Source of the DNA: Lacibacter luteus
Lineage (GTDB): Bacteria > Bacteroidota > Bacteroidia > Chitinophagales > Chitinophagaceae
Assembly: GCF_004118265.1 (NCBI RefSeq)
Contig: NZ_SDHW01000002.1
Span: 1-64,000 of the forward strand
Reading direction: 5' to 3'
DNA length: 64,000 nucleotides
Within the stretch, counting starts at the first letter, position 1, and each line of letters opens with the position of its first letter. The translations under genes and the position numbers were made by a program. Below the pieces are notes generated by a model, which was given only the letters and a program-made list of their open reading frames with translations, did no database searches and was not told the origin of the DNA. Positions 1 through 64,000 of the stretch are shown here, piece after piece.

Positions 1-40
1 TTCGTGCCGTTCTGTCTTTGCAACTTCATAATTGAACAAA

Positions 41-227
41 TTGCAAGCGAAGCGTCGATCAAATCTGCGTTCATCAATCCTATCTGTGTCATCTGTGATT
101 CCATTCTTCGTAAACCCGGCGCCGCAATCATCCGTGTCCATTCGTGTCAATCTGTGGCTAATCTAATTGCAAGCGCAGCGCCAATTAAATCCGTGTCCAT
201 CAATCCTATCTGTGTCATCTGTGATTC
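41..227. repeat. Two 61-bp imperfect direct repeats
   Basis: Positions 41-101 and 167-227 are near-copies of one another. Both start with TTGCAAGCG and end with CATCTGTGATTC, and a diverged stretch of 65 bp separates them. The words 'gtgtcatctgtgattc' and 'gcaagcgNagcg' recur through the first kilobase. I see no gene here. It looks like decayed intergenic repeat DNA of the kind common in Bacteroidota. Confidence 0.75.
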
Positions 228-260
228 TATTTCTTCAAGAGCGTAGCGAACAATCCAACA

Positions 261-767
261 TCACAAATCCCCTATCGGCTCCAGGTTATTCTTTTCAAAT
301 TGTGCACTCAACTCATAACCCAAGCTCTCCAGCAAAACATAAGCCCGGTTATTGGTTACCTTAATTACAACTCCCTCCGTATCCATTAAAAGCCCCGACT
401 TCACCCGCACTTTCTGCCCGCTTTCTAATTGAATAGGTCTTGCTTCCACTTCTTTGTATTCGTTCAGAAACTTGCGGATCATTTCAATCTCTGCTTCCTT
501 GATCACAGCAGGTTTTCCATTCCAGTACAAAAAATTAACCACTCCGTCCGTAAGCCGTATCCTCGGTTTCTCTTCTTCAGTCACCTGTACAAATACATAC
601 GATTTAAACAAAGGTTCTTCAATGATCTTATACCGGTCGCTCCATTTGCGACGTACTTTGGTCATAGGACAATAAAATACAAGCCCCTTCCGCTCCAGTT
701 GCTGGCAGATCTTCTTTTCCCATCGGGGTTTTGTATAAACTGCGTACCAGTTGCGCATATCCTTCAT
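261..767 (-). CDS. UpxY/NusG-family transcription antiterminator
   Basis: A 168-residue NusG paralogue. The NGN domain covers about residues 5-105 and opens with the typical WYAVYTKPRWEKK. A KOW segment at about 117-160 (GQKVRVKSGLLMDTEGVV) follows. Proteins of this size and composition (UpxY, LoaP, RfaH-like) bind paused RNA polymerase and let it read through terminators in long polysaccharide or secondary-metabolite operons. The gene points out of the left edge, so any operon it controls would lie outside the window. A promoter and a terminator-like hairpin sit about 380-540 bp upstream (1139-1307), which fits action in its own leader. A housekeeping NusG is less likely because no secE, rplK or rplA is adjacent. 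Confidence 0.82.
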   Translation of the reverse strand: MKDMRNWYAVYTKPRWEKKICQQLERKGLVFYCPMTKVRRKWSDRYKIIEEPLFKSYVFVQVTEEEKPRIRLTDGVVNFLYWNGKPAVIKEAEIEMIRKFLNEYKEVEARPIQLESGQKVRVKSGLLMDTEGVVIKVTNNRAYVLLESLGYELSAQFEKNNLEPIGDL

Positions 768-1138
768 AACGAAGTTGCTCTTGTGATTTTTTGCTGTTAC
801 TTAACTGTTCCATTAAACAATAGCTCAGCCAATAAGCAGAGCCTGGACGCATTTATTAGATAATTCCGTCCTTTTTTCATTCCCTGTGTTCTCTGCGAGA
901 AACCTTTGCAAGCGGAGCGTCAATCTAAAATCCGTGCTCTCTGTGCCTCCTTGGCAACCCAGATGCAAGCGCAGCGTGCCATCCCTTCTGCATATTCTCT
1001 GCGCCCCCTGTGTTCTCTGCGTGAAACCATTACAAGCGCAGCCCCCAATAAAACCCGAATTTACTCCAAAGCTTCGCCTCCTCAGTCACATCTTATAAAA
1101 AAAGACTGAGCCACATAAATTCCCTGAAATGTATATAA
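768..1138. repeat. Gene-free leader made of decayed repeats
   Basis: No convincing gene on either strand. Positions 860-1050 contain repeated words such as 'tgttctctgcg', 'gcaagcgNagcg' and 'ccgtgctctctgtgcc', the same vocabulary as positions 41-227. The stretch lies between the antiterminator start codon and the hairpin at 1146-1176, so it would form the distal part of the antiterminator's untranslated leader. Confidence 0.55.
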
Positions 1139-1176
1139 GACAAAAGGGCAAACAAACCTAAAAGGCTCGTTTACCC
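1139..1176 (-). terminator. Terminator-like hairpin in the antiterminator leader
   Basis: On the minus strand a 13-bp stem (GGGTAAACGAGCC with GGTTTGTTTGCCC, several G-U pairs, loop TTTTA) is followed by TTTTGTC. It lies between the promoter at 1279-1307 and the upxY-like gene. A terminator in such a leader is the expected target of a processive antiterminator. That link is inference. Confidence 0.55.
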
Positions 1177-1278
1177 TCCATCACTTAAATTATGTTGAAC
1201 TGCAAGGCAGTTTTTACTTGTTGGTTGTTCGGTTTCACAATACTTTCCCCGGGTGTTTACACACCGTTTTCATAGTTG

Positions 1279-1307
1279 CAAATATATGTCGTTTAAACAG
1301 TTACAAA
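1279..1307 (-). promoter_or_regulatory. Bacteroidota-type promoter for the antiterminator leader
   Basis: Minus-strand TTTG (1304-1307), 17 nt, then TATATTTG (1279-1286). This matches the Bacteroidota sigma-factor consensus (TTTG, about 19 nt, TAnnTTTG) with slightly short spacing. Two further small hairpins follow downstream (GGTGT-GTAA-ACACC and AACTGC-CTT-GCAGTT). Confidence 0.6.
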
Positions 1308-1467
1308 CTCAACAAACCATCATCCACATACGACAAAATATCCCCAATGTTGATTCGCCTGCAAGTTAATGGTTGAGGTCAATCGCAAAAAATAATATTT
1401 TACACTTAGTCGCTCAGCCAACCGGCTTCACGTCTAACAGTTATTCCCGCAATTGTAAAATGATAAC

Positions 1468-1893
1468 CTATTTACGCAGTAGTTGCTCAAGCAACGCAAC
1501 TTTCTCCCTTTCTGTCTGGAGAAGACGCTCATATAGTTGCTTGTTTTCTTCCATGGCTTCAACCCATTTGTCAATTGGATTGAATGTTGGTTGTATTTGA
1601 AAAAGTTGTCCTGTTGCATTGTCATTAACAGTAGTAACAGTATTTCCAATTATATTTATTGCAGCCTCTTCATCGAAATTCCGGATAGCTTCAACAGGCA
1701 CTTTAAGGGCCTTTGCTACTTCTGCAAGAATATTGCTTTCAAGCTTATCCTTCGCTTCCAGCAAGGAAATTTTCTTCTGATTCCAGTCCTCTCCCAAAGC
1801 TGCAGCCAATGCCTCCTGCTTAATTCCAAGCATCTCCCGGAAACGTTTCACATTACGTCCTTCATGTATCGTTTTGGTAGTAGATGTATCCAT
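1468..1893 (-). CDS. XRE-family helix-turn-helix regulator
   Basis: 141 residues. An XRE/Cro helix-turn-helix covers about residues 12-70 (GRNVKRFREMLGIKQEALA, then QKKISLLE and VAKALKVPVEAI). A linker and a C-terminal coiled coil from about 108 to 141, rich in Glu, Gln and Leu, probably mediate oligomerisation. The start codon lies only five bases past a TATATTTG element, so the transcript would be leaderless or nearly so. The gene stands alone between repeat DNA and the 2.1-3.5 kb cassette. Its targets are unknown. Confidence 0.8.
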   Translation of the reverse strand: MDTSTTKTIHEGRNVKRFREMLGIKQEALAAALGEDWNQKKISLLEAKDKLESNILAEVAKALKVPVEAIRNFDEEAAINIIGNTVTTVNDNATGQLFQIQPTFNPIDKWVEAMEENKQLYERLLQTEREKVALLEQLLRK

Positions 1894-1897
1894 AAAA

Positions 1898-1929
1898 CAA
1901 ATATAAGTTCCTTACTGCAATAAAGCCAA
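1898..1929 (-). promoter_or_regulatory. Promoter of the XRE regulator
   Basis: TTGG (1926-1929), 20 nt, TATATTTG (1898-1905) on the minus strand. The start codon follows after five bases. This is a good match to the Bacteroidota promoter pattern. Confidence 0.6.
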
Positions 1930-2134
1930 CCGTACAATCACCCTTCAGTGCATAAAATATCCCGCTGTCGGTATAACCTATCCACTGCAGGAATAGTATA
2001 TCCATTATTCTCATTGCAGCTTTGTACAGGCATTACACAAAAGACGATCCCGGCACTACAGCCAATCTCACGACTCACCAATCACGGCCTACGACTCCTG
2101 ACTCATAACCTTTAACCCCCAACCTGTATCACAA

Positions 2135-2443
2135 ATGCTCCACCATCAACTTCCTCCGCAATTCAACAATACACCCGTCCGTTTAAGCAAAAAGGGAGCG
2201 AAACACGCCGACAGTTTTATCCGGAAATTTTTCGGGGCTTATCATCTCCACGAGATACGTCGCTCACTCGCTGCACTCACCGAGATAGCCCTCACAACCA
2301 ACAACACCCATTTCGATGATGCCAAAGAAAGAGACTGCATCCTCTGGTTCTACTACGAACTCGAAATTTTCATCGAAGCAGCCTGGTTCCAAAACAAGCA
2401 ATCCTCCACAGCCAAAACAAAACCCAAAAAGAAAAACAAATAA
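2135..2443 (+). CDS. Conserved small protein, paralogue of the 3207-3512 gene
   Basis: A 102-residue protein of unknown function. Its middle (SLAALTEIALTTNN, then FYYELEIFIEAAW) aligns with LWMLTIGILSSDH and FYEHSLLFIDAV of the product of 3207-3512, and both end in a Lys-rich tail. The two are therefore paralogues that flank the gene at 2568-2984. No signal peptide or membrane segment is visible. A partner or immunity role for the protein between them is possible but rests only on position. Confidence 0.6.
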   Translation: MLHHQLPPQFNNTPVRLSKKGAKHADSFIRKFFGAYHLHEIRRSLAALTEIALTTNNTHFDDAKERDCILWFYYELEIFIEAAWFQNKQSSTAKTKPKKKNK

Positions 2444-2567
2444 CCCATCTGTGGCCATCAGCGTTCATCCCCGTTTGAATGACTTCAGTCGGGCAGGTGT
2501 GGCCTTTCGTGTCAATTTGTGTAATTCGTGGCACCCATCCTTAACCTTTAACCCTCAACCTTTCCCC

Positions 2568-2984
2568 ATGCACTCCGAACAGGAATTCATCAAACTTCTC
2601 TTCCTCCTCTCCGACACACAACACTGGCTCACCTCAATGAGCCAAGAGCTGCTGGCACAACTCCCAAATTCAAGTCGTCTTAAACAGAAAAGCTATTACC
2701 TCAGCATCACCGCATTTGCACACATTATCGAGCGGCATTACTATCGTATCGAACGCCACCCCGGCACAGGAAAATTTTCTGTCCCCCTTCACGACATCAT
2801 TCAGCACATCAAAGAAGCAAAAGAAGAAACAACACAACCCGTACACGGCACACTAAATCATTACCGCACCAAAGACACAGGCACCATCATCGGTCATGAA
2901 CGGAACGGCACACCCACTTCGCTCATCACCGTCATCACCTGCCCCGCAGGCAAGATCATCACCGCTTTTCCCGGCATTCCTTAA
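2568..2984 (+). CDS. Hypothetical protein, possible BECR-type nuclease fold
   Basis: 138 residues when started at the ATG at 2568. Longer in-frame starts exist upstream but overlap the preceding gene. Visible pieces are a helical N-terminus, HIIERHYYRIERHPGTGKF in the middle, and a C-terminal strand pattern TIIGHERNGTPTSLITVIT ending in IITAFP. Small bacterial RNase toxins of the BECR/EndoU type often end in a similar strand-rich segment with 'viTaf/yP', and the paired His residues would suit an RNase. I could not confirm this family. The gene sits between two paralogous small genes, which recalls a toxin with partners. Confidence 0.45.
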   Translation: MHSEQEFIKLLFLLSDTQHWLTSMSQELLAQLPNSSRLKQKSYYLSITAFAHIIERHYYRIERHPGTGKFSVPLHDIIQHIKEAKEETTQPVHGTLNHYRTKDTGTIIGHERNGTPTSLITVITCPAGKIITAFPGIP

Positions 2985-3176
2985 CTGCATTTTATCCATG
3001 TACTTCCGTGCAATCTGTGAGCAACAACCCTTCTTCTTGTCATTTCGACGTTAGGAGAAATCTGCCCGGCATTTGCACTTCAGCAGTTCCCTCGGGAAGA
3101 CAACAATATTGAGCAAAAAAGCCGGTACTCCTTAACTGTATCTCATCCGTGATCTTCTGTGCAATCTGTGAGCAAC
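2980..3176 (+). repeat. Duplicated 47-bp intergenic segment
   Basis: Positions 2980-3026 and 3130-3176 are similar 47-bp segments. Both start with CCTTAACTG and end with GTGCAATCTGTGAGCAAC. Each follows a 'cggcattc' or 'ccggtactc' word, so the cassette appears to have grown by local duplication. Confidence 0.65.
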
Positions 3177-3206
3177 CATTCTTCCCATCATCTCAAAAAA
3201 CATCCC

Positions 3207-3512
3207 ATGAGCACACTCCCCCAAACTCTACGCAATTACAAACAGCAACTCACAGAAAATCCCGGCAAACAGCAGCTATGGGCAATCATTCGGGATTATA
3301 TCCGCTACTATTCAGCAGAAGGCATTAAAGAAGAACTCTGGATGCTCACCATCGGCATTCTTTCCAGCGATCACTCTGAAGAAGTAGAAAAAGGTCTTGA
3401 TCGCCAAAACCGCATTTTCTTTTACGAACACAGTCTCTTATTTATCGATGCCGTAAACCAATTATACCGACTACAGGAGAACAAAAAAGCAAAGCGAAAA
3501 TCAAAATCCTGA
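3207..3512 (+). CDS. Conserved small protein, paralogue of the 2135-2443 gene
   Basis: A 101-residue protein starting at the ATG at 3207. It is alpha-helical in appearance, with a Lys-rich C-terminus (ENKKAKRKSKS). Its core matches the product of 2135-2443 (see that entry). No signal peptide, membrane segment or recognised domain is present. It is the last gene of the small cassette. The region after it up to 3895 has no gene. Confidence 0.6.
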   Translation: MSTLPQTLRNYKQQLTENPGKQQLWAIIRDYIRYYSAEGIKEELWMLTIGILSSDHSEEVEKGLDRQNRIFFYEHSLLFIDAVNQLYRLQENKKAKRKSKS

Positions 3513-3551
3513 CACCAACATGAGCAACCGACACGACTTGATGCATTGACA

Positions 3552-3628
3552 GACCTGACAGGTTGAGCCCTCTCAGTATAGTAACAATTAAAAAATCAGC
3601 TTCGCAAACAAGCTTAACCTGTCAGGTC
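3552..3628. repeat. Inverted repeat GACCTGACAGGTT/AACCTGTCAGGTC
   Basis: A perfect 13-bp inverted repeat (3552-3564 and 3616-3628) with a 51-bp spacer. Near-identical 'aacctgacaggtt' palindromes are a very common intergenic repeat in Bacteroidota. The rest of 3513-3895 holds no gene, only A/T-rich DNA with short words (TCCAGGACT, TTTAGGACT) resembling each other. Confidence 0.7.
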
Positions 3629-3895
3629 AAACCTTCCTTCCCGCCTCCCCCGTCTTTCCGGCTGTAAAGTCAATTTAGGATTTCCTGTTCCGGCAGTATA
3701 GCCAATCCAGGACTTATTCATTAACCTGTATAACTATTTTAGGACTAGACACAGTACAAGAAAAGGCAGGATACTCCCACTATACTCCGTAGATAAAGCG
3801 TATATAAAGCATGAAACCCCTAAAAATCCGACACCCTCGCCCTCAACTCTCTCCACATCACAAAACCTTCTTATTTTCAATAAAACTATTCTGCA

Positions 3896-5047
3896 TTGAA
3901 CCAGCGCTTTTATTCCCTTGATGTTTTTCGGGGTGCTACTGTTGCACTGATGATATTGGTAAACAACCCCGGCTCCTGGTCGCATATTTATGCGCCGCTT
4001 GAGCATGCAGGCTGGCACGGTTGTACACCTACCGACCTGGTGTTCCCGTTCTTTCTTTTTGCGGTAGGCAATGCCATGTCGTTTGTAATGCCCCGGCTTG
4101 AACAGGCAGGCGATGCTGTTTTCTGGAAAAAGGTCATCAAACGAACGCTGCTCATCTTCCTGATTGGCTTGTTGCTTAACTGGAGCCCTTTTGTAAAATG
4201 GGAAGCAGATCAGATCGTATTCAAACCCTTCAGCAATCTGCGCATCATGGGTGTGTTGCAACGGATTGCTCTTTGTTATTTTTTTGCTTCGATAATTGCT
4301 TATTATTTTAAACACAGGGGAGCTTTTGTTATGGGAGCTTTGCTTCTGTTATTTTACTGGATACTCTCGTTTATCGCTGGTGCACCCGGCGATCACTATA
4401 GTTTAAATGGATGGTTCGGTACGCACATTGACAAAGCTGTTTTTGGCGAAGCGCATTTGTACAAAGGTGAAGGAGTGCCTTTTGATCCGGAGGGGTTGAT
4501 GAGTACATTTGCTGCCATTGTTCAGGTGATCTTCGGCTACCTCGTTGGTGATTATATTCAGAAAAAGGGGAAAAGCTTCGAAATGCTGAGCGCTTTGTTT
4601 GTAACTGCAACAATTCTTACTGTTACCGGTTTAGCCTGGGGTATGGTCTTCCCCATCAACAAAAGAATATGGACCAGCTCTTACACCCTTTATACAAGCG
4701 GGCTGGCGATTTATACCATTGCCACAATGATCTACTTTATTGAGTTTAAACAAGCCAAAGGGTTTCTGCTGAAGTTTTTTGATGTGTTTGGCAAGAACCC
4801 CTTGTTCATTTTTGTATTGAGTGGCTTGCTGCCACGATTGCTTGGCTTAATACGTATACCCAATGGTTTAACTGATGAAGGTTTGCAAAAACATCTCAGT
4901 CCTTTCAGTTGGTTTTATGAGAAGATTTGTAAACAGGTTCCCGGCATTCCCGAAAACGGTTCGCTCGTGTACGCTATCTCCATTATCATCTTCTACTGGG
5001 CTATTTGTTATTGGTTAGATAAGAAGAAGATTTATATTAAAGTATAA
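3896..5047 (+). CDS. nagX: NagX/HGSNAT-like membrane acyltransferase
   Basis: 383 residues with about ten membrane segments. The N-terminal SLDVFRGATVALMILVNNPG and then WHGCTPTDLVFPFFLFAVG match the catalytic domain of heparan-alpha-glucosaminide N-acetyltransferase and bacterial NagX, including the conserved His after the first helix. The family moves acyl groups to amino sugars across the inner membrane, and in Bacteroidota it usually belongs to GlcNAc or chitin use. The start codon is TTG at 3896, because no ATG precedes the first conserved residues. It converges on the MurU-like gene. An exact substrate cannot be read from sequence. Confidence 0.8.
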   Translation: MNQRFYSLDVFRGATVALMILVNNPGSWSHIYAPLEHAGWHGCTPTDLVFPFFLFAVGNAMSFVMPRLEQAGDAVFWKKVIKRTLLIFLIGLLLNWSPFVKWEADQIVFKPFSNLRIMGVLQRIALCYFFASIIAYYFKHRGAFVMGALLLLFYWILSFIAGAPGDHYSLNGWFGTHIDKAVFGEAHLYKGEGVPFDPEGLMSTFAAIVQVIFGYLVGDYIQKKGKSFEMLSALFVTATILTVTGLAWGMVFPINKRIWTSSYTLYTSGLAIYTIATMIYFIEFKQAKGFLLKFFDVFGKNPLFIFVLSGLLPRLLGLIRIPNGLTDEGLQKHLSPFSWFYEKICKQVPGIPENGSLVYAISIIIFYWAICYWLDKKKIYIKV

Positions 5048-5147
5048 ATACAGCATGCAATAAAAAATCGAGGAGCTGCAGATAAGATGTTTGATGTAAG
5101 CACAACTGCACTTCACTACAGTAGTACAAAGCTTAATCAGGGCTATC

Positions 5148-5211
5148 GCCGAAACATGGACGTAATATGTTTCGGCTGTCTTTTTGTTACTTTTGGACAA
5201 GCAAAAGTGAC
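5148..5211. terminator. Double hairpin terminator region
   Basis: GCCGAAACAT/ATGTTTCGGC (5148-5176) is followed by TGTCTTTTT on the plus strand. A second hairpin, GTTACTTTTG-GACAAG-CAAAAGTGAC (5186-5211), has T-runs on both sides. The second is a frequent Bacteroidota bidirectional terminator or repeat. Together they separate the convergent nagX and murU-like genes. Confidence 0.7.
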
Positions 5212-5286
5212 AAAAAATAATCCCTGAATTTACAACCTGAAAAGTGTAGACACGCTATAATAACTAAGGCTTTGCTTAGGAAAAAC

Positions 5287-6021
5287 CTATTTAAAATATT
5301 CTTCCGCCACGGCCACACTCTCCGGCTTCCCTACATCTACCAACACATCACCACTATGATCGTAGCCAAGGATTGTGTGTTCAGCTGCCAGATCTAAATA
5401 CGGTTCTGTTAACGAAAACTTACCCGCTTGTTTCACCAATGTAAAAAACCGCTGTTCAAATACCACAACACAACTGTATGCTTTTTCAACCAGCATCTTT
5501 TTTTCCTCTGCTGTATAAGTTAGTACAGGCCCTTTTTCTTCGCCTGTAGAAATATTGCGCCAGCCACATAACTTATCGTTTGCATCAAACAAAAAATTTC
5601 TTGCCGTTTTGCGATTGGTCACACCAAACGAAACAAGTGGTTTGTATTGCTGATGATAAGCCAGTAATTTATTAAGATCGAGATTGGTAAGAATATCAAC
5701 ATTGATGGTTACAAAGGGCTCGTCATCTTCCAGCAGTTGTTTTGCTTTTAATAAACCTCCGCCTGTTTCCAGTACAGCATCACGTTCATCACTGATAAGG
5801 ATGTTACTGCCCCATCCCTTATTTGCTTCAACAGCTTCAATGATCTGATCGGGGAAATGATGCACATTCACCACCACATCGGTAATATTGTATTGTTGCA
5901 GGTATTCAATATTACGTTGCAACAAGCTCTTGCCATTGACTATTGCCAATGCCTTGGGATGATGCTCTGTCCATGGTTTAAAACGTGTGCCTAAACCTGC
6001 TGCAAAAATCATTGCTTTCAT
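5287..6021 (-). CDS. murU: MurU-like sugar-1-phosphate nucleotidyltransferase
   Basis: 244 residues, the usual size for MurU. The N-terminus FAAGLGTRFKPWTEHHPKA carries the nucleotide-binding GxGTR...PK signature of sugar-phosphate nucleotidyltransferases. VNVDILTNLD is the metal-binding Asp region and DVGKPE lies near the C-terminus. MurU makes UDP-MurNAc from MurNAc-1-phosphate in the recycling route described in Pseudomonas. The call is strengthened because the kinase that would make the substrate (AmgK-like) is two genes upstream in the same operon, 11 bp after the intervening gene. A glucose-1-phosphate-type transferase is the main alternative. Confidence 0.8.
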   Translation of the reverse strand: MKAMIFAAGLGTRFKPWTEHHPKALAIVNGKSLLQRNIEYLQQYNITDVVVNVHHFPDQIIEAVEANKGWGSNILISDERDAVLETGGGLLKAKQLLEDDEPFVTINVDILTNLDLNKLLAYHQQYKPLVSFGVTNRKTARNFLFDANDKLCGWRNISTGEEKGPVLTYTAEEKKMLVEKAYSCVVVFEQRFFTLVKQAGKFSLTEPYLDLAAEHTILGYDHSGDVLVDVGKPESVAVAEEYFK

Positions 6022-6032
6022 AGTTGTATACT

Positions 6033-6479
6033 TTATTTAAGAAGCGAAATGATTTTTGTCTTAGAAACCTGCTTTATTTCGCTTGTCAAACCAAAGCTCC
6101 ATATAACAAGGAATCTGCCTTTCGAAAAATATTCGTCTGATTTTTTTGCAGCTGCTTTCCCTTCCTGTCCCCACAGCAAGCCTTCGAGAAACGCTGCACC
6201 TTCAAATTCTTTTTCAAATTCAAAATACAGGATTGTACCATTATCGCCTTTTTTAGTAAACGATTGAGCACTCTTTTTTTTCAATTTCCCCAGGAAAGAC
6301 TCGTATAATTCAATCTGTTCGTAGAAAGAAGCAGCATGTACAGTTTTGTGCTCTTTCCTTGACGTTTCCCTGTAACCTTCAGGAATTTCACTTGCCACTA
6401 ATCTTAAACTATCTAATTCCTGCGCTTCTGAATAACCCGCAGCAAGTATAAATAGTAATACTCCAATTATTTTTCTCAT
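6033..6479 (-). CDS. Secreted hypothetical protein in the AmgK-MurU operon
   Basis: 148 residues with a clear signal peptide (MRKIIGVLLFILAAGYSEAQ, cleavage near residue 19). The mature part is mixed alpha/beta, rich in Lys, Glu and Ser, and lacks a motif I recognise. It lies 16 bp after the kinase gene and 11 bp before the murU-like gene, so the three are probably co-transcribed. A periplasmic role linked to cell-wall turnover is only a guess from position. Confidence 0.65.
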   Translation of the reverse strand: MRKIIGVLLFILAAGYSEAQELDSLRLVASEIPEGYRETSRKEHKTVHAASFYEQIELYESFLGKLKKKSAQSFTKKGDNGTILYFEFEKEFEGAAFLEGLLWGQEGKAAAKKSDEYFSKGRFLVIWSFGLTSEIKQVSKTKIISLLK

Positions 6480-6495
6480 ATCATTACTTTAAAGA

Positions 6496-7950
6496 TCAAT
6501 ACGTTTCATTAATCCAGTTCTTCGCTTCCTGCACTATATGTTTTACATCGGTTTGTACTCCGTATTTATTTTTTAAATGACGGGCCAATGCATCAGCAGC
6601 ATATACACTTCTGTGCTGCCCACCTGTGCAACCAAAGTTTACTTGCAGACTGGAAAAATTACGTTGCATATAATCTTCTACAGCAATATCAATAATATTA
6701 TAAACGCTGTTTAAAAACTGCGGCATCTTTGTTTGCTGTTCTAAGAAATCTTTCACGCCTTTATCTCTGCCTGTTTGTGTTTTAAACTCCTGTATGCGAC
6801 CCGGATTTAAAATACCTCTGCAATCAAACACAAAACCACCACCATTATCTGTTTCATCTTTAGGTATACCGGTTGATTTGTAAGAGAAGCTGTTAATATG
6901 CACAACCAATGCCGTTGCCTCTGTTGCTTTTGGTGGCTCAAACCGATGGATCACTTCATCTTCTACCATCAATCCAAGCAAACGCTCAAACTCAGGCAAT
7001 ACAATACCCACATGTTTGTTCTTTAAAAACCAACGCAGGTTACGTAATGCAATAGGAATGCTTGTTAAAAAATGCGCCTTCCGTTCAAACAATCCACGAA
7101 AACCATATGCCCCCAATACCTGTAATAAACGAATCAGCACATAACCGTTATACTGACTTACAAAACGTGTACGGTCAATTTCTTTCTGCAACACATTCTC
7201 CACACAATCCATATAAAACTCCAGCAAACTGTTCTTCCATTCATCAGGCAACTCTGCTTTTGCCTGCCATAGCAACGAAGCAACATCGTACTGCACCGCA
7301 CCTTTCATTCCTCCCTGGTAATCGATGAAATGAACGTTGCCATCCTTCACCATTACATTCCTGCTTTGAAAATCACGGAACATAAAATACTTATGATCTA
7401 CACGTGTAAGGTAGATGCTCAGATCTTCAAAATCTTCGATAAGCTTTTCCTTATCGTAAGGAATCTTCAATGTGTCAAGAAAATAATAACGGAAGTAAAG
7501 CAGATCAGAAACGATGGCCTGTCTTCCGAATTCTTTCGATGTAATACACCAATCATAATTAAAATCAACATGTCCTTTTATCTGCATGTGTGCCAGCTTC
7601 TGCAGGCTTTGCTGAAACAGTCCATATACATGCTCATTATAACCATGCTGCTCCAGTTCGTTCAGCAGCGATACATCACCAAAATCTTCCTGCAGATAAA
7701 TGGTTTCATCGTCCGATACTTTAAATATTGCAGGCACAGGACAACCACTCTTCTTAAAGTGTGTACTGAATTTTAAAAAGGTTTGATTCTCTTTAATGTT
7801 CTTGCTTGCGGTAGCAATACAGGTTGGCTCTCCGCTAACACGATAGTAAACACGATCGCTTCCGCTTTGCGGAACTTTTTCAATAGACAATGGAGCGGCA
7901 CCAAATATTTCCCGGTATAAACTGTTTATCTGGTCGATAGATTGTAACAT
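6496..7950 (-). CDS. AmgK-like sugar kinase fused to a RapZ C-terminal domain
   Basis: 484 residues from the ATG at 7950. A longer frame to 8031 exists but adds an unlikely N-terminus. Residues about 1-330 are an aminoglycoside-phosphotransferase-type kinase: FRDFQSRNVMV holds the catalytic Asp and Asn, and FIDYQGG the metal-binding Asp. AmgK of this fold phosphorylates MurNAc and GlcNAc at the anomeric carbon. Residues about 345-484 match the RapZ C-terminal domain (FDCRGILNPGR, then NFGCTGGQHRSVYAADAL). In E. coli that domain senses glucosamine-6-phosphate and binds small RNA. The RapZ N-terminal P-loop domain is absent. The kinase heads an operon with a MurU-like gene, so the fusion may tie sugar recycling to amino-sugar sensing. 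Confidence 0.82.
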   Translation of the reverse strand: MLQSIDQINSLYREIFGAAPLSIEKVPQSGSDRVYYRVSGEPTCIATASKNIKENQTFLKFSTHFKKSGCPVPAIFKVSDDETIYLQEDFGDVSLLNELEQHGYNEHVYGLFQQSLQKLAHMQIKGHVDFNYDWCITSKEFGRQAIVSDLLYFRYYFLDTLKIPYDKEKLIEDFEDLSIYLTRVDHKYFMFRDFQSRNVMVKDGNVHFIDYQGGMKGAVQYDVASLLWQAKAELPDEWKNSLLEFYMDCVENVLQKEIDRTRFVSQYNGYVLIRLLQVLGAYGFRGLFERKAHFLTSIPIALRNLRWFLKNKHVGIVLPEFERLLGLMVEDEVIHRFEPPKATEATALVVHINSFSYKSTGIPKDETDNGGGFVFDCRGILNPGRIQEFKTQTGRDKGVKDFLEQQTKMPQFLNSVYNIIDIAVEDYMQRNFSSLQVNFGCTGGQHRSVYAADALARHLKNKYGVQTDVKHIVQEAKNWINETY

Positions 7951-8107
7951 AAAGGCTGTGATGTAAGGATGCGAAGGTAAGAAAGTGAAACACTTTAATC
8001 TACATCTGCTACTGTTCAATTGAAAAGACATCCACTTAACAAAATCAATTGTTGCAAGGCCCTTATTTTTTATCTAATTTCAGGATACACAATCAAACTA
8101 ACTACCG

Positions 8108-10888
8108 ATGAACAAACTGAAACTGCTATTTTCAGCAATAGTATTATTGCTGCTCCTTCCGGCATTTGCACAAAAACAAACAATTCGTGGAAAAGTAACC
8201 GACAAAAGCGGTGCACCTCTTGCCGATGTATCAGTACTGTTAAAGTCAACAAAAAAGGGAACTTCAACCGACAAGGACGGAAACTTCAGTATCGAAGCAG
8301 TAGCTGCCGATGTGCTTGTATTCAGTATTGTGGGATATAAAACAGTTGAACAACCCGTTGGTTCCAACACAACATTCAACATCAGTCTCGAACCGGGTTC
8401 AACCGATCTTGGCGAAGTTGTTCTTGTTGGTACTCGCAGGCTTGGGCGTGTAAAAACAGAAACAGCTGTACCGGTTGATGTAGTCAACATCGGGCAGGCT
8501 GCACTGCCAACTGCAAGAATGGATGTAACATCAATTCTTAATTACGCTGCGCCTTCTTTCAACTTCAACAAACAAAGCGGCAGCGATGGTGCCGACCATA
8601 TTGATCTTGCAACATTGCGTGGTTTAGGCCCCGACCAAACATTGGTACTCATCAATGGTAAACGTCGTCATCAAACAGCATTTGTTGCAGTGTTTGGTAC
8701 AAGAGGCCGTGGCAACTCCGGAACAGATCTCAGTGCTATTCCCGTTGGAGCTATTGACCGAGTAGAAGTATTGCGTGATGGTGCTTCGGCACAATATGGC
8801 TCTGATGCCATTGCAGGTGTAATAAATATTGTATTAAAAGAAACAGTAAACAAGTTTAACGCAAACATTGGTTACAGTGGCTATTACGATAAACGATACA
8901 ATCCGCATTTTAAGAAAGAACAAAACCTGTACGTACACGATGGCGCAGTAGATGGCAATGCGTTTACCGCAAACATGAACTATGGATTTAAGATTGGAGA
9001 AAAAGGCTTTATTAATCTTACAGGTAATTTTTTAAGCCAGGGAAAAACATACAGGCAGGCATTGGATACCGACCCTAACAGTGCAGATTTTATGTACACC
9101 AATATTTATCGCCGTGCACATGGCGATGGTTCATTAACCGCAGGCGGTGCTTTTTTAAATGCTGAAATTCCATTACAAGGTGCTGCAAAATTTTATGCGT
9201 TTGGCGGCTACAATGCAAAAAGCTCGGATGCGTATGCTTTTACACGTAACTGGAGTGCAAGGCCCGAACGGTTTCCTACCGATAACAACTGGAAGCTGAT
9301 CTATGTTCCATCGATTATGAAAGTAACGGCAGACGATACAACCTTTAGTCCGCACATACAAACAAAGGTGAGCGACTTTTCAATGGCAGCCGGCGTGCGT
9401 GGCATTAGTAAGGGAGGAATGAACTGGGATTTCAGTAACAATATCGGCCGTAACAATTTTCATTTTTATGGTGATAAAACATTCAATGCATCACTCGGTC
9501 CTAATCAAACACATTTTGATGATGGCGGATTTAATTTTCTGCAGAACACACTCAATGCAAACTTCAGTAAAGAGCTGTCTTCGAAAATAAACTTTGCATT
9601 TGGTGCAGAATACCGCTATGAACGCTACAGTTTATATGCGGGAGAAGAAGGTTCGTACAAAAACTTTAATCCAAACAAATACAGTGCTGTGTATGATAAA
9701 TATGTAGCAGGCGGTGCGCAGGGTTTTCCCGGTTATCAACCTGCCGACGAGGTAACAGATACCCGTCATGTATTTGGCGCCTATGCCGATGCTGAGTTTG
9801 ATATTACCAAAGATTTTCTTGTAAGTGTTGCTGCCCGTTTCGAAAACTACAGCGATTTTGGTTTTACACATAATTACAAAATAGCATCACGCTTAAAACT
9901 TGCACCAACATTTAACCTGCGTGGATCGTTCAGTACAGGTTTCCGTGCGCCATCGTTGCAGCAAATCAACTTCAGCTCAACATTTACAACTGTACAGGGT
10001 GGCAATATTGCCGAAGTAAAAATTGCATCCAACCATAGCGAACTGACACGACTGGCCGGCATTCCTGAACTTACACAGGAAAAGAGCACCAACTTAAGTT
10101 TTGGCTTTACGTTTAAACCGGTGAGCGAATTCAGCATTACCATCGATGGCTATCTCGTAAAAGTAAAAGACCGAGTTGTGTTGAGCGGGCAATTTGATGC
10201 AACAGATCCGAATCTTGATCCTGCATTGGCATCACGCTTACAGGCGTTGAATGTTAGCTATGCACAGTTCTTTGCAAATGCAGTTAATACTACCAACAAG
10301 GGTATTGATGTGGTAATGGAATATAACAAGCGTTGGGGCAAACAAAACTTCAAAGCATTGTTTACCGGCAACTTCCAGGAAATGACAATCGACAAAATAA
10401 ATGTTCCTGCAAAGCTGAGTGGCTCTGCATTTCTCCGTTCAACATTTTTAAGTGAGCGTGAACAGAAATTTATTCTTGCCTCGGCACCTAAAACAAAGTT
10501 TGCTTTCAATTTTGAATACGGCTGCAATAATTTAACTGTTGGTACAAGGTTAACCTACTTTGGTAAAATTGATCTGTTAGGTTATGGCGAAGATGGCTTA
10601 GGCATTAATCCGCAGGTGCCGTTAGATGCTGACCCATCGAAGTATGTGCCCGATCAGTACATCTACAATGGCAAGCTTGTAACCGATCTTTATCTGGGTT
10701 ATAAAATCAATAGCAAAATTTCTTTGTTTGGCGGTATTGATAATTTATTGAATGTACATCCCGATCTTGGTGTTGCACCCGGTGCAAAAGGTTGGGCATT
10801 TAATAACGAAACAGGCGGACCATGGGATGCTGTACAAATGGGTGGCAATGGTATGCGCTTCTTTTTACGGCTCGGACTTCAACTCTGA
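8108..10888 (+). CDS. TonB-dependent outer membrane receptor
   Basis: 926 residues. A signal peptide (1-21) precedes a carboxypeptidase-regulatory-like beta domain (about 24-100), the plug (about 105-240, with TLVLINGKRRHQ and VEVLRDGASAQYGSDAIAGV), and a beta-barrel ending in an aromatic-rich strand with terminal Leu (FFLRLGLQL). It is a classical receptor, not SusC-like: no SusD partner is adjacent and the barrel is short. Such receptors import siderophores, vitamins or peptides. The substrate is unknown. It is divergent from the AmgK operon and followed by a strong terminator. Confidence 0.88.
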   Translation: MNKLKLLFSAIVLLLLLPAFAQKQTIRGKVTDKSGAPLADVSVLLKSTKKGTSTDKDGNFSIEAVAADVLVFSIVGYKTVEQPVGSNTTFNISLEPGSTDLGEVVLVGTRRLGRVKTETAVPVDVVNIGQAALPTARMDVTSILNYAAPSFNFNKQSGSDGADHIDLATLRGLGPDQTLVLINGKRRHQTAFVAVFGTRGRGNSGTDLSAIPVGAIDRVEVLRDGASAQYGSDAIAGVINIVLKETVNKFNANIGYSGYYDKRYNPHFKKEQNLYVHDGAVDGNAFTANMNYGFKIGEKGFINLTGNFLSQGKTYRQALDTDPNSADFMYTNIYRRAHGDGSLTAGGAFLNAEIPLQGAAKFYAFGGYNAKSSDAYAFTRNWSARPERFPTDNNWKLIYVPSIMKVTADDTTFSPHIQTKVSDFSMAAGVRGISKGGMNWDFSNNIGRNNFHFYGDKTFNASLGPNQTHFDDGGFNFLQNTLNANFSKELSSKINFAFGAEYRYERYSLYAGEEGSYKNFNPNKYSAVYDKYVAGGAQGFPGYQPADEVTDTRHVFGAYADAEFDITKDFLVSVAARFENYSDFGFTHNYKIASRLKLAPTFNLRGSFSTGFRAPSLQQINFSSTFTTVQGGNIAEVKIASNHSELTRLAGIPELTQEKSTNLSFGFTFKPVSEFSITIDGYLVKVKDRVVLSGQFDATDPNLDPALASRLQALNVSYAQFFANAVNTTNKGIDVVMEYNKRWGKQNFKALFTGNFQEMTIDKINVPAKLSGSAFLRSTFLSEREQKFILASAPKTKFAFNFEYGCNNLTVGTRLTYFGKIDLLGYGEDGLGINPQVPLDADPSKYVPDQYIYNGKLVTDLYLGYKINSKISLFGGIDNLLNVHPDLGVAPGAKGWAFNNETGGPWDAVQMGGNGMRFFLRLGLQL

Positions 10889-10908
10889 TAACAAACAGCT
10901 TTCCTTAA

Positions 10909-10936
10909 AAGCTGATGCAACATTGCATCAGCTTTT
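10909..10936 (+). terminator. Intrinsic terminator of the TonB receptor gene
   Basis: AAAGCTGATGCAA and TTGCATCAGCTTT form a stem with a very short loop, followed by a T-run. It lies 20 bp after the receptor stop codon. Confidence 0.8.
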
Positions 10937-10969
10937 TTATTTGTTGTATACGAATGCTTAATTTTAAAC

Positions 10970-12058
10970 ATGCGTCGTTTGTTACAGCGGCTTTTAACAA
11001 AGCCGGTTATGAAAATTGCCAATCGTTTTTCCAGCAAGCCCGATCTGCAACGGGTACACGATGCATTAAGCAAACTGTATACGCATACCAAAGAACATCC
11101 GGGTAAAAAAGGATTGATCATTAATGCCGATGCAAGCGTTGCACGTTTTATTATTTTCAGCGATCAACACAAAGGAGCAAAAGATGGCAGGGATGATTTT
11201 ATGCAGGCCGAGCCGAACTACGTGGCGGCATTGGATCATTATTTCAACGAAGGTTTTCAGTTTATTTCCTTGGGCGATAGTGAAGAGTTGTGGGAGAATA
11301 CAGTTGGCCCCGTAAAAGCAAACAACAAATTAAGTACTGCTGCAGAAAAAAACTTTCTCGATCATAAACGCTACACAAAAGTATTCGGCAATCATGATCT
11401 TTTCTGGCACAACGATCCGTTTGCCGGGTTGCAGTTACTGAGTATGTACAGGGACACCGTTAAAATTTATGAAGCTGTATTGTTACAGATAAAACTGCCG
11501 GATAAACAGTTTGATATTTTTTTGACGCATGGTCACCAGGGCGATGGGCAGAGTGATGGCAATCCTTTCAGTGCATGGTTTGTGTCGAGAATATGGGGGC
11601 CGCTGCAGAGCTATTTGAATCTTAATCCCAATACACCTGCTGCAAGCAAAGAACTAAAAACGGTGCATAACCGTTTTATGTACGAATGGAGTAAGCAGGA
11701 ACAGAACCCGGTTTTAATTACAGGACATACACATCAACCCGTATTTGCATCGCTTACACATTTAGAACGTTTATACAAACAACTCATCGAAGCCAAACAA
11801 CAAAACAACGAAGCTGTTATTGAAAAGCTCAACAAAGAAATAAGCTTCCGGCAGGAGGAATACGATTTCGTAAACAGCAACTACATGAACATGCGGCCTT
11901 ATTATTTTAATACCGGTTGTTGCTGTTACAGCGATGGCGATATTACAGGTATTGAAATTACCGATGGTATGATCCGTTTAATTAAATGGAAAAAGAACGG
12001 AGTTGTTTCGGCACGTGAAGTACTGGAAGAAATGAAATTGGCCGATCTGCCTGTTTAA
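10970..12058 (+). CDS. Calcineurin-like metallophosphoesterase
   Basis: 362 residues with the full set of metallophosphoesterase motifs in order: FSDQHKG (D-x-H), SLGDSEELWE (GDxxE), VFGNHDLFW (GNHD), THGHQGD (GH) and ITGHTHQP (GHxH). No signal peptide is visible, so it is cytoplasmic or membrane-associated. The family cleaves phosphomonoesters or phosphodiesters, and no substrate can be named. It is 23 bp before the DUF2490 gene and may share its transcript. Confidence 0.85.
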   Translation: MRRLLQRLLTKPVMKIANRFSSKPDLQRVHDALSKLYTHTKEHPGKKGLIINADASVARFIIFSDQHKGAKDGRDDFMQAEPNYVAALDHYFNEGFQFISLGDSEELWENTVGPVKANNKLSTAAEKNFLDHKRYTKVFGNHDLFWHNDPFAGLQLLSMYRDTVKIYEAVLLQIKLPDKQFDIFLTHGHQGDGQSDGNPFSAWFVSRIWGPLQSYLNLNPNTPAASKELKTVHNRFMYEWSKQEQNPVLITGHTHQPVFASLTHLERLYKQLIEAKQQNNEAVIEKLNKEISFRQEEYDFVNSNYMNMRPYYFNTGCCCYSDGDITGIEITDGMIRLIKWKKNGVVSAREVLEEMKLADLPV

Positions 12059-12081
12059 CGTTTTGCACCTACTTTTGCGGC

Positions 12082-12852
12082 ATGAAAATGAACCAAATTG
12101 TTTGTCTGTTTTTTATTACGCTTTTTACGGCAAGTTCAGCTGTTGCACAAAACACACGCATCAACGATTACAACAAGATCGGTTGGTATGCAGCTACCGG
12201 CACTTTCAGTTTCAACAGTAAATGGAGTGCGCATCTGGAATACCAATGGCGCAGGGAAAATTATATTAAAACCTGGCAACAAAGTTTATTACGCACCGGT
12301 ATTAACTACCACGCCAACAACAGCACAACATTGCGCATTGGTTATGCATGGGCCGAAACTTATGCGTATGGCGATTACCCCATCAATGGTTTTGGTAAAA
12401 CATTTACTGAACATCGTATGTACGAAGTAGCCACACTTGCACAACGAAGCGGCACGGTCGACATCAGTCATAGAATTATGTTAGAACAACGCTGGTTGCC
12501 ACGCTATGCATCAGCAGCATCTGCAAAACCCGACGAATGGTTATTTATGAACCGTGCCCGTTATATGCTGCGTTTGCAACATGCATTAAAAGGAAAAACA
12601 CTGGAAGATAAAGAGCCTTATGTTGCAGTATATGATGAGTTGTTTGCTGGTTTTGGCAAGAATGTAAACGAGAATATTTTTGATCAGAACAGATTGGGAA
12701 TATTGCTTGGTTATCGCTTTTCTAAAAACTTTCGTTTAGAAGCAGGTTATCTCGGACAGGTTGTGCAGCTTGGCAGAGAGATCGGCGGAAGAAATGTATT
12801 TCAACACAACAATGGATTTATTCTTTCTTCAGTTGTAAATGTGAATCTGTAA
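12082..12852 (+). CDS. DUF2490 outer-membrane-type beta protein
   Basis: 256 residues with a signal peptide (MKMNQIVCLFFITLFTASSA, cleaved near residue 23) and alternating beta strands rich in aromatic residues (HLEYQWRRENY, TLRIGYAWAETYAYG, NFRLEAGYLGQV). This fits the DUF2490 family of predicted outer-membrane beta-barrels, whose function is unknown. A TACTTTTG element (12070-12077) lies five bases before the ATG, so a leaderless transcript is possible besides read-through from the phosphoesterase gene. Confidence 0.75.
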   Translation: MKMNQIVCLFFITLFTASSAVAQNTRINDYNKIGWYAATGTFSFNSKWSAHLEYQWRRENYIKTWQQSLLRTGINYHANNSTTLRIGYAWAETYAYGDYPINGFGKTFTEHRMYEVATLAQRSGTVDISHRIMLEQRWLPRYASAASAKPDEWLFMNRARYMLRLQHALKGKTLEDKEPYVAVYDELFAGFGKNVNENIFDQNRLGILLGYRFSKNFRLEAGYLGQVVQLGREIGGRNVFQHNNGFILSSVVNVNL

Positions 12853-12970
12853 ACTATCGCTTGACCGCAAAGGATGGGTCACTGATTTTTAAATGAATTG
12901 AAAATACATAAGCGTCATCAATTTTTAGAGATGTCTCATACTTCGACATAACGAATACAACGACGCCAAT

Positions 12971-13005
12971 AAAAAGAAAGGGCCGCAAAGCGGCCCTTTC
13001 TTTTT
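12971..13005. terminator. Bidirectional terminator between convergent genes
   Basis: A 16-bp stem (AAAAAGAAAGGGCCGC pairing with GCGGCCCTTTCTTTTT, loop AAA) with A/T runs on both sides. It serves the DUF2490 gene on the plus strand and the M1 peptidase gene on the minus strand. Confidence 0.88.
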
Positions 13006-14944
13006 ATTTACTCCAGCTATTATTGCTGAAGTTCATATCGGGTAATCGTTTTTCCGGATCAACCACAACTTCTTTCACATCGGCTTTTGTTTCTACTGCA
13101 ACATTCCATGTATCGCCACGTTGCCAAACTTCCACCGGTAATTTGATCAGTTGTACTTCACCGTTCACATCTGTTACTTTTAGTGTTACGGGCATCGGCA
13201 TTTTTTCAAGCAGCTGTATGGTTACCATGGCACCACTCTTGCCACTCGATTGTATCGGCTTCACTTCTTTCACTGCCACATCAAATTTCCAGGTATTTAA
13301 TGCCCAGCTACGCCAGAACCAGTTCAGATCTTCACCTGCAACATTCTCCATGGTATGGAAGAAATCCCAGGGTGTTGGATGTTTAAATGCCCAACGACGG
13401 ACATACTCTTTAAACGCACGATCGAAACGTTCTGCACCCAATACTTCACTACGCAATACATACAACATCATACCCGGTTTAAAATAAGCGGCTACGCCAA
13501 GGTTTTGCTGTTGCACCACATCAGCACCATTCAGCATACCATCCATCTTATCGCCAAATACATAGTTTGCCATACCGCTTACACTTGGTACTTCTTTGTA
13601 TTCACCTTTATTAAACGCTTCGCTGGAAAGAATGTTAATGAATGTATTAAAGCCTTCATCCATCCATGCAAATTTGCGTTCGTTGTTGCCCACGATCATC
13701 GGGAACCAACCATGACCAAACTCGTGATCGGTTACGCCAAACAAACCTGCTTCTGTTGCAGCTGCACTGCAAAACACAATGCCCGGATATTCCATACCGC
13801 CAACAATACCTGCTACGTTTGTTGCAACGGGATAAGGAAACTCAAACAGGTAGTTGCTGTAAAACTCAATGCTTGCTTTTGTATACTCAGTTGATCGACG
13901 CCAATCGTTACCATCTTTTTTAGATGCACTTTCTTTCGGATACACACTCACTGCCATTGCAAATTTTCCACTTGGTAAATTAATGCGTGCTGCATCCATA
14001 ATAAATGCAGTGCTTGCAGCCCAGGCCACATCACGTGTGTTTTCGCATTTGAATTTCCAGGTAGTGAAAGGATTACCCGGACGTGATGTTGCTTTACCTA
14101 CTTCATCTGCCGAACGGATAACCACTGTTTTATCGCTGCTCATCGCATCGCCCCAACGTTTAATTTGTTCTGCAGTAAAACAATCCTGCGGATTGGTTAA
14201 ACCGCCGCTGCCCACAACGATCATGTTTGATGGCGCAGTAATACTGTACTCAATATCGCCATACTCGAGGTAAAATTCACCTGCGCCGAGATATGGATTT
14301 ACATTCCATCCATTAATATCGTCGTACACACATACACGTGGAAACCATTGCGCCACTTCGTACACCCAACCTTCTTTTTGTTTTAAGCGGCCCATACGAT
14401 CGGTACCGTATTCGGGAATAGTAAATGCATATTCAATACTCACTTTTGCTTCGCCGCCTGCATTCTTCAAAGGCTCGGGTAACCAAACCTGCAAACGTGT
14501 ATCAATCACTTCATACTTTGCATCTACTGCTTTTCCTTTCACCACAACTTTTACCGATTTAATTGCATAACCATCGGTAAACTCACCGTTTGCCCAGCGA
14601 CCACCTAAAGCTGTTGTTGTTGCAGATGCCCGTGAATCTTTACGATAAATATTCTGATCTAACTGCAGCCACAGGAAACGCAATTCGTCCGGACTATTGT
14701 TGCTGTACTTTAATGCAACTGTACCGCTCACGCTATGTTTTTCGGGATCGATGGTTGCATCAATTTTATAATCGGCTTTGTTTTGCCAATACATCGGGCC
14801 GGGTTGTCCGCTTGCACTGCGGTATGCATTACCGAAGTTGGGATAAAAGAAAGGGTGAAATGCTTCACGATGATCGTACTTGCTTTGCCCGAAACTTGCA
14901 AAGGCAATGCAGATACTTACAACTGCTAAACTGATTTGCTTCAT
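13004..14944 (-). CDS. M1-family zinc metallopeptidase
   Basis: 646 residues with a signal peptide (1-19). The catalytic site is clear: HEFGHGWFP is the HExxH motif with flanking M1 residues, and WMDEGFN supplies the third zinc ligand Glu 18-19 residues later. The exopeptidase motif is of the GGMEYPG form (close to GxMEN). The N-terminal half is the beta domain of aminopeptidases. It is exported and probably trims peptides in the periplasm or outside. It does not form an operon with the permease gene: a 160-bp gap with repeat DNA separates them. Confidence 0.88.
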
Positions 14945-15026
14945 AATATTTTACAATAATGGCGCTAAAGAAACGAAGCTTTGCCAACATGATAAAGAGA
15001 AAAATGTTAAAAGGCAGGAAGTGCAT

Positions 15027-15083
15027 CCCCTCCAGGGAGGGGCGGTGGCAATCTTACCATACTGAATGACTGTTAGGGGTGGG
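15027..15083. repeat. CCCCTCC-AGG-GAGGGG intergenic repeat
   Basis: The palindrome at 15027-15042 and the nearby GTTAGGGGTGGGTTT (about 15070-15085) are typical pieces of a short intergenic repeat found throughout Bacteroidota genomes. No gene lies in the 15-kb intergenic gap that contains it. Confidence 0.55.
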
Positions 15084-15104
15084 TTTACATTGCAATTGGT
15101 GCAA

Positions 15105-16523
15105 CTATTTGCTATTCCTTTTTTTCGACAACCAATAAACAGGAATACCAATTGCCACAATCATCAACCCAAATAATGAATTAATAACAGGTGTAACATT
15201 GTTGATATAATTCATAACATCGTTGTACACTGTGCTGATTAAAAAGAAAACAGTAAACAAGACAAACAAGGCCGGCACAAACGGATAACCCCATACTTTG
15301 TAAGGACGTTCAAATTCTTTCATTTTTTGTCGGAGAATAAACACACCAAACGCACTCATGCCATAAAACAACCAGCTTACAAAAATGAGCATGTCAGTCA
15401 ACATATCAAACGAGCCGCTGAAGATGAGCAGAATTGTCCACACAGCATTATACAGTAAAGCATTGGCAGGCGTTTGAAATTTGGGATGTACTTTCTGTGC
15501 AGCTTTAAACCATTTGCTTTCTTCGCCCATTACAAATGTTACACGAGCTGTTGCCAATACATTGGAATTGGTTGTACCTAATGTAGATGCTACTACTAAC
15601 AAAACAATAAGTGCGGCACCGGTAGTTCCCCAAATAGCAGAAGCTGCATCGGCAGCAATAAAACCGGAGGCTGCTATTTTATCTGCAGGCAACACATAAA
15701 TAAATGCAAGGTTGATGAGCACATAGGTGATGATACAGACAGTTAGTCCCAGCAATAAACTTTTAGGAATAATCGTTTGCGGCTGTTTTATCTCACCTGC
15801 AATAAATGTAATGTTGTTCCAGCCATCGTAAGCCCAGAAAGCTCCGGCAGTTGCAGCCATAAAGGCCGTTACAAATGCCAAACCTGTTGGCGCACCGGGC
15901 AATGTTGCAAACAAATGTTGCGGTTCAATTTTGCCCGATGTAAATACACCCAGCACCAATAAAAAAATGGCAACAATTTTTAATGCGGTCAATAAGCGCT
16001 GAATGCCTGCACCCAGTTTTACGCTCCGCATATTGATGATTGTAAATACACAAATAAGCAATACGGTTAACAGCTTTACACCAATGTTATGCAGGGGAAA
16101 AATTGTTCCAATGAAAGGAATGTGAAATTTTACACTTAACTCTGTTTGCAGATCAACACGTGGCAGATGCAAAAAATAATCGGCATAGGTGCTGCATACA
16201 TAAGCAATAGATGCGTTGCCCGCCGTATTAAAAACAGCAAAGGCCGACCATCCGTATAAAAATGCAAAGGCATTGCCATACATTTTCTGAAAGAACACAT
16301 ACTGTCCGCCTGTTTCGGGAAGCATGGTTGCCACTTCGGCATTGGTTAATGCACCGCACAACACAATGAGCCCAGCAACGATCCACACAATAAGCAATAA
16401 CAACGGAGAGCCCAGCTGTGCCATCATTACAGCAGGTTTCATAAAAATACCGGAGCCGATTACGCCGCCAACTACTATGGCTATAACAGAGAAGAGCGTA
16501 AGTGTTCGCTGGAGTTGGGGCAT
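15105..16523 (-). CDS. APC-family amino acid permease
   Basis: 472 residues with about 12 membrane helices. The N-terminal VVGGVIGSGIFMKPAVM is the substrate-binding unwound helix of APC transporters (GSGIF). ALTNAEVATMLPETGGQYVF, and later FWAYDGWNN, match the LAT/amino-acid exchanger branch. It moves amino acids across the inner membrane, but specificity cannot be told. No accessory gene is adjacent. Confidence 0.85.
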   Translation of the reverse strand: MPQLQRTLTLFSVIAIVVGGVIGSGIFMKPAVMMAQLGSPLLLLIVWIVAGLIVLCGALTNAEVATMLPETGGQYVFFQKMYGNAFAFLYGWSAFAVFNTAGNASIAYVCSTYADYFLHLPRVDLQTELSVKFHIPFIGTIFPLHNIGVKLLTVLLICVFTIINMRSVKLGAGIQRLLTALKIVAIFLLVLGVFTSGKIEPQHLFATLPGAPTGLAFVTAFMAATAGAFWAYDGWNNITFIAGEIKQPQTIIPKSLLLGLTVCIITYVLINLAFIYVLPADKIAASGFIAADAASAIWGTTGAALIVLLVVASTLGTTNSNVLATARVTFVMGEESKWFKAAQKVHPKFQTPANALLYNAVWTILLIFSGSFDMLTDMLIFVSWLFYGMSAFGVFILRQKMKEFERPYKVWGYPFVPALFVLFTVFFLISTVYNDVMNYINNVTPVINSLFGLMIVAIGIPVYWLSKKRNSK

Positions 16524-16574
16524 TGATGTGCTGTTGCATTAAAGATAAGCGTTAATGCAACAGCTCCACTTTTA

Positions 16575-19500
16575 TCAATACTTAATTTCCGCTATTTCAA
16601 TTTCACCATACTGGTTATCCATGGCAATGGTTTCAATTTGTATTGATTGATCGGGTTTGCCAAAATTGCGGAACACACACAGGCGGATATAGTTGGGTAT
16701 TTTTGTGTAATAACTCCAGCTACCGTAATAGTTAACTGTTAATTTATATTTTCCACTTACTGCATTTTTAGTGCTGTACATTTCAATACCATAATTATAA
16801 TAATTCCAGGTTTCAATATTCTGTTCAGTTGTAATAAAGCCGCCTGTCTTTGATGGATTTCCTGCAATGACCATTGATTGAATGCCCGGCTCGTTCACTT
16901 GTAAATGCAACCTGTCTCTGTTATTACCTTCGGCAACAATCATTAAATCAACCGGCAGCGGTTTTATGAGCGAAGTATTCAGCTTCGATACATCTACTAC
17001 TTGTTTCTGTATTTCTATCATCGCATTGAAATCATTTAACAGAACTGCTTTCATTCCTGCCATTCGGTTTTCATCTGCACCAAAATTGATGAACAATGCC
17101 TTGTGTAATAAATCAACTGCCTGCTGATATTTTTGCTGCTGATAATACACCCATGCAAGATCACGATACAAATACAATTCTGTTGGCTGATCTGCTATAA
17201 GATCGCTCAGCAATTCTTCGGCTTGTGCAAATTGTTTCCAGCGTTCAAGAATCATAGCTGCAGTGCGTTGCATATAAAACTGCGATGGGGCCAGTTCCAT
17301 TGCCTGCATCAATGCAGCAAAACCGGCTGCATGTAAACCACAGGCATAAAAATGTTCGGCCATATCCACATGAAAGGTTACTGAATTACTGTAACGCAAT
17401 TTCAACTCATTGTACTTCGCCACTTTTTCTGTGCGTTCGGTATCTTTCATCTCCAGTATATAATCTACATCTTCCTGCTCACTCAACTTATATTTTCTGT
17501 TGTAGGAATAGTTGTTAGAATAATTCTTCCCTTTTTTCATTTGAATAGAAATGGCGCCATTTGCTGCCCGTGATCCATACAGCGCTGCAGCACTTGCATC
17601 CTTTAAAACGGTAATCGATTCAATATCGTTTACATTTAAAATCTGATTGATGCTTTCTGCTATAACAGGTACGCCATCGATGATGTATAATGGTTGAGCA
17701 GAAACGCCAAACGATGATGCGCCACGGATACGGATATCAGGTGCTGCATCCGGAGCACTTCCATTGTTCATTACCTGTAAACCCGGAACTCTTCCTGCAA
17801 GTGCATCACCAATATTGGTATAGCCCTGAAATAGGTCTTGCTGATTTATAACAGTAACTGAACCGGTAAGACTACGCTTACGTGCAGAGCCATAGCCAAC
17901 AACAACTACTTCATCCAACGAATTACTTGAGCTGATAGAAACACCTGCTACTCTTCCCTGCAATGCCTGTTCAACATTTGCGCTAGTTGTTGGCAGGATA
18001 TTAATATCTGTTTGCGATGGAACAGTTATCTCTTCTTTTTTCTCAGGCCTGTAAAACAACCATGGTGCATTTGCATCCCATTTTTTAATACGTTGATTAT
18101 AGACTGCAACCGCAGCTGACAAATCTGCTTCTGCTGATTTGTTTTCCATTACTCTTCTTTGCTGACGTGTATCTCTTTTTACATAGTTCAACCTGCGGCA
18201 TTCTTCTTCCAGATCTTTCGACGGTGTAATGTTGTATTGTATATAATCTTCCACACGTTCAAAAACAATAAATGCCGAATGCGTTGTTACTACCCGTTCG
18301 TCCAAACCAAAATCCAGTATATCATTCCAGTTATGGCTTTCATTTATTTTCCGGTAACGCATCAGCATATGCAATCTGTCGATACCAACAGCGGTTGTTG
18401 TTTGTGCAGTTGCAAGCAACACACGTTCTGTATTGGTGATCGATTCGTTGTTGCCATAGTAAAACAGCAACGTATCTGTTGTGCTGTGCATGGAGCCATA
18501 AATCAGTAGCGGACGATCAAGCTTTTCGGGCAATACTGATTCAATGATTGTTTTACCACTTGCAGATTCTACACGCAGAAGCATACGTTCTGCCTGCGAT
18601 GCCTGCTCAATTGCAACATCGGTTGGCAACTTTCTTAAATCGATAAGTACACCACCAGCGCCGGTAATTTTTTTCAGCTGTTGTAAATCGTTTTTTTGTG
18701 CTGAATGAATGGCATACACCAATACCCGGCCGCTCTTTGGTTTAGCTGTTCCATAACTGTTATATCCATCGGAGAATAACAACACAGCATCCGATTGTAC
18801 CGTTGAAAAATTAAGGCTGCCATAACCCGTTGCCCCCTCGTACGAAAGATCTGTCAAATACCTGTCGAGCTGTTGCAGTTGCCTGGGCTGGGCTGTGAGC
18901 ACAAGTGTATCAAACGGCTTTTGCCGAAAGGGAATAATCGTTACCTTTTTTACCCGGTGATAAGCAAGGTACTGTTTCAAAAAACTGATTTCCTTTTGCA
19001 GGTCCCTTTCAGCCGAAGAAGCAGATGCATCCCAAAACACCGTTACGTTTTTTGGATCAATTGAATAAAACTGTTTGAATTCCTTTTTTAATTCAACTGC
19101 AAACCGGTGTTTGTTGTTGGCCGACTGTACAAGTACCTGTTCAGTTTGTTTTTGTGGCAGAACAATTTCAAGTGATTTATTTAAAACAAAAAAACTGCGG
19201 TTTGCTTTTCCAACAAAACCATTATGACTTGTTGTAAAAGGAACTTCCAATAACGTCAGCGCCCGTGAAAATGGTTTTTCTGTTTGGTTATACGCTTCAA
19301 ACCGAAATGAAAAATCGGCAACTGTATCATTGTTACTAAAGGGCAGCATATATGTTTTCACTTTCGCATCGTAAGGCAATACTTCGTGCAACGTAAAACA
19401 CACCTTCCTTGTTTTTTTTGCAGGCACGGGATAAATACGCAGACTGTAATTGTTATCATAATCTTTTGTTAGTAAAGCCGGGTCGATCCGCTTGCCTACT

Positions 19501-19841
19501 ACACGATTATACGCATTGGTCGCTTTCCATTTTTCCTCAATTGAACCTTCCCGGTATTTCCCGTTCAAATCAAGTTGAAAATCGGTGATAACCTGTCCGT
19601 TTCGTAATTTAAACCTGTACAAACCTTCTATTTCAACTTCCTGGTTATTGTAAAATTCCATTTCAACAAATGTTACAGCCGTAATACCATCTGTTTGTAC
19701 AGCAATAGAACAACGTTGTATCATCATTTTACCATCAAACACTCGTGGCTGTGCCGATGGCCGTATGGGCAAAGAAGGTTTAACCTGGGCAGTTACGAAC
19801 AAACATGTGCTGAGTAAAAATGCAGTAAAGAACAATCGCAT
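16575..19841 (-). CDS. VIT/vWA protein with an embedded TonB plug domain and TPRs
   Basis: 1088 residues with a signal peptide. The order is: a VIT-like domain (about 35-185); a vWA domain (about 265-420) with the metal-site start DASAS at 271-275; a linker; two SusC-style plug beginnings, the second being a full plug (about 643-772, DEVVVVGYG, IRIRGASSF, PLYIIDGVPV, LKDASAAALYGSRAANG); TPR-like helices (about 800-930); and a C-terminal beta domain, possibly DUF2135 (about 960-1088). No beta-barrel follows the plug, so it cannot be a transporter by itself. An exported adhesion or protein-interaction role is likely. The plug may occupy or contact a barrel made by another gene. Confidence 0.8.
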   Translation of the reverse strand: MRLFFTAFLLSTCLFVTAQVKPSLPIRPSAQPRVFDGKMMIQRCSIAVQTDGITAVTFVEMEFYNNQEVEIEGLYRFKLRNGQVITDFQLDLNGKYREGSIEEKWKATNAYNRVVGKRIDPALLTKDYDNNYSLRIYPVPAKKTRKVCFTLHEVLPYDAKVKTYMLPFSNNDTVADFSFRFEAYNQTEKPFSRALTLLEVPFTTSHNGFVGKANRSFFVLNKSLEIVLPQKQTEQVLVQSANNKHRFAVELKKEFKQFYSIDPKNVTVFWDASASSAERDLQKEISFLKQYLAYHRVKKVTIIPFRQKPFDTLVLTAQPRQLQQLDRYLTDLSYEGATGYGSLNFSTVQSDAVLLFSDGYNSYGTAKPKSGRVLVYAIHSAQKNDLQQLKKITGAGGVLIDLRKLPTDVAIEQASQAERMLLRVESASGKTIIESVLPEKLDRPLLIYGSMHSTTDTLLFYYGNNESITNTERVLLATAQTTTAVGIDRLHMLMRYRKINESHNWNDILDFGLDERVVTTHSAFIVFERVEDYIQYNITPSKDLEEECRRLNYVKRDTRQQRRVMENKSAEADLSAAVAVYNQRIKKWDANAPWLFYRPEKKEEITVPSQTDINILPTTSANVEQALQGRVAGVSISSSNSLDEVVVVGYGSARKRSLTGSVTVINQQDLFQGYTNIGDALAGRVPGLQVMNNGSAPDAAPDIRIRGASSFGVSAQPLYIIDGVPVIAESINQILNVNDIESITVLKDASAAALYGSRAANGAISIQMKKGKNYSNNYSYNRKYKLSEQEDVDYILEMKDTERTEKVAKYNELKLRYSNSVTFHVDMAEHFYACGLHAAGFAALMQAMELAPSQFYMQRTAAMILERWKQFAQAEELLSDLIADQPTELYLYRDLAWVYYQQQKYQQAVDLLHKALFINFGADENRMAGMKAVLLNDFNAMIEIQKQVVDVSKLNTSLIKPLPVDLMIVAEGNNRDRLHLQVNEPGIQSMVIAGNPSKTGGFITTEQNIETWNYYNYGIEMYSTKNAVSGKYKLTVNYYGSWSYYTKIPNYIRLCVFRNFGKPDQSIQIETIAMDNQYGEIEIAEIKY

Positions 19842-19957
19842 AAGACAGGGTTTGCCTCATGGATGCAGCAAAAAAACGGATTGCATAAAATTTTTTTAAA
19901 AAATTTCCGCTTTTGATTTTTAATGACGAAAAATGCAAATGTGCTTTATTTCATCGA

Positions 19958-20650
19958 TTAACTGCTCAAAGCAAAATTTACTGCTGCAGTTGCATGAATA
20001 ACAGTTGTATCAAAAACCGGAATGGGACTGTCTTCTTGTTTAATAAGGATAGGAATTTCTGTGCAGCCTAAGATCACTCCTTCAGCACCATCGTTTTTGA
20101 GTTGGTTGATGATTTGAATGAATCCTTCTTTACGCTCAGCCAGAAAAACACCTTTGCCCATTTCATCGTAAATAGCACTGTTGATGTATTCAATATCGGC
20201 TTCATCGGGAATGATGGTGTCGATTCCCTGTGCTGCTAATTTATTTTTATAGAATGGCAATTGCATAGTGTACTTCGTTCCAAGCAATGCTACTTTTTTG
20301 AGATTCTGTTTTGAAATCTGTTTGCCTGTTTCTTCTGCTACATGAATTAACGGAATGCTGATAGATGCCTGCACTTTATCGGCAATGTTGTGCATGGTAT
20401 TAGCACCGATGAGAATGCAATCTGCTCCTGCATCCTGTAATCGTTTTGCTTCTTTACGCATCAGGTTTGCTAAGCCATCCCAATCATCTGCAAGTGTTAA
20501 TGATTTGATCTCATCAAAATCTACCGAACTCATAAGGATCTTTGCAGAGCTTACTCCACCCAATTGTTCATTTACTTTTTGATTGAGCAATCGATAATAA
20601 TCCATTGTTGAAAGCCAGGAGATGCCACCGATGAGTCCGATTGTTTTCAT
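19958..20650 (-). CDS. Aspartate/glutamate racemase family protein
   Basis: 230 residues, the normal length for the family. GLIGGISWLSTMDYY is the N-terminal signature. The two catalytic positions are GANTMH, which has Thr where many members have Cys, and LGCTEIPILI, which has the Cys. This Thr/Cys arrangement is known from the E. coli YgeA group, which acts on L-Asp, L-Glu and other L-amino acids to release D-forms. It is cytoplasmic and alone between two non-operonic neighbours. Confidence 0.85.
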   Translation of the reverse strand: MKTIGLIGGISWLSTMDYYRLLNQKVNEQLGGVSSAKILMSSVDFDEIKSLTLADDWDGLANLMRKEAKRLQDAGADCILIGANTMHNIADKVQASISIPLIHVAEETGKQISKQNLKKVALLGTKYTMQLPFYKNKLAAQGIDTIIPDEADIEYINSAIYDEMGKGVFLAERKEGFIQIINQLKNDGAEGVILGCTEIPILIKQEDSPIPVFDTTVIHATAAVNFALSS

Positions 20651-20745
20651 TTGATGAAGATAAAATAAAAAACTCCTGCTATGATCTGCAACCTGTTTTT
20701 ACCTATGAATTTATTGCAGATCAAGAGCATCTGGAAGCAGTATGA

Positions 20746-21354
20746 TTAAATCTGAGGTGTTCTGTTTCCTGTTTTTATTTTCCAGTATTCGATGTAGTAA
20801 CAGATTTGTGTATCGTTCATTTCCAGGCATTCGTTGAGTTTTATTCTTATCTCATGTATTGTGTTTGTAAGTTGATCGTAGTGAAAGAAGAGTAATTCAC
20901 TTGTAACTGAATCGCCTGAATGATCTTCTTCCACATAACTGGCCATTAAATTGTTCCATTCAATTTCATATCCAACTTTTTTAAACCAAATACTTTGAGA
21001 AGTAATAATTAGTCTGGGTTTTCGATCGTAAAGAGATGGTAGTTCGAGCAAGAGAAAAATCAACATCGCTACCAGCATGAAATAAGGCATTCCGGAATTA
21101 TGCTGCCACGATTGATAATAGACGAAGAATATAAATAAAAGCAAAGCGGCGATTTTACTAATCGCCGCTTTGAAATTATACTTTACAATTTTTTCTTCTG
21201 AAGGTTCGGGGTAGTTATCGTATGTATTCCCGACTTCCCAAGTTGTTTTATACTTTTTACTTTGTGTTTGCCACCAACTTCGTGGCTCTTCTTTAAATCT
21301 TTCTTTGAGTGTTCGAAGCAGCTCAATTTGCTTTTTTTCTAGGGTTTCATTCAT
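20746..21354 (-). CDS. Small membrane protein of unknown function
   Basis: 202 residues from the ATG at 21354; a TTG nine bases upstream is the alternative. A charged N-terminus (about 60 residues) precedes two membrane helices (AAISKIAALLLFIFFVYYQ and MPYFMLVAMLIFLLLEL) and a soluble C-terminal domain with Trp and acidic residues. The layout resembles bacterial PH-domain-like or YcxB-type membrane proteins. I do not recognise the family with confidence. It lies on the same strand as the rtcB operon, beyond its terminator. Confidence 0.6.
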   Translation of the reverse strand: MNETLEKKQIELLRTLKERFKEEPRSWWQTQSKKYKTTWEVGNTYDNYPEPSEEKIVKYNFKAAISKIAALLLFIFFVYYQSWQHNSGMPYFMLVAMLIFLLLELPSLYDRKPRLIITSQSIWFKKVGYEIEWNNLMASYVEEDHSGDSVTSELLFFHYDQLTNTIHEIRIKLNECLEMNDTQICYYIEYWKIKTGNRTPQI

Positions 21355-21408
21355 CTTACACAAAACTAAAAAGCCAATATTACCACAGTGTTAATTCTAT
21401 AAAACAAA

Positions 21409-21438
21409 AACTCCTGCTGCATTTCTGCAACAGGAGTT
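21409..21438 (-). terminator. Intrinsic terminator after rtcB
   Basis: On the minus strand a stem AACTCCTG(T)TGCAG / (C)TGCA(G)CAGGAGTT is followed by TTTTGTTTTA. It lies about 50 bp after the rtcB stop and marks the end of the slipin-zinc ribbon-rtcB unit. Confidence 0.82.
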
Positions 21439-21486
21439 GAAGTGAGTTCCAATTTATCAATTCTTCATTATCAACTATCCATTATC

Positions 21487-22932
21487 CTACTCTCCTTCCA
21501 CTTCTCTACTCTTCTGCCAAGGCTTTATACTCGGTCCATCCATCTTTACAATTTTTGGCGTAAAGCTTCCCACTACATCCACCAACGATTGCTGACTTTG
21601 CATTACTACATTGATGTCTTTGTAAGCAAAAGGCGCTTCATCCAATCCGCCGCCAAGCAATTTCACGCCATATTTTTTCAATTCATCTTTCAATGCATTG
21701 TGGGTGATGCTTTGCATTGCTTTGGAACGACTCATTAAACGCCCTGCACCATGCGATGCTGAGTTAACCGATGCAGCTTCACCTTTTCCTTTTACGATAT
21801 AACCGGTTGCAGTCATACTTCCCGGAATGATACCCAGTATATCTTTACCTGCAGGTGTTGCGCCTTTCCGATGAACGATCACATCCCTTCCCTCCCACTT
21901 TTCTTTCCATGCAAAGTTGTGATGGTTCTCCACCATCTTCATTGGTCTTCGTCCAAGTTGTTTGGCGATCTTGTTATGAATCACATGGTGACAGGCACTT
22001 GCATAATCACCTGCTAAGTTCATCGCCAACCAATACTCCATACCTTCTTCTTCATCTAAGTTTAACCAAGCAAGATTTTTTGCATCCTGTGGCAAACGTC
22101 TTTTGCTGATGGCGATTTTGGTATAGTAGTTGGCAATGTTTGCACCCAAGGCTCTTGAACCGGAGTGACTCAACAAACCAACATATTTGCCCGCCGCCAC
22201 ACCCAACACTTCATCTTTCTCTGCAACTTCCACCACACCAAACTCTACAAAGTGATTACCGCTTCCACTGCTTCCTAATTGTTTCCATGCACGACCGTGC
22301 AGATTTTTCAGCAACGGTAATTCAAAAAACAATTCGTTATCCATTACTTCATGGTCTTCGCTTTGTTTGAACTGTGCACCGCTTCCAAATAAAGTTGCTT
22401 CGCCCAGTTCTCTTGTGAAGAAACTTTCACGTTGCACTAATTCTTTTGGATCGATATCGTAAATGCTCAAACACATTCTGCAACCAATATCCACACCAAC
22501 TCCGTAAGGAATGACAGCGTTCTCAGTTGCCAACACGCCACCGATAGGCAAACCATAACCATGATGTGCATCGGGCATTAACGCTCCTGCAACTGCAACA
22601 GGTAATTTTGCTGCGGTATACATCTGGTGCATGGCACTTTGTTCAATATGCTCGCTACCGAATACATTGAATTGTATTCCGTTTTGATTCAACGACAACT
22701 CACCTTCACTTTCTTTTTCTTCCGGCATCAATTGCTTTGCGATCAATGCCAGCACGGCATCATCTAAATAATTTGCAGGCGATGCCAGCACTGCTTTCAA
22801 CAATTCCATTACTTCCTCCTTTGCAGTATGCTTGTACTGCTTTTGCATAATATTCATAGCGATGCTGATGACCGGTCCTTCCGGGTAGCCAATCGCTCTT
22901 AATTCTTTTCCTGATATTTTTAACTTGCTCAT
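21487..22932 (-). CDS. rtcB: RtcB RNA ligase with an N-terminal extension
   Basis: 481 residues. RtcB joins RNA ends with 2',3'-cyclic phosphate or 3'-phosphate to 5'-OH ends using GTP and Mn2+. Motifs seen: MPDAHHGYGLPIGGV (119-133), GVGVDIGCRM (metal ligands Asp148 and Cys151), SGSGNHF (222-228), LLSHSGSR (His256), ENHHNFAW (His337/338), GSM (371-373) and ASHGAGR with the guanylated His394. Residues 1-90 are extra relative to E. coli RtcB. They contain GKELRAIGYPEGP, which resembles the GxDLxxlGxxxGP motif in the helical part of CCA-adding enzymes. The zinc-ribbon gene ends 12 bp upstream. The position behind a tRNA array and tRNA-like RNA points to tRNA repair. Confidence 0.93.
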   Translation of the reverse strand: MSKLKISGKELRAIGYPEGPVISIAMNIMQKQYKHTAKEEVMELLKAVLASPANYLDDAVLALIAKQLMPEEKESEGELSLNQNGIQFNVFGSEHIEQSAMHQMYTAAKLPVAVAGALMPDAHHGYGLPIGGVLATENAVIPYGVGVDIGCRMCLSIYDIDPKELVQRESFFTRELGEATLFGSGAQFKQSEDHEVMDNELFFELPLLKNLHGRAWKQLGSSGSGNHFVEFGVVEVAEKDEVLGVAAGKYVGLLSHSGSRALGANIANYYTKIAISKRRLPQDAKNLAWLNLDEEEGMEYWLAMNLAGDYASACHHVIHNKIAKQLGRRPMKMVENHHNFAWKEKWEGRDVIVHRKGATPAGKDILGIIPGSMTATGYIVKGKGEAASVNSASHGAGRLMSRSKAMQSITHNALKDELKKYGVKLLGGGLDEAPFAYKDINVVMQSQQSLVDVVGSFTPKIVKMDGPSIKPWQKSREVEGE

Positions 22933-22944
22933 TGTTTTTAGTTT

Positions 22945-23301
22945 TTAGTGCCAGTCGTGAAAACAAAATCTGCATTGACGTGCTTCAGGTGTCCTTGCAA
23001 TTTTTCTACAACGGGGACACAAATTCAATTCCAATTCATTCTTATGTTCATTCCATATTCGTGTAACTACCTTCTCTTTAAATGCATCATAGCCCCCGCT
23101 TACTAAATCTTTGATTTCAGGATTGTCTAAAACATTTTCTTCTTTCATGAAGAATTTATACATTTTTACATTGGCTCCGTCCATTGATTTTGCCAATGCA
23201 TGTAAATGCAAATGGGCTTTCTTTTCATATTCACCAAAATACTTTCCACAATAATTAAAGATATACTCCTTTAATTCCGGATATAATTCAATACTATTCA
23301 T
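22945..23301 (-). CDS. Zinc-ribbon protein in the rtcB operon
   Basis: 118 residues of unknown function. An acidic, helical N-terminal part (about 1-85) precedes a C-terminal treble-clef-like or ribbon module with CPRC about residue 94 and CRFC near 111, ending in HDWH. It lies 12 bp before rtcB and after the slipin gene. A nucleic-acid or protein adaptor role for the ligase is plausible from position. I know no functional assignment. Confidence 0.7.
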   Translation of the reverse strand: MNSIELYPELKEYIFNYCGKYFGEYEKKAHLHLHALAKSMDGANVKMYKFFMKEENVLDNPEIKDLVSGGYDAFKEKVVTRIWNEHKNELELNLCPRCRKIARTPEARQCRFCFHDWH

Positions 23302-23338
23302 GATAACCTGTTTTGCATTTACAGAATAAAATTACCGA

Positions 23339-23388
23339 ACGTACAAGTGTGCGACGCAACCGAAGTTCAATAGCAGCAGTGGCGGCGA
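23339..23388 (+). repeat. 50-bp dispersed repeat, copy 1
   Basis: Starts with ACGTACAAGTGTGCGACGCA and ends with GGCGGCGA. A second copy with the same first 22 bases lies at 33806-33855, and shorter relatives occur at 27315-27341 and 26948-26975. It sits between the slipin and zinc-ribbon genes. Confidence 0.7.
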
Positions 23389-23423
23389 TAACAAAATAAT
23401 CATCGCCTTCCACTACATACCAT

Positions 23424-24521
23424 TTATTTCTGCGGCACAAAGATCTGTTTCAACTGTTCAATCAACACACCGTTGCCACTTACACTGATGTTGCTGATCT
23501 TGTCTGCGATCTTTTCTACATATTCCATTTCCTTCAGCTTCCACAACATTGCATTTTCTTCCATCAGCTTGGCAGTGTTCAGCAAGCTACGGGTGCTGGC
23601 AGTTTCTTCCCTACGCATAATGCTGTTGGCTTGCGCCTTTTTCTCAGCGATCAACACCTGGTTCATGATCTCTTTTACATCGCCCGGCAAAACAATATCA
23701 CGGATGCCAAAACCTAACACTTCAATACCCAACGCTTCCGCTTTTTCTTTTACCTGTGTCAGCACAAAAGGAGCAACTGCTTCTTTTTTCTCCAGCAATT
23801 CATCGAAACCATAACCGGCAATGTATTCACGCAGGGCCAGTTGAAAAGCCACATACAATTGTTGATCGTAGGCTTTGTTTTGCAACAATGCTTTTTCAAT
23901 ATCGTCCACTTTGTATTGTGCCCATGCATTCAAACGCAAAGCTGCTTTATCTTTGGTAAGAATTTCCTGACCGTTGATCTCCAGTTGTTGCTTACGCATA
24001 TCCACCTTACCAACATACACGGCAGTGCTGTTCTTCCACCAATAGTACACACCACTTTCCAGGGTTTGCATATACTTACCATCTACAAACAGCACAGCTT
24101 TTTCATAGCTTTCAACAGTGTAGCTACGCACATAGCTTGCCAGCAAACGATTTTGCAATACCACACGATCAATTTCTTTTTCAATGTTGATGCTGCCAAT
24201 ATCGGCACGAACAAAAGTATAGTTGATCACGCCTTTCCAGTAAGTATAACGACCGGCGGTTAATACCTGTTTCAGCAAACCGTTCTCGTATTGCAATACG
24301 ATCTCGTTGTCTTTTACTTCAACTACTTCCAGCGCTTCTGCCAATTCAGTATCCTTCAACAGAATGTTCAATTCAATTGGTGCAACAAATGGTTTGGTAA
24401 CATCGTACACATACACTTGTTTATTCCACAGCCAATAGGTTCCTTCTTTCAGCATTTTTTCATACACGCCATCTTTAAATACCAATGCCACTTGATAGGC
24501 ATTTACTTTTACACGTTTCAT
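23424..24521 (-). CDS. Slipin (SPFH/band-7) protein of the RNA-repair locus
   Basis: 365 residues. The N-terminal 125 residues contain two small repeated beta modules (VALVFKDGVYEKMLKEGTYW and a later copy KAVLFVDGKYMQTLESGVYYW). The SPFH domain follows (about 170-300, with LTKDKAALRLNAWAQYKV and LGIEVLGFGIRDIVLPGDV), then a short Glu/Ala-rich coiled coil (KKAQANSIMRREETA). No N-terminal membrane helix is visible. Slipins form oligomeric scaffolds, and genes of this type recur next to rtcB in bacterial RNA-repair operons. The gene follows the tRNA-like RNA region and precedes the zinc-ribbon and rtcB genes. Confidence 0.85.
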   Translation of the reverse strand: MKRVKVNAYQVALVFKDGVYEKMLKEGTYWLWNKQVYVYDVTKPFVAPIELNILLKDTELAEALEVVEVKDNEIVLQYENGLLKQVLTAGRYTYWKGVINYTFVRADIGSINIEKEIDRVVLQNRLLASYVRSYTVESYEKAVLFVDGKYMQTLESGVYYWWKNSTAVYVGKVDMRKQQLEINGQEILTKDKAALRLNAWAQYKVDDIEKALLQNKAYDQQLYVAFQLALREYIAGYGFDELLEKKEAVAPFVLTQVKEKAEALGIEVLGFGIRDIVLPGDVKEIMNQVLIAEKKAQANSIMRREETASTRSLLNTAKLMEENAMLWKLKEMEYVEKIADKISNISVSGNGVLIEQLKQIFVPQK

Positions 24522-24589
24522 TGTTTATTGTTTTGTTAGTGAGCTCTTACACCCACTACTTTTTTAAAAATATAAAGCCGGTTGTTTGA

Positions 24590-24769
24590 TCATCCTATTT
24601 TTACGGAAGCGACCTGTTCATGCTGTAGTTGCAACCGGTTCATCAAACGCCTGTTGATGATGTTTGTATCATCAATTCTGAATGACGAAGCAATTGCTGT
24701 GATAGCAGTTTCATGTTCGCTTTCGGGTAAATACCTGATTGCAGTTTGTATGAACTTATCGCTAACGAT
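24590..24769 (-). other. Open frame and overlapping mini-ORFs after the tRNA-like RNA
   Basis: Between the tRNA-like RNA and the slipin gene one frame stays open for 59 codons (24769 down to the TGA at 24590). Its composition is protein-like (for example RYLPESEHETAIT, SSFRIDDTNIINRRL), but it has no ATG, GTG or TTG until residue about 43 (ATG at 24643). In another frame a 43-codon ORF starts with ATG near 24774 and ends in TTTGATG, overlapping that ATG. A further ATGA overlap leads to an 8-codon ORF. This may be a small gene with an unusual start, a frameshifted remnant, or chance. Confidence 0.3.
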
Positions 24770-24784
24770 TTATTCATTCTTACT

Positions 24785-25058
24785 GCCGGTCATTCACCCG
24801 GCTTTATTTGTCTGGTCAGCATTTGAGAAGTGCTGTACTTCATCCGCTACATTATCAGTGTAGTGCTCTAACCAACTGAGCTATTACACAATCCTCTCGG
24901 AGTGTAAACCGGATTCGAACCGGTGCTTTTCTGTTGCTTTACCCCTGAGCTATTCCGATGCCATCGGAAATGGGAATTGAACCCATGACACACAGTGTAT
25001 GGAGGGAACTGCACATTGATGCAACAGCATACAGATAGCTACTGCGTCTGCACTGTTG
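24785..25058 (-). ncRNA. Structured RNA with two permuted tRNA-like (Y-RNA-like) modules
   Basis: Read on the minus strand. First comes a hairpin at 25022-25058 (CAACAG...CTGTTG with inner TGCAGA/TCTGTA). Module 1 (24936-24986) is a T-arm (ATGGG-TTCAATT-CCCAT), then TTCCGAT, loop GGC, ATCGGAA, TA and a D-arm. The acceptor strands pair perfectly, but the 3' half precedes the 5' half. Flanking CTGT and ACAG can close the place of the anticodon stem. Module 2 (24847-24924) is a T-arm (ACCGG-TTCGAAT-CCGGT), TTACAC, a TCC-GAGA-GGA cap, GTGTAA, TA, a D-arm and a true 5-bp arm with a 7-nt loop (CTACA-CTGATAA-TGTAG). A GCCGG/CCGGC hairpin follows (24785-24802). Bacterial Y RNAs (YrlA type) carry such tRNA-mimicking modules near rtc genes. 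No Ro/Rsr gene is in the window. Ends of the transcript are not known. Confidence 0.7.
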
Positions 25059-25132
25059 TGCTTCTTTGAAACACAAGCCTGGTTTGCTGTCAACATACAA
25101 ATACCCTTCTTGCCGTTAAGCAAGCTCTTATT

Positions 25133-25225
25133 GTCTGAACTGTGATTTTTGGGATGTATAGGATTTCTAAGATCATTCGCTTATTTCCCATTCATCTTAA
25201 CAATCATTCTCATCCCAGTTCAGAC
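25133..25225. repeat. 93-bp inverted-repeat element, copy 1 (after the AAA+ gene)
   Basis: Bounded by GTCTGAACT and AGTTCAGAC, with inner complementary words (GGATG/CATCC, AAGAT/ATCTT on the minus strand), so the transcript would fold into a long stem. It begins two bases after the stop codon of the AAA+ gene. A second copy of the same length lies at 26323-26415. The two share GATTGT(T/G)AAGATGA inside. Confidence 0.75.
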
Positions 25226-25228
25226 AGT

Positions 25229-26305
25229 TTAATTCATTAATTCAGCCTGTCGTCTGAAACCGATCACTTCCATTTTTTCAACAGGTTGCGCCTTTTCGTT
25301 CGGGTTAGCAATTTCTGCAATGGTCATTGGTTGATCGATCAACTTATCGAAACCAAAATGATTTGATAAACGATTGGCTTTCTCCACACCCAATTTTCCA
25401 AACTCATACTTTGCGATCAACCTTCCTTTACGCATCAATGCACTATCCACCATCGTAAGCGAACTGTTGAAGGTGCAGATCAACTGCACATTCAGAAAGT
25501 CGGCCAGTAACCCATCTGAAATATTTAACAGGTTTGATACAGATGAACTGCTGCTGTACTTTCGGTCCATGATAATATTCTCTGCATCTTCAATGATCAA
25601 TACCGTGTTGGGGTTATCGATCAGCAGTTCAATAAAATCAGGGTTCATCAGATTACCGGCAACCGAAGGCGACAGGAACAGCACACGTTTCTTGATTTTT
25701 CCAACCAGGTAACGCAGGTAAGTTGTTTTACCGGTGCCGGGCAAACCGTGCAGCAATACAATTCCTTTGTCATTCTTTTGGCTCAATCTTTTTCTGATCA
25801 CTTCATCTACTTCCTTAAAATCATCTTCATAAAAAAGATTCAAGTCAAGCTTGGTGCGTTTGATCTCCATCGCTTTTAAACCGAGATGATTCCTCTCCTG
25901 CACGATCAGGTTTATTTCCAATGGTTGCCGACGTTGTCTTTCCTTAAACTGATTTACCATTATTGTGAGTTCCTGCACAAACGCTTCATTTGTTCCGTTG
26001 TGTAATACTTCGCAATAGTCATCGTCAAATTCAAGTATGCAATTGTTGGTTAAGATCACCACCGTTTTGTCGAACTGAAATTTCTTTTTCTTTTGCTTGT
26101 ACCAGCGTGTCTGATGGATATCTTTTATCATTTCAGCATAACGCTCCTTAAATACTCCGAATGCTTTTTCGCCATCGATATAATTCATGAAATGAATACT
26201 CGGCAAGCTGTTGAAGCAATACAGGTATAAAATCTTTGTATCCAAAAAGTCGTTGCTAAACACATTGTTTGCACTGATCACTTTTTGATTAAATAAATTG
26301 TCCAT
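25229..26305 (-). CDS. BCS1-like AAA+ ATPase
   Basis: 358 residues. The N-terminal 175 residues are a non-AAA domain without recognised family. The AAA+ core has Walker A GLPGTGKTT (187-195), Walker B VLIIEDAE (235-242), a sensor-1 region ICTFNSS and an arginine finger region MRKGR (291-295). The core resembles BCS1/CbbX-type AAA+ proteins, which remodel protein or protein-RNA complexes. The gene is flanked by the two 93-bp inverted-repeat elements and lies between the YkuK-like gene and the tRNA-like RNA. A remodelling role in the RNA-repair locus is inferred from position only. Confidence 0.8.
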   Translation of the reverse strand: MDNLFNQKVISANNVFSNDFLDTKILYLYCFNSLPSIHFMNYIDGEKAFGVFKERYAEMIKDIHQTRWYKQKKKKFQFDKTVVILTNNCILEFDDDYCEVLHNGTNEAFVQELTIMVNQFKERQRRQPLEINLIVQERNHLGLKAMEIKRTKLDLNLFYEDDFKEVDEVIRKRLSQKNDKGIVLLHGLPGTGKTTYLRYLVGKIKKRVLFLSPSVAGNLMNPDFIELLIDNPNTVLIIEDAENIIMDRKYSSSSSVSNLLNISDGLLADFLNVQLICTFNSSLTMVDSALMRKGRLIAKYEFGKLGVEKANRLSNHFGFDKLIDQPMTIAEIANPNEKAQPVEKMEVIGFRRQAELMN

Positions 26306-26322
26306 TTTTTTAATTTTTAATT

Positions 26323-26415
26323 GTCTGAACCTGGATTTAAATGATTAACCCGATTCAATAGATTATTTATTAGTCATCTTCACAATCTGAAAATCTCTTA
26401 AATCATGGTTCAGAC
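26323..26415. repeat. 93-bp inverted-repeat element, copy 2 (after the YkuK gene)
   Basis: Bounded by GTCTGAACC and GGTTCAGAC, with a second inner stem (GATTTAA/TTAAATC on the minus strand). It begins inside the TAG stop codon of the YkuK-like gene and ends 18 bp before the AAA+ start. See copy 1 at 25133-25225. Confidence 0.75.
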
Positions 26416-26897
26416 TATTGCACCACTTTATTTGCACAACTGGAGCTGGCGAAGGCCTGTGGTTTTGCTTTAAACGCAAAGCCCATTCCCATGATATAAC
26501 CCATTGCTTCCTTCAACGCATCATTGCTTTTAAAAGAAGGGTTGGTGTTAATATCGGCATGTACTTCCATATCCACATTATACAGTGTAAACAACCGGCA
26601 TAATTCATACGCCACATCAATACTCATCGCAACTTCCGTTAACATCCGTTGCTTGATGCTCATTTTTTGTTTTGTTGTTTCATTGTGGATGTACATGAAC
26701 CCGCCTTTTCCTTTCCGGATGAAAACGATCACGGTTGCAAATTCAGTTTCCCTGCTCTTCACCTGGCTATCGGTACCAATGCACACTTTCAATTCGTGTT
26801 CCATTTCTTTTTCACGCACCAACACAGCCCTTACTTCATCTTCAATCGGCCGCTGAATCCGTTGCCCGTTTAATTTTCTCCATTGCCGCTGTTCCAT
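26415..26897 (-). CDS. YkuK/DUF458 RNase H-like protein
   Basis: 160 residues. CIGTDSQVKSRETEFATVIV (39-58) carries the first catalytic-type Asp of an RNase H fold. EVAMSIDVAYE and VHADINTNPSFKSN (Asp115) supply further acidic residues, and YIMGMGFAFKAKPQAFASS is the C-terminal family signature of DUF458 (Bacillus YkuK). The fold suggests a nuclease or a nucleic-acid binder, though activity of the family is not settled. It is the first protein gene after the 15-tRNA array and shares its strand. The 5' leader contains the word AAAAATTAAAAATGTAAAAC, which recurs about 110 bp upstream, after the array. Confidence 0.82.
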   Translation of the reverse strand: MEQRQWRKLNGQRIQRPIEDEVRAVLVREKEMEHELKVCIGTDSQVKSRETEFATVIVFIRKGKGGFMYIHNETTKQKMSIKQRMLTEVAMSIDVAYELCRLFTLYNVDMEVHADINTNPSFKSNDALKEAMGYIMGMGFAFKAKPQAFASSSCANKVVQ

Positions 26898-27048
26898 TGT
26901 TTTACATTTTTAATTTTTGTTTTGCGACCAACAGAAGTATTTCATAGCATCTTCGTTGTGTCACTCACTTGTTTTGTTTGTTCATTGTTCATCTTTTAAA
27001 AGAATGTTTTACATTTTTAATTTTTCATTCTCCAATTCTCATTTCAAG
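26898..27048 (-). other. Spacer between the tRNA array and the YkuK-like gene
   Basis: A/T-rich spacer. The word AAAAATTAAAAATGTAAAAC occurs twice, once directly before the YkuK-like start codon and once next to tRNA-Phe. Two mini-ORFs (16 and 11 codons) overlap through ATGCTATGA. A relative of the dispersed repeat (CAAG...ACACAACGAAGATG) is at 26948-26975. Confidence 0.45.
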
Positions 27049-27121
27049 TGGTGCCCCGTGGAATTGAACCACGATGTCCGGGATTTCACTCCGGTGCATA
27101 TATCCATTCTGCCAAAGCACC
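27049..27121 (-). tRNA. tRNA-Phe (GAA)
   Basis: Acceptor GGTGCTT/GGGCACC (two G-U pairs), T-arm CGTGG-TTCAATT-CCACG, anticodon loop GTGAAAT on stem CCGGA/CCCGG with a 31-39 mismatch. CCA is not encoded. Last gene of the array. The sequence is unlike ordinary bacterial tRNA-Phe and looks phage-type. Confidence 0.88.
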
Positions 27122-27191
27122 AGTTTGTTTGCTACAGTTACTGACTGATATCTTATTTCCTCATCATCGAACTCAACTGTTTCAAACAATG

Positions 27192-27278
27192 CGGAGAGTA
27201 AAGGAGTCGAACCTTTGTATCGAATAAACGATAGCCCAAGCTTAGCAGGCTGGCACATTACCACTCTGTCAACTCTCC
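27192..27278 (-). tRNA. tRNA-Ser (GCT)
   Basis: Acceptor GGAGAGT/ACTCTCC, anticodon loop CTGCTAA, a long class II variable arm (CTATCG...CGATA) and T-arm AAAGG-TTCGACT-CCTTT. No encoded CCA. Separated from tRNA-Phe by 70 bp. Confidence 0.9.
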
Positions 27279-27374
27279 GTTTTACTTTTTGTTCCATGCT
27301 ACAAAAACTCCGATCATCTTCGTTGCGTCGCACTCTTGTACTGCATATCGCAAATCATGTTTTCTAATACATAG

Positions 27375-27458
27375 CGGAGAGAAAGAGATTCGAACTCTTG
27401 AGGTTTTTACACCCAGTCTGTTTTCAAGACAGCATCCATGACCATCCGGACTCTCTCC
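27375..27458 (-). tRNA. tRNA-Ser (TGA)
   Basis: Acceptor GGAGAGA/TCTCTCC, anticodon loop CTTGAAA, short class II variable arm, T-arm AAGAG-TTCGAAT-CTCTT. The D-arm is weak (starts GTCCGG instead of the usual TGGCCGAG). The upstream 95-bp gap carries a relative of the dispersed repeat (27315-27341). Confidence 0.87.
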
Positions 27459-27463
27459 ATAAG

Positions 27464-27548
27464 TGTGAGTGGTAAGACTCGAACTTACTCAGCTATAAAA
27501 GCAGCGGTTTTACAGACCGCTACGACTCTCCAACTTCGTCGCACTCAC
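27464..27548 (-). tRNA. tRNA-Tyr (GTA)
   Basis: Acceptor GTGAGTG/CACTCAC, anticodon stem GCGGT/ACCGC with loop CTGTAAA, class II variable arm (GCTTTTATAGC), T-arm GTAAG-TTCGAGT-CTTAC. It lies five bases from tRNA-Ser(TGA). Confidence 0.9.
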
Positions 27549-27553
27549 AATTG

Positions 27554-27625
27554 AGGATGAAGAAAGATTCGAACTTTCAACCAACGGTCTAACAAACCGC
27601 CGCTCTGCCGTTGAGCTATTCATCC
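27554..27625 (-). tRNA. tRNA-Asn (GTT)
   Basis: Acceptor GGATGAA/TTCATCC, anticodon stem GCGGT/ACCGT with loop TTGTTAG, T-arm GAAAG-TTCGAAT-CTTTC. Five bases from tRNA-Tyr and four from tRNA-Lys. Confidence 0.9.
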
Positions 27626-27629
27626 ATTG

Positions 27630-27703
27630 TAGTCCCGGTGAGATTCGAACTCACAACCCTCCGGTTAAAAGCCGGATACATCTGCCAATTGAGCTACGAG
27701 ACT
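27630..27703 (-). tRNA. tRNA-Lys (TTT)
   Basis: Acceptor AGTCTCG/CGGGACT, anticodon stem TCCGG/CCGGA with loop CTTTTAA, T-arm GTGAG-TTCGAAT-CTCAC. Lys(UUU) is the target of the anticodon nuclease PrrC. Confidence 0.9.
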
Positions 27704-27709
27704 TTTTTG

Positions 27710-27781
27710 TTGCGACTGAAAGATTCGAACTTTCAACTATCACCTTGTAACGATGATCTTCTCCCATTGAATTAAGTCGCA
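27710..27781 (-). tRNA. tRNA-Val (TAC)
   Basis: Acceptor TGCGACT/AGTCGCA, so it starts with a U1-A72 pair. Anticodon stem TCATC/GGTGA with loop GTTACAA, T-arm GAAAG-TTCGAAT-CTTTC, the same T-arm as tRNA-Asn. Confidence 0.88.
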
Positions 27782-27788
27782 TTGTTTG

Positions 27789-27863
27789 TGATGACTGAAA
27801 GACTTGAACTTTCAACCTTTACCGTATCAGGGTAACGCTCTCAACCAATTGAGCTAAGTCATC
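27789..27863 (-). tRNA. tRNA-Ile (GAT)
   Basis: Acceptor GATGACT/AGTCATC, anticodon stem TTACC/GGTAA with loop CTGATAC, T-arm GAAAG-TTCAAGT-CTTTC. Its anticodon matches that of permuted module 2, but the arms differ in sequence. Confidence 0.9.
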
Positions 27864-27871
27864 TTATTTTG

Positions 27872-27944
27872 TTGACCCAATCAGATTTGAACTGATAACC
27901 TTGAACGTATAAGGTTCCTGCTCTTACCATTGAGCTATGGGTCA
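27872..27944 (-). tRNA. tRNA-Ile (TAT)
   Basis: Acceptor TGACCCA/TGGGTCA, anticodon loop CTTATAC, giving UAU, T-arm ATCAG-TTCAAAT-CTGAT. Most bacteria read AUA with a CAU tRNA modified to lysidine by TilS, so a UAU isoacceptor is rare. The 27-43 pair is mismatched. Confidence 0.88.
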
Positions 27945-27950
27945 ATCATT

Positions 27951-28024
27951 GTTGCGGTTGCAGGATTCGAACCTGCAGCTAAGGCTTATGAGACCTTCGA
28001 GTTAACCGTTACTCTAAACCACAA
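27951..28024 (-). tRNA. tRNA-Met-type (CAT)
   Basis: Acceptor TTGTGGT/ACCGCAA with one G-U pair, anticodon stem AAGGT/GCCTT with loop CTCATAA, T-arm TGCAGG...CCTGCA. CAU could be elongator Met or a lysidine-type Ile. It lacks the three G-C pairs of an initiator. Since a UAU tRNA is next to it, Met is more likely. Confidence 0.82.
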
Positions 28025-28031
28025 TCTATTG

Positions 28032-28104
28032 TTGACTTAACAAGAGTCGAACTTGTATCTCTGCGTTCGTAGCGCAGCATTCTCATCCATTGAACTATAA
28101 GTCA
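28032..28104 (-). tRNA. tRNA-Arg (ACG)
   Basis: Acceptor TGACTTA/TAAGTCA, anticodon stem CTGCG/CGCAG with loop CTACGAA, T-arm ACAAG-TTCGACT-CTTGT. A34 is presumably converted to inosine by TadA. Arg(ACG) is a colicin D target. Confidence 0.9.
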
Positions 28105-28109
28105 AATTT

Positions 28110-28203
28110 GTACGGCTTCCGGATTCGAACCGAATACAATCATCTGCTACTTGCCTCTCAGAAAGAGAGGGAGACGAACATGTTACCATTACACTCAGCC
28201 GTA
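28110..28203 (-). tRNA. tRNA with unclear anticodon (TTC, Glu, most likely)
   Basis: 94 nt. Acceptor TACGGCT/AGCCGTA and T-arm TTCGG-TTCGAAT-CCGGA are good, and the D-arm GTGT-AATGGTA-ACAT is acceptable. The best anticodon arm is CCTCT-CTTTCTG-AGAGG, giving UUC. That leaves about eight extra bases between D and anticodon stems and a 19-base variable region, which is odd for tRNA-Glu. A GAG (Leu) reading with a weaker stem is the alternative, since Leu tRNAs have long variable arms. Confidence 0.7.
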
Positions 28204-28252
28204 TTGATTTTAATTCTTTCTATTTTTTCATTTTAAATTTTTCATTTCCATT

Positions 28253-28325
28253 GGTTGACTCCGGGATTCGAACCCTGTTCTTCCGTTGCACAGACGGATG
28301 CTTTACCACATAAGCTAAAGCCAAC
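28253..28325 (-). tRNA. tRNA-His (GTG)
   Basis: Acceptor GTTGGCT/AGTCAAC, D-stem GCTT/AAGC, anticodon stem TCCGT/ACGGA with loop CTGTGCA, T-arm CAGGG-TTCGAAT-CCCGG with one mismatch. The start is set to the G pairing with the last C. That G may instead be the encoded G-1 of tRNA-His. Confidence 0.87.
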
Positions 28326-28330
28326 ATTTG

Positions 28331-28403
28331 CTATTGAGGATAGATTCGAACTATCATCATCAGTGTCAAAGACTGATATGCTAAACCATTACACCACTCA
28401 ATA
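28331..28403 (-). tRNA. tRNA-Gln (TTG)
   Basis: Acceptor TATTGAG/CTCAATA, anticodon stem TCAGT/ACTGA with loop CTTTGAC, T-arm GATAG-TTCGAAT-CTATC. Five bases from tRNA-His. Confidence 0.9.
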
Positions 28404-28408
28404 TTTTG

Positions 28409-28481
28409 TATAGCAGGCAGGACTCGAACCTGCAGCCTCTCCGTTCCAGGCGGAGTATCCAACCAATTGGAATGCTGCTAT
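28409..28481 (-). tRNA. tRNA-Pro (TGG), first gene of the array
   Basis: Acceptor ATAGCAG/CTGCTAT, anticodon stem CTCCG/CGGAG with loop CCTGGAA, T-arm GCAGG-TTCGAGT-CCTGC. Position 33 is C, not the near-universal U. It follows the hairpin at 28493-28544 by about a dozen bases. Confidence 0.88.
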
Positions 28482-28492
28482 ATTTTTTGGAA

Positions 28493-28544
28493 AAGCACCC
28501 CTGCTGCATCTCTTACCGCTTGCATCGGTAAACAGGGGTTGCTT
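28493..28544 (-). terminator. Two-part hairpin between the leader ORFs and the tRNA array
   Basis: Minus strand: outer stem AAGCA(A)CCCCTG / CAGGGGTGCTT and inner stem TTACCG/CGGTAA, followed by TTTTCC and an A-rich run. It has the strength of a terminator but a poor U-tract. It could be a regulated terminator or a processing site at the 5' end of the tRNA transcript. Confidence 0.5.
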
Positions 28545-28568
28545 ATTTCCTCCTCTGCACATAATCTT

Positions 28569-28697
28569 TTATCGTAACGGATGTGCCGCCGGGTGTAACA
28601 CCTGCTCCTGCACATCGTTTTTTGCTTCTGTTTTTTCCTCCTTGCTTATCCATTCAATTAAAAAGCGGATAACTGTGATGATGAATAAAAATTTCAT
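28569..28697 (-). CDS. Leader small ORF C (42 residues)
   Basis: A 42-residue ORF with a hydrophobic start (MKFLFIITVIRFLIEWI) and a charged remainder (SKEEKTEAKNDVQEQ). A strong Shine-Dalgarno GGAGGAG (about 28701-28707) sits four bases before the ATG, which is unusual in a Bacteroidota and argues that it is translated. It looks like a one-helix membrane peptide. It is followed after 25 bp by the hairpin at 28493-28544 and then by the tRNA array. No relative is known to me. Confidence 0.5.
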   Translation of the reverse strand: MKFLFIITVIRFLIEWISKEEKTEAKNDVQEQVLHPAAHPLR

Positions 28698-28722
28698 TTG
28701 CTCCTCCTTTCGTTTAGCGCCA

Positions 28723-28753
28723 TAAAAAAACCCGGTCGTTATCTCGACCGGGT
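28723..28753 (-). terminator. Intrinsic terminator after leader ORF B
   Basis: Perfect 9-bp stem ACCCGGTCG/CGACCGGGT (28730-28753), loop AGATAA, followed by seven T on the minus strand. A textbook terminator 24 bp after ORF B and about 25 bp before ORF C. Confidence 0.85.
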
Positions 28754-28777
28754 TCATCTTCTCCACTACATAACTGT

Positions 28778-28933
28778 TTATGTATAGATACGATCCGGTC
28801 GTTTCAGAATAAATTCATTACCATCACAAATGGGCATACTACTCCTGTTTGGTTGCAGTAACCAATGATGCATTATTGCCGAACATGCCTGCACTGAATT
28901 CATTCGTATGTACTGTCGTTTTGTTTTGTTCAT
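28778..28933 (-). CDS. Leader small ORF B (51 residues)
   Basis: A 51-residue ORF starting with ATG at 28933. A 9-codon ORF ends in TAA directly against this ATG, a layout that suggests translational coupling. The peptide is basic with Trp and several Met (MNKTKRQYIRMNSVQ at the start, PICDGNEFILKRPDRIYT at the end). It ends 24 bp before the terminator at 28730-28753. No known family. Confidence 0.4.
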   Translation of the reverse strand: MNKTKRQYIRMNSVQACSAIMHHWLLQPNRSSMPICDGNEFILKRPDRIYT

Positions 28934-29041
28934 TTACTCATTTCGGTTAAAGATGTTTTTCATTTCATAGCAACGGCCATTACAAACTGTATAAACAGTT
29001 CATCCATTCTTCATTGCAACTGCATGGAGATGTATATAAAC

Positions 29042-29067
29042 AAAAAACCCCGCAATCTCTTGCGGGG
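29042..29067 (-). terminator. Intrinsic terminator after leader ORF A
   Basis: Minus strand stem CCCCGCAAG...TTGCGGGG (29048-29067), followed by six T. It lies 31 bp after ORF A. Confidence 0.85.
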
Positions 29068-29098
29068 CCTGTGTTATAGCGAATTCGTTTCTTCAACT

Positions 29099-29191
29099 TT
29101 ATTCAACAGCAGTACTTGCCCCGCAAATAGTATAGTCTCCTTTGGGACTAAACCGATTCACTGTTTCAATATGTGATTGTATGCGTAGCAT
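29099..29191 (-). CDS. Leader small ORF A (30 residues)
   Basis: A 30-residue ORF (starts MLRIQSHIETVNRF, ends TICGASTAVE) between a promoter-like site and a strong terminator. Together with ORFs B and C it forms a repeated pattern of short ORF then hairpin ahead of the tRNA array. It has no recognised family and no clear ribosome-binding site. Confidence 0.4.
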   Translation of the reverse strand: MLRIQSHIETVNRFSPKGDYTICGASTAVE

Positions 29192-29219
29192 TTTTTGTTG
29201 TTTATAATTTTTGTGAGTG

Positions 29220-29251
29220 CAAAGATGAATTTATTTTTTTGATGTTACCAA
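29220..29251 (-). promoter_or_regulatory. Candidate promoter of the leader and tRNA array
   Basis: TTGG (29248-29251), 20 nt, CATCTTTG (29220-29227). Spacing fits the Bacteroidota pattern, and the -7 box differs by one base from TAnnTTTG. It lies between the purU stop codon and leader ORF A. Confidence 0.4.
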
Positions 29252-29305
29252 CTTTTTTGAAAAGAATTTTTAAAAATATTTTTTCAATGATGTTGCAAAC
29301 AACAA

Positions 29306-30136
29306 TCAATACTCAAACACGATGGTTTTGTTTTGATATACAAACACACGATCTTCAAACAATAATTTCAATGCTTTTGCCAGCACTGCTTTTTCAATTT
29401 CCTTTCCTGCTTTGATCATGTCTTCAATACCGAATGTATGATTCACCGGTATGCTTTGTTGTTCAATGATGGGGCCTTCATCCAGATCGTTTGTAACATA
29501 GTGTGCAGTGGCGCCAATCATTTTTACACCACGGCTATGTGCCTGCCTGTACGGACTTGCACCAATAAACGCCGGTAAAAAGGAATGATGAATGTTAATG
29601 ATCTTTAATGCAAACTGTTGTACAAATGATGGTGAAAGTATTCGCATAAACTTGGCAAGAATGATGTAATCAAATGTATACGCATTGATCTGCTGCATCA
29701 ACTCCTGTTCAAATGTTTCTTTGCTTTTGTTTTCATGACTGATGAAATGAAACGGCACATCAAACCGTTCGCAGATATTTTGCAGCACTGCATGATTACC
29801 AATAACAGCCTGTACTGTTGCGCCTAATGTGGAAAAATGATGACGAATTAAAATATCGCTGAGGCAGTGATATTCTTTTGTAACAAGTAGTACAATTTTC
29901 TTCTGCGGTTCGGGATTAATGCTGATGCTTGCATCGGCAGGCAATACGGCTTGTAGTTGTTGCTGCAGTTCTTGCACTTCTGTTTCCTGTGCACTTACAA
30001 TGCGTGTAAAAAATACATTGGCCTGCACATCCACATGCTCACGCATGGAAACGATGTTGAGGTTGCGTGTTGCCAACACAGCACTGATTGCGGCCACAAG
30101 GCCCACCCTGTCTTTGCATTGAATAAGAAGTACCAT
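29306..30136 (-). CDS. purU: Formyltetrahydrofolate deformylase
   Basis: 276 residues. An N-terminal ACT-like domain (about 1-80, LLIQCKDRVGLVAAISAVL) precedes a formyltransferase-fold hydrolase domain. NIHHSFLPAFIGASPYRQA carries the catalytic His, and ATAHYVTNDLDEGPIIEQQ the catalytic Asp. The enzyme hydrolyses 10-formyl-THF to formate and THF, balancing one-carbon pools. It is cytoplasmic. The tRNA-array leader begins just downstream on the same strand, apparently with its own promoter. Confidence 0.92.
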   Translation of the reverse strand: MVLLIQCKDRVGLVAAISAVLATRNLNIVSMREHVDVQANVFFTRIVSAQETEVQELQQQLQAVLPADASISINPEPQKKIVLLVTKEYHCLSDILIRHHFSTLGATVQAVIGNHAVLQNICERFDVPFHFISHENKSKETFEQELMQQINAYTFDYIILAKFMRILSPSFVQQFALKIINIHHSFLPAFIGASPYRQAHSRGVKMIGATAHYVTNDLDEGPIIEQQSIPVNHTFGIEDMIKAGKEIEKAVLAKALKLLFEDRVFVYQNKTIVFEY

Positions 30137-30197
30137 CGCTGTATAAATTTACTTCTTAATTGGTACAACAGCGGTTAGTAACAGTGTAAAAAAGAAA

Positions 30198-30285
30198 CGT
30201 CACTGCGAGTTTATAACTCCGATCGAAGCATCGGAGGAACGAAGCAGTCTTATTAAAAAGATTGCTTCACAAGTTCGCAATGACG
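30198..30285. repeat. Palindromic intergenic repeat (CGTCACTGCGAG...CGCAATGACG)
   Basis: Imperfect inverted repeat whose arms contain 'gaagcagtct tattaaaaag attgcttc'. This is the well-known 'cgtcattgcgag...gaagcaatc' intergenic repeat of Bacteroidota. No gene in this gap. Confidence 0.8.
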
Positions 30286-30315
30286 ATTACTATTTTTCAT
30301 TTTAGCTACAAACAA

Positions 30316-30723
30316 CTATACATCTACCGAATCATACACAATCACCTTGCTCCACAAATGCGAATAGTCTTCCACAAATTTTAAATGAACTGGATCTGTT
30401 TGATAGCTGGCCTGATCGGTGCCGTTAGCAAACTGCAGCATCCAGGAAACAGCATAGCCCCGTTCAATTACTTCACGATTTGTATCAGCCGGTTTGCCGA
30501 TGTGAAAGTTTTGAATGGTTTTTACTTTCGACAGTTTGGTTAAGCCTTCCACCAGTTTGTCCCTGTCGGCTTTGCTGTCTGCATTTTTTAACCAGAAATA
30601 CACATGATGAATGAATACGTTCTTCAGTTCTTTGTCCATTGGTTGTTGTTTGAACGAAGATAAGCCGGTAATTGCTGCGGCGGCAGCAGAGAGTTTTGCG
30701 ATGAATGATTTTCTTGTTTGCAT
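30316..30723 (-). CDS. Exported Dabb (stress-response A/B barrel) domain protein
   Basis: 135 residues. The N-terminus has a Tat- or lipoprotein-like lead (MQTRKSFIAKLSAAAAAITG) and then a Dabb ferredoxin-like barrel (VFIHHVYFWLKNADSKADRDKLVEGL, then GYAVSWMLQFANGTDQASYQ and DPVHLKFVEDYSHLW). The conserved His after the first strand is present. The domain forms small dimeric barrels, and the function is unknown. It starts six bases after the Gp37/Gp68-like stop codon, so the two could share a transcript. Confidence 0.8.
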   Translation of the reverse strand: MQTRKSFIAKLSAAAAAITGLSSFKQQPMDKELKNVFIHHVYFWLKNADSKADRDKLVEGLTKLSKVKTIQNFHIGKPADTNREVIERGYAVSWMLQFANGTDQASYQTDPVHLKFVEDYSHLWSKVIVYDSVDV

Positions 30724-30728
30724 ATTGA

Positions 30729-31460
30729 TTAATGAATTACTTCTTCTAAATGTTCCATTACAGGCATTTCATCGTAAGTACGACCATTAAGTAATCTTCC
30801 AGTTTTCTTTTTATTTGTTCCACCCCATTGTTTAAAGAAGAACGCCACTTTTGCTTTTTCGCATTGCTGCTGAATATCCAAAACCCAATCAACATCCATT
30901 GGCCTTGGCTTACGTCCGCTCTCACCTCCAACAATTACCCAATCTATCTTTTTAAGATTGAGTTTGTTTAAAGGGCCTATTAAAGGTTCGCAGGACAGAA
31001 ATTTTGTTCTTGCATTTGTTTTACGCAAATCGTCAATTCTGTGTTTTACTCTGTCATCTTCCACCGAAACACCCATCCAAATATTATGTGTCCATTTTAA
31101 TTCTTTATGATACTTTAATAAAACATCTGAACGCTTTGTAAGAACCTGGAATGTATGCTGCGGGTTTTCATTCATAACAGTAAACACCTTCTTAATAAAT
31201 TCAAGAGGAACATCCTTGTGAAAAAGATCGCTCATTGAATTAACAAAAACAATTTTCGGATGTTTCCACGAATAAGGTATTAATAACGCATCATCGTGAA
31301 TCCTCAGTTTGAATCCATCTTTATACTTGTCGATTCCCATTGCCTGTAATCGATTCGCCATCACTTCTGCATAGCAATGTTTACAGCCAGCAGAAATTTT
31401 ATTACAACCTGTAGTTGGGTTCCAAGTCATTTCTGTCCACTCTATTGAAGATTGAGCCAT
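30729..31460 (-). CDS. Phage Gp37/Gp68-family (DUF5131) protein
   Basis: 243 residues. Three cysteines near the N-terminus (C19, C26, C29 in [19 protein letters not shown]) recall a metal- or Fe-S-binding site of radical SAM type. The rest is a TIM-barrel-like fold with [23 protein letters not shown] and [13 protein letters not shown], the family signature. The neighbour TcmP is its usual genomic partner, and the stop and start here are one base apart. The reaction is unknown. Pairs of this kind are common in phages and accessory islands. Confidence 0.85.
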
Positions 31461-31461
31461 G

Positions 31462-32550
31462 TTATAGTAGTTTAATTAACGAGGGTTCTAATAGTTTATG
31501 AATTTTTGCACTGATTAACTTAAACCCTATTTCAATTTTCCTCAGTTGTATAAGTTCTCTAAAAATTGGGTTTGCATCTTTTAAAAGAAACCCTTCATTT
31601 AAGACCCAAAGATATACCTCTTTACCAGTCTTTAGGTCTCCTTCAAGTATTTTGCTTTTTAGCTTCTGTTCGAATAGATGACGCTTTGTTGGCTTATTAA
31701 ATTCTTCAAACAACGAAGGCCTTGTTAAATCAATACCTTCATTGTCAATATCGAAATTGGCTTCACCTGTGAGCCTATCATGCTTCCAACAAACATGCAG
31801 AAATTTTTCAATCCCGAGAGTGTGATTAGTCCCAAATATCAACCCGTATATACCAGCAGGCTTTTTTATTGAGAATGGTGCTAAAAAATAATCTTTCCCT
31901 TTCGGAATCATTGATCTGTAATACTCAAGTACGACCTTGTGAATGTGATAATAACTTTTACCTTCCAAATCCTGCTTTGTAATTTTTAAATACTTTCTAA
32001 ATTCGTCAAGCTCATTAAACCTTTTGATAAACGATGATGAAATAAAAAATAGAAAATCAGTTTGTTTGAGTTGAATTAATTTATTGAAAACAGATTCTGT
32101 AATTTGTTTAATACCATTTTGATCTAAAAAAAGAAAATTTGCCGTTTTTTTCATGCTTTCATAGTAGCTTTCGAAAATCTTATAAAAATCATCATTGTAT
32201 AGCTCTAATTCATAAAGAGATGTATCGGCAATTGATTTCAAATTTGACACGAGTAGATCAAATTTTTGTTTTTCGTATTCGTTTACAACAACTTTAATTT
32301 TTACCCCACTTTTTAAGATCAGATCTCTATTTGCATTTAGAACTGAAATAATTCGCATGGGACTACCCAAAACTCCATTTACATCCTTTCCCTCTCCAGC
32401 GAACAAATCAAAAATTTGTATCTCTTTCCAAATCGGATCAGGCTTAGCAAGAAATACAGGAAGCCATTCTTTAAAATAATCTTCAAAAATTGTCAACTTA
32501 TCAAGGGTGCCTTCGTCAAAAGGCTTATCAAAGATGTTTTTTGTGGCCAT
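31462..32550 (-). CDS. tcmP: Three-Cys-motif partner protein TcmP
   Basis: 362 residues. [18 protein letters not shown] (about 49-66) resembles a methyltransferase-like nucleotide or SAM-binding loop. [13 protein letters not shown] and [14 protein letters not shown] are further family segments, and a winged-helix-like C-terminus follows. TcmP is defined as the partner of the three-Cys Gp37/Gp68 protein. The two genes are almost adjacent here (31460/31462). The codon use is more A/T-rich than its neighbours, suggesting recent arrival by transfer. Confidence 0.82.
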
Positions 32551-32587
32551 TTGGGTGTTTTATTTTGAAATATAGCAAATTGCTTTT

Positions 32588-33697
32588 TCAAAACAAACTC
32601 GTCTGCATACCCGGCCGCCGAAACTTTGTTCTGTCCAAACTCCATTCTTCTGCATTCATACCATAGAGCTTTCCATATTTTTTATACTGTTGTGCCACCA
32701 GTTGGGCAATAGGTCCTTCGCCACGCATACGCACACCCCATCGTGTATCGTTCACCTGTCCATCATGACTGTGTTCAATATGATGCCATACTTTATCGGC
32801 ACGGTCGGGAAAGTTTTTATACAACCAATCGTGAAATAAAAATTTGATGGCGCCATTCAACCGAATAAAGGTGTAAGCCGTGAATGTTGCACCGTTGTCT
32901 CTTGCTGCTTTCATGATGCGTTGCATTTCATGTTCGTTCAAGCCGGGTATCATGGGTCCCATCATAATTCCCATGCGCACACCTGCACTGCTGAGTTCGT
33001 TGATCACTTTCAGTTTTTGTTTGGCGGTTACCGTACGTGGTTCCATTACTCTTCGCAGATCTTCGTTGAACGATGTAATGGACACCATGGCCGATACAAT
33101 ATTCTTCTTCCCCATTTCCTGCAACACATCTTTATCTTTCAGTATCCATGCATTTTTGGTGAGGATGCCAACAGGTTGATTAAACTCGTTGCATACTTCC
33201 AACAATCCTCTTGTCAACCGATAGGTTTGTTCGGCCGGTTGATAACAATCGGTGTTACCGCTGAGCATGATGGGTGTAGCATCCCACTTGGGATGCATTA
33301 AAAATTTTCGCAGCAGCTGCGGTGCATTTTTTTTGATAAGAATTTTTTGCTCAAAGTCCATACCTGCACTATAACCCCAGTACTCATGCACATTGCGTGC
33401 ATAACAGTAAATGCAACCATGTTCGCAACCGGCATAAGGGTTCATACTGTAGCTCATGCCTACATCGGGGCTTTCCACTTTATTGACAATTGTTTTGGGA
33501 TGAACTTCGATGTATTGTGTTTTCAATTCACGTTCTTCCCAATCGTCGATGCCTTCGATGTGTTCTTTGGTTACTTCGTTTTTTAAAAAGCGGTTCTTGG
33601 TGTTGAACTGTGCGCCACGGCCTGCATGATAAGGCTGTGTTTCGTCAGCATCTTTTGGTTTTACTTTATAATGATCCTGTTGTAGTTTCTCTGACAT
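32588..33697 (-). CDS. PA0069-family radical SAM protein
   Basis: 369 residues from the ATG at 33697. An in-frame extension to 33751 runs into the repeat DNA upstream, so the shorter form is preferred. The CxxxCxxC Fe-S motif is visible in GCEHGCIYCYARNVHEYW. PIMLSGNTDCYQPAEQ and VSITSFNEDLRRVMEPRT are typical of the SplB-related PA0069 group. A photoproduct-lyase-like or unknown SAM reaction is possible, but the family has no proven substrate. It stands alone between TcmP and a repeat region. Confidence 0.85.
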   Translation of the reverse strand: MSEKLQQDHYKVKPKDADETQPYHAGRGAQFNTKNRFLKNEVTKEHIEGIDDWEERELKTQYIEVHPKTIVNKVESPDVGMSYSMNPYAGCEHGCIYCYARNVHEYWGYSAGMDFEQKILIKKNAPQLLRKFLMHPKWDATPIMLSGNTDCYQPAEQTYRLTRGLLEVCNEFNQPVGILTKNAWILKDKDVLQEMGKKNIVSAMVSITSFNEDLRRVMEPRTVTAKQKLKVINELSSAGVRMGIMMGPMIPGLNEHEMQRIMKAARDNGATFTAYTFIRLNGAIKFLFHDWLYKNFPDRADKVWHHIEHSHDGQVNDTRWGVRMRGEGPIAQLVAQQYKKYGKLYGMNAEEWSLDRTKFRRPGMQTSLF

Positions 33698-33710
33698 GAT
33701 GTTTTGTTTG

Positions 33711-33780
33711 AACCACGGAGACACAAAGACACGGAGATACTCAAAGTACAATGCTCTGTGTACACTGTGTCTCTGTGGTT
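33711..33780. repeat. AACCACGGAGACAC...CTCTGTGGTT intergenic repeat
   Basis: Ends AACCACGGAGACACA and TGTGTCTCTGTGGTT are imperfectly inverted. The 'accacggagacac' word is a frequent intergenic repeat in many Bacteroidota. It lies just upstream of the PA0069 start. Confidence 0.75.
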
Positions 33781-33805
33781 AATAAAAGATGAATAGTATT
33801 GTTGG

Positions 33806-33855
33806 ACGTACAAGTGTGCGACGCAACAATAGTTTAATAGTAGCACCAGCGGCGA
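33806..33855 (+). repeat. 50-bp dispersed repeat, copy 2
   Basis: Shares its first 22 bases with copy 1 (23339-23388) and the ending GCGGCGA. It ends one base before the stop codon of the 2H phosphoesterase gene. Confidence 0.7.
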
Positions 33856-34479
33856 CTACATAAATAACTCTCCCTGTTTGGTTGTAACAGCAAGGTTTTG
33901 AAATTCAAGCCGGCGTACGATCTGGTAACGTTGTTCACCCAAGGGGCGCTTTAACAACAACATTCCATCGGCAATAAAACGCCCGGTGAAATGTTTGTGA
34001 CTGTATTCGAGCCAGCCCTTTTCGTATTGCCAGGGTTGCAGCTTGCGTGCAATGGTTAAGTGTGGTTCAAGAATGAAATGTGGTTTATTATCGTCGTTGA
34101 GTTTCATCAGTCGTTGTGCCTCGGTGCGAATGGTTTTTACCAATGATTGTATGGGCAGCTTACTCACTACGTTGATGTAAATGGTATGCGAAGGAAAACT
34201 GCCGTAATCCTTCAACTCCACTTTAATGGGATGAAAACCCATAGCGATCATGTTGAGCCGGTTCACCAATCGCTCTTCCATTAATTCGTATTGCAGAAAG
34301 TTGGCGAGTGTAATATGTGGCTTGCCCCATTTTGCATGATCGGATTTGTATTTCTCTGCAAATGCATTTTTTTCTTTTAGAATACGCTGCCATAATTCTT
34401 CATACGGACTTAATACCAACAGGTACTCATAAATTCTGTAACCGGGAATGGTGGCTGTTGTGATTGACTGTAATTGCAT
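33856..34479 (-). CDS. 2H phosphoesterase (2'-5' RNA ligase/LigT-like)
   Basis: 207 residues from the ATG at 34479. A TTG at 34488 is the alternative. The two defining H-x-T-x motifs are HITLANF and HLTIARK, about 95 residues apart. Enzymes of this fold open 2',3'-cyclic phosphates or join or cut 2'-5' RNA links. Such an activity acts on the same kind of RNA ends as RtcB, whose gene lies 11 kb away, but there is no direct evidence of a link. The stop codon touches the dispersed repeat. Confidence 0.82.
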   Translation of the reverse strand: MQLQSITTATIPGYRIYEYLLVLSPYEELWQRILKEKNAFAEKYKSDHAKWGKPHITLANFLQYELMEERLVNRLNMIAMGFHPIKVELKDYGSFPSHTIYINVVSKLPIQSLVKTIRTEAQRLMKLNDDNKPHFILEPHLTIARKLQPWQYEKGWLEYSHKHFTGRFIADGMLLLKRPLGEQRYQIVRRLEFQNLAVTTKQGELFM

Positions 34480-34780
34480 AACAAACAATTTTAGATTTTT
34501 GATTGACGATTGCTAATGTGCAAACACATTGCTCACTGTTGCATTGATCGTTTCGTTCAATACATTGCTGTGTGCAAATGATGCACAAAAATTCCGGCTT
34601 GTTTGTAGAGTAGGTCAATCAGCTTGCTGACTGATGAGTGAGTTTGAAGTACCGCAGCTGGAAAAAATATTTTGCCGAACTGCACTACTAAATTACTAAA
34701 AATTTTAGCTTTACCAAACTTTCTTACGAACCCAGACATACTTTTTTATTCACACTCCTGCCGGAGATAAACTCTTTTTT

Positions 34781-35215
34781 ATGGATGGGGAAGATTTTTT
34801 TGGCGCCGCTTATAAAGGCAGCAAACAGTTTACACAACAACAGGTGCGTACCGCAAATGCTACGGGCTTTGGTGCAGCCGCCGATGATTATGCTGAACGT
34901 GGTATTGACTTGAATGAACAGCTGATTAAAAACAAGCCGGCTACGTTCTTTTTTAAAATGAAAGGTGATGCCATGGAACAGGCGGGCATTTTTGATGGTG
35001 ATATTTTAATTGTTGACCGCTCATTGAAATTAGTGAATGGAAAAATTATTGTCGCTGTGCTGAATGGTGAATTGCTGGTGCGAAGATTTCATAAAAATTT
35101 TTCATCGGAATTTTTGATTGCAGAAAATGGGCGATACAAAAACATTAACCTGGCAGAGTTTGATGATTTTAAAATGTGGGGAGTTGTTGTTCATTCAATC
35201 AGGTCTCTGGGTTGA
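34781..35215 (+). CDS. umuD: UmuD-like protein with both catalytic residues lost
   Basis: 144 residues aligning with UmuD over its whole length (DDYAERGIDLNEQLIKNKPATF, IFDGDILIVDRSL, LNGELLVRRF). The nucleophile Ser60 of E. coli (GDSM) is Ala64 here (KGDAMEQAG), and the general base Lys97 (FTVKKL) is Arg101 (LLVRRF). The cleavage-site region is GF within TGFGAAADDY. Without Ser and Lys the protein cannot cut itself to UmuD', so it may be a non-cleaving regulator of UmuC. Its last codons (RSLG) are drawn from a REP palindrome at 35205-35224. Confidence 0.85.
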   Translation: MDGEDFFGAAYKGSKQFTQQQVRTANATGFGAAADDYAERGIDLNEQLIKNKPATFFFKMKGDAMEQAGIFDGDILIVDRSLKLVNGKIIVAVLNGELLVRRFHKNFSSEFLIAENGRYKNINLAEFDDFKMWGVVVHSIRSLG

Positions 35216-35258
35216 AACCCAGAGCTAGTCATAACTTGCCCTGGCCTTCAGGCCAGGG
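35205..35258. repeat. REP palindromes upstream of the RAYT gene
   Basis: Two perfect hairpins: CTCTGGGTTGAAACCCAGAG (35205-35224) and CCCTGGCCTTCAGGCCAGGG (35239-35258). The first overlaps the end of umuD. They look like the DNA targets of the adjacent transposase. Confidence 0.8.
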
Positions 35259-35273
35259 TATAAAAGCATTCTT

Positions 35274-35717
35274 ATGTCAATGATCAAAATATGGATTCAT
35301 TTAGTGTGGGCTACCAAGAGTAGAAAACCATTACTTGATAAAAACATTCGACAGAAAGTGTGGCAACACATGCGAACCAATGCGCAGGAAAAACAGATTC
35401 ATATTGATTTTATTAACGGGTATGTGGATCATGTGCACATACTTCTTTCTTTAAATGCAGATCAAACAATTGCAAAGACTGTGCAGTTGATCAAAGGCGA
35501 AAGTTCGTTCTGGATCAATAAAAACAATCTGTGCAATGAAAAATTTGAATGGCAGGATGACTATTTCGCTGTATCGGTAAGTGAATCCGGTGTAAATGTG
35601 GTGCGGGAATATATCAAGAACCAGGAAGAGCATCATGCAAAGAAAACATTTCAACAGGAGTATGATGAGTTTATGAAGAAATATGGCTTCCTGTTAATCA
35701 AAGATTCCCAGGGCTAA
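35274..35717 (+). CDS. REP-associated tyrosine transposase (RAYT, IS200-like)
   Basis: 147 residues of the Y1_Tnp/HUH fold. The metal-binding HVHIL lies at about residues 53-57 (GYVDHVHILLSL), and the catalytic Tyr is in REYIKNQEEHHAKK near residue 111. The size fits a full-length IS200/RAYT protein. It is flanked on both sides by hairpins with GGCC/GCCC cores (35205-35258 and 35711-35833). RAYTs move or multiply REP sequences through single-stranded DNA. This insertion separates umuD from umuC. Confidence 0.88.
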   Translation: MSMIKIWIHLVWATKSRKPLLDKNIRQKVWQHMRTNAQEKQIHIDFINGYVDHVHILLSLNADQTIAKTVQLIKGESSFWINKNNLCNEKFEWQDDYFAVSVSESGVNVVREYIKNQEEHHAKKTFQQEYDEFMKKYGFLLIKDSQG

Positions 35718-35833
35718 AGCCCAGGGCAAGTCAAAAAATAATAAATATGCAACAACACGCAGAGGTTATTGACTTGCTCCAGCCTGAAGGCTGGAGATAC
35801 AAAAATGAAAAGGACACAATGGGCTTTAGCCCA
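35711..35833. repeat. REP palindromes downstream of the RAYT gene
   Basis: Three hairpins: GGGCT-AA-AGCCC (35711-35722, inside the RAYT stop region), CTCCAGCCTGAAGGCTGGAG (35777-35796) and TGGGCTTTAGCCCA (35820-35833). They mirror the upstream set and end just before the umuC start. Confidence 0.78.
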
Positions 35834-35845
35834 TGTTCCGGCAGC

Positions 35846-37129
35846 ATGTACGCCATTGTTGATTGCAACAATTTCTATTGTTCCTGCGAGCGTTTATTCA
35901 AACCTCATCTCGATAACAAACCTGTTGTTGTACTCAGCAACAACGATGGATGTATTATTTCACGCAGTGATGAAGCAAAAGCATTGGGTGTGGATATGGC
36001 CGGGCCTTACTTTATGGCGAAGCCATTAATCAAAAAACATGATGTGGCTGTGTTCAGCAGTAACTATAATTTGTATGGCGATCTGAGTATGCGGGTGATG
36101 GATACCTTGCGCAGCATCATTGGCGAACAGAATGTAGAAGTGTATTCAGTAGATGAGGCATTTGTTGACCTCAGCATTTTTCCAACAGATGACCTGGAAC
36201 GCATTGCACGTGATATGCGGGAAAGAGTAGAACAATGGACAGGCATTAAAGTTTCCATTGGTGTGGCTCCAACAAAAGTGCTGGCCAAGCTTGCCAATCG
36301 CTTATCGAAAAAATATAAAAAAGAAACGGAGTGTGTGCTGGTGCTCGATACCGAAGAAAAAATAAGAAAGGGATTAGAGCAAACACCTGTAGGTGATATC
36401 TGGGGTGTGGGTTATCAGTATGCGCAGAAACTAAAAGAGCAATGGTTTATTGATGATGCGTTGCAGTTAAGTAAAATGAGCGAAGAGTTCGGCCGTTTGC
36501 ATTTAGGGGGTGTAGTTGGTGTGCGGCTGATCCGTGAACTGAACGGTATTGCATCGAAAGACATGGAAGATGAACTTGTAACAAAAAAGATGATCGCTAC
36601 CACACGCATGTTCGGCAGCCCGGTTGGTGATATCAATGCTATTAAAGAGGCCGTTGCTACCTATACATCAAGGGCTGCCGAAAAATTACGGCGACAGTAC
36701 AGTGCCGCCAACTTCATCAGTGTGTTTGTGGTAACAAAAGATCAGAATCATAACCTGAATTTTAAACGGGGTGGAACCATTAGTTCTTACGCTACGCTAC
36801 CGGTTGCAACTTCGTTTACCAACGAACTCATTAAACCTGCAGTGGCATTGGTTGATAAGCTTTACGAGAAAGGACAACTGTACAAAAAAGCAGGTGTGAT
36901 GTTGAGTGGTCTTGTACCTGATGCATCGATTCAAGGCAATTTATTTTTGCCTGAAACAAAAAACAATGGACGACTGTTAATGGATATGATCGACAATATC
37001 AATTTCAGTCAACGGGATGATGTATTGAAGTTTGCTGCCAGCGGCACAACAAGAGACTGGAAGATGCGACAGGAATTACGCAGTCCACGCTATACCACAC
37101 GATGGGAAGAGTTGTATGAAGTGAGGTGA
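35846..37129 (+). CDS. umuC: UmuC, Y-family DNA polymerase subunit
   Basis: 427 residues from the ATG at 35846. An open frame begins 99 bp earlier, but it is made of REP sequence. Y-family motifs: MYAIVDCNNFYCSCERLF (metal Asp), SNNDGCIISRSDEAKALG, and YSVDEAFVDLS (catalytic Asp-Glu). The little-finger and C-terminal UmuC regions follow. UmuC carries out error-prone translesion synthesis with UmuD2'. Here its partner lacks the self-cleavage residues and is 630 bp away because of the RAYT insertion, so expression may have been uncoupled. Confidence 0.92.
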   Translation: MYAIVDCNNFYCSCERLFKPHLDNKPVVVLSNNDGCIISRSDEAKALGVDMAGPYFMAKPLIKKHDVAVFSSNYNLYGDLSMRVMDTLRSIIGEQNVEVYSVDEAFVDLSIFPTDDLERIARDMRERVEQWTGIKVSIGVAPTKVLAKLANRLSKKYKKETECVLVLDTEEKIRKGLEQTPVGDIWGVGYQYAQKLKEQWFIDDALQLSKMSEEFGRLHLGGVVGVRLIRELNGIASKDMEDELVTKKMIATTRMFGSPVGDINAIKEAVATYTSRAAEKLRRQYSAANFISVFVVTKDQNHNLNFKRGGTISSYATLPVATSFTNELIKPAVALVDKLYEKGQLYKKAGVMLSGLVPDASIQGNLFLPETKNNGRLLMDMIDNINFSQRDDVLKFAASGTTRDWKMRQELRSPRYTTRWEELYEVR

Positions 37130-37130
37130 G

Positions 37131-38078
37131 TTAAAAATCTTTATCAAACAAACCCCGCTGCTTCGGTTTTGGTTTTTGCGAAACACCTCCTTCAATAAAC
37201 TTCGGCTTGATTAGGTTCAATCCCATTTCTTTATTCATCTTGTCAATCAGATAAACCGTCAGCTCAGGTGATGTTGCTTCATCGTGCATGTGCATAAAGA
37301 AATACGTTTCTTCAATACCCTGCTGCAGCCAATACTTCATCCGTTCAATCCATGCATCGCATCGGGGATAATCAGATTTATGCAGACTGTTGCCTACATA
37401 ACGAATGAATACTTTCGGTACGGTTACATGCATGTGTGCACAATCTCTGCGGCCTGCTGTATCGGTAATAACTGCACCGATGTTCATTTGTTTTAGTGTA
37501 GCGAAAAGTTCGTTGCGGATATCTTCTTTAGCAAACCAATCAGGATGGCGTACTTCTAAAAAGAATTGCAGGTCTTTCGGCAGCGAAGCCATATAATCGA
37601 ACAACTCTGTTTTACGTTTTGGTGAAAAGGTATCACTCACCTGCACGAAGATGGGACCAAGATGTTCTTCAAAACCAACAATACCCCGAAAAAATTCATT
37701 CGTAATAAAATCTTTTCCTTTCAAACTGCCACGATGTGTAACGCCTTGATACATCTTAGGACAAAATTTAAAATCCATGCCTTTTGCTTTCTCTGCCCAT
37801 TTGCGGATGCCCACTTCGCCATACACTTTGTAATGTGTTGTATTTAACTCAATGCAATTGTAATGCTGCACATAGTGCTGCAAAAAATCTTTCTCTTTTG
37901 TTTTTGGCGGGTAGATCTTACCCACCCATTCTGTTCGTCCCCACTTGGCACAACCCACATATACTTTTGCATCTTTCACGGCTTTTCCATTCAATACTGT
38001 TTTATTAAACACAGGTTCAGCAGGCAGAGAAAAATCAATGCTGTCCAGTTCATGTTCATCAACACGTCCAAATTCCAT
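37131..38078 (-). CDS. DUF72 (TIM-barrel) protein
   Basis: 315 residues from the ATG at 38078. A longer frame to 38180 overlaps the divergent sulfatase gene and is less likely. VYVGCAKWGRTEWVGKIYPP is the N-terminal DUF72 signature, followed by YNCIELNTTHYKVY, FKFCPKMYQGVTH, FLEVRHPDWF and YVGNSLHKSDYPRCD. The family (E. coli YecE) has unknown function. It converges on umuC with only one base between them. Confidence 0.85.
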   Translation of the reverse strand: MEFGRVDEHELDSIDFSLPAEPVFNKTVLNGKAVKDAKVYVGCAKWGRTEWVGKIYPPKTKEKDFLQHYVQHYNCIELNTTHYKVYGEVGIRKWAEKAKGMDFKFCPKMYQGVTHRGSLKGKDFITNEFFRGIVGFEEHLGPIFVQVSDTFSPKRKTELFDYMASLPKDLQFFLEVRHPDWFAKEDIRNELFATLKQMNIGAVITDTAGRRDCAHMHVTVPKVFIRYVGNSLHKSDYPRCDAWIERMKYWLQQGIEETYFFMHMHDEATSPELTVYLIDKMNKEMGLNLIKPKFIEGGVSQKPKPKQRGLFDKDF

Positions 38079-38131
38079 GAGGCGATCTTTTTTCAAATCT
38101 ACATATCCTGCAACTATTGTAACTTTCACCC

Positions 38132-39673
38132 ATGCGATTTTTATTCTTTCTTTTGCTTTGCTGCCAGTCTGCGTTTGCACAACAACCGAATATCATTTAT
38201 ATCATGAGCGATGATCATGACAACGATGCCATCAGTGCATACAACAAACAGTTTATTCATACGCCCAATATCGACCGGCTTGCAAAAGAAGGCATTCGTT
38301 TCGACAGGGCATTTGTCGGAAATTCTATTTGCAGCCCTGCAAGAGCTACCTTACTTACAGGTCAGCACTCGCATAAAAATGCTGTAAAAGATAATCATAC
38401 TAGATTCGACTCTTCAAAAATTACCATGCCGCATTTACTGCAGCAGGCAGGTTATCAAACTGCGCTTACAGGAAAATGGCATTTGCATTCCTATCCATCA
38501 GGGTTTGATTATTGGAAGATACTACCCGGCCAGGGACGTTATTATGATCCGTTAATGATCACCATGAAAGGCGATACAATCGTTGAAAATGGATATGCTA
38601 CAGATGTGATCACAGATGATGCCCTTCATTGGCTCGATCAAAGAGATAAGAAAAAACCATTTTTATTATTACTGCACCATAAAGCACCACATCGAAACTG
38701 GGTGCCACGTTTAAAACATTTGTTGATCACATCAAAACAGGTTTTTCCTGAACCGCCAACTTTATATGCAAACATGACCAAGCATGGTAAAGCATGGCAG
38801 GGGCAGAAAATGAGTATTCTGAATGATATGGAATTAGTGGTTGATTTGAAAATAGATCCTGCATATTTTGAAAACATACCTGAATTAAAACCAAATCCTT
38901 CCTACAAGAGAGATTACAACTTCATCTTTAATCACATTTCTGAAGAGGAACAGAAAGGATTAAAAGAAATTTATGCAGAGCGTGGCAAATTGCTGCAACA
39001 GCATTATAAAGACAAGCGAAAATTACTTGCATTAAAATATCAATGGTACATGCAGGATTATATGGCTTGTGTTGCGTCTGTTGATGAAAATATCGGAAGA
39101 CTGCTTGAATACTTAGATAAAAACGGTTTGGCAAAAAATACATTAGTGATGTATACAGGCGACCAGGGATTTTATCTTGGCGAAAACGGATGGTTTGATA
39201 AACGCTGGATGTATGATGTATCGTTACAGGCTCCTTTACTCATGCGTTGGCCTGAAAAAATAAAACCGGGAACTGTTTCAAATGAACTGGTGCAAAACAT
39301 TGACTTTGCACCAACCATTATGGATGCTGCCACCGGCAAGGTACCCGCATGGATGCAGGGAATAAGTCTGCAATCACACATCTCCGGCAAACAAAAAAAG
39401 TTAAACCGGAAATATCTCTACTATCATTATTACGAATACCCGATCGATCATTATGTATTACCACATGTTGGCATAAGAGGAGAAGATTATAAGCTGATCT
39501 ATTTCTATACAGTCAACGAATGGGAATTATATGATCTGAAAAAAGATCCTCAGGAACAAACCAATCTCATCAACTCAACTGCACATCAAGCCATCATCAA
39601 ACAATTAAAAACTGAATTGCTGAAGTTGAGAGATCAATACGATGATCATGAACCTGCAGGTGAGTTACGATAA
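38132..39673 (+). CDS. Secreted sulfatase
   Basis: 513 residues. A signal peptide (1-17) precedes the alkaline-phosphatase-type sulfatase fold. CSPAR at 67-71 (SICSPARATLLTG) is the formylglycine site of Cys-type sulfatases, and the metal ligands show in IMSDDHDNDA and TGDQGFYLGENGW. It would remove sulfate esters from polysaccharides or other substrates in the periplasm or outside. An anaerobic or FGE-type maturase must be elsewhere. The last 28 bases overlap the end of the convergent DUF779 gene. Confidence 0.9.
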   Translation: MRFLFFLLLCCQSAFAQQPNIIYIMSDDHDNDAISAYNKQFIHTPNIDRLAKEGIRFDRAFVGNSICSPARATLLTGQHSHKNAVKDNHTRFDSSKITMPHLLQQAGYQTALTGKWHLHSYPSGFDYWKILPGQGRYYDPLMITMKGDTIVENGYATDVITDDALHWLDQRDKKKPFLLLLHHKAPHRNWVPRLKHLLITSKQVFPEPPTLYANMTKHGKAWQGQKMSILNDMELVVDLKIDPAYFENIPELKPNPSYKRDYNFIFNHISEEEQKGLKEIYAERGKLLQQHYKDKRKLLALKYQWYMQDYMACVASVDENIGRLLEYLDKNGLAKNTLVMYTGDQGFYLGENGWFDKRWMYDVSLQAPLLMRWPEKIKPGTVSNELVQNIDFAPTIMDAATGKVPAWMQGISLQSHISGKQKKLNRKYLYYHYYEYPIDHYVLPHVGIRGEDYKLIYFYTVNEWELYDLKKDPQEQTNLINSTAHQAIIKQLKTELLKLRDQYDDHEPAGELR

Positions 39674-40050
39674 ACTGTTTCTACCTGCAACAATGGTTGC
39701 AGGTTTTCCAGCTCCTCATCTGTAAACAATCTCGATTCAATAAAAAAACGTACACCCAGTGGTATTTCCAATGAAAAACTGCTGCCTCTGCCCGGTGTAA
39801 CGTTTAATATCAGTTGCGTGTGTTTCCAGTATTCAAATTGATCGGCACTCATATAAAATCTGCAACCTTCTACTTCACCTAAACAAACATCACTGCCGCC
39901 CACACGAAATTCACCATCGTTAAAACACATCGGCTGACTGCCATCGCAACAGCCTCCACTCTGGTGAAACATTAACGGACCATGCATTTCTTTTAAGCGT
40001 GCTATTAAATCGTTTGCTGCTGTTGTTGTAACAATACGTGGTATCTGCAT
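39646..40050 (-). CDS. DUF779 protein linked to the aldehyde dehydrogenase
   Basis: 134 residues. FHQSGGCCDGSQPMC with its Cys cluster and GCRFYMSADQFEYWKHTQLILNV are the DUF779 signatures. Genes of this family regularly sit next to aldehyde dehydrogenase genes of the exaC/aldB type, as here (79 bp downstream of that gene, same strand). The function is not known. The paired cysteines suggest metal or redox chemistry. Confidence 0.85.
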   Translation of the reverse strand: MQIPRIVTTTAANDLIARLKEMHGPLMFHQSGGCCDGSQPMCFNDGEFRVGGSDVCLGEVEGCRFYMSADQFEYWKHTQLILNVTPGRGSSFSLEIPLGVRFFIESRLFTDEELENLQPLLQVETVYRNSPAGS

Positions 40051-40128
40051 AAAAAAAGTTTAAAAGAAAACAGCGGCACAAGGCCGCCGTTTCTGATTCT
40101 GCCATTTACGACTTGCCCACTTGCTATT

Positions 40129-41661
40129 TTAAAAAAACCCTAATTTCTGTTTGTTGTAAGAAACAAGCATGTTCTTGGTTTGGCGATAATGATTCAACAT
40201 CATCTTATGTGTTTCTCTGCCAAAGCCGGATTTTTTGTAACCACCAAACGGTGCATGTGCAGGATAAGCATGATAACAGTTTACCCAAACACGACCTGCC
40301 TGTATTGCTCTCGGCACCTGGTATAATTCATGTGCATCACGTGTCCACACACCGGCGCCTAAACCATACAATGTATCGTTGGCAATGGCAATTGCTTCTT
40401 CAGTTGTTTTAAATGTTGTAACCGATGTAACAGGTCCAAAAATTTCTTCCTGGAAAATGCGCATCTTGTTATGACCTCTGAAGATGGTTGGCTTAATGTA
40501 ATAGCCATGTTCCAATCCGCTGTTCTGGTGAAATGCTTCACCACCGCATAACACTTCTGCACCTTCCTGTTTACCGATATCGAGATAGCTGAGAATTTTT
40601 TTATACTGATCTTCCGATGCCTGTGCTCCCATCATTACTGTTGAATCGAGTGGGTTACCCATCTTAATTGCTTTGGTGCGTTGAATAACACGACTCATAA
40701 ATTTCTCATAGATGTTTTCATGCACCAGTATGCGTGAAGGACAGGTACATACTTCGCCCTGGTTCAATGCAAACAGCACTGCACCTTCCACTGCCTTATC
40801 AAAAAAATCATCATCTGCATCTGCTACCGATTCAAAGAAAATGTTCGGACTCTTTCCGCCGAGTTCCATGGTAACGGGAATTAAGTTTTCCGATGCGTAT
40901 TGCATAATTAAACGACCGGTTGTGGTTTCGCCGGTAAAAGCAACTTTCTGTATGCGTGGAGAAGTGGCGAGTGGTTTTCCTGCTTCGGGGCCGAAGCCTG
41001 TTACAATGTTGAGTACGCCTTTTGGTAAGATATCGCCGATGAGTTCCATGAGGCACATGATGCTGGTTGGTGTTTGTTCAGCCGGTTTTACAACTACGGT
41101 ACATCCTGCTGCGAGTGCCGGTGCAATTTTCCAGGCGGCCATCAGTAGCGGAAAGTTCCAGGGAATAATTTGTCCGACGACACCGATGGGTTCATGCAGA
41201 TTAATACTGACCGTTGTTTCATCATGCTCACTCACCGAACCTTCTTCGCTGCGGATAACGCCGGCGAAATAACGGAAATGATCCACCACCAATGGAAGAT
41301 CAGCTGCTTTTGTTTCACGCAATGCTTTGCCGTTATCAATGGTTTCAACAATGGCGAGGTATTCAAGATTGTCTTCAATTACCTGGGCAATTTTCAACAT
41401 CAGGTTACTTCTGTATGCGGCGGCTGTTTTACTCCATGTTTGAAATGCTTCAGTTGCAGCATCAATTGCTTTTTCAATATCCTTAGCATTTCCCCTCGCT
41501 GCCTGTGTAAATACTTTGGCGTCAAGCGGTGAAATATTATCAAAATATTCACCACTTGAAGGAGCTACCCATTCGCCCCCGATGTAATGATCGTATTTCG
41601 ATTTGAATGCTGGTCTTGCTGCGACATTCGTTTTAGGTGCAGCGGCTGTGATTGTACTCAT
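40129..41661 (-). CDS. NAD-dependent aldehyde dehydrogenase
   Basis: 510 residues. [19 protein letters not shown] and KPAEQTPTS are the cofactor region, FTGETTTGR is the NAD-binding loop (GxTxxG), [12 protein letters not shown] holds the general-base Glu, and [12 protein letters not shown] the catalytic Cys. The sequence type is acetaldehyde dehydrogenase (AldB/ExaC group), which oxidises aldehydes to acids. DUF779 follows on the same strand, and an AraC-type regulator is divergent with 155 bp between, so that regulator is the likely activator. Confidence 0.9.
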
Positions 41662-41816
41662 GGTGCAAGCTGTTTAATCGTTAAATAATAAACCGAACTT
41701 CCAAATTCAGTTTTTCAAAGCGCCGCACTTTTGTATTTTTTTGTAGCACAATTGTACCAAAGCTGCTTGCTGCTGCATACGATTTTTGTAATTTCAGTAA
41801 CAGAAACAATCACCAC

Positions 41817-42758
41817 TTGCCAGTTAAAAATTATCTGCATAAGATCGATTTAACTCAGCCCAAACAGTTGCAAACACTGGTGGAGAATCGCCGTGTGTTT
41901 AACCTGCAGAACTGTGAACTGAATGTGTTTGAAAGTTACCAGGAAGCTTACCGTGTACCGCTTACCTTTCATGATCTTGTGATTACAAGTATGGTGCGTG
42001 GTAAAAAAGTAATGCACCTGTTTGATAAGCCCAGCTTTGATTATTTACCCGGCGAAACAGTTATTGTGCCTGCCGATGAAACAATGGTGATTGATTTCCC
42101 AGAGGCAGAGGCCGATAAGCCAACACAATGCATTGCATTGGCAGTTGATGCACGTTATGTAAACAACACCATTCAGTATTTAGATAATTATTACAACAGT
42201 GATCCCGATACGGAACATAACTGGAAACTGCAGTTCAATCAATATCATTTCGCCAATGAAAATGAAGTCACCGATCTCATCAACAAACTCATTCGTGTGT
42301 GCAGTGGTGGCGATAAAGCAAAAAATATTTATGCTGATCTGAACCTGAAAGAATTACTGATTCGCTTAATGCAAAGCCAGCACCTGTTACAGGTGAGCAG
42401 TGAAAGTGGTGAATGGAACAACCACAGCAGACTGCATCATATTCTGCATTACATCAATGATAATCTCACAGAGAAAATTGCAGTTGACACACTCAGTCGC
42501 AAAGCATACATGAGCCGCAACGATTTTTTCCGTTGGTTTAAAGAACAGTTTGGTATTACTCCGCTTGAATACATCAACCGTGAACGTATTAAACTCGCCA
42601 AACAATTATTGATCGATCCAAAGAACACCGTTACATCGGTTGCTATGCAATGCGGCTTTACCGATGTAAATTATTTTGTTCGGTTGTTCCGCAAAGCGGA
42701 AGGCATTACTCCCGGTGCTTACCAAAGCTGTTCGTTACAACACAATCTTTCTGCTTAA
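41817..42758 (+). CDS. AraC-family regulator, divergent from the dehydrogenase
   Basis: 313 residues with a TTG start at 41817, since no better codon lies upstream. The N-terminal about 200 residues form a cupin-like sensory domain of the 'AraC N-terminal' type (KPSFDYLPGETVIVPADE). The C-terminal 100 residues carry two helix-turn-helix units (DTLSRKAYMSRNDFFRWFKE and SVAMQCGFTDVNYFVRLFRK). It is expected to sense an alcohol or aldehyde signal and to activate the aldehyde dehydrogenase/DUF779 operon. It converges on the GH63 gene with a four-base overlap. Confidence 0.85.
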   Translation: MPVKNYLHKIDLTQPKQLQTLVENRRVFNLQNCELNVFESYQEAYRVPLTFHDLVITSMVRGKKVMHLFDKPSFDYLPGETVIVPADETMVIDFPEAEADKPTQCIALAVDARYVNNTIQYLDNYYNSDPDTEHNWKLQFNQYHFANENEVTDLINKLIRVCSGGDKAKNIYADLNLKELLIRLMQSQHLLQVSSESGEWNNHSRLHHILHYINDNLTEKIAVDTLSRKAYMSRNDFFRWFKEQFGITPLEYINRERIKLAKQLLIDPKNTVTSVAMQCGFTDVNYFVRLFRKAEGITPGAYQSCSLQHNLSA

Positions 42759-45364
42759 CTAAACTCGTACAGGAGTTCAGCGATCAATGCCGTCCAACCC
42801 GTTTGATGACTGGCGCCTAATCCTTTTCCACTATCGCCATGAAAATATTCGTAAAAAAGAATCAGCTCTTCGTTGCCCGGTTGTTTGTAAAACCAGTTGT
42901 AAGTTTCATGGCTTCTGCGTTCACCTTTTGCATCTAAGCCAAGCAGATTGATGTTACGATAGGCTAACTCTTTCGCCACATCACGCAGGTTCAGGTAATT
43001 TTTTGAACCGGTTGGATATTCCACTTTCACCGAATCGCCATAAAAATCACCAAACTCTTTAATGGCCTGAATGGTTAAGAAGTTCAATGGAATCCATACC
43101 GGGCCACGCCAGTTACTGTTACCACCAAACATATCACTTGTACTATCGCCGGGATCGTATTGAATAGAATAAGTATGCCCATCGATCACAACTGAATAAG
43201 GATTCTTTTCATGATCTTTTGATAATGCACGGATTCCGCCTACGGATAAAAATTCTGCTTCATCAAGCAAGCGTGTAAGAATTGCCAGCAAACGTTCACG
43301 TGGTACGAGTGAGATCAATATTTCTTCGCTATCACTTTTCTCTTCGTTTGGCCAGAAACGGTTTTTCGATTTACGATAGTTCTCAAACCAGTTGATGCGC
43401 TTTTTAAAATCACGCAAACGGGTAAGACTGTTTTTGTGAATGGTTGATACTGCGAACAAACTGGTCAACCCCACTGCTGATTTTATTCGCAATGGCTGAT
43501 GACTGCCATCGTGCATCACCAACACATCGTAATAGAATTTATCTTCTTCGTTCCATGTATGTTGCTCGTTGAGTGCTTCTGCGATCAATACAAAATGTTC
43601 AAAGAAACGTGTAGCTGTATCTTCAAACGAATCGTCGTACATCGCAATTTCCAAAGCAATGTCCATCATGTTGAGTGCATACATGCCCATCCATGCAGTA
43701 CCATCGGCTTGTTCCAGTTGATGATTGCCCGGAATATGATGGCTACGATTGAACACGCCGATATTATCCAAACCAAGGAAGCCACCCTGGAATAAATTAT
43801 TTCCGTTTTCATCTTTACGATTGATCCACCATGTGAAGTTGATCAACAGTTTTTGAAAGATGCGTTTAAGAAATTGCACATCACCTTTGCCTGTACGTTT
43901 CTTTTCAATATTGTACACATACCAAGCTGCTGTTGCATGCACCGGCGGATTCACATCGCCAAAATTCCATTCATAGGCAGGTAACTGTCCATCAGGTTTC
44001 ATGTACCACTCACGCATAATGAGCAACAGCTGATGTTTTGCAAACACCGGATCAATAGCTGCCATGGCAATACATTGAAACGCCAGATCCCATGCTGCAT
44101 ACCATGGGTATTCCCATTTGTCGGGCATAGAAATAACATCGGCATTTTTTAAATGCACCCAATCGTGGTTACGACCGTACTTCTTACCATTGTTTACAGG
44201 AGTAATGCCGTCGGTTCCGTTGATCCATTGCTCCACATCAAACGCATAAAACTGTTTGCTCCATAACAAACCTGCATACGCCTGTCTTGAAATACGTTTC
44301 TGATCGTCGCTGAGCGAAGAGGGTGTGATGGCATTGTAATATTCATCTGCCTCTTGCTTTCGTTGATCGAAGATGTGTGTAAACCCATCATAAAAAGCAT
44401 TGTCAACATAACCATCCACTAACCGGCAGTAAATGGTTTTTGTGTCGCCTGCTTTTATATTCAAATCATACACCGCTGCACACTTGGTACCGTTCTTCCG
44501 CTCTCTTAATTTTTTCTTGTGCTTATTGTTGATCACTGCTTCATGAAATGCATCTTTTACAAAAACGCTTTGGTTTGCAGTGCCGTTGAATTTTTCTTTA
44601 TTGGTTTCGTTTTCGGTAAACCACAAATCATCTGCATCGGTAAAATAAAAATAGTAATCGCCCAAACGATTGTACCAGGCATGCACACAATAATTGTTTA
44701 CATACTCCAGCACAGGTTTTATCTGCTTCTCATCGGTGCTCCACTTGTTCGAAAACCAAAGCGTAGGCAATACGGTAATATCTGCCGGGCGGTGGTAACG
44801 GTTGGTAATATCGATCTTAATGAACACATCGTTACTGTGCTGTTTCGCATACGTCACCTTTACATCGAAATAATGATTGTTCTTAAACGCAGATGTATCG
44901 AGTATTTCATATTCCGGTTCGTGGCGGTTACGTTTTTTGTTTTCTTCATACAGTTTTTTGTAAGGAAACAAACTCTGCGGATACTTATACAGATACTCCA
45001 TGTAGTAATGCGATGGAAGATTGTCGAGATAGTAATACAACTCTTTTACATCTTCGCCATGATTACCACTGTAGTTGCCCAAACCAAATAAGCGTTCTTT
45101 TAAAATAGGATCTTTCCCATTCCACAAAGCCACACAAAAACAGAGGTTCTGAAAATAATCGGAGATACCTGCCAACCCATCTTCACCCCACATATACGAA
45201 CGGAAATGCGAATGTTCGAAAGGAAAATAACCCCATGCATCGCCATGTTCCCCATAATCTTCACGCACTGTTCCCCATTGACGTTCGCTGAGGTAAGGCC
45301 CCCAACGTTCGAGTGGAACAGTTTTATTTGCATTATCTAAAAGTCGTTGTTGTTCTGCTGTCAT
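42755..45364 (-). CDS. GH63-type glucosidase (MGH1-like)
   Basis: 869 residues, cytoplasmic, with no signal peptide. The N-terminal half is a beta-sandwich (HSNDVFIKIDITNRYHRPADI), and the C-terminal half is an (alpha/alpha)6 barrel: PDKWEYPWYAAWDLAFQC, EWNFGDVNPPVHATAAW, and the end segment FGGNSNWRGPVWIPLNF. These fit glycoside hydrolase family 63 and the 'MGH1-type glucosidase' group of bacteria. Exact alpha-glucosyl substrates are not known. It is convergent with the AraC gene and starts just before a promoter-free gap. Confidence 0.82.
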   Translation of the reverse strand: MTAEQQRLLDNANKTVPLERWGPYLSERQWGTVREDYGEHGDAWGYFPFEHSHFRSYMWGEDGLAGISDYFQNLCFCVALWNGKDPILKERLFGLGNYSGNHGEDVKELYYYLDNLPSHYYMEYLYKYPQSLFPYKKLYEENKKRNRHEPEYEILDTSAFKNNHYFDVKVTYAKQHSNDVFIKIDITNRYHRPADITVLPTLWFSNKWSTDEKQIKPVLEYVNNYCVHAWYNRLGDYYFYFTDADDLWFTENETNKEKFNGTANQSVFVKDAFHEAVINNKHKKKLRERKNGTKCAAVYDLNIKAGDTKTIYCRLVDGYVDNAFYDGFTHIFDQRKQEADEYYNAITPSSLSDDQKRISRQAYAGLLWSKQFYAFDVEQWINGTDGITPVNNGKKYGRNHDWVHLKNADVISMPDKWEYPWYAAWDLAFQCIAMAAIDPVFAKHQLLLIMREWYMKPDGQLPAYEWNFGDVNPPVHATAAWYVYNIEKKRTGKGDVQFLKRIFQKLLINFTWWINRKDENGNNLFQGGFLGLDNIGVFNRSHHIPGNHQLEQADGTAWMGMYALNMMDIALEIAMYDDSFEDTATRFFEHFVLIAEALNEQHTWNEEDKFYYDVLVMHDGSHQPLRIKSAVGLTSLFAVSTIHKNSLTRLRDFKKRINWFENYRKSKNRFWPNEEKSDSEEILISLVPRERLLAILTRLLDEAEFLSVGGIRALSKDHEKNPYSVVIDGHTYSIQYDPGDSTSDMFGGNSNWRGPVWIPLNFLTIQAIKEFGDFYGDSVKVEYPTGSKNYLNLRDVAKELAYRNINLLGLDAKGERRSHETYNWFYKQPGNEELILFYEYFHGDSGKGLGASHQTGWTALIAELLYEFS

Positions 45365-45549
45365 ACTTTTTTGTTTATCCGATGTTTTCAGGTGGTACAG
45401 GAATTACCAAAGCGGCAATATATTTTATTCTGCAGTTTAAATAAATGTAAAACTGCATTGCAAACGTTTCCTGTTGCAATCTTTTTAAATATGGAAGCAA
45501 AAGCAATTACAAAAGATCATTCAATACGAATGACCGGAGTTACTTAAAG

Positions 45550-46356
45550 TTACAGGTATTTTTTGTGGAGTTGATAAAGCACTTTTGTTGCTTCAGGCGT
45601 CATTCCACGGGTGGTATCCATCATAAAATGACGTTTAAAGCCAACAATGGCCGCTGAAGAATCTTTAATATCGTAACCCACCAAACGGATAGCAGTAAGA
45701 TAATCGAATGCTTCGGGAACCTGCACATTGGCCGTATCACTCCACCACAAACCAAACCCTTTTTCGCTCAATGTTTTCCAGGGAAAGCGCCAGTTGGGAT
45801 CGTTCTTTCTTGTTGGGGCAATATCGCCATGGCCAATAAAATTAGCAGCAGGAATATTGAATGACTTCTTCAAACGCTCCAGCAATAAGTTCAAGCTGCT
45901 GATCTGTCGCTCATCAAAATATTCAAACCCGTTATTGTCTAACTCAATACCAATGCTGTTTGAATTAATATCGGTTGCGTTTCCCCATTTGCTTATGCCT
46001 GCATGATGTGCCCTTAAATAATCGTTGAGCATATGAAACACGGTTCCATCTCTGCAGATCACATAATGTGCACTCACTTGCGTACGTGGAAGTGTAAAAG
46101 TCTTTAATGTCTGTTCGCAACTGTTTTGTGCGGTGTGATGAATGATGACAAAATTTGGCCTTCGCATCGATAGGTTGGTAGTGCCAACAAAATAAGGCGC
46201 ATTGTTCACCGAATCCTGCAACGGGTATTGCTGCAAGAGTTTTGCAAATGCTTTGCTTTGCTTTTTGTACGATTTATTCGTGGCCTTGTATGGATTGTTC
46301 GAACAGCTCCCCGCCAGCAAAAGCAGCGCAGGCAGCAGCACATACAGTTTTCTCAT
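45550..46356 (-). CDS. N-acetylmuramoyl-L-alanine amidase lipoprotein
   Basis: 268 residues. The lipobox LAGSC sits at about residues 14-18, so it is a lipid-anchored envelope protein. The Amidase_2 zinc ligands appear in FVIIHHTAQNS, and GHGDIAPTRKNDPNWRFPW has the conserved His and Asp of the AmpD-like group. It cleaves the amide bond between MurNAc and L-Ala, probably on turnover muropeptides in the periplasm. This suits the AmgK-MurU recycling genes elsewhere in the window, though the two loci are 38 kb apart. Confidence 0.87.
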   Translation of the reverse strand: MRKLYVLLPALLLLAGSCSNNPYKATNKSYKKQSKAFAKLLQQYPLQDSVNNAPYFVGTTNLSMRRPNFVIIHHTAQNSCEQTLKTFTLPRTQVSAHYVICRDGTVFHMLNDYLRAHHAGISKWGNATDINSNSIGIELDNNGFEYFDERQISSLNLLLERLKKSFNIPAANFIGHGDIAPTRKNDPNWRFPWKTLSEKGFGLWWSDTANVQVPEAFDYLTAIRLVGYDIKDSSAAIVGFKRHFMMDTTRGMTPEATKVLYQLHKKYL

Positions 46357-46495
46357 GCCGGCAATTTAACCCATTTCGCCCAAACGCTCTTTTTCTGTCC
46401 ATGATCATTCCTTGTTCTGCCTGCTATCATAGATTTTTCCTGTGTAGCTATCTACCTTGTTCATACGATTTACTCACTATCAAAATATATGAACA

Positions 46496-47086
46496 ATGAA
46501 AAAGTATTTCTTCTTATTCATGCTGTTCATTGCGCTCGACACAACTGCACAGAGCTGGACAAAAGATTACGATTATGTGGATGAATTTGCATCTGGATTG
46601 GCAAAAGTTACAAAAGGAAGCAAGTATGGTTATGTAAACAAACAAGGTGTGCTGGTTGTACCACTCATTTATGAAGAAGCAATGACCTTACGTGAAGGCA
46701 AAGCCACCGTAAAAAAAGATGGCAAATGGGGTTATATTGATTCTACCGGCAAAGAGGTAGAAGAATTTAAGTATGAAGATGCCGGCTGTTTCCGTGACAG
46801 TTTAGCTGTTGTGAAGTTGCATGGGAAATACGGTTTTGTAGATCACAATTTTAAAGTGGTTATTCCATTTAATTTTGAATCGGCCCGTGGATTTTCTGAA
46901 GGATTGGCACCTGTATCGAACAGCAAAGGATTATGGGGTTACATTAACAGAAAAGGAAACCTGGTATTCGAATACCAATACAATTTCGCTGATTTCTTTG
47001 TAGAAGGTCAGGCACGTGTTATGAAAAACGGCAACCTGATCATGATCGATAAAAAAGGGAAAGAAGTAAAAGAGAATGAACAATGA
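46496..47086 (+). CDS. WG-repeat protein, exported
   Basis: 196 residues. A signal peptide (1-18) is followed by about six WG repeats, such as KYGYVNKQGVLVVPLIYEEA, KWGYIDSTGKEV, KYGFVDHNFKVV and LWGYINRKGNLV. Each repeat gives one beta blade of KWG-type, and proteins of this kind are numerous in Bacteroidota. They probably bind partners at the cell surface or periplasm. The function is unknown. A strong bidirectional terminator follows. Confidence 0.85.
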   Translation: MKKYFFLFMLFIALDTTAQSWTKDYDYVDEFASGLAKVTKGSKYGYVNKQGVLVVPLIYEEAMTLREGKATVKKDGKWGYIDSTGKEVEEFKYEDAGCFRDSLAVVKLHGKYGFVDHNFKVVIPFNFESARGFSEGLAPVSNSKGLWGYINRKGNLVFEYQYNFADFFVEGQARVMKNGNLIMIDKKGKEVKENEQ

Positions 47087-47096
47087 TGTTTCAATA

Positions 47097-47130
47097 AAAG
47101 AAAGGCGCTCCATTGAGCGCCTTTCTTTTA
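47097..47130. terminator. Bidirectional terminator
   Basis: Stem AAAAGAAAGGCGCTC / GAGCGCCTTTCTTTT with loop CATT, and A/T runs on both sides. It serves the WG-repeat gene on the plus strand and icmF on the minus strand. Confidence 0.88.
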
Positions 47131-50100
47131 TTACATGTTTCTGCGATACTGACCGCCTACTTCATAAAGAGCATGTGTGATTTGTCCGAGTGAACAGTAC
47201 TTCGCCGTTTCCATTAGCTGTGCAAAAATGTTACCGTTGCTTACGGCTACCTGTTTCAGTTTTTTCAACTCATCGTTACAACGATCTTCATTGCGTTTCC
47301 AAAATGCCTGCAGGTTGCTGATCTGTTGTTCTTTTTCTTCGGTTGTACTGCGTATCACTTCGCCGGGAATAGTTGTTGGACTTCCATTTTTGTTGAGAAA
47401 GGTATTTACACCAACAATGGGTAATTCACCTGTATGTTTCTGATGTTCGTAATACAAACTCTCTTCCTGAATTTTATTGCGTTGATACATGCGCTCCATT
47501 GAACCTAACACACCGCCACGCTCGGTAATGCGGTTGAATTCATTCATCACTGCATCTTCAACCAGATCCGTTAACTCTTCAATTAAAAATGCACCTTGAT
47601 TTGGATTTTCATTCTTTGCTGTACCAAGTTCCCTGTTAATGATCAATTGAATGGCCATTGCACGACGCACACTTTCTTCCGTTGGTGTGGTGATAGCTTC
47701 ATCGTATGCATTTGTATGAAGTGAATTACAGTTATCATAAATCGCATACAAAGCCTGCAGTGTAGTACGTATATCGTTGAAGTCAATTTCCTGCGCATGC
47801 AAACTTCTTCCTGATGTTTGAATATGATATTTCAACATCTGGCTGCGTTTGTTGGCTTTGTATTTATACTTCATCGACTTTGCCCAGATCTTTCTTGCAA
47901 CGCGGCCAATTACACTGTACTCCGGATCCATGCCGTTGCTGAAGAAGAAAGAAAGGTTTGGTGCAAAATCATCAATGTTCATTCCACGGCTGAGATAGTA
48001 TTCAACGTACGTAAATCCATTCGCCAACGTGAATGCTAATTGTGTGATGGGGTTTGCACCTGCTTCTGCAATATGATAGCCGCTGATGCTGACGCTGTAA
48101 AAATTGCGAACGTTCTGCTCAATAAAATATTCCTGCACATCACCCATCAGTTTTAACGCAAACTCTGTGGAGAAGATGCAGGTGTTTTGCGCCTGGTCTT
48201 CTTTTAAAATATCGGCCTGCACTGTTCCTCTTACTTGCTGCAATGCTGTTTGGCGACATTGTTCATATACATCAGCTGGCAATACTTCATTACCGCTTAA
48301 ACCAAGCAAACGTAAGCCAAGACCATTGTTACCCGATGGCAATTCATTTGGTGAAGATGTGTTGTTGTAAGATGGTTTTACAGAAGTACCATATTTTTTC
48401 TCGAATGCCTCATCAACTAATTGTTGTTGACCATTCGCTTCAATCCATTTCTCACATTGCTGATCGATTGCTGTGTTCATAAAGAACGCCAGCAACATCG
48501 GAGCCGGACCATTGATGGTCATACTCACCGATGTTTTCGGATCGCAAAGATCAAACCCGCTGTAGAGTTTTTTTGCATCATCAACAGTTGCAATACTTAC
48601 ACCGCTGTTACCTACTTTACCGTAAATGTCCGGACGATGCGCAGGATCTTCACCATATAACGTTACACTGTCGAATGCAGTTGATAAACGTTTCGCCGGT
48701 TGATCAAGTGATACGTAGTGAAAGCGTTTGTTGGTGCGTTCAGGTCCACCTTCGCCTGCAAACATTCTTGTTGGATCTTCGCCTTCACGTTTCAATGGAA
48801 ACACACCAGCTGCAAACGGAAAACTGCCCGGCACATTTTCCTGCGCCTGCCATTTCAATAAATCGCCCCAGTCTTTATACTTCGGCAATACTACTTTTGG
48901 AATACGTGATCCACTTAAGCTGGTGCTGAACAATGGTTGCTTAATTACTTTATCACGCACTTTGTATTCATAAAAATCCTGCTGATAAGCTTTTATTTTT
49001 TCAGGCCAGTGTGCAATGAGTTTTTTTGCAACAGGTGTTTGTTGTTCGGTGAGTTGTTGAATTTGTTTGTCCAGTTCATCAATAACTGATGATGGTGCTT
49101 TAGCCGCAGCCAATGTTTGTTTAGCACCCTGCAACTGGTAAATTTTTGATGCGATTGCTGCCTGGTCTTCCACCAGTTGATTATAGTCTTTAATGGTTTC
49201 AGCAATTTCGCTGAGGTAACGCACACGTGCAGGTGGAATGATGAGTGATTTGCTCACTGTATCCTTATGTGCCACATGTTCAACAGCAGCAAACTTTGTA
49301 TTGGTTTTTGTTTCAACTGCATGAACAATTTTTTCAAACAATTCGTTTACGCCTGCATCATTGAACTGCGACGCAATGGTACCAACGATCGGCAATTCAT
49401 CATCCTTCGCCATAAATAGTTGATGATTACGTTTGTATTGTTTGCGTACATCGGCCAATGCATCTAATGCGCCTGCTTTATCAAATTTGTTGATGGCAAT
49501 TACATCGGCATAATCAAGCATATTGATCTTTTCCAATTGCGATGCAGCTCCGTATTCAGGAGTCATCACATACAAACTCACATTGCAGTAATCGAGAATT
49601 GATGCATCGCTTTGTCCAACACCGGCACTTTCCAGAATAATAAAATCAAAGCCTGCTTCTTTACAAATGTCGATGGCTTCCTGCACATGCACACTCAATG
49701 CTTTATCACTTTCTCTCGTTGCCAGGCTACGCATGTAAGCACGTGGACTGGAGATGGAGTTCATACGGATACGATCGCCCAGCAATGCACCACCAGTTTT
49801 TTTCTTCGATGGATCAACAGAAATAACAGCAATGGTTTTATCGGTGAACGCATTCAAATAACGACGAACGATTTCATCTGTAACGGATGATTTACCTGCG
49901 CCGCCGGTGCCAGTGATACCGAGGACGGGGATCGCAACTGACCTCTGAGGATTGACGACTGACGACAGCCCGTTTTCTGCATTCGTGATCTTGCGTGCAA
50001 TCCTGCGTACATCTTTCAATTCACCTAAGGTCATTGGTGTTTTGTAATCGCCAGTTCCATTGAGTGAAATATCGCATTGTCTGATAACATCTTCGATCAT

Positions 50101-50490
50101 TCCTTCAAGTCCCATATGTCGTCCATCATCAGGCGAATAAATTCTGGTGATGCCATATTGATGCAGTTCTTCAATTTCATCGGGCAAGATTGTTCCGCCA
50201 CCACCGCCGAAGATCTTGATGTGGCCGCACCCGTTTTCTTCAAGTAAGTCTTTCATGTATTTGAAAAACTCCACATGCCCACCTTGATAGGATGTGATAG
50301 CAATACCCTGTGCATCTTCTTCAATAGCCGCTTCTACAATTTCAAGCACGCTGCGGTTATGACCAAGATGAATAATTTCTGCGCCTTTGCTCTGCATAAT
50401 GCGGCGCATGATGTTAATAGCAGCATCATGACCATCGAACAAACTGGCGGCGGTAACAATGCGAACTTTATTGGAAGGAGAATAATTCAT
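47131..50490 (-). CDS. icmF: Fused isobutyryl-CoA mutase (IcmF)
   Basis: 1119 residues. The order is: an N-terminal cobalamin-binding domain ([16 protein letters not shown], the DxHxxG-type region, and [13 protein letters not shown]); a MeaB-like G-protein chaperone ([17 protein letters not shown] at about 195-211, [20 protein letters not shown]); and the C-terminal acyl-CoA mutase ([16 protein letters not shown], then [38 protein letters not shown]). IcmF interconverts isobutyryl-CoA and n-butyryl-CoA with B12 and GTP. A TATTTTTG element (50520-50527) lies about 30 bases before the start. Confidence 0.93.
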
Positions 50491-50551
50491 ACAAACAATA
50501 GATAACTAACAAGTGTTGGCAAAAATAATCAATTCCAGTGCAAGGTAAGTG

Positions 50552-50581
50552 CAAAAAAAAATGCTCCCATTAGGGGAGCAT
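50552..50581 (-). terminator. Terminator after the first SusD gene
   Basis: Minus strand stem ATGCTCCCC/GGGAGCAT (50561-50581), followed by nine T. It lies about 24 bp after the susD-like stop. Confidence 0.85.
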
Positions 50582-50604
50582 TTTTAAACTTGTCATCAGC
50601 TGTA

Positions 50605-51954
50605 TTAGTAACCTGCGTTTTGCGTCAGGTTCGGATTTGTATTCAATTCACGGAAAGGAATAGGAAATACAAGACGATTGTCAGTAGACGGTCTGCCGTT
50701 TACAGTTTCGCCCAAACGCTTGGCATCATGTACACGGAAACCTTCATTCGCCAGTTCCAATCTTCTTTCCAACAGAATATTTGCCAATGTTACAGAACCA
50801 ACATATACCGGAGCACCTGCACGTGTACGGATACGGTTGATATCGTTTAATGGTGTATCACCTGTTGTAGTTGATAAGCGCTGGTTACACTCTGCACGAA
50901 TAAGGTACAGCTCGGCTAGGCGAATCACTTTTACATTCTTAAATACATCTCTCCATTTACCACTTCTCCAATCACCCGCAAAATCGTAAAAGAAATCTTT
51001 GCGCTGGTCTACTAAAGGATAAAGATTAAGATGTGCCTGTAAAATCACAATATCACCATCACGACCACCAAATGGAGGTACTGAGTAGAATGTATGGCAG
51101 TTGTTAACACCATCCTGATCACTTACAACAATTGCTAATACATCTTCAGTTGTATATGCTGCATTATTAAATGCACCGGCATAAGAACCAACCAGGCTAA
51201 AGTTACCGGCAGCTGCGGTAATACCAGTATTTGCTGCGTCACGTGCTCCTGCATAATTACCCATTTGTAAGTATGTACGGGCAAGCATTGTTGCAGCCGC
51301 AACTTTACCTGCATATACACCATTTTTATTCGGTAAGAGGTTTACAGCTTCGGTTAAGTCGGCAACCACCTGTGTATAACATTCTGCTACAGTATTGCGT
51401 GCTGGGAAGTTTACATCGCTGAGACCTTCTGTAGGTGTAGTGCGTATAATAACACCAGCGTTTGAAGCCGGAGTACCGTCGTTGTATGCTTTTGCGAAAA
51501 ATCTTGTTAACTCCAGCAAAACAGTACCACGAATAAACAATGCTTCACCTTTTACTTTGTTACGGTCTGCAGCATTTACCTTGTCAATATTTGCAATAAC
51601 GTTGTTTGCAACATTGATTGTTCGGTAACCGGCAGCCCACATGTTCAATATAACAGGGTTGGTTGTAAGCATAGAGTTACCATACACTTCCCTGTATGTA
51701 TTAAATGTACCAGTCCAGTTCAGTTCACCGGATGCCGCCATCAGATCGCCAAAAATCTGAATATCGCCACCATAAAGATTACCGGAACTTAACGCATCGT
51801 AGGCACCTAACAATACCTGCTTCACATTAGCGTCGTTTGATAATGCAAGATCGTTACCAATAGCCTGAGGATTGGGAAGATCTAATTTTTTATTACAGGC
51901 AGTAAACAATGTACCGGCTGTAATAAGTATAAATGAATATTTAAATAGTTTCAT
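50605..51954 (-). CDS. SusD/RagB-like lipoprotein, pair 1
   Basis: 449 residues from the ATG at 51954, chosen because it starts the signal peptide. A ten-codon extension would overlap the SusC gene. Lipobox LFTACN at about residues 16-21. The SusD fold follows: helical TPR-like half (KQVLLGAYDALSSGNLYGG, RTINVANNVIANIDKV, RGTVLLELTRFFAKAY), and C-terminal LAELYLIRAECNQRL and ERRLELANEGFRVHDAKRLG. It caps the SusC receptor and binds a glycan or peptide at the outer membrane. It lies 19 bp after the SusC stop. No enzyme gene accompanies it, so the substrate cannot be told. Confidence 0.9.
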   Translation of the reverse strand: MKLFKYSFILITAGTLFTACNKKLDLPNPQAIGNDLALSNDANVKQVLLGAYDALSSGNLYGGDIQIFGDLMAASGELNWTGTFNTYREVYGNSMLTTNPVILNMWAAGYRTINVANNVIANIDKVNAADRNKVKGEALFIRGTVLLELTRFFAKAYNDGTPASNAGVIIRTTPTEGLSDVNFPARNTVAECYTQVVADLTEAVNLLPNKNGVYAGKVAAATMLARTYLQMGNYAGARDAANTGITAAAGNFSLVGSYAGAFNNAAYTTEDVLAIVVSDQDGVNNCHTFYSVPPFGGRDGDIVILQAHLNLYPLVDQRKDFFYDFAGDWRSGKWRDVFKNVKVIRLAELYLIRAECNQRLSTTTGDTPLNDINRIRTRAGAPVYVGSVTLANILLERRLELANEGFRVHDAKRLGETVNGRPSTDNRLVFPIPFRELNTNPNLTQNAGY

Positions 51955-51973
51955 ATTGATCAGTTTTTTAAGA

Positions 51974-54900
51974 TTAGAAGCCAATGTTTAAACCAAATGT
52001 TACTGAGCGGATTTGTGGAGCAGCATAGAAATCGCCACCCTGGTTAATATTACCTGCTCTGTAATCTGTATTTACTTCAGGGTCCCAACCTGTGTATTTA
52101 GTCCAGGTAACCAGGTTTACACCGGTAACATAAGCTCTTACAGAACTGAGTTTAATTTTATTTAATACGGAAGAAGGGAGATTGTACGCTAACGTGAGGT
52201 TTTTTAAACGAACATAACTAGCATCTTCCATATACTGTGTTGAAACGCCTGGAGAAGCAAAATCACCAAACCAGTTCAAACGGGCTTCGGGTATATTGGT
52301 TATATCACCCGGCTTTTTCCATCTGTTCAGCTGATCTCTTGTTTGGTTATCGAACCAGTCGCCACGTGCACTCATAAAGCCACCGGCACCGTTCACTACT
52401 TCGTAATCAAATACTCCCTGAAACAATACGCTTAATTCAAATCCTTTGTAAGTAAATGTGTTTGTAACACCGCCAAACCATTTTGGATTTGGATCGCCAA
52501 CAGTAAAGTTGCCGGCAGCATTGTAATCGTTCGTGGTTGTTTTACCGTCTTGTTCATAATAAAGTGCATCACCATTTGCAGGATCAACACCTGCATAGCG
52601 GGGGCCATAATGAACACCTATGGGTTGACCAACGATCAAAGCATTCATATAACGACCATCGTTAAACGAAAGCGTATCCTGCTGTCCATCGATGTTTAAC
52701 ACAGTGTTTTTATTGTATGCAAGGTTGAAGCTTGTTGTCCATCTGAAGTCACGAACATTCATATTCGTTGTGTTCAATGTAAACTCAATTCCCTTGTTTT
52801 CCATTTCACCAATATTACTGAGGATGCTTGCAAAACCAGAAGTTAAAGGAAGAGGGTATTGATAAATAAATCCTTTCCCATTTTTTGCGGAGCGCTTGTT
52901 GTACACATCAACCTCAAAAACAAGTTTGTTATTGAGTATACCTAATTCAAAACCCGCATCAAACTGATTGGTAGTTTCCCAGGTTAACAAGTCGTTTTGG
53001 AGCGATCCCGGTGCAATACTTGCAACGCCTGCATAACGGCCAGTTCCATAAACACCTCTCCAGCCATAAGGATCAAAACCCTGAGAGTTACCGAGGCTAC
53101 CATAACTTGCACGTAATTTCAAAAAGCTAATGGCCTTACTGTTTCGGAGGAAAGCTTCTTCACTTACAACCCAACCAACTGACGCTGCGGGGAAGAAACC
53201 ATAACGCTTTTTATCACCAAATACAGATGCACCATCTATACGGCCACTTAAGCCGATTAAATATCTGTCGCTGAATTTATAATTCAATCTTCCGAAATAA
53301 GATAACAACGCAAACTCAGTTAATGCCGATGCACCTCCTGTAATGTTTGCAGCGTTTGCAACATTTCTTAAATCATCATTTGCATATTGCTGCCCTTCAA
53401 CACTTGCTGTATTATTAGTTTGACTTTCAAATGCCATACCTAGTGTTGCATCAACCTCATGCTTCTCCTTGATATTGGTAACGTAATTAAAATAATTGTT
53501 AGTCGTGTAACGTACACTTCTTAACCAGTCTGAATTACCAACACCATTCGTACCTTGTCCTGTAATGGTACGACGGCCATAGAATGAGTTATCGTTTTGA
53601 GTAAGCACATCCAACCCATATTCGGAACGGAAGTTAAGACCCTTAATAATATTTAACTGACCATAAACGGTGCTGATGTTACGGAAAGTTGTAGAAACGT
53701 AAGAAGCATTCTCAGTTTCAATTAAAGGGTTGTAATAAGTAGTGGTGGGTCGATCAAAAAGCTGACCTTGATTATTCCGTACCGGTGTAATTGGCGCCAG
53801 TGCCACAATTTGCATAGGAGTGTTAAAGAGATTATCTGCACCAACACGTCGTGCTTCCGAACGGGCGATGGTACTATTTACACCTACTTTCAGTCGGCTA
53901 TTTAATTCCTGATCGAGATTAATACGTCCTGAATAACGTTTGAAATTATTGTAAAACAAAATACCATCCTGATCGTTGTAAGATCCACTGATGAAGTATT
54001 TAGTTTTTTCTGAACCTCCTGAAGCTGATGCTTCAATTATTTTTGTTTGTGCTTTCTGGAATGCAAGATCTTCCCAATTTGTATTAACAGTATCTGCTCT
54101 CCAGTTTGCACCACCTGTAGTTAAACCGCTATACCTGTTAAAACGGCCTTCAACAATACCGGTCATGTAAGTGATTGCTGCGGCTTCGCTTGAAAAACCA
54201 GCCCAATTTCCTCCTCTGTTATAATGATACTTTGCACTGTTAACTGCAGCTTCACGGAAGAACTCAAGATATTCAGTTGAGTTCATAAACCCTCTTTTAT
54301 TCGTGGGTTCATTTGTACCGTACTGCATATTTACATTAAATTTTGCCTTACCTGCTTTACCTTTTTTAGTAGTGATGATTACAACACCATTACCACCACG
54401 AGAACCGTAGATAGCAGTTGCTGCTGCATCTTTTAAGATTTCGAACGATTCAACATCATTAAAGTTGATATCGGCTAAAGCATTACCTGATAATGTTCCG
54501 GTGTTAATTACGATACCATCAACAACGTATAACGGTTGATTGGATGCACTTACAGAAGCGGCGCCTCTGATGCGCACTTTAATACCTTCTCCCACTTTAC
54601 CGTTATTTGCCTCAATCAAAACACCTGCAGCTCTACCTTGCACACCTTGTAAGAAATTCGGAACCGGCGTATTTGCGACATCAGAACCTTTTACCCGTGA
54701 AATAGAAGTGGTAAGATCTCTTTTTACTGTTTGACCGTAACCAACAACCAATACTTCACTTAAATTGGTAGTGCCGGGATTTAATGTAACTGAAACATCA
54801 CCGCCAGTTACACTGATCTCCTGGTCTTCGTAACCAACAGAAGAAATTTGAAGCACAGCGCTGTTACCCGAAAAAGAAATTTTGAAGGTGCCGTCACTTG

Positions 54901-55063
54901 CCGTTGTAGTAACCTTACTGGAACCTTTTACTTTAACGGTTACACCTGGAAGTGGAGAACCATCTTTTGCATCGGTGATTTTTCCTGTTACATCTTTAGT
55001 TTGTGCCCAAACCTGACATAACGACAATAGGAGCACTATTGTCAATCCTAACAATTTTCTCAT
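51974..55063 (-). CDS. SusC/RagA-like TonB-dependent transporter, pair 1
   Basis: 1029 residues. The signal peptide and first 20 residues nearly match those of pair 2 (MRKLLGLTIVLLLSLCQVWAQ here). A carboxypeptidase-regulatory domain (about 23-105) is followed by the plug (about 110-235, LSEVLVVGYG, KVRIRGAASVSA, PLYVVDGIVI, LKDAAATAIYGSRGGNG) and a barrel ending in RSVTFGLNIGF. It transports a substrate delivered by SusD. The two SusC/SusD pairs share gene order and a 19-bp SusC-SusD gap, so they arose by duplication and then diverged. Confidence 0.92.
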   Translation of the reverse strand: MRKLLGLTIVLLLSLCQVWAQTKDVTGKITDAKDGSPLPGVTVKVKGSSKVTTTASDGTFKISFSGNSAVLQISSVGYEDQEISVTGGDVSVTLNPGTTNLSEVLVVGYGQTVKRDLTTSISRVKGSDVANTPVPNFLQGVQGRAAGVLIEANNGKVGEGIKVRIRGAASVSASNQPLYVVDGIVINTGTLSGNALADINFNDVESFEILKDAAATAIYGSRGGNGVVIITTKKGKAGKAKFNVNMQYGTNEPTNKRGFMNSTEYLEFFREAAVNSAKYHYNRGGNWAGFSSEAAAITYMTGIVEGRFNRYSGLTTGGANWRADTVNTNWEDLAFQKAQTKIIEASASGGSEKTKYFISGSYNDQDGILFYNNFKRYSGRINLDQELNSRLKVGVNSTIARSEARRVGADNLFNTPMQIVALAPITPVRNNQGQLFDRPTTTYYNPLIETENASYVSTTFRNISTVYGQLNIIKGLNFRSEYGLDVLTQNDNSFYGRRTITGQGTNGVGNSDWLRSVRYTTNNYFNYVTNIKEKHEVDATLGMAFESQTNNTASVEGQQYANDDLRNVANAANITGGASALTEFALLSYFGRLNYKFSDRYLIGLSGRIDGASVFGDKKRYGFFPAASVGWVVSEEAFLRNSKAISFLKLRASYGSLGNSQGFDPYGWRGVYGTGRYAGVASIAPGSLQNDLLTWETTNQFDAGFELGILNNKLVFEVDVYNKRSAKNGKGFIYQYPLPLTSGFASILSNIGEMENKGIEFTLNTTNMNVRDFRWTTSFNLAYNKNTVLNIDGQQDTLSFNDGRYMNALIVGQPIGVHYGPRYAGVDPANGDALYYEQDGKTTTNDYNAAGNFTVGDPNPKWFGGVTNTFTYKGFELSVLFQGVFDYEVVNGAGGFMSARGDWFDNQTRDQLNRWKKPGDITNIPEARLNWFGDFASPGVSTQYMEDASYVRLKNLTLAYNLPSSVLNKIKLSSVRAYVTGVNLVTWTKYTGWDPEVNTDYRAGNINQGGDFYAAPQIRSVTFGLNIGF

Positions 55064-55424
55064 TTTTTACTTGTTTTGGTTTGATAATTAGGAGTATATA
55101 AATTCTTATTCTCACCTGTGTAGACAGAAAAAGCAATGTATTTGCTGCTTATCTCTTTAACAGGTTAAAAAGCTATTCGATTGCCAAAGGCAATTCTCTG
55201 CATTTTATCTTCTATTGCAGCGTATTCAATAGTGGTTGTTGGGAATAATTCCGGTGCATTAATTATACCTAAAAGAGCACCTGGTCTTAATAGCAGTATT
55301 GTTATGATCGAATAGGCATTTTGCAAAACTGCTCCGAAATTTACAAAAGGTGAATAAATCATATTGGGTTGATGTTAGTAACAAGTACAACTAAAAGTAA
55401 TTAATTCTTCAATAAAGCCGAAAC

Positions 55425-55450
55425 AAAAAATGCTCCCTCTGGAGGGAGCA
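55425..55450 (-). terminator. Terminator after the second SusD gene
   Basis: Minus strand stem TGCTCCCTCCAGAGGGAGCA (55431-55450), followed by six T. It lies about 20 bp after the susD-like stop of pair 2. The rest of the 55064-55471 gap holds no gene, only the leader of the SusC gene of pair 1. Confidence 0.87.
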
Positions 55451-55471
55451 TTTATGATTATAAAAACTTGC

Positions 55472-56968
55472 TTAGTTGTAACCAGGATTTTGAACCATGT
55501 TCGGATTTGCATTTCTGATCTGTTCATGTATTGGCAACGCCCACTCTCTGTCGGTTGGAGCAAGCGAACAATCACCAGCTGCAGAAACAGAAGTACCACA
55601 AACACTTCCACGTTGAATTGTACGTGTTGTACGTTTCAGATCGAAGAAACGATGTCCTTCACCAACCAGCTCTCTTCTTCTTTCATCTGCAATTGCATTG
55701 ATCAATGCAGTTCCCGAAAGCACAACAGGAACATAGCCCGATATACGAGCAGCTCTTAAGTTGTTCAGATCAGCCAAGGCAGCTACTTCGTTAGTGCCGC
55801 CTAAACGTGCATTTGCTTCTGCCCGGATAAGATACATTTCACCACTTCTGATTGCAGGAAAGTTTGCATTACCATCTGTTGCAGTTCCTTTTCCTTTATA
55901 TTTCGTAAGCCCAAGTCCCCCCGTTCCAACAGGAGTAAAGTAAGCGCTGTAGCGGATATCATTGTTTTGAATAAGACCTGAAGTTCCTGCAACAGTTGCA
56001 ACTTCAGGAGCGGGACGGAAATAATTTCTAGAACTTGTAACAAAATAAACCAGGAATGTAGGACCGCTTTGACCGGCTTCAAACTGTACGTTCCAGATAA
56101 TTTCTCCACGACTGGTTTGATTATACATACCTGAGAATGCTGCCTGTGTATTGGCTAAGGGACGCCCGTTCAATGCATTTGTTGCAGCCGTTACAGCCTC
56201 TGCCCAGTTACCCGCATATAAATGAATGCGAGCCTGTATTGCATATGCTGCATTAAGATCAAGATACGGGCGGGTTAAACCACTTGCAGTATTGATTGCC
56301 TGATCGATATTTCCTAACAGCGTAATCGCCTGTCCAATATCAGCCAGCAACTTATCGTAATAATCTTTGTTTGAAAGACGTGATGGTTTTAATGCAGACG
56401 ATACAGTAAATTCTGTTGTATAACCTAATGCCAATGCCGTTGTACTGTTTCGGTCGAAACTTGTACCAAAATAACGGAACAGATCAAAATGAGCTAATGC
56501 ACGAATTGCATATGCTTGTCCTTTAATTCTGTTTGCCTTTAATTGATTAGTTGAGTTTGTAAATTTATCAACATCACGCAAAACAATATTTGCTACTGCA
56601 ATTGTATTGTATGGTGCCTGGTATAAATTATAAACCTGTCCTGTTGATTGGTTGTAGATCCAATCGGCCATAGCACGTGAGTTAGCCAGAGTTTCTGAAG
56701 TAACTTCGTACAGGTTATCGCTCAACACATCCGGCATTAAAGCCCAGCCAGCACCCGTACCGCTTCCCGATCCGTAATAATCAGCTGCACGGAAACGTGA
56801 ATAAGCTCCTGTTAATACCTCTTCAACCTGCTTCATACTGGAAGGATTTTCCAATGCATCCAATGAAAACTCAGGCGTAAGTTCAATTACTTCTTTTTTG
56901 GTGCAAGCCTGCAACGTTGCAACTGCAGCAAAAACAATTAATGCTTTCTTTATAGTTAAATATTTCAT
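55472..56968 (-). CDS. SusD/RagB-like lipoprotein, pair 2
   Basis: 498 residues from the ATG at 56968, again chosen at the signal peptide. Lipobox LQACTK near residue 20. SusD features: QVEEVLTGAYSRFRAADYYG, a helical half with AIRALAHFDLFRYFG (conserved in SusD proteins), and the C-terminal EMYLIRAEANARLGG and DERRRELVGEGHRFFDLKR. The SusC gene ends 19 bp upstream. A terminator follows, separating it from pair 1. Confidence 0.9.
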   Translation of the reverse strand: MKYLTIKKALIVFAAVATLQACTKKEVIELTPEFSLDALENPSSMKQVEEVLTGAYSRFRAADYYGSGSGTGAGWALMPDVLSDNLYEVTSETLANSRAMADWIYNQSTGQVYNLYQAPYNTIAVANIVLRDVDKFTNSTNQLKANRIKGQAYAIRALAHFDLFRYFGTSFDRNSTTALALGYTTEFTVSSALKPSRLSNKDYYDKLLADIGQAITLLGNIDQAINTASGLTRPYLDLNAAYAIQARIHLYAGNWAEAVTAATNALNGRPLANTQAAFSGMYNQTSRGEIIWNVQFEAGQSGPTFLVYFVTSSRNYFRPAPEVATVAGTSGLIQNNDIRYSAYFTPVGTGGLGLTKYKGKGTATDGNANFPAIRSGEMYLIRAEANARLGGTNEVAALADLNNLRAARISGYVPVVLSGTALINAIADERRRELVGEGHRFFDLKRTTRTIQRGSVCGTSVSAAGDCSLAPTDREWALPIHEQIRNANPNMVQNPGYN

Positions 56969-56987
56969 GTTACTTTTTTTGGGGTGA

Positions 56988-59957
56988 TTAAAATCCAATG
57001 CTTAAGCCGATTGTAGTTTGTATAAGGGCAGGATATTGCGCACCAACCAGCGATGTACCTGTTGTTTCAGGATCAAAACTTTGGAATTTGGTTGCAGTCC
57101 ACCAGTTTTGTCCTTGCACAAACAAACGGGCAGTACGGATTTTTGCCTTTGCAAGCAATTTGGAGTCGAATGTGTAACCTAAAGTAACATTACGTAAGCG
57201 CCAGAAACTTGCATCTTCCAGGAATCTTGTTGTTTGAGATTGGTATGGGTTAGATGGACCTAAAGTGGTGGCACCGCTTGATGGTCGTGGTACGTTTGTA
57301 ATATCACCTGGTTGTCTCCATTCTTTCAACACCTCAACATGCATGTTGTCATAAAAATATGTTGGATTGGTTAGATTGTTCTTATCGTTATTGTATTGAA
57401 CCCTGTCTAAAAAGAAATTCAATTGTGCACTAAGATCAAACCCTTTGTAACTCCAGGAACTTGTAATACCGCCAAACCATGGAGCATCTGTTGTTCCAAA
57501 ATAGTTACGATAACTTGCACTGTAAGCCATGGTTACACTCTTGTCGAATTTGTTTACATATTGCGCATTACCATTGGCTGGGTTTACACCTGCATACTCA
57601 ACAAGGTATAAGGTGTTAAGAGGTTTACCTTCTTTCAAAATTGTTACCCCTGTAACAACGGAGTCTTGAATAAGATCGATAATTCTGTTTTGATTGTACG
57701 TAATGTTACCGGTAATTGTCCAGTTGAAGTCTTTGCTGTTAAACACTTCACCACGTAATGTAATTTCAATACCACGGTTACGTAAACTACCGAAGTTACT
57801 TTGAATAGAACCGAAGCCCGAATTTTGCGGATCAATAAAATCGCTTGCAAAAAGATCGGTTGTTTTTCTATCGTACAATTCAACAGTACCACTTAAACGT
57901 CTTTTTAAAATAGCGAAATCTACACCAAAATTTATGGTACGGTTTGTTTCCCAACGATAGTTAAGGTTACCTGCGCTGGAAGGAGCCCAACCACTAACAC
58001 CACCGTATGATACAGCACCAAACTGAGGTGTAACAAAATCTCCTGCGGCTGTATTATTGTTACCGTTGGTTCCAATACTTGCACGTAAACGTAAATCATC
58101 AAGGAAGTTTACATCTTTCATGAAATCCTCGTTTGTTACAGACCATGTAATACCGGCTGACCCAAAGTTTGCAAACCGGTTGTTTACACCAAAACGGGAA
58201 GAACCATCTCTCCGTCCAACAAGCGTAACATAATACTTCTCATCATAACCGTAGTTAAAAATTCCGAAGTAAGAAAGAATACCGTTTCTTGTTCCAGAAC
58301 CTGACACTGCCGGAATATAATTTGCATTTGCAGTGCTACCTTGTGTAATACCGGCTTCATTTCTGAATCCGTTAGTAAAACCATAAGCGGTAAAACCGAA
58401 ACTGCGAGATTGATTCTTTACCACTTCGGTAAACAATCCACCTTCTACTTCATGTTTGCCAAATGTTTCTTTGTAATTTAAAGATGTAGTACCTGTATAA
58501 CGGAAATTGTAACCTGAAGATCTTCCCAGAGATCCATTTCTTGCCTGTGCACCTGCAGTACGTGGATCGTTAAACGCTGCAGACTCAACATTTGAATAAT
58601 CAACGCCCCAGTTTGTTCTTGCTGTTAATCCTTTAAGAAAAGGAAAATTATATTCCAGATAAGAGGTAGCAATACCCTTAAGTTGATTGCTGTAGTTATA
58701 ATCGAGATATAACTCCATTGCGCCATTTGGTTGACCGGAGGTTAAATAGCCGGCTCCACCAAATTGTTGAAAATCGCCAGTAAGAGGATTGTAATCTCTT
58801 TCATATGGATTAGACCATCTGATTGCGTTTAATGGCGTGCTTAAGGTTGTATTACCTTCGCCAGTTGCAGTAATTCTGGAAAAGCCAACCTGCATGTTCA
58901 TTCCAAAACGAAAATTCTTGATTGTATTATCAACATTGATTCTTGCTGTATAACGCTTAAGACCGGTTGTTTTTACAATACCTTCCTGGTCCATATAAGA
59001 TAAGGATGCAAAGAAGCGGGAATTAGTTGAACCACCCGATGCGCTGATCTGGTGCTGTTGTGTTACACCTGTTCTGAAAAGCGCATCTCTCCAGCTAAAG
59101 TTTACTTTACGCAAACTGTCAGCCTGTGCAGTTGTCCATTGGTAAGGATTGCCACGTTGTAATTCGTAATCAATTTTTTCCTTGCTGTTCATCAGAACCA
59201 GTCGGTCTTTTGGCAAATTGCTGAAACCAAGTTGTGCGTCATAATTAAGCTGAATTTGACCTGCACGACCTTTTCTTGTTGAAATAACAATTACACCATT
59301 TGCACCACGTGAACCATATTGAGCTGTTGCAACCGCATCTTTTAATACTTCTACACGTTCAAAGTCGCCTTGGTTAATTGTTGCAAAATCAGCAGCTGTT
59401 ATTTCAATACCGTCCATTATGTATAATGGAACGTTACCGCCATTAATGGAACCGTTACCACGAATACGAACTACAGCATTAGCACCCGGCTGACCGCTGT
59501 TTGCTGCAACTGAAATACCTGCTGCCTGTCCCTGTAGAGCTTGATCAAACGAACCGAAGGGTTGTTTTCTAACTTCTGCAGGAGCAACATTAGCTGTTGC
59601 GCCGGCAAACTTTTTTCTTTGTAGAGTAGTGTACCCGGTTACAACAACTTCTGAAATTGCTTTGGATTCTCCAGCAGTCATTGAAACATTTAAAGTTTCA
59701 CCGGTAATTGTTACTTCAAGATCATTAAAGCCAATTGAAGAAAAAACCAGTTTTTTTGTAGCTGCAGAAACATTTATAGAAAATTCGCCGGCAGCTGAAG
59801 TAACACCGACAGAGCGGCCATTTGCAGTTATGGTTGCTCCGGCAACAGGAGTGCCGTCTCTCCCATCAACAACCTTGCCTTTTACTTCTTTGGTTTGTGC
59901 CCAAACCTGACAGAACGACAATAGGAGGACTATTGTCAATGCTAACAGTTTTCTCAT
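56988..59957 (-). CDS. SusC/RagA-like TonB-dependent transporter, pair 2
   Basis: 989 residues. Signal peptide, carboxypeptidase-regulatory domain (about 23-105), plug (about 105-230, ISEVVVTGYT, VVRIRGNGSING, PLYIMDGIEI, LKDAVATAQYGSRGANG) and barrel ending in ALIQTTIGLSIGF. The upstream word ATCAAACCAAAACAAGTAAA is shared with pair 1, so both may be driven by similar leaders. No glycoside hydrolase, sulfatase or regulator is adjacent. Confidence 0.92.
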   Translation of the reverse strand: MRKLLALTIVLLLSFCQVWAQTKEVKGKVVDGRDGTPVAGATITANGRSVGVTSAAGEFSINVSAATKKLVFSSIGFNDLEVTITGETLNVSMTAGESKAISEVVVTGYTTLQRKKFAGATANVAPAEVRKQPFGSFDQALQGQAAGISVAANSGQPGANAVVRIRGNGSINGGNVPLYIMDGIEITAADFATINQGDFERVEVLKDAVATAQYGSRGANGVIVISTRKGRAGQIQLNYDAQLGFSNLPKDRLVLMNSKEKIDYELQRGNPYQWTTAQADSLRKVNFSWRDALFRTGVTQQHQISASGGSTNSRFFASLSYMDQEGIVKTTGLKRYTARINVDNTIKNFRFGMNMQVGFSRITATGEGNTTLSTPLNAIRWSNPYERDYNPLTGDFQQFGGAGYLTSGQPNGAMELYLDYNYSNQLKGIATSYLEYNFPFLKGLTARTNWGVDYSNVESAAFNDPRTAGAQARNGSLGRSSGYNFRYTGTTSLNYKETFGKHEVEGGLFTEVVKNQSRSFGFTAYGFTNGFRNEAGITQGSTANANYIPAVSGSGTRNGILSYFGIFNYGYDEKYYVTLVGRRDGSSRFGVNNRFANFGSAGITWSVTNEDFMKDVNFLDDLRLRASIGTNGNNNTAAGDFVTPQFGAVSYGGVSGWAPSSAGNLNYRWETNRTINFGVDFAILKRRLSGTVELYDRKTTDLFASDFIDPQNSGFGSIQSNFGSLRNRGIEITLRGEVFNSKDFNWTITGNITYNQNRIIDLIQDSVVTGVTILKEGKPLNTLYLVEYAGVNPANGNAQYVNKFDKSVTMAYSASYRNYFGTTDAPWFGGITSSWSYKGFDLSAQLNFFLDRVQYNNDKNNLTNPTYFYDNMHVEVLKEWRQPGDITNVPRPSSGATTLGPSNPYQSQTTRFLEDASFWRLRNVTLGYTFDSKLLAKAKIRTARLFVQGQNWWTATKFQSFDPETTGTSLVGAQYPALIQTTIGLSIGF

Positions 59958-60124
59958 TTTTACTTGTTTTGGTTTGATAAATAGGGATGTATAAAAGCTT
60001 TCTTCCGATTTTTTTATCAGGTAGTTTTATCCATTTGTTCCCTTGAATACATCATCAATACTCAAAACAAATACGAAGGAAAAAATGCACGGTCAGCATT
60101 TTTTATGGGGCAAGAATTTCAAAT

Positions 60125-60817
60125 TTAGTCTCTCCGGCTCAAATAAATTAAAATATATTGAACTAATGTTACGAGCGATGCAATTGCAGCTACTACATAA
60201 GTAGTTGCAGCCCACTTTAATGCATCTTTTGCTCCGGGATGTTCCTGGGCTGTTGTAGCATTAGACCGTTCAAGCCAGGCAAGTGCTCTGTTACTGGCGT
60301 CAAACTCAACCGGTAGGGTTATGAGTGAAAAGAGCGTTGTAACAGCAAACAGAACAATACCAACCAGCAAAACTGTTGGGTTACCGCCCCCAAAGCCCAT
60401 AATACCTACGCCAATAGCCAAAATCCACTGCGAAAGTGTTGTGCTTATCTGCACAGCCGGTACAAGGCGGGAACGCATCATAAGCCATTGATAAGCAGTT
60501 GCATGCTGTACAGCATGGCCCACCTCATGCGCCGAAACTGCAGCTGAAGCTATCGATCGTCCATTATATACATCGGGACTAAGATTAACTGTTTTATTGG
60601 CCGGGTTATAGTGATCGCTTAAAAATCCGTCAACCGACACTACTTTCACATCATAAATACCATTTTCACGCAGCATTTTTTCGGCCACTTCTTTGCCTGT
60701 TAAGCCACTCATTAAAGGCTGTTGACCGTGCTGTTTAAACTTCGATTTCAGGCGCATTTGTACCAAAAAACCAATGGCCATAAAAATCAGTGAAACGAAA
60801 AGAATTCCAATTGTCAT
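60125..60817 (-). CDS. Zinc metallopeptidase of the YugP family
   Basis: 230 residues. An N-terminal membrane helix (GILFVSLIFMAIGFLVQM) precedes the zinc site AHEVGHAVQH (HExxH about residue 96). Two to three further helices follow (LSQWILAIGVGIMGFGG, VLLVGIVLFAVTTLFSLITLPVEFDASNRAL and VVAAIASLVTLVQYILIYL). The EFDAS region supplies another ligand typical of YugP. It is an inner-membrane protease with unknown substrates. It stands alone between pair 2 and radA. Confidence 0.88.
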   Translation of the reverse strand: MTIGILFVSLIFMAIGFLVQMRLKSKFKQHGQQPLMSGLTGKEVAEKMLRENGIYDVKVVSVDGFLSDHYNPANKTVNLSPDVYNGRSIASAAVSAHEVGHAVQHATAYQWLMMRSRLVPAVQISTTLSQWILAIGVGIMGFGGGNPTVLLVGIVLFAVTTLFSLITLPVEFDASNRALAWLERSNATTAQEHPGAKDALKWAATTYVVAAIASLVTLVQYILIYLSRRD

Positions 60818-61335
60818 AACTGTTCAATGTTTAAACTAAAGAAGCAACAAATTAGTTTCCAAAAAGTTTTTTTGTCAAAAAATGGCTGTTAAAAAAAAGT
60901 CCTAAGTCGTTTTGACAGAGAGAGTTACGTCTAATCATTGCCGTAAGCAAAATAGAAAAATAAATATGTTTAAAAAAAAGTTCCATCTAATTGATTTTCA
61001 AATATTTAGAAAGCCAAAAAGCACTCCTTTTAGCGGTGCCGAAGACTACCATATTTTGATAAAACTTATGCACATCGCCCAAAAATAATTTTGTAATGTG
61101 GCGGCAATTTGTAATTTAGCAACAGAATTTAATGGGTTAGTAAGTACAAAGGGTTGGAAGAAATTCCAGCCCTTTTACTTTGTATCAACTTTCGCTTTCG
61201 AATTGACTTTTGTTGTTGTTGTTGCAACAATTTCATCCACCACACTACATAAATTTCAAAATCATTTTTGCTTAAAAAATAATTCAAGTCAATCGTTTTT
61301 TTTGATGCACTTTTATGCGCTTGAGAAATAATGAT
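60818..61335. other. Intergenic leader region upstream of radA
   Basis: A 518-bp A/T-rich gap. It holds a TAATTTTG element (61086-61093, plus strand) and, about 55 bases later, a terminator-like hairpin (see 61148-61180). A second stretch (61180-61330) is rich in T and in GTTGTTGTTGTT and holds no gene I can support. A short transcript starting at the TAATTTTG element and ending at the hairpin is possible. Confidence 0.45.
61148..61180 (+). terminator. Terminator-like hairpin in the radA leader
   Basis: Stem GGGTTGGAA-GAAA-TTCCAGCCC (61151-61172) followed by TTTTACTTT. It precedes the radA start codon by about 160 bp, so it could end a short RNA or attenuate radA. Confidence 0.6.
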
Positions 61336-62730
61336 ATGAGTAAATTAAAAACATCTTTTTTTTGTCAGAATTGTGGTTACGAATCAGCGAAATGGTTAGG
61401 TAAATGCCCATCGTGTAACGAATGGAACACATTTGTTGAAGAAATTATTACAAAGGATAAAACTAATCCGCAAAAACAAAGCTGGAAAGAACAAACTGCA
61501 GCTGGTGAAATGAAAACGATTTCACTGAGCGAAGTAAAAAGCACCGAAGAAAAAAGATTACTTACACAAGATGCAGAATTAAATCGTGTGTTGGGCGGAG
61601 GAATTGTACCAGGAAGTATTATATTAATTGCCGGAGAACCCGGCATTGGTAAATCAACTTTGTTTTTACAACTTGGTTTGCATTTAAAAAATACAACTAC
61701 ACTTTATGTAAGCGGCGAAGAAAGCGAACAACAAATAAAAATGCGTGCAGATCGCTTACAGATGACCAATGAAGATTTCTATCTGCTTACCGAAACATCA
61801 ACCAATACTATTTTCCAAGAAATAAAAAAACTAAAGCCGCAGGTTGTAATTATTGATTCTATTCAAACATTGCAAACACCTTATATAGAAAGTGGCCCTG
61901 GGAGTATTTCGCAAATACGTGAAACAGCAGCCGAACTTCAACGCTTTGCAAAAGAAACCAACACACCTGTATTTCTTATTGGGCATATTACCAAAGATGG
62001 AAATATTGCAGGACCAAAAATTCTGGAACACATGGTTGATACTGTGCTGCAGTTTGAAGGCGATCGTCATTATGCTTACCGCATTTTACGTACAATGAAG
62101 AATCGTTTTGGTTCAACATCTGAATTAGGTATTTATGAAATGAGCGAAACCGGTATGCGGCCCGTGAGCAACCCCAGCGAAATTCTGATTACGCAAAAAG
62201 AAGATCAACTGAGTGGTATTGCTATTGCTGCAACGATGGAAGGAATGCGTCCATTATTAATAGAAGTGCAGGCATTGGTAACACAAAGTGTATATGGTAC
62301 ACCACAACGTACAGTAAGTGGTTTTGATCTTCGCCGTTTACAATTATTGCTTGCTGTTTTAGAAAAGCGTGGTGGCTTCCATTTTGGTATGAAGGATGTG
62401 TTTTTAAATATTGCAGGCGGGTTGAAGGTAGAAGATCCCTCAATTGATCTCGCAGTATTATGCGCCTTGCTTTCGAGTTACGAAGATGTGCCATTGAACC
62501 CACACATTTGTTTTGCTGGAGAAGTTGGGTTGAGCGGAGAAATACGGGCTGTGAACCGAATTGATCAGCGGATTGCAGAAGCAGAAAAGCTCGGCTTTGA
62601 AAAAATCATCATCAGCAAATACAATATCGGTCAGCGTAAGGAGAATGAAAAAAAGTTATTACAGAAGTACAATATTGAAGTAATAACAATGAGCAAGGTT
62701 GAAGAACTGTATCAATATCTTTTTCAATAA
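61336..62730 (+). CDS. radA: RadA/Sms DNA repair protein
   Basis: 464 residues from the ATG at 61336. An N-terminal zinc finger (FFCQNCGYESAKWLGKCPSCNEWN), a RecA-like ATPase with Walker A AGEPGIGKSTL and Walker B VIIDSIQT, the KNRFGS motif of RadA, and a C-terminal Lon-protease-like domain (about 290-460) with no catalytic Ser site expected. RadA promotes branch migration in recombinational repair. It lies downstream of the hairpin leader described at 60818-61335 and 75 bp before the comF-like gene. Confidence 0.93.
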   Translation: MSKLKTSFFCQNCGYESAKWLGKCPSCNEWNTFVEEIITKDKTNPQKQSWKEQTAAGEMKTISLSEVKSTEEKRLLTQDAELNRVLGGGIVPGSIILIAGEPGIGKSTLFLQLGLHLKNTTTLYVSGEESEQQIKMRADRLQMTNEDFYLLTETSTNTIFQEIKKLKPQVVIIDSIQTLQTPYIESGPGSISQIRETAAELQRFAKETNTPVFLIGHITKDGNIAGPKILEHMVDTVLQFEGDRHYAYRILRTMKNRFGSTSELGIYEMSETGMRPVSNPSEILITQKEDQLSGIAIAATMEGMRPLLIEVQALVTQSVYGTPQRTVSGFDLRRLQLLLAVLEKRGGFHFGMKDVFLNIAGGLKVEDPSIDLAVLCALLSSYEDVPLNPHICFAGEVGLSGEIRAVNRIDQRIAEAEKLGFEKIIISKYNIGQRKENEKKLLQKYNIEVITMSKVEELYQYLFQ

Positions 62731-62805
62731 GCCCCAAGCTGCCTGCTTTTTACTTTACGCAAATCCAGTCTTGCAATTGCTGATCCTGTTGTTTATCTTA
62801 CTATC

Positions 62806-63501
62806 ATGATAAACACCAGTAAACTGTTCAACGATTTTCTGCACCTGCTTTATCCGCATAACTGTGCCGGCTGTGGCAGCGATCTGCTGGAAAACGATCA
62901 GGAGATTTGCCTGCGTTGTTATTCCACTCTTCCTGAAACAAATTATGCAGCTTACTCAAACAACCCTATCGAAAAAATATTTTACGGCCGGTTAAATCTT
63001 AAATCGGCAACTGCAGGATATTATTTCCATAAACATTCCGTATTGCAACGACTCATTCACCAGCTTAAATACAAAGGCAACAAAGATGTGGGCTTACAGT
63101 TAGGCAAATGGTTCGGCATTCAATTACAAAAAAGCAATCGCTTTACCAATATGCAGGCTTTAGTTCCCTTGCCGCTGTTTCCAGATAAAGAAAAACGCAG
63201 AGGATACAATCAATCAACTGTTATTTGCGAGGGTATTGCCGAAGTATTGCAACTCCCTGTACTTAGCGATGCGGTTATACGCAAACGTTACACCGACACG
63301 CAAACGAAAAAAGGCCGCAGCGACAGATGGACAAATGTTGACAATAGCTTTGCCATCAGCAACAAGGAAGCTCTGGCTCATAAACATGTATTGCTTGTGG
63401 ATGATGTAATTACTACCGGTGCCACCCTTGAAGCCTGTGGCACTGCTTTAAAAACCGCAGATGGTTTAACATTAAGTATTGCTGCATTAACCTGCGACTA
63501 A
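62806..63501 (+). CDS. comF: ComF-family phosphoribosyltransferase-like protein
   Basis: 231 residues. An N-terminal zinc module HNCAGCGSDLLENDQEICLRCYSTLP (four Cys) precedes a PRTase domain with VPLPLFPDKEKRRGYNQS and the PRPP loop VLLVDDVITTGATLEACG. ComF proteins act in natural DNA uptake in Bacillus and Haemophilus, where they help single-stranded DNA enter. In Bacteroidota the role is inferred from the domain only. It follows radA on the same strand. Confidence 0.87.
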   Translation: MINTSKLFNDFLHLLYPHNCAGCGSDLLENDQEICLRCYSTLPETNYAAYSNNPIEKIFYGRLNLKSATAGYYFHKHSVLQRLIHQLKYKGNKDVGLQLGKWFGIQLQKSNRFTNMQALVPLPLFPDKEKRRGYNQSTVICEGIAEVLQLPVLSDAVIRKRYTDTQTKKGRSDRWTNVDNSFAISNKEALAHKHVLLVDDVITTGATLEACGTALKTADGLTLSIAALTCD

Positions 63502-63566
63502 CTGATTTGGAAGTTTAACAATACTACCTTGTTGTGTTTATCCTTTGGTTGCTTATTTTTACAACA

Positions 63567-64000
63567 GTGAAAAATAACTTCCCTATACTGCTTATTGTAC
63601 TGCTCATTGTTTTCGGTGCCTGCCGTAAAGAGTCGTTTACTAACAGCAAAGAAGCCCGGTTAACTATTGGTAATGACAGCTTACGTTTTGACACAGTGTT
63701 TACATCTGCAGGATCGATTACCGAATATTTCCTGATCAAAAACAACAACAAACAAAAGATCAACATCAGCAATTTGCAGTTAATGGGCGGATCGGCCTCT
63801 GCATTTAAAATGAATGTTGATGGCAGCCAGGGAACACAATTCAACAATATTGAACTTGCTGCCAACGACAGCATCTATGTTTTTGTACGGGTGAACATCA
63901 ACCCTACTGCAGCCAATCAACCTTTTCTTATACGAGACAGTATCAAGTTGGAATGGAATGGTAATACCAGTTTTAAGCAACTGGAAGCATACGGACAAAA
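63567..64000 (+). CDS. Lipoprotein, cut by the window edge
   Basis: At least 144 residues are visible and the frame runs off the window. A GTG start at 63567 is chosen; an in-frame TTG at 63549 is possible. Signal peptide with lipobox VFGACRK near residue 16-20, then beta-rich sequence (DSLRFDTVFTSAGSITEYFLIKN, NISNLQLMGGSASAF, NDSIYVFVRVNINPT) typical of a large surface or outer-membrane-associated Bacteroidota lipoprotein. The family cannot be named from this part. Confidence 0.75.
   Translation, partial: MKNNFPILLIVLLIVFGACRKESFTNSKEARLTIGNDSLRFDTVFTSAGSITEYFLIKNNNKQKINISNLQLMGGSASAFKMNVDGSQGTQFNNIELAANDSIYVFVRVNINPTAANQPFLIRDSIKLEWNGNTSFKQLEAYGQ

What the first reader, a model, noticed from the sequence alone, without database searches (positions are those of the whole stretch)
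24785..25058. Two tandem permuted tRNA-like modules beside slipin and rtcB
Seen directly: twice, a T-arm is followed at once by a 3' acceptor strand, a short cap, a matching 5' acceptor strand, TA and a D-arm. In module 1 the acceptor strands pair in all seven positions with a three-base cap. In module 2 six pair, with a GNRA (GAGA) capped extension. In an ordinary tRNA gene these halves come in the opposite order. Two independent matches make chance unlikely. Established: bacterial Y RNAs (YrlA type) contain a tRNA-mimicking module with a closed acceptor end and are found near rsr and rtc genes. Here there are two modules in tandem, module 2 keeps a true 5-bp/7-nt arm with GAU at the anticodon place, and no Ro/Rsr gene is in the window. 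Inference: a Y-RNA-like scaffold or decoy for tRNA-handling proteins, or permuted tRNAs matured by RtcB.
Basis: partly seen in the sequence, partly recalled or inferred. Interest (0 to 1): 0.88.

Follow-up and report, generated by a model that had tools for sequence, protein, structure and literature searches.

The report
Large Ro-free Y-RNA-like tRNA mimic
Beside an RNA-repair gene cluster lies an unrecognised, strongly conserved RNA of about 570 letters that carries two rearranged transfer-RNA look-alikes; it sits just before one kind of slipin gene in many related bacteria and, in most of them, without the Ro protein that such RNAs are known to work with.

Summary
On the minus strand (25129 to about 24563, upstream of slipin and rtcB) lies one large structured RNA whose core is two tandem permuted tRNA-like modules (T-arm, 3' acceptor strand, cap, 5' acceptor strand, TA, D-arm). 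Relatives show strong covariation: 42 pairs, 93.8% of cells paired, score 0.680 against 0.224 shuffled and at most 0.152 slid; a test that did not use acceptor pairing for selection gave 6.12 of 7 pairs against 3.73. Module 1 is closed by a stem at the anticodon-stem place, as in YrlA; module 2 has an anticodon arm whose triplet is not conserved. A pseudoknot and covarying 5' and 3' domains flank them. Of 66 genomes with a model hit of 75 bits or more, 60 have the RNA 254-528 nt upstream of the same slipin; the six others are tRNA-array loci. Ro/TROVE is absent here and in 55 of those 60. It fails YrlA membership (Rfam cutoff, length, Ro). Permuted tRNAs matured by RtcB are unlikely. Best reading: a Ro-independent, Y-RNA-like generic tRNA mimic tied to slipin in RNA-repair/tRNA-array loci. 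Trans-acting scaffold or decoy, or cis-acting leader, is undecided: no expression data.

The parts
24563..25129 (-). whole large structured RNA (ends approximate)
   Evidence: conserved block between the AAA ATPase stop and the slipin start in relatives; covarying 5' and 3' domains
25109..25124 (-). 5' hairpin CUUGC-UUAACG-GCAAG
   Evidence: helix 1, 89.0% of cells paired; position
25000..25107 (-). 5' domain: stem (AGGG with CCCU) enclosing two hairpins
   Evidence: helices 2-5 (84.0-97.9% paired)
24989..24997 (-). P1 stem 5' strand and linker, closing module 1 at the anticodon-stem place
   Evidence: pairs with 24930-24935; helix 1, 89.2% paired, all 5 pairs change on both sides
24970..24986 (-). 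module 1 T-arm
24953..24969 (-). module 1 closed acceptor stem, 7 bp with 3-nt cap
   Evidence: helices 3 and 4: 98.4% and 79.9%
24936..24950 (-). module 1 D-arm
   Evidence: helix 5, 99.4%
24930..24935 (-). P1 stem 3' strand
   Evidence: helix 1
24908..24924 (-). module 2 T-arm
24884..24907 (-). module 2 closed acceptor stem, 6 bp with GAGA-capped extension
   Evidence: helices 7 and 8: 95.8% and 73.2%
24865..24881 (-). module 2 D-arm
   Evidence: helix 9, 93.0%
24847..24863 (-). module 2 anticodon arm, 5 bp and 7-nt loop CUGAUAA
   Evidence: (helix 10, 96.3%)
24817..24841 (-). H-type pseudoknot (GAAG with CUUC; loop CAGC with GCUG)
   Evidence: 33 of 41 distinct loci with a full Watson-Crick 4-mer; mean 3.66 against 1.84 +/- 0.20 shuffled
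24572..24807 (-). 3' domain closed by AUAAAGCCGG / CCGGCUUUAU
   Evidence: four helices above the maximum of 300 shuffles
23424..24521 (-). slipin (Band 7/SPFH) gene, constant downstream neighbour
   Evidence: Pfam Band_7 3.2e-31
21487..22932 (-). rtcB RNA ligase
   Evidence: Pfam RtcB 1.7e-80
22945..23301 (-). 118-aa protein with CxxC pairs, no family above cutoff
25229..26305 (-). AAA ATPase
   Evidence: Pfam AAA 1.8e-10
26415..26897 (-). Ribonuclease H-like protein (PF04308)
   Evidence: 7.3e-39
27048..28481 (-). tRNA array upstream in the same orientation

Best explanation
It is a Ro-independent, Y-RNA-like structured RNA: a long RNA that displays two closed-end tRNA look-alikes. Each has the tRNA elbow (T-loop and D-loop), one adds a generic anticodon arm, and neither has a free acceptor end, so neither should be chargeable. 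Shown here: the structure by covariation, the conservation, the fixed place before one slipin subfamily, and the tie to RtcB and tRNA genes. Inferred: that it is transcribed as its own RNA, acts together with the slipin (SPFH proteins form cages), and uses its tRNA-like faces to dock or titrate tRNA-handling enzymes (modification enzymes, repair enzymes or anticodon nucleases) during tRNA damage or translational stress.
For: Covariation of the module helices, pseudoknot (63), 5' and 3' domains (109, 111). The descriptor finds at least one closed-acceptor module upstream in 88 of 96 slipin loci (a few of its hits are spurious or belong to other sequence). Anticodon-loop hallmarks are kept while the triplet drifts: C32 34, U33 34, purine 37 45 and A38 43 of 45; 21 triplets, so shape seems selected and decoding not. 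Rfam YrlA sub-threshold at a permuted module in 14 of 14 loci scanned, and none in the tRNA array of L016 (10 tRNA matches there, E up to 0.5). RNA 254-528 nt before slipin on the same strand in 60 of 66 genomes with a hit of 75 bits or more. No hit at 11 loci of other SPFH genes. RtcB in 58 of 61 RNA-positive against 23 of 60 other genomes of the family (Fisher p 5e-12; 57 of 60 without G324). In G258 a YrlA-like module and a TROVE gene lie about 1.7 and 2.6 kb upstream of this RNA and its slipin. In Anabaena the repressor TrcR controls a tRNA array, rtcB, a slipin and an AAA ATPase, at separate loci (PMC10272220, passages and one section).
Against: No transcript, binding or phenotype evidence was available. 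The closing stem ends a median 38 nt (24-225) before slipin with only a weak U-run (4.45 T in 12 nt on average), so the RNA may be the slipin mRNA leader. rtcB is not always a neighbour: 35 of 61 full-flank loci, 3 of 12 loci in other families. The RtcB association is not corrected for genome size or phylogeny, and most of the 60 comparison genomes were not checked for slipin. Read in ordinary order, D-arm 1 to T-arm 2 also scores as a tRNA in some relatives (L035 47.2 bits, L042 38.7, L007 38.4, L004 37.9), and 5 of 23 tandem loci have 6 or 7 such pairs, so an alternative fold is possible there. That slipin binds RNA is unknown.
Confidence: 0.5

Rival explanations
1. Cis-acting leader: the RNA is the 5' leader of the slipin(-rtcB) mRNA. 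A tRNA-binding factor, or competition with damaged tRNAs, changes the leader and so slipin-rtcB expression, in the manner of the thrS operator that mimics tRNA.
For: Co-directional and 254-528 nt before slipin in 60 of 61 genomes compared; closing stem a median 38 nt from the start codon; no strong U-run.
Against: Size and elaboration exceed usual leaders; related modules lie beside TROVE genes, the setting of trans-acting Y RNAs, in 4 of 5 loci scanned (L206, L207, L208, L210). Neither point is decisive.
Confidence: 0.27
2. Decoy only: the modules are competitive baits for an anticodon nuclease, with no role for slipin binding.
For: PMC7790460 suggests that the YrlA tRNA-like domain could inhibit an anticodon nuclease (passage); the anticodon arm keeps its shape while the triplet varies.
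Against: Module 1 has no anticodon loop; a decoy does not explain the 5' and 3' domains or the fixed slipin neighbour.
Confidence: 0.12
3. Permuted tRNA genes whose transcripts are circularised, for example by RtcB, and trimmed to working tRNAs.
For: Module 2 has the order of a permuted tRNA with a full anticodon arm; RtcB nearby.
Against: Triplet not conserved; module 1 lacks an anticodon loop; caps mostly of 3-12 nt; the genome has 53 tRNA matches, one of them the partial hit in this element. A bulge-helix-bulge motif was not searched for.
Confidence: 0.03
4. Decayed tandem tRNAs of the neighbouring array.
For: Neighbouring ordinary tRNAs, above all of the same isotype, can imitate the pattern: three R1 hits of 89-105 bits (G671, G681, G677) were such arrays; they scored 63.5-65.5.
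Against: Ordinary-order pairing of 5' acceptor 1 with 3' acceptor 2 averages 4.04 of 7 against 6.26 and 6.70 permuted (23 tandem loci); conserved T-loops and covariation.
Confidence: 0.01

Closest known systems
YrlA-type bacterial Y RNA (Rfam RF02553)
   Same: T-arm, closed acceptor, TA, D-arm in that order; outer stem at the anticodon-stem place; found with RNA-repair genes
   Different: about 570 nt, two modules, the second with an anticodon arm, pseudoknot and extra domains; no Ro in this genome; below the Rfam cutoff
Circularly permuted tRNA genes (archaea, algae)
   Same: 3' half before 5' half
   Different: no conserved anticodon; module 1 without anticodon loop; embedded in a larger RNA
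GOLLD and ROOL large ornate RNAs
   Same: large structured RNA beside tRNA islands (PMC12286853, passages)
   Different: no Rfam match (that both are Rfam families is recalled); here beside slipin and rtcB with internal tRNA-like modules
tmRNA
   Same: tRNA-like part plus pseudoknot
   Different: closed acceptor; no tmRNA match in the window element
Eukaryotic vault (MVP with vault RNA)
   Same: SPFH-type cage protein with RNA; the slipin model matches MVP at E 3e-10 to 6e-9, behind stomatin and HflK
   Different: the slipin N-terminal repeats alone give no match at E 0.001 and no MVP among the 50 listed; no evidence that slipin holds this RNA

Membership tests
YrlA Y RNA | tRNA-like module with T-arm, closed acceptor and D-arm | tested here: met
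YrlA Y RNA | module closed by a stem formed by its flanks | tested here: met
   P1, helix 1: 89.2% paired, 5 of 5 pairs change on both sides
YrlA Y RNA | Rfam RF02553 gathering score (69 bits) | tested here: not met
   28.7 bits in the window; 26.8-42.5 in 14 of 14 loci
YrlA Y RNA | length 90-150 nt (as given in PMC8394870, passage) | tested here: not met
   conserved unit about 570 nt; the transcript itself was not measured
YrlA Y RNA | Ro/Rsr (TROVE) partner encoded | tested here: not met
   0 of 1 own genome; 6 of 61 genomes, one of them G324, which lacks this RNA
YrlA Y RNA | binds Ro and PNPase; dihydrouridine and pseudouridine in the loops | not testable with these tools
   needs biochemistry
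Permuted tRNA gene | conserved anticodon | tested here: not met
   21 triplets in 45 arms
Permuted tRNA gene | bulge-helix-bulge splice motif | not tested
   not searched for
Permuted tRNA gene | circular pre-tRNA and mature CCA end | not testable with these tools
   no reads
tmRNA | Rfam RF00023 match | tested here: not met
   none in 24520-25230 at E up to 5; in L042 an 18-nt T-arm match of 15.1 bits, cutoff 47
GOLLD/ROOL | Rfam match | tested here: not met
   none listed
Vault MVP (protein partner) | MVP-type N-terminal repeats | tested here: inconclusive
   whole slipin model hits MVP; residues 1-129 alone do not

The most novel reading that the evidence does not exclude
A bacterial vault-like ribonucleoprotein: a cage-forming SPFH protein with extra N-terminal beta repeats and a Y-RNA-like tRNA mimic as its RNA, found beyond Bacteroidota, which holds damaged tRNAs or their enzymes for RtcB repair. 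It would be a Ro-free branch of the Y RNA world.
Probability: 0.15. Interest if true: 0.95.

Novelty: new variant of a known kind. Interest (0 to 1): 0.84.

Why it matters
It would add a large structured RNA family that Rfam 15 does not list, show that Y-RNA-type tRNA mimicry exists without Ro, and give a concrete RNA and protein pair (this RNA and slipin) with which to test what RNA-repair/tRNA-array loci do. The covariance model of the core already makes the family searchable, provided tRNA arrays are screened out.

Tried and rejected
Raw tallies of model R1 (291 of 294 family genomes; 389 of 395 phylum genomes) are meaningless, because ordinary tandem tRNAs match it, up to 105 bits (72.4). 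Single-strand folding of 291 nt was unremarkable (z -1.21). Viral contigs: no relative of the slipin alignment; phage records: one partial hit. PADLOC gave only weak hits. R1 reached only 13-24.7 bits in front of the Citrobacter, E. coli, Burkholderia and Subdoligranulum slipins (four loci), so homology of those RNAs is not shown. The vault reading of slipin was weakened.

Selection to know. The 96 slipin loci are 16 (own genome and 15 relatives) and 80, and overlap: L031, L033, L036 and L096 repeat L004, L006, L007 and L010. A2 held 43 of the 55 tandem loci. Left out: those four repeats; L013, L049, L060, L106, L107 (no clear anticodon arm); and L005, L016, L086. The 55 had been chosen with acceptor pairing required, so favours the acceptor helices and the anticodon arm; one search is the test without that selection (66 of 96 loci passed its motifs; 90 places, 75 distinct pairs). 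None of the shuffles corrects for kinship. A5 held 48 of 51 aligned 5' regions (L005, L032, L107 out). The helices were predicted on the same sequences that were then counted. The 60 comparison genomes were picked by me (no R1 hit of 75 bits). The 61 genomes leave out five hits of 75 bits or more that I already knew to be tRNA arrays without slipin nearby (G671, G681, G677, G335, G526): hence 60 of 66. For those five only 9-14.5 kb was searched for slipin. A6 was made and not used.

Full report
Check of the observation. The letters reported lie on the minus strand, in the gap between an AAA ATPase gene (25229-26305) and slipin (23424-24521). Both modules have the stated order and pairing. Rfam reports a partial tRNA hit at 24826-24884 (33.9 bits, model positions 7-64), which is the D-arm, anticodon arm and following bases read in ordinary order, and a sub-threshold YrlA hit at 24930-24994 (28.7 bits, cutoff 69).

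Relatives. Slipin loci: 16 in the genome search (own genome and 15 relatives) and 80 in named genome contigs, partly the same loci. Upstream of these 96 a descriptor found at least one permuted module in 88 and exactly two in 60 (a few hits are spurious). The covariance model R1, built from 43 of them, scored 75 bits or more in 71 of 96; 20 of the other 25 have a hit of 42-72 bits at the same place, a range that ordinary tRNA arrays also reach. Choosing places by T-arm and D-arm motifs alone, 75 distinct acceptor pairs gave 6.12 of 7 paired against 3.73 +/- 0.13 when strands were exchanged between loci. On alignment A2, 42 pairs kept 93.8% of cells paired (70.0% shuffled), 441 cells with changes on both sides (123 shuffled), covariation 0.680 (0.224 shuffled, 0.077-0.152 slid).

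A result to weigh against this: read in ordinary order, D-arm 1 to T-arm 2 pairs 4.04 of 7 on average in 23 tandem loci, but 6 or 7 in five of them (L004, L031, L035, L037, L053), and L035 scores 47.2 bits as a short tRNA. An alternative fold is therefore possible in some relatives; in the window it is not (ATCGGAA does not pair with TTACACT).

Larger RNA. A pseudoknot follows the anticodon arm: of 55 tandem loci 47 gave a hairpin, 41 distinct; 33 of 41 have a full Watson-Crick 4-mer, 2 have none; mean 3.66 against 1.84 +/- 0.20. The 5' domain has 24 pairs, 91.4% paired against 75.9%, covariation 0.482 against 0.215. Four helices of the 3' domain exceed the maximum of 300 shuffles. The unit spans about 25129-24563.

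Module anatomy. Module 1 is closed by P1, in which all five pairs change on both sides, so its anticodon loop is open, as in YrlA. Module 2 has a 5+7+5 anticodon arm in 45 of 51 distinct tandem loci; C32, U33, purine 37 and A38 are kept (34, 34, 45 and 43 of 45), while 34-36 takes 21 triplets. This looks like selection for the tRNA shape, not for a codon.

Distribution. In 294 sampled family genomes 49 had an R1 hit of 75 bits or more, the own genome among them. Of 395 sampled phylum genomes, 17 outside the family reached 75 bits: 12 lie before slipin; 5 (G671, G681, G677, G335, G526) are tRNA arrays without slipin in the 9-14.5 kb fetched. In the 61 genomes taken on (49 + 12), 60 have slipin on the same contig and strand 254-528 nt downstream, median 312. 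The exception, G324, has no such slipin in its genome; its hit lies in a TROVE/tRNA-array/AAA/RtcB locus. Together 60 of 66. Eleven loci of other SPFH genes had no hit at E 0.01.

Neighbourhood. Of 61 contig loci with both flanks of 5.5 kb, RNase H-like is present in 48, rtcB in 35, AAA in 27, at least one upstream co-directional tRNA in 42, and the 118-aa protein in none. RtcB is present in 58 of 61 RNA-positive genomes (57 of 60 without G324) and 23 of 60 comparison genomes. TROVE is absent from the own genome and present in 6 of 61 (5 of 60 without G324). Beside TROVE genes, YrlA-like matches below cutoff were found in 4 of the 5 loci scanned with Rfam (L206, L207, L208, L210; not L209), two each in L207 and L208.

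Beyond the phylum. Nine plasmid-collection records hold a slipin matching 98-100% of the Citrobacter one (seven cover 95-99% and two 77% of the window slipin): Citrobacter, E. coli twice, Burkholderia four times, Photobacterium, Subdoligranulum. In Citrobacter it is divergent from rtcR. A strict 5-bp T-arm lies within 900 nt upstream of the match in 6 of 9; the three enteric ones have a 4-of-5-pair T-arm followed by a closed stem. The strict form occurs in 3 of 18000 shuffled and 0 of 201 other windows; the looser form had no such control. Topology varies (by eye, the Burkholderia ones look like ordinary-order tRNA mimics), so this is a lead, not proof of one family.

Slipin. AlphaFold2 gives what I read as three SPFH1-like beta repeats, an SPFH core and a long helix (pLDDT 81.8, pTM 0.59). 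Foldseek ranks stomatin and HflK first and lists MVP at E 3e-10 to 6e-9. Residues 1-129 alone (pLDDT 87.6) have no match at E 0.001; the likeliest of the weak ones are SPFH proteins, and MVP is not among the 50 listed.

Literature. Ten searches listed no paper that by its listing reports an RNA upstream of slipin; this covers only the held open-licence library, and the listed papers were not read whole. Passages seen: PMC7790460 (rsr-yrlBA-rtcBA; YrlA as possible inhibitor of an anticodon nuclease), PMC8394870 (YrlA), PMC12286853, PMC12624060, PMC2258279, PMC13174449. PMC10272220: passages and the discussion section. Chen 2014, the Sim and Wolin review, and Burroughs and Aravind 2016 were not held; what I say of them is recalled or as cited by others.

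Verdict. A real large RNA, not listed in Rfam 15, with tandem permuted tRNA-like modules, Y-RNA-like in architecture but Ro-independent here, tied to slipin. Whether it acts in trans or in cis is open.

Noticed in passing
L191, L211, L212: In E. coli a slipin plus nucleotidyltransferase pair sits as an accessory insertion between yjbD and lysC (a place covering 80% or more of the query in 1621 of 5426 genomes), with a T-arm and closed stem upstream.
   Followed up: partly
L190:5960-9913: In Citrobacter the slipin-nucleotidyltransferase pair is divergent from rtcR, suggesting a second RtcR-controlled operon.
   Followed up: partly
L206, L207, L208, L210: TROVE (Ro) genes in these Bacteroidota genomes have YrlA-like modules beside them, two each in L207 and L208, all below the Rfam cutoff.
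   Followed up: partly
L205, L209: A different locus type: TROVE, tRNA array, AAA ATPase and rtcB without slipin in the stretch fetched.
   Followed up: partly
L175:7199-7340, L179:7150-7224: Further tRNA-like model matches shortly after the tandem pair in two relatives.
   Followed up: no
window 28110-28200 (-): tRNA-like sequence with a long insert before the T-arm, listed by neither ARAGORN nor Rfam at its cutoff.
   Followed up: no
window 27871-27944 (-): tRNA-Ile with a UAU anticodon in the array; bacteria usually use a modified CAU (recalled).
   Followed up: no
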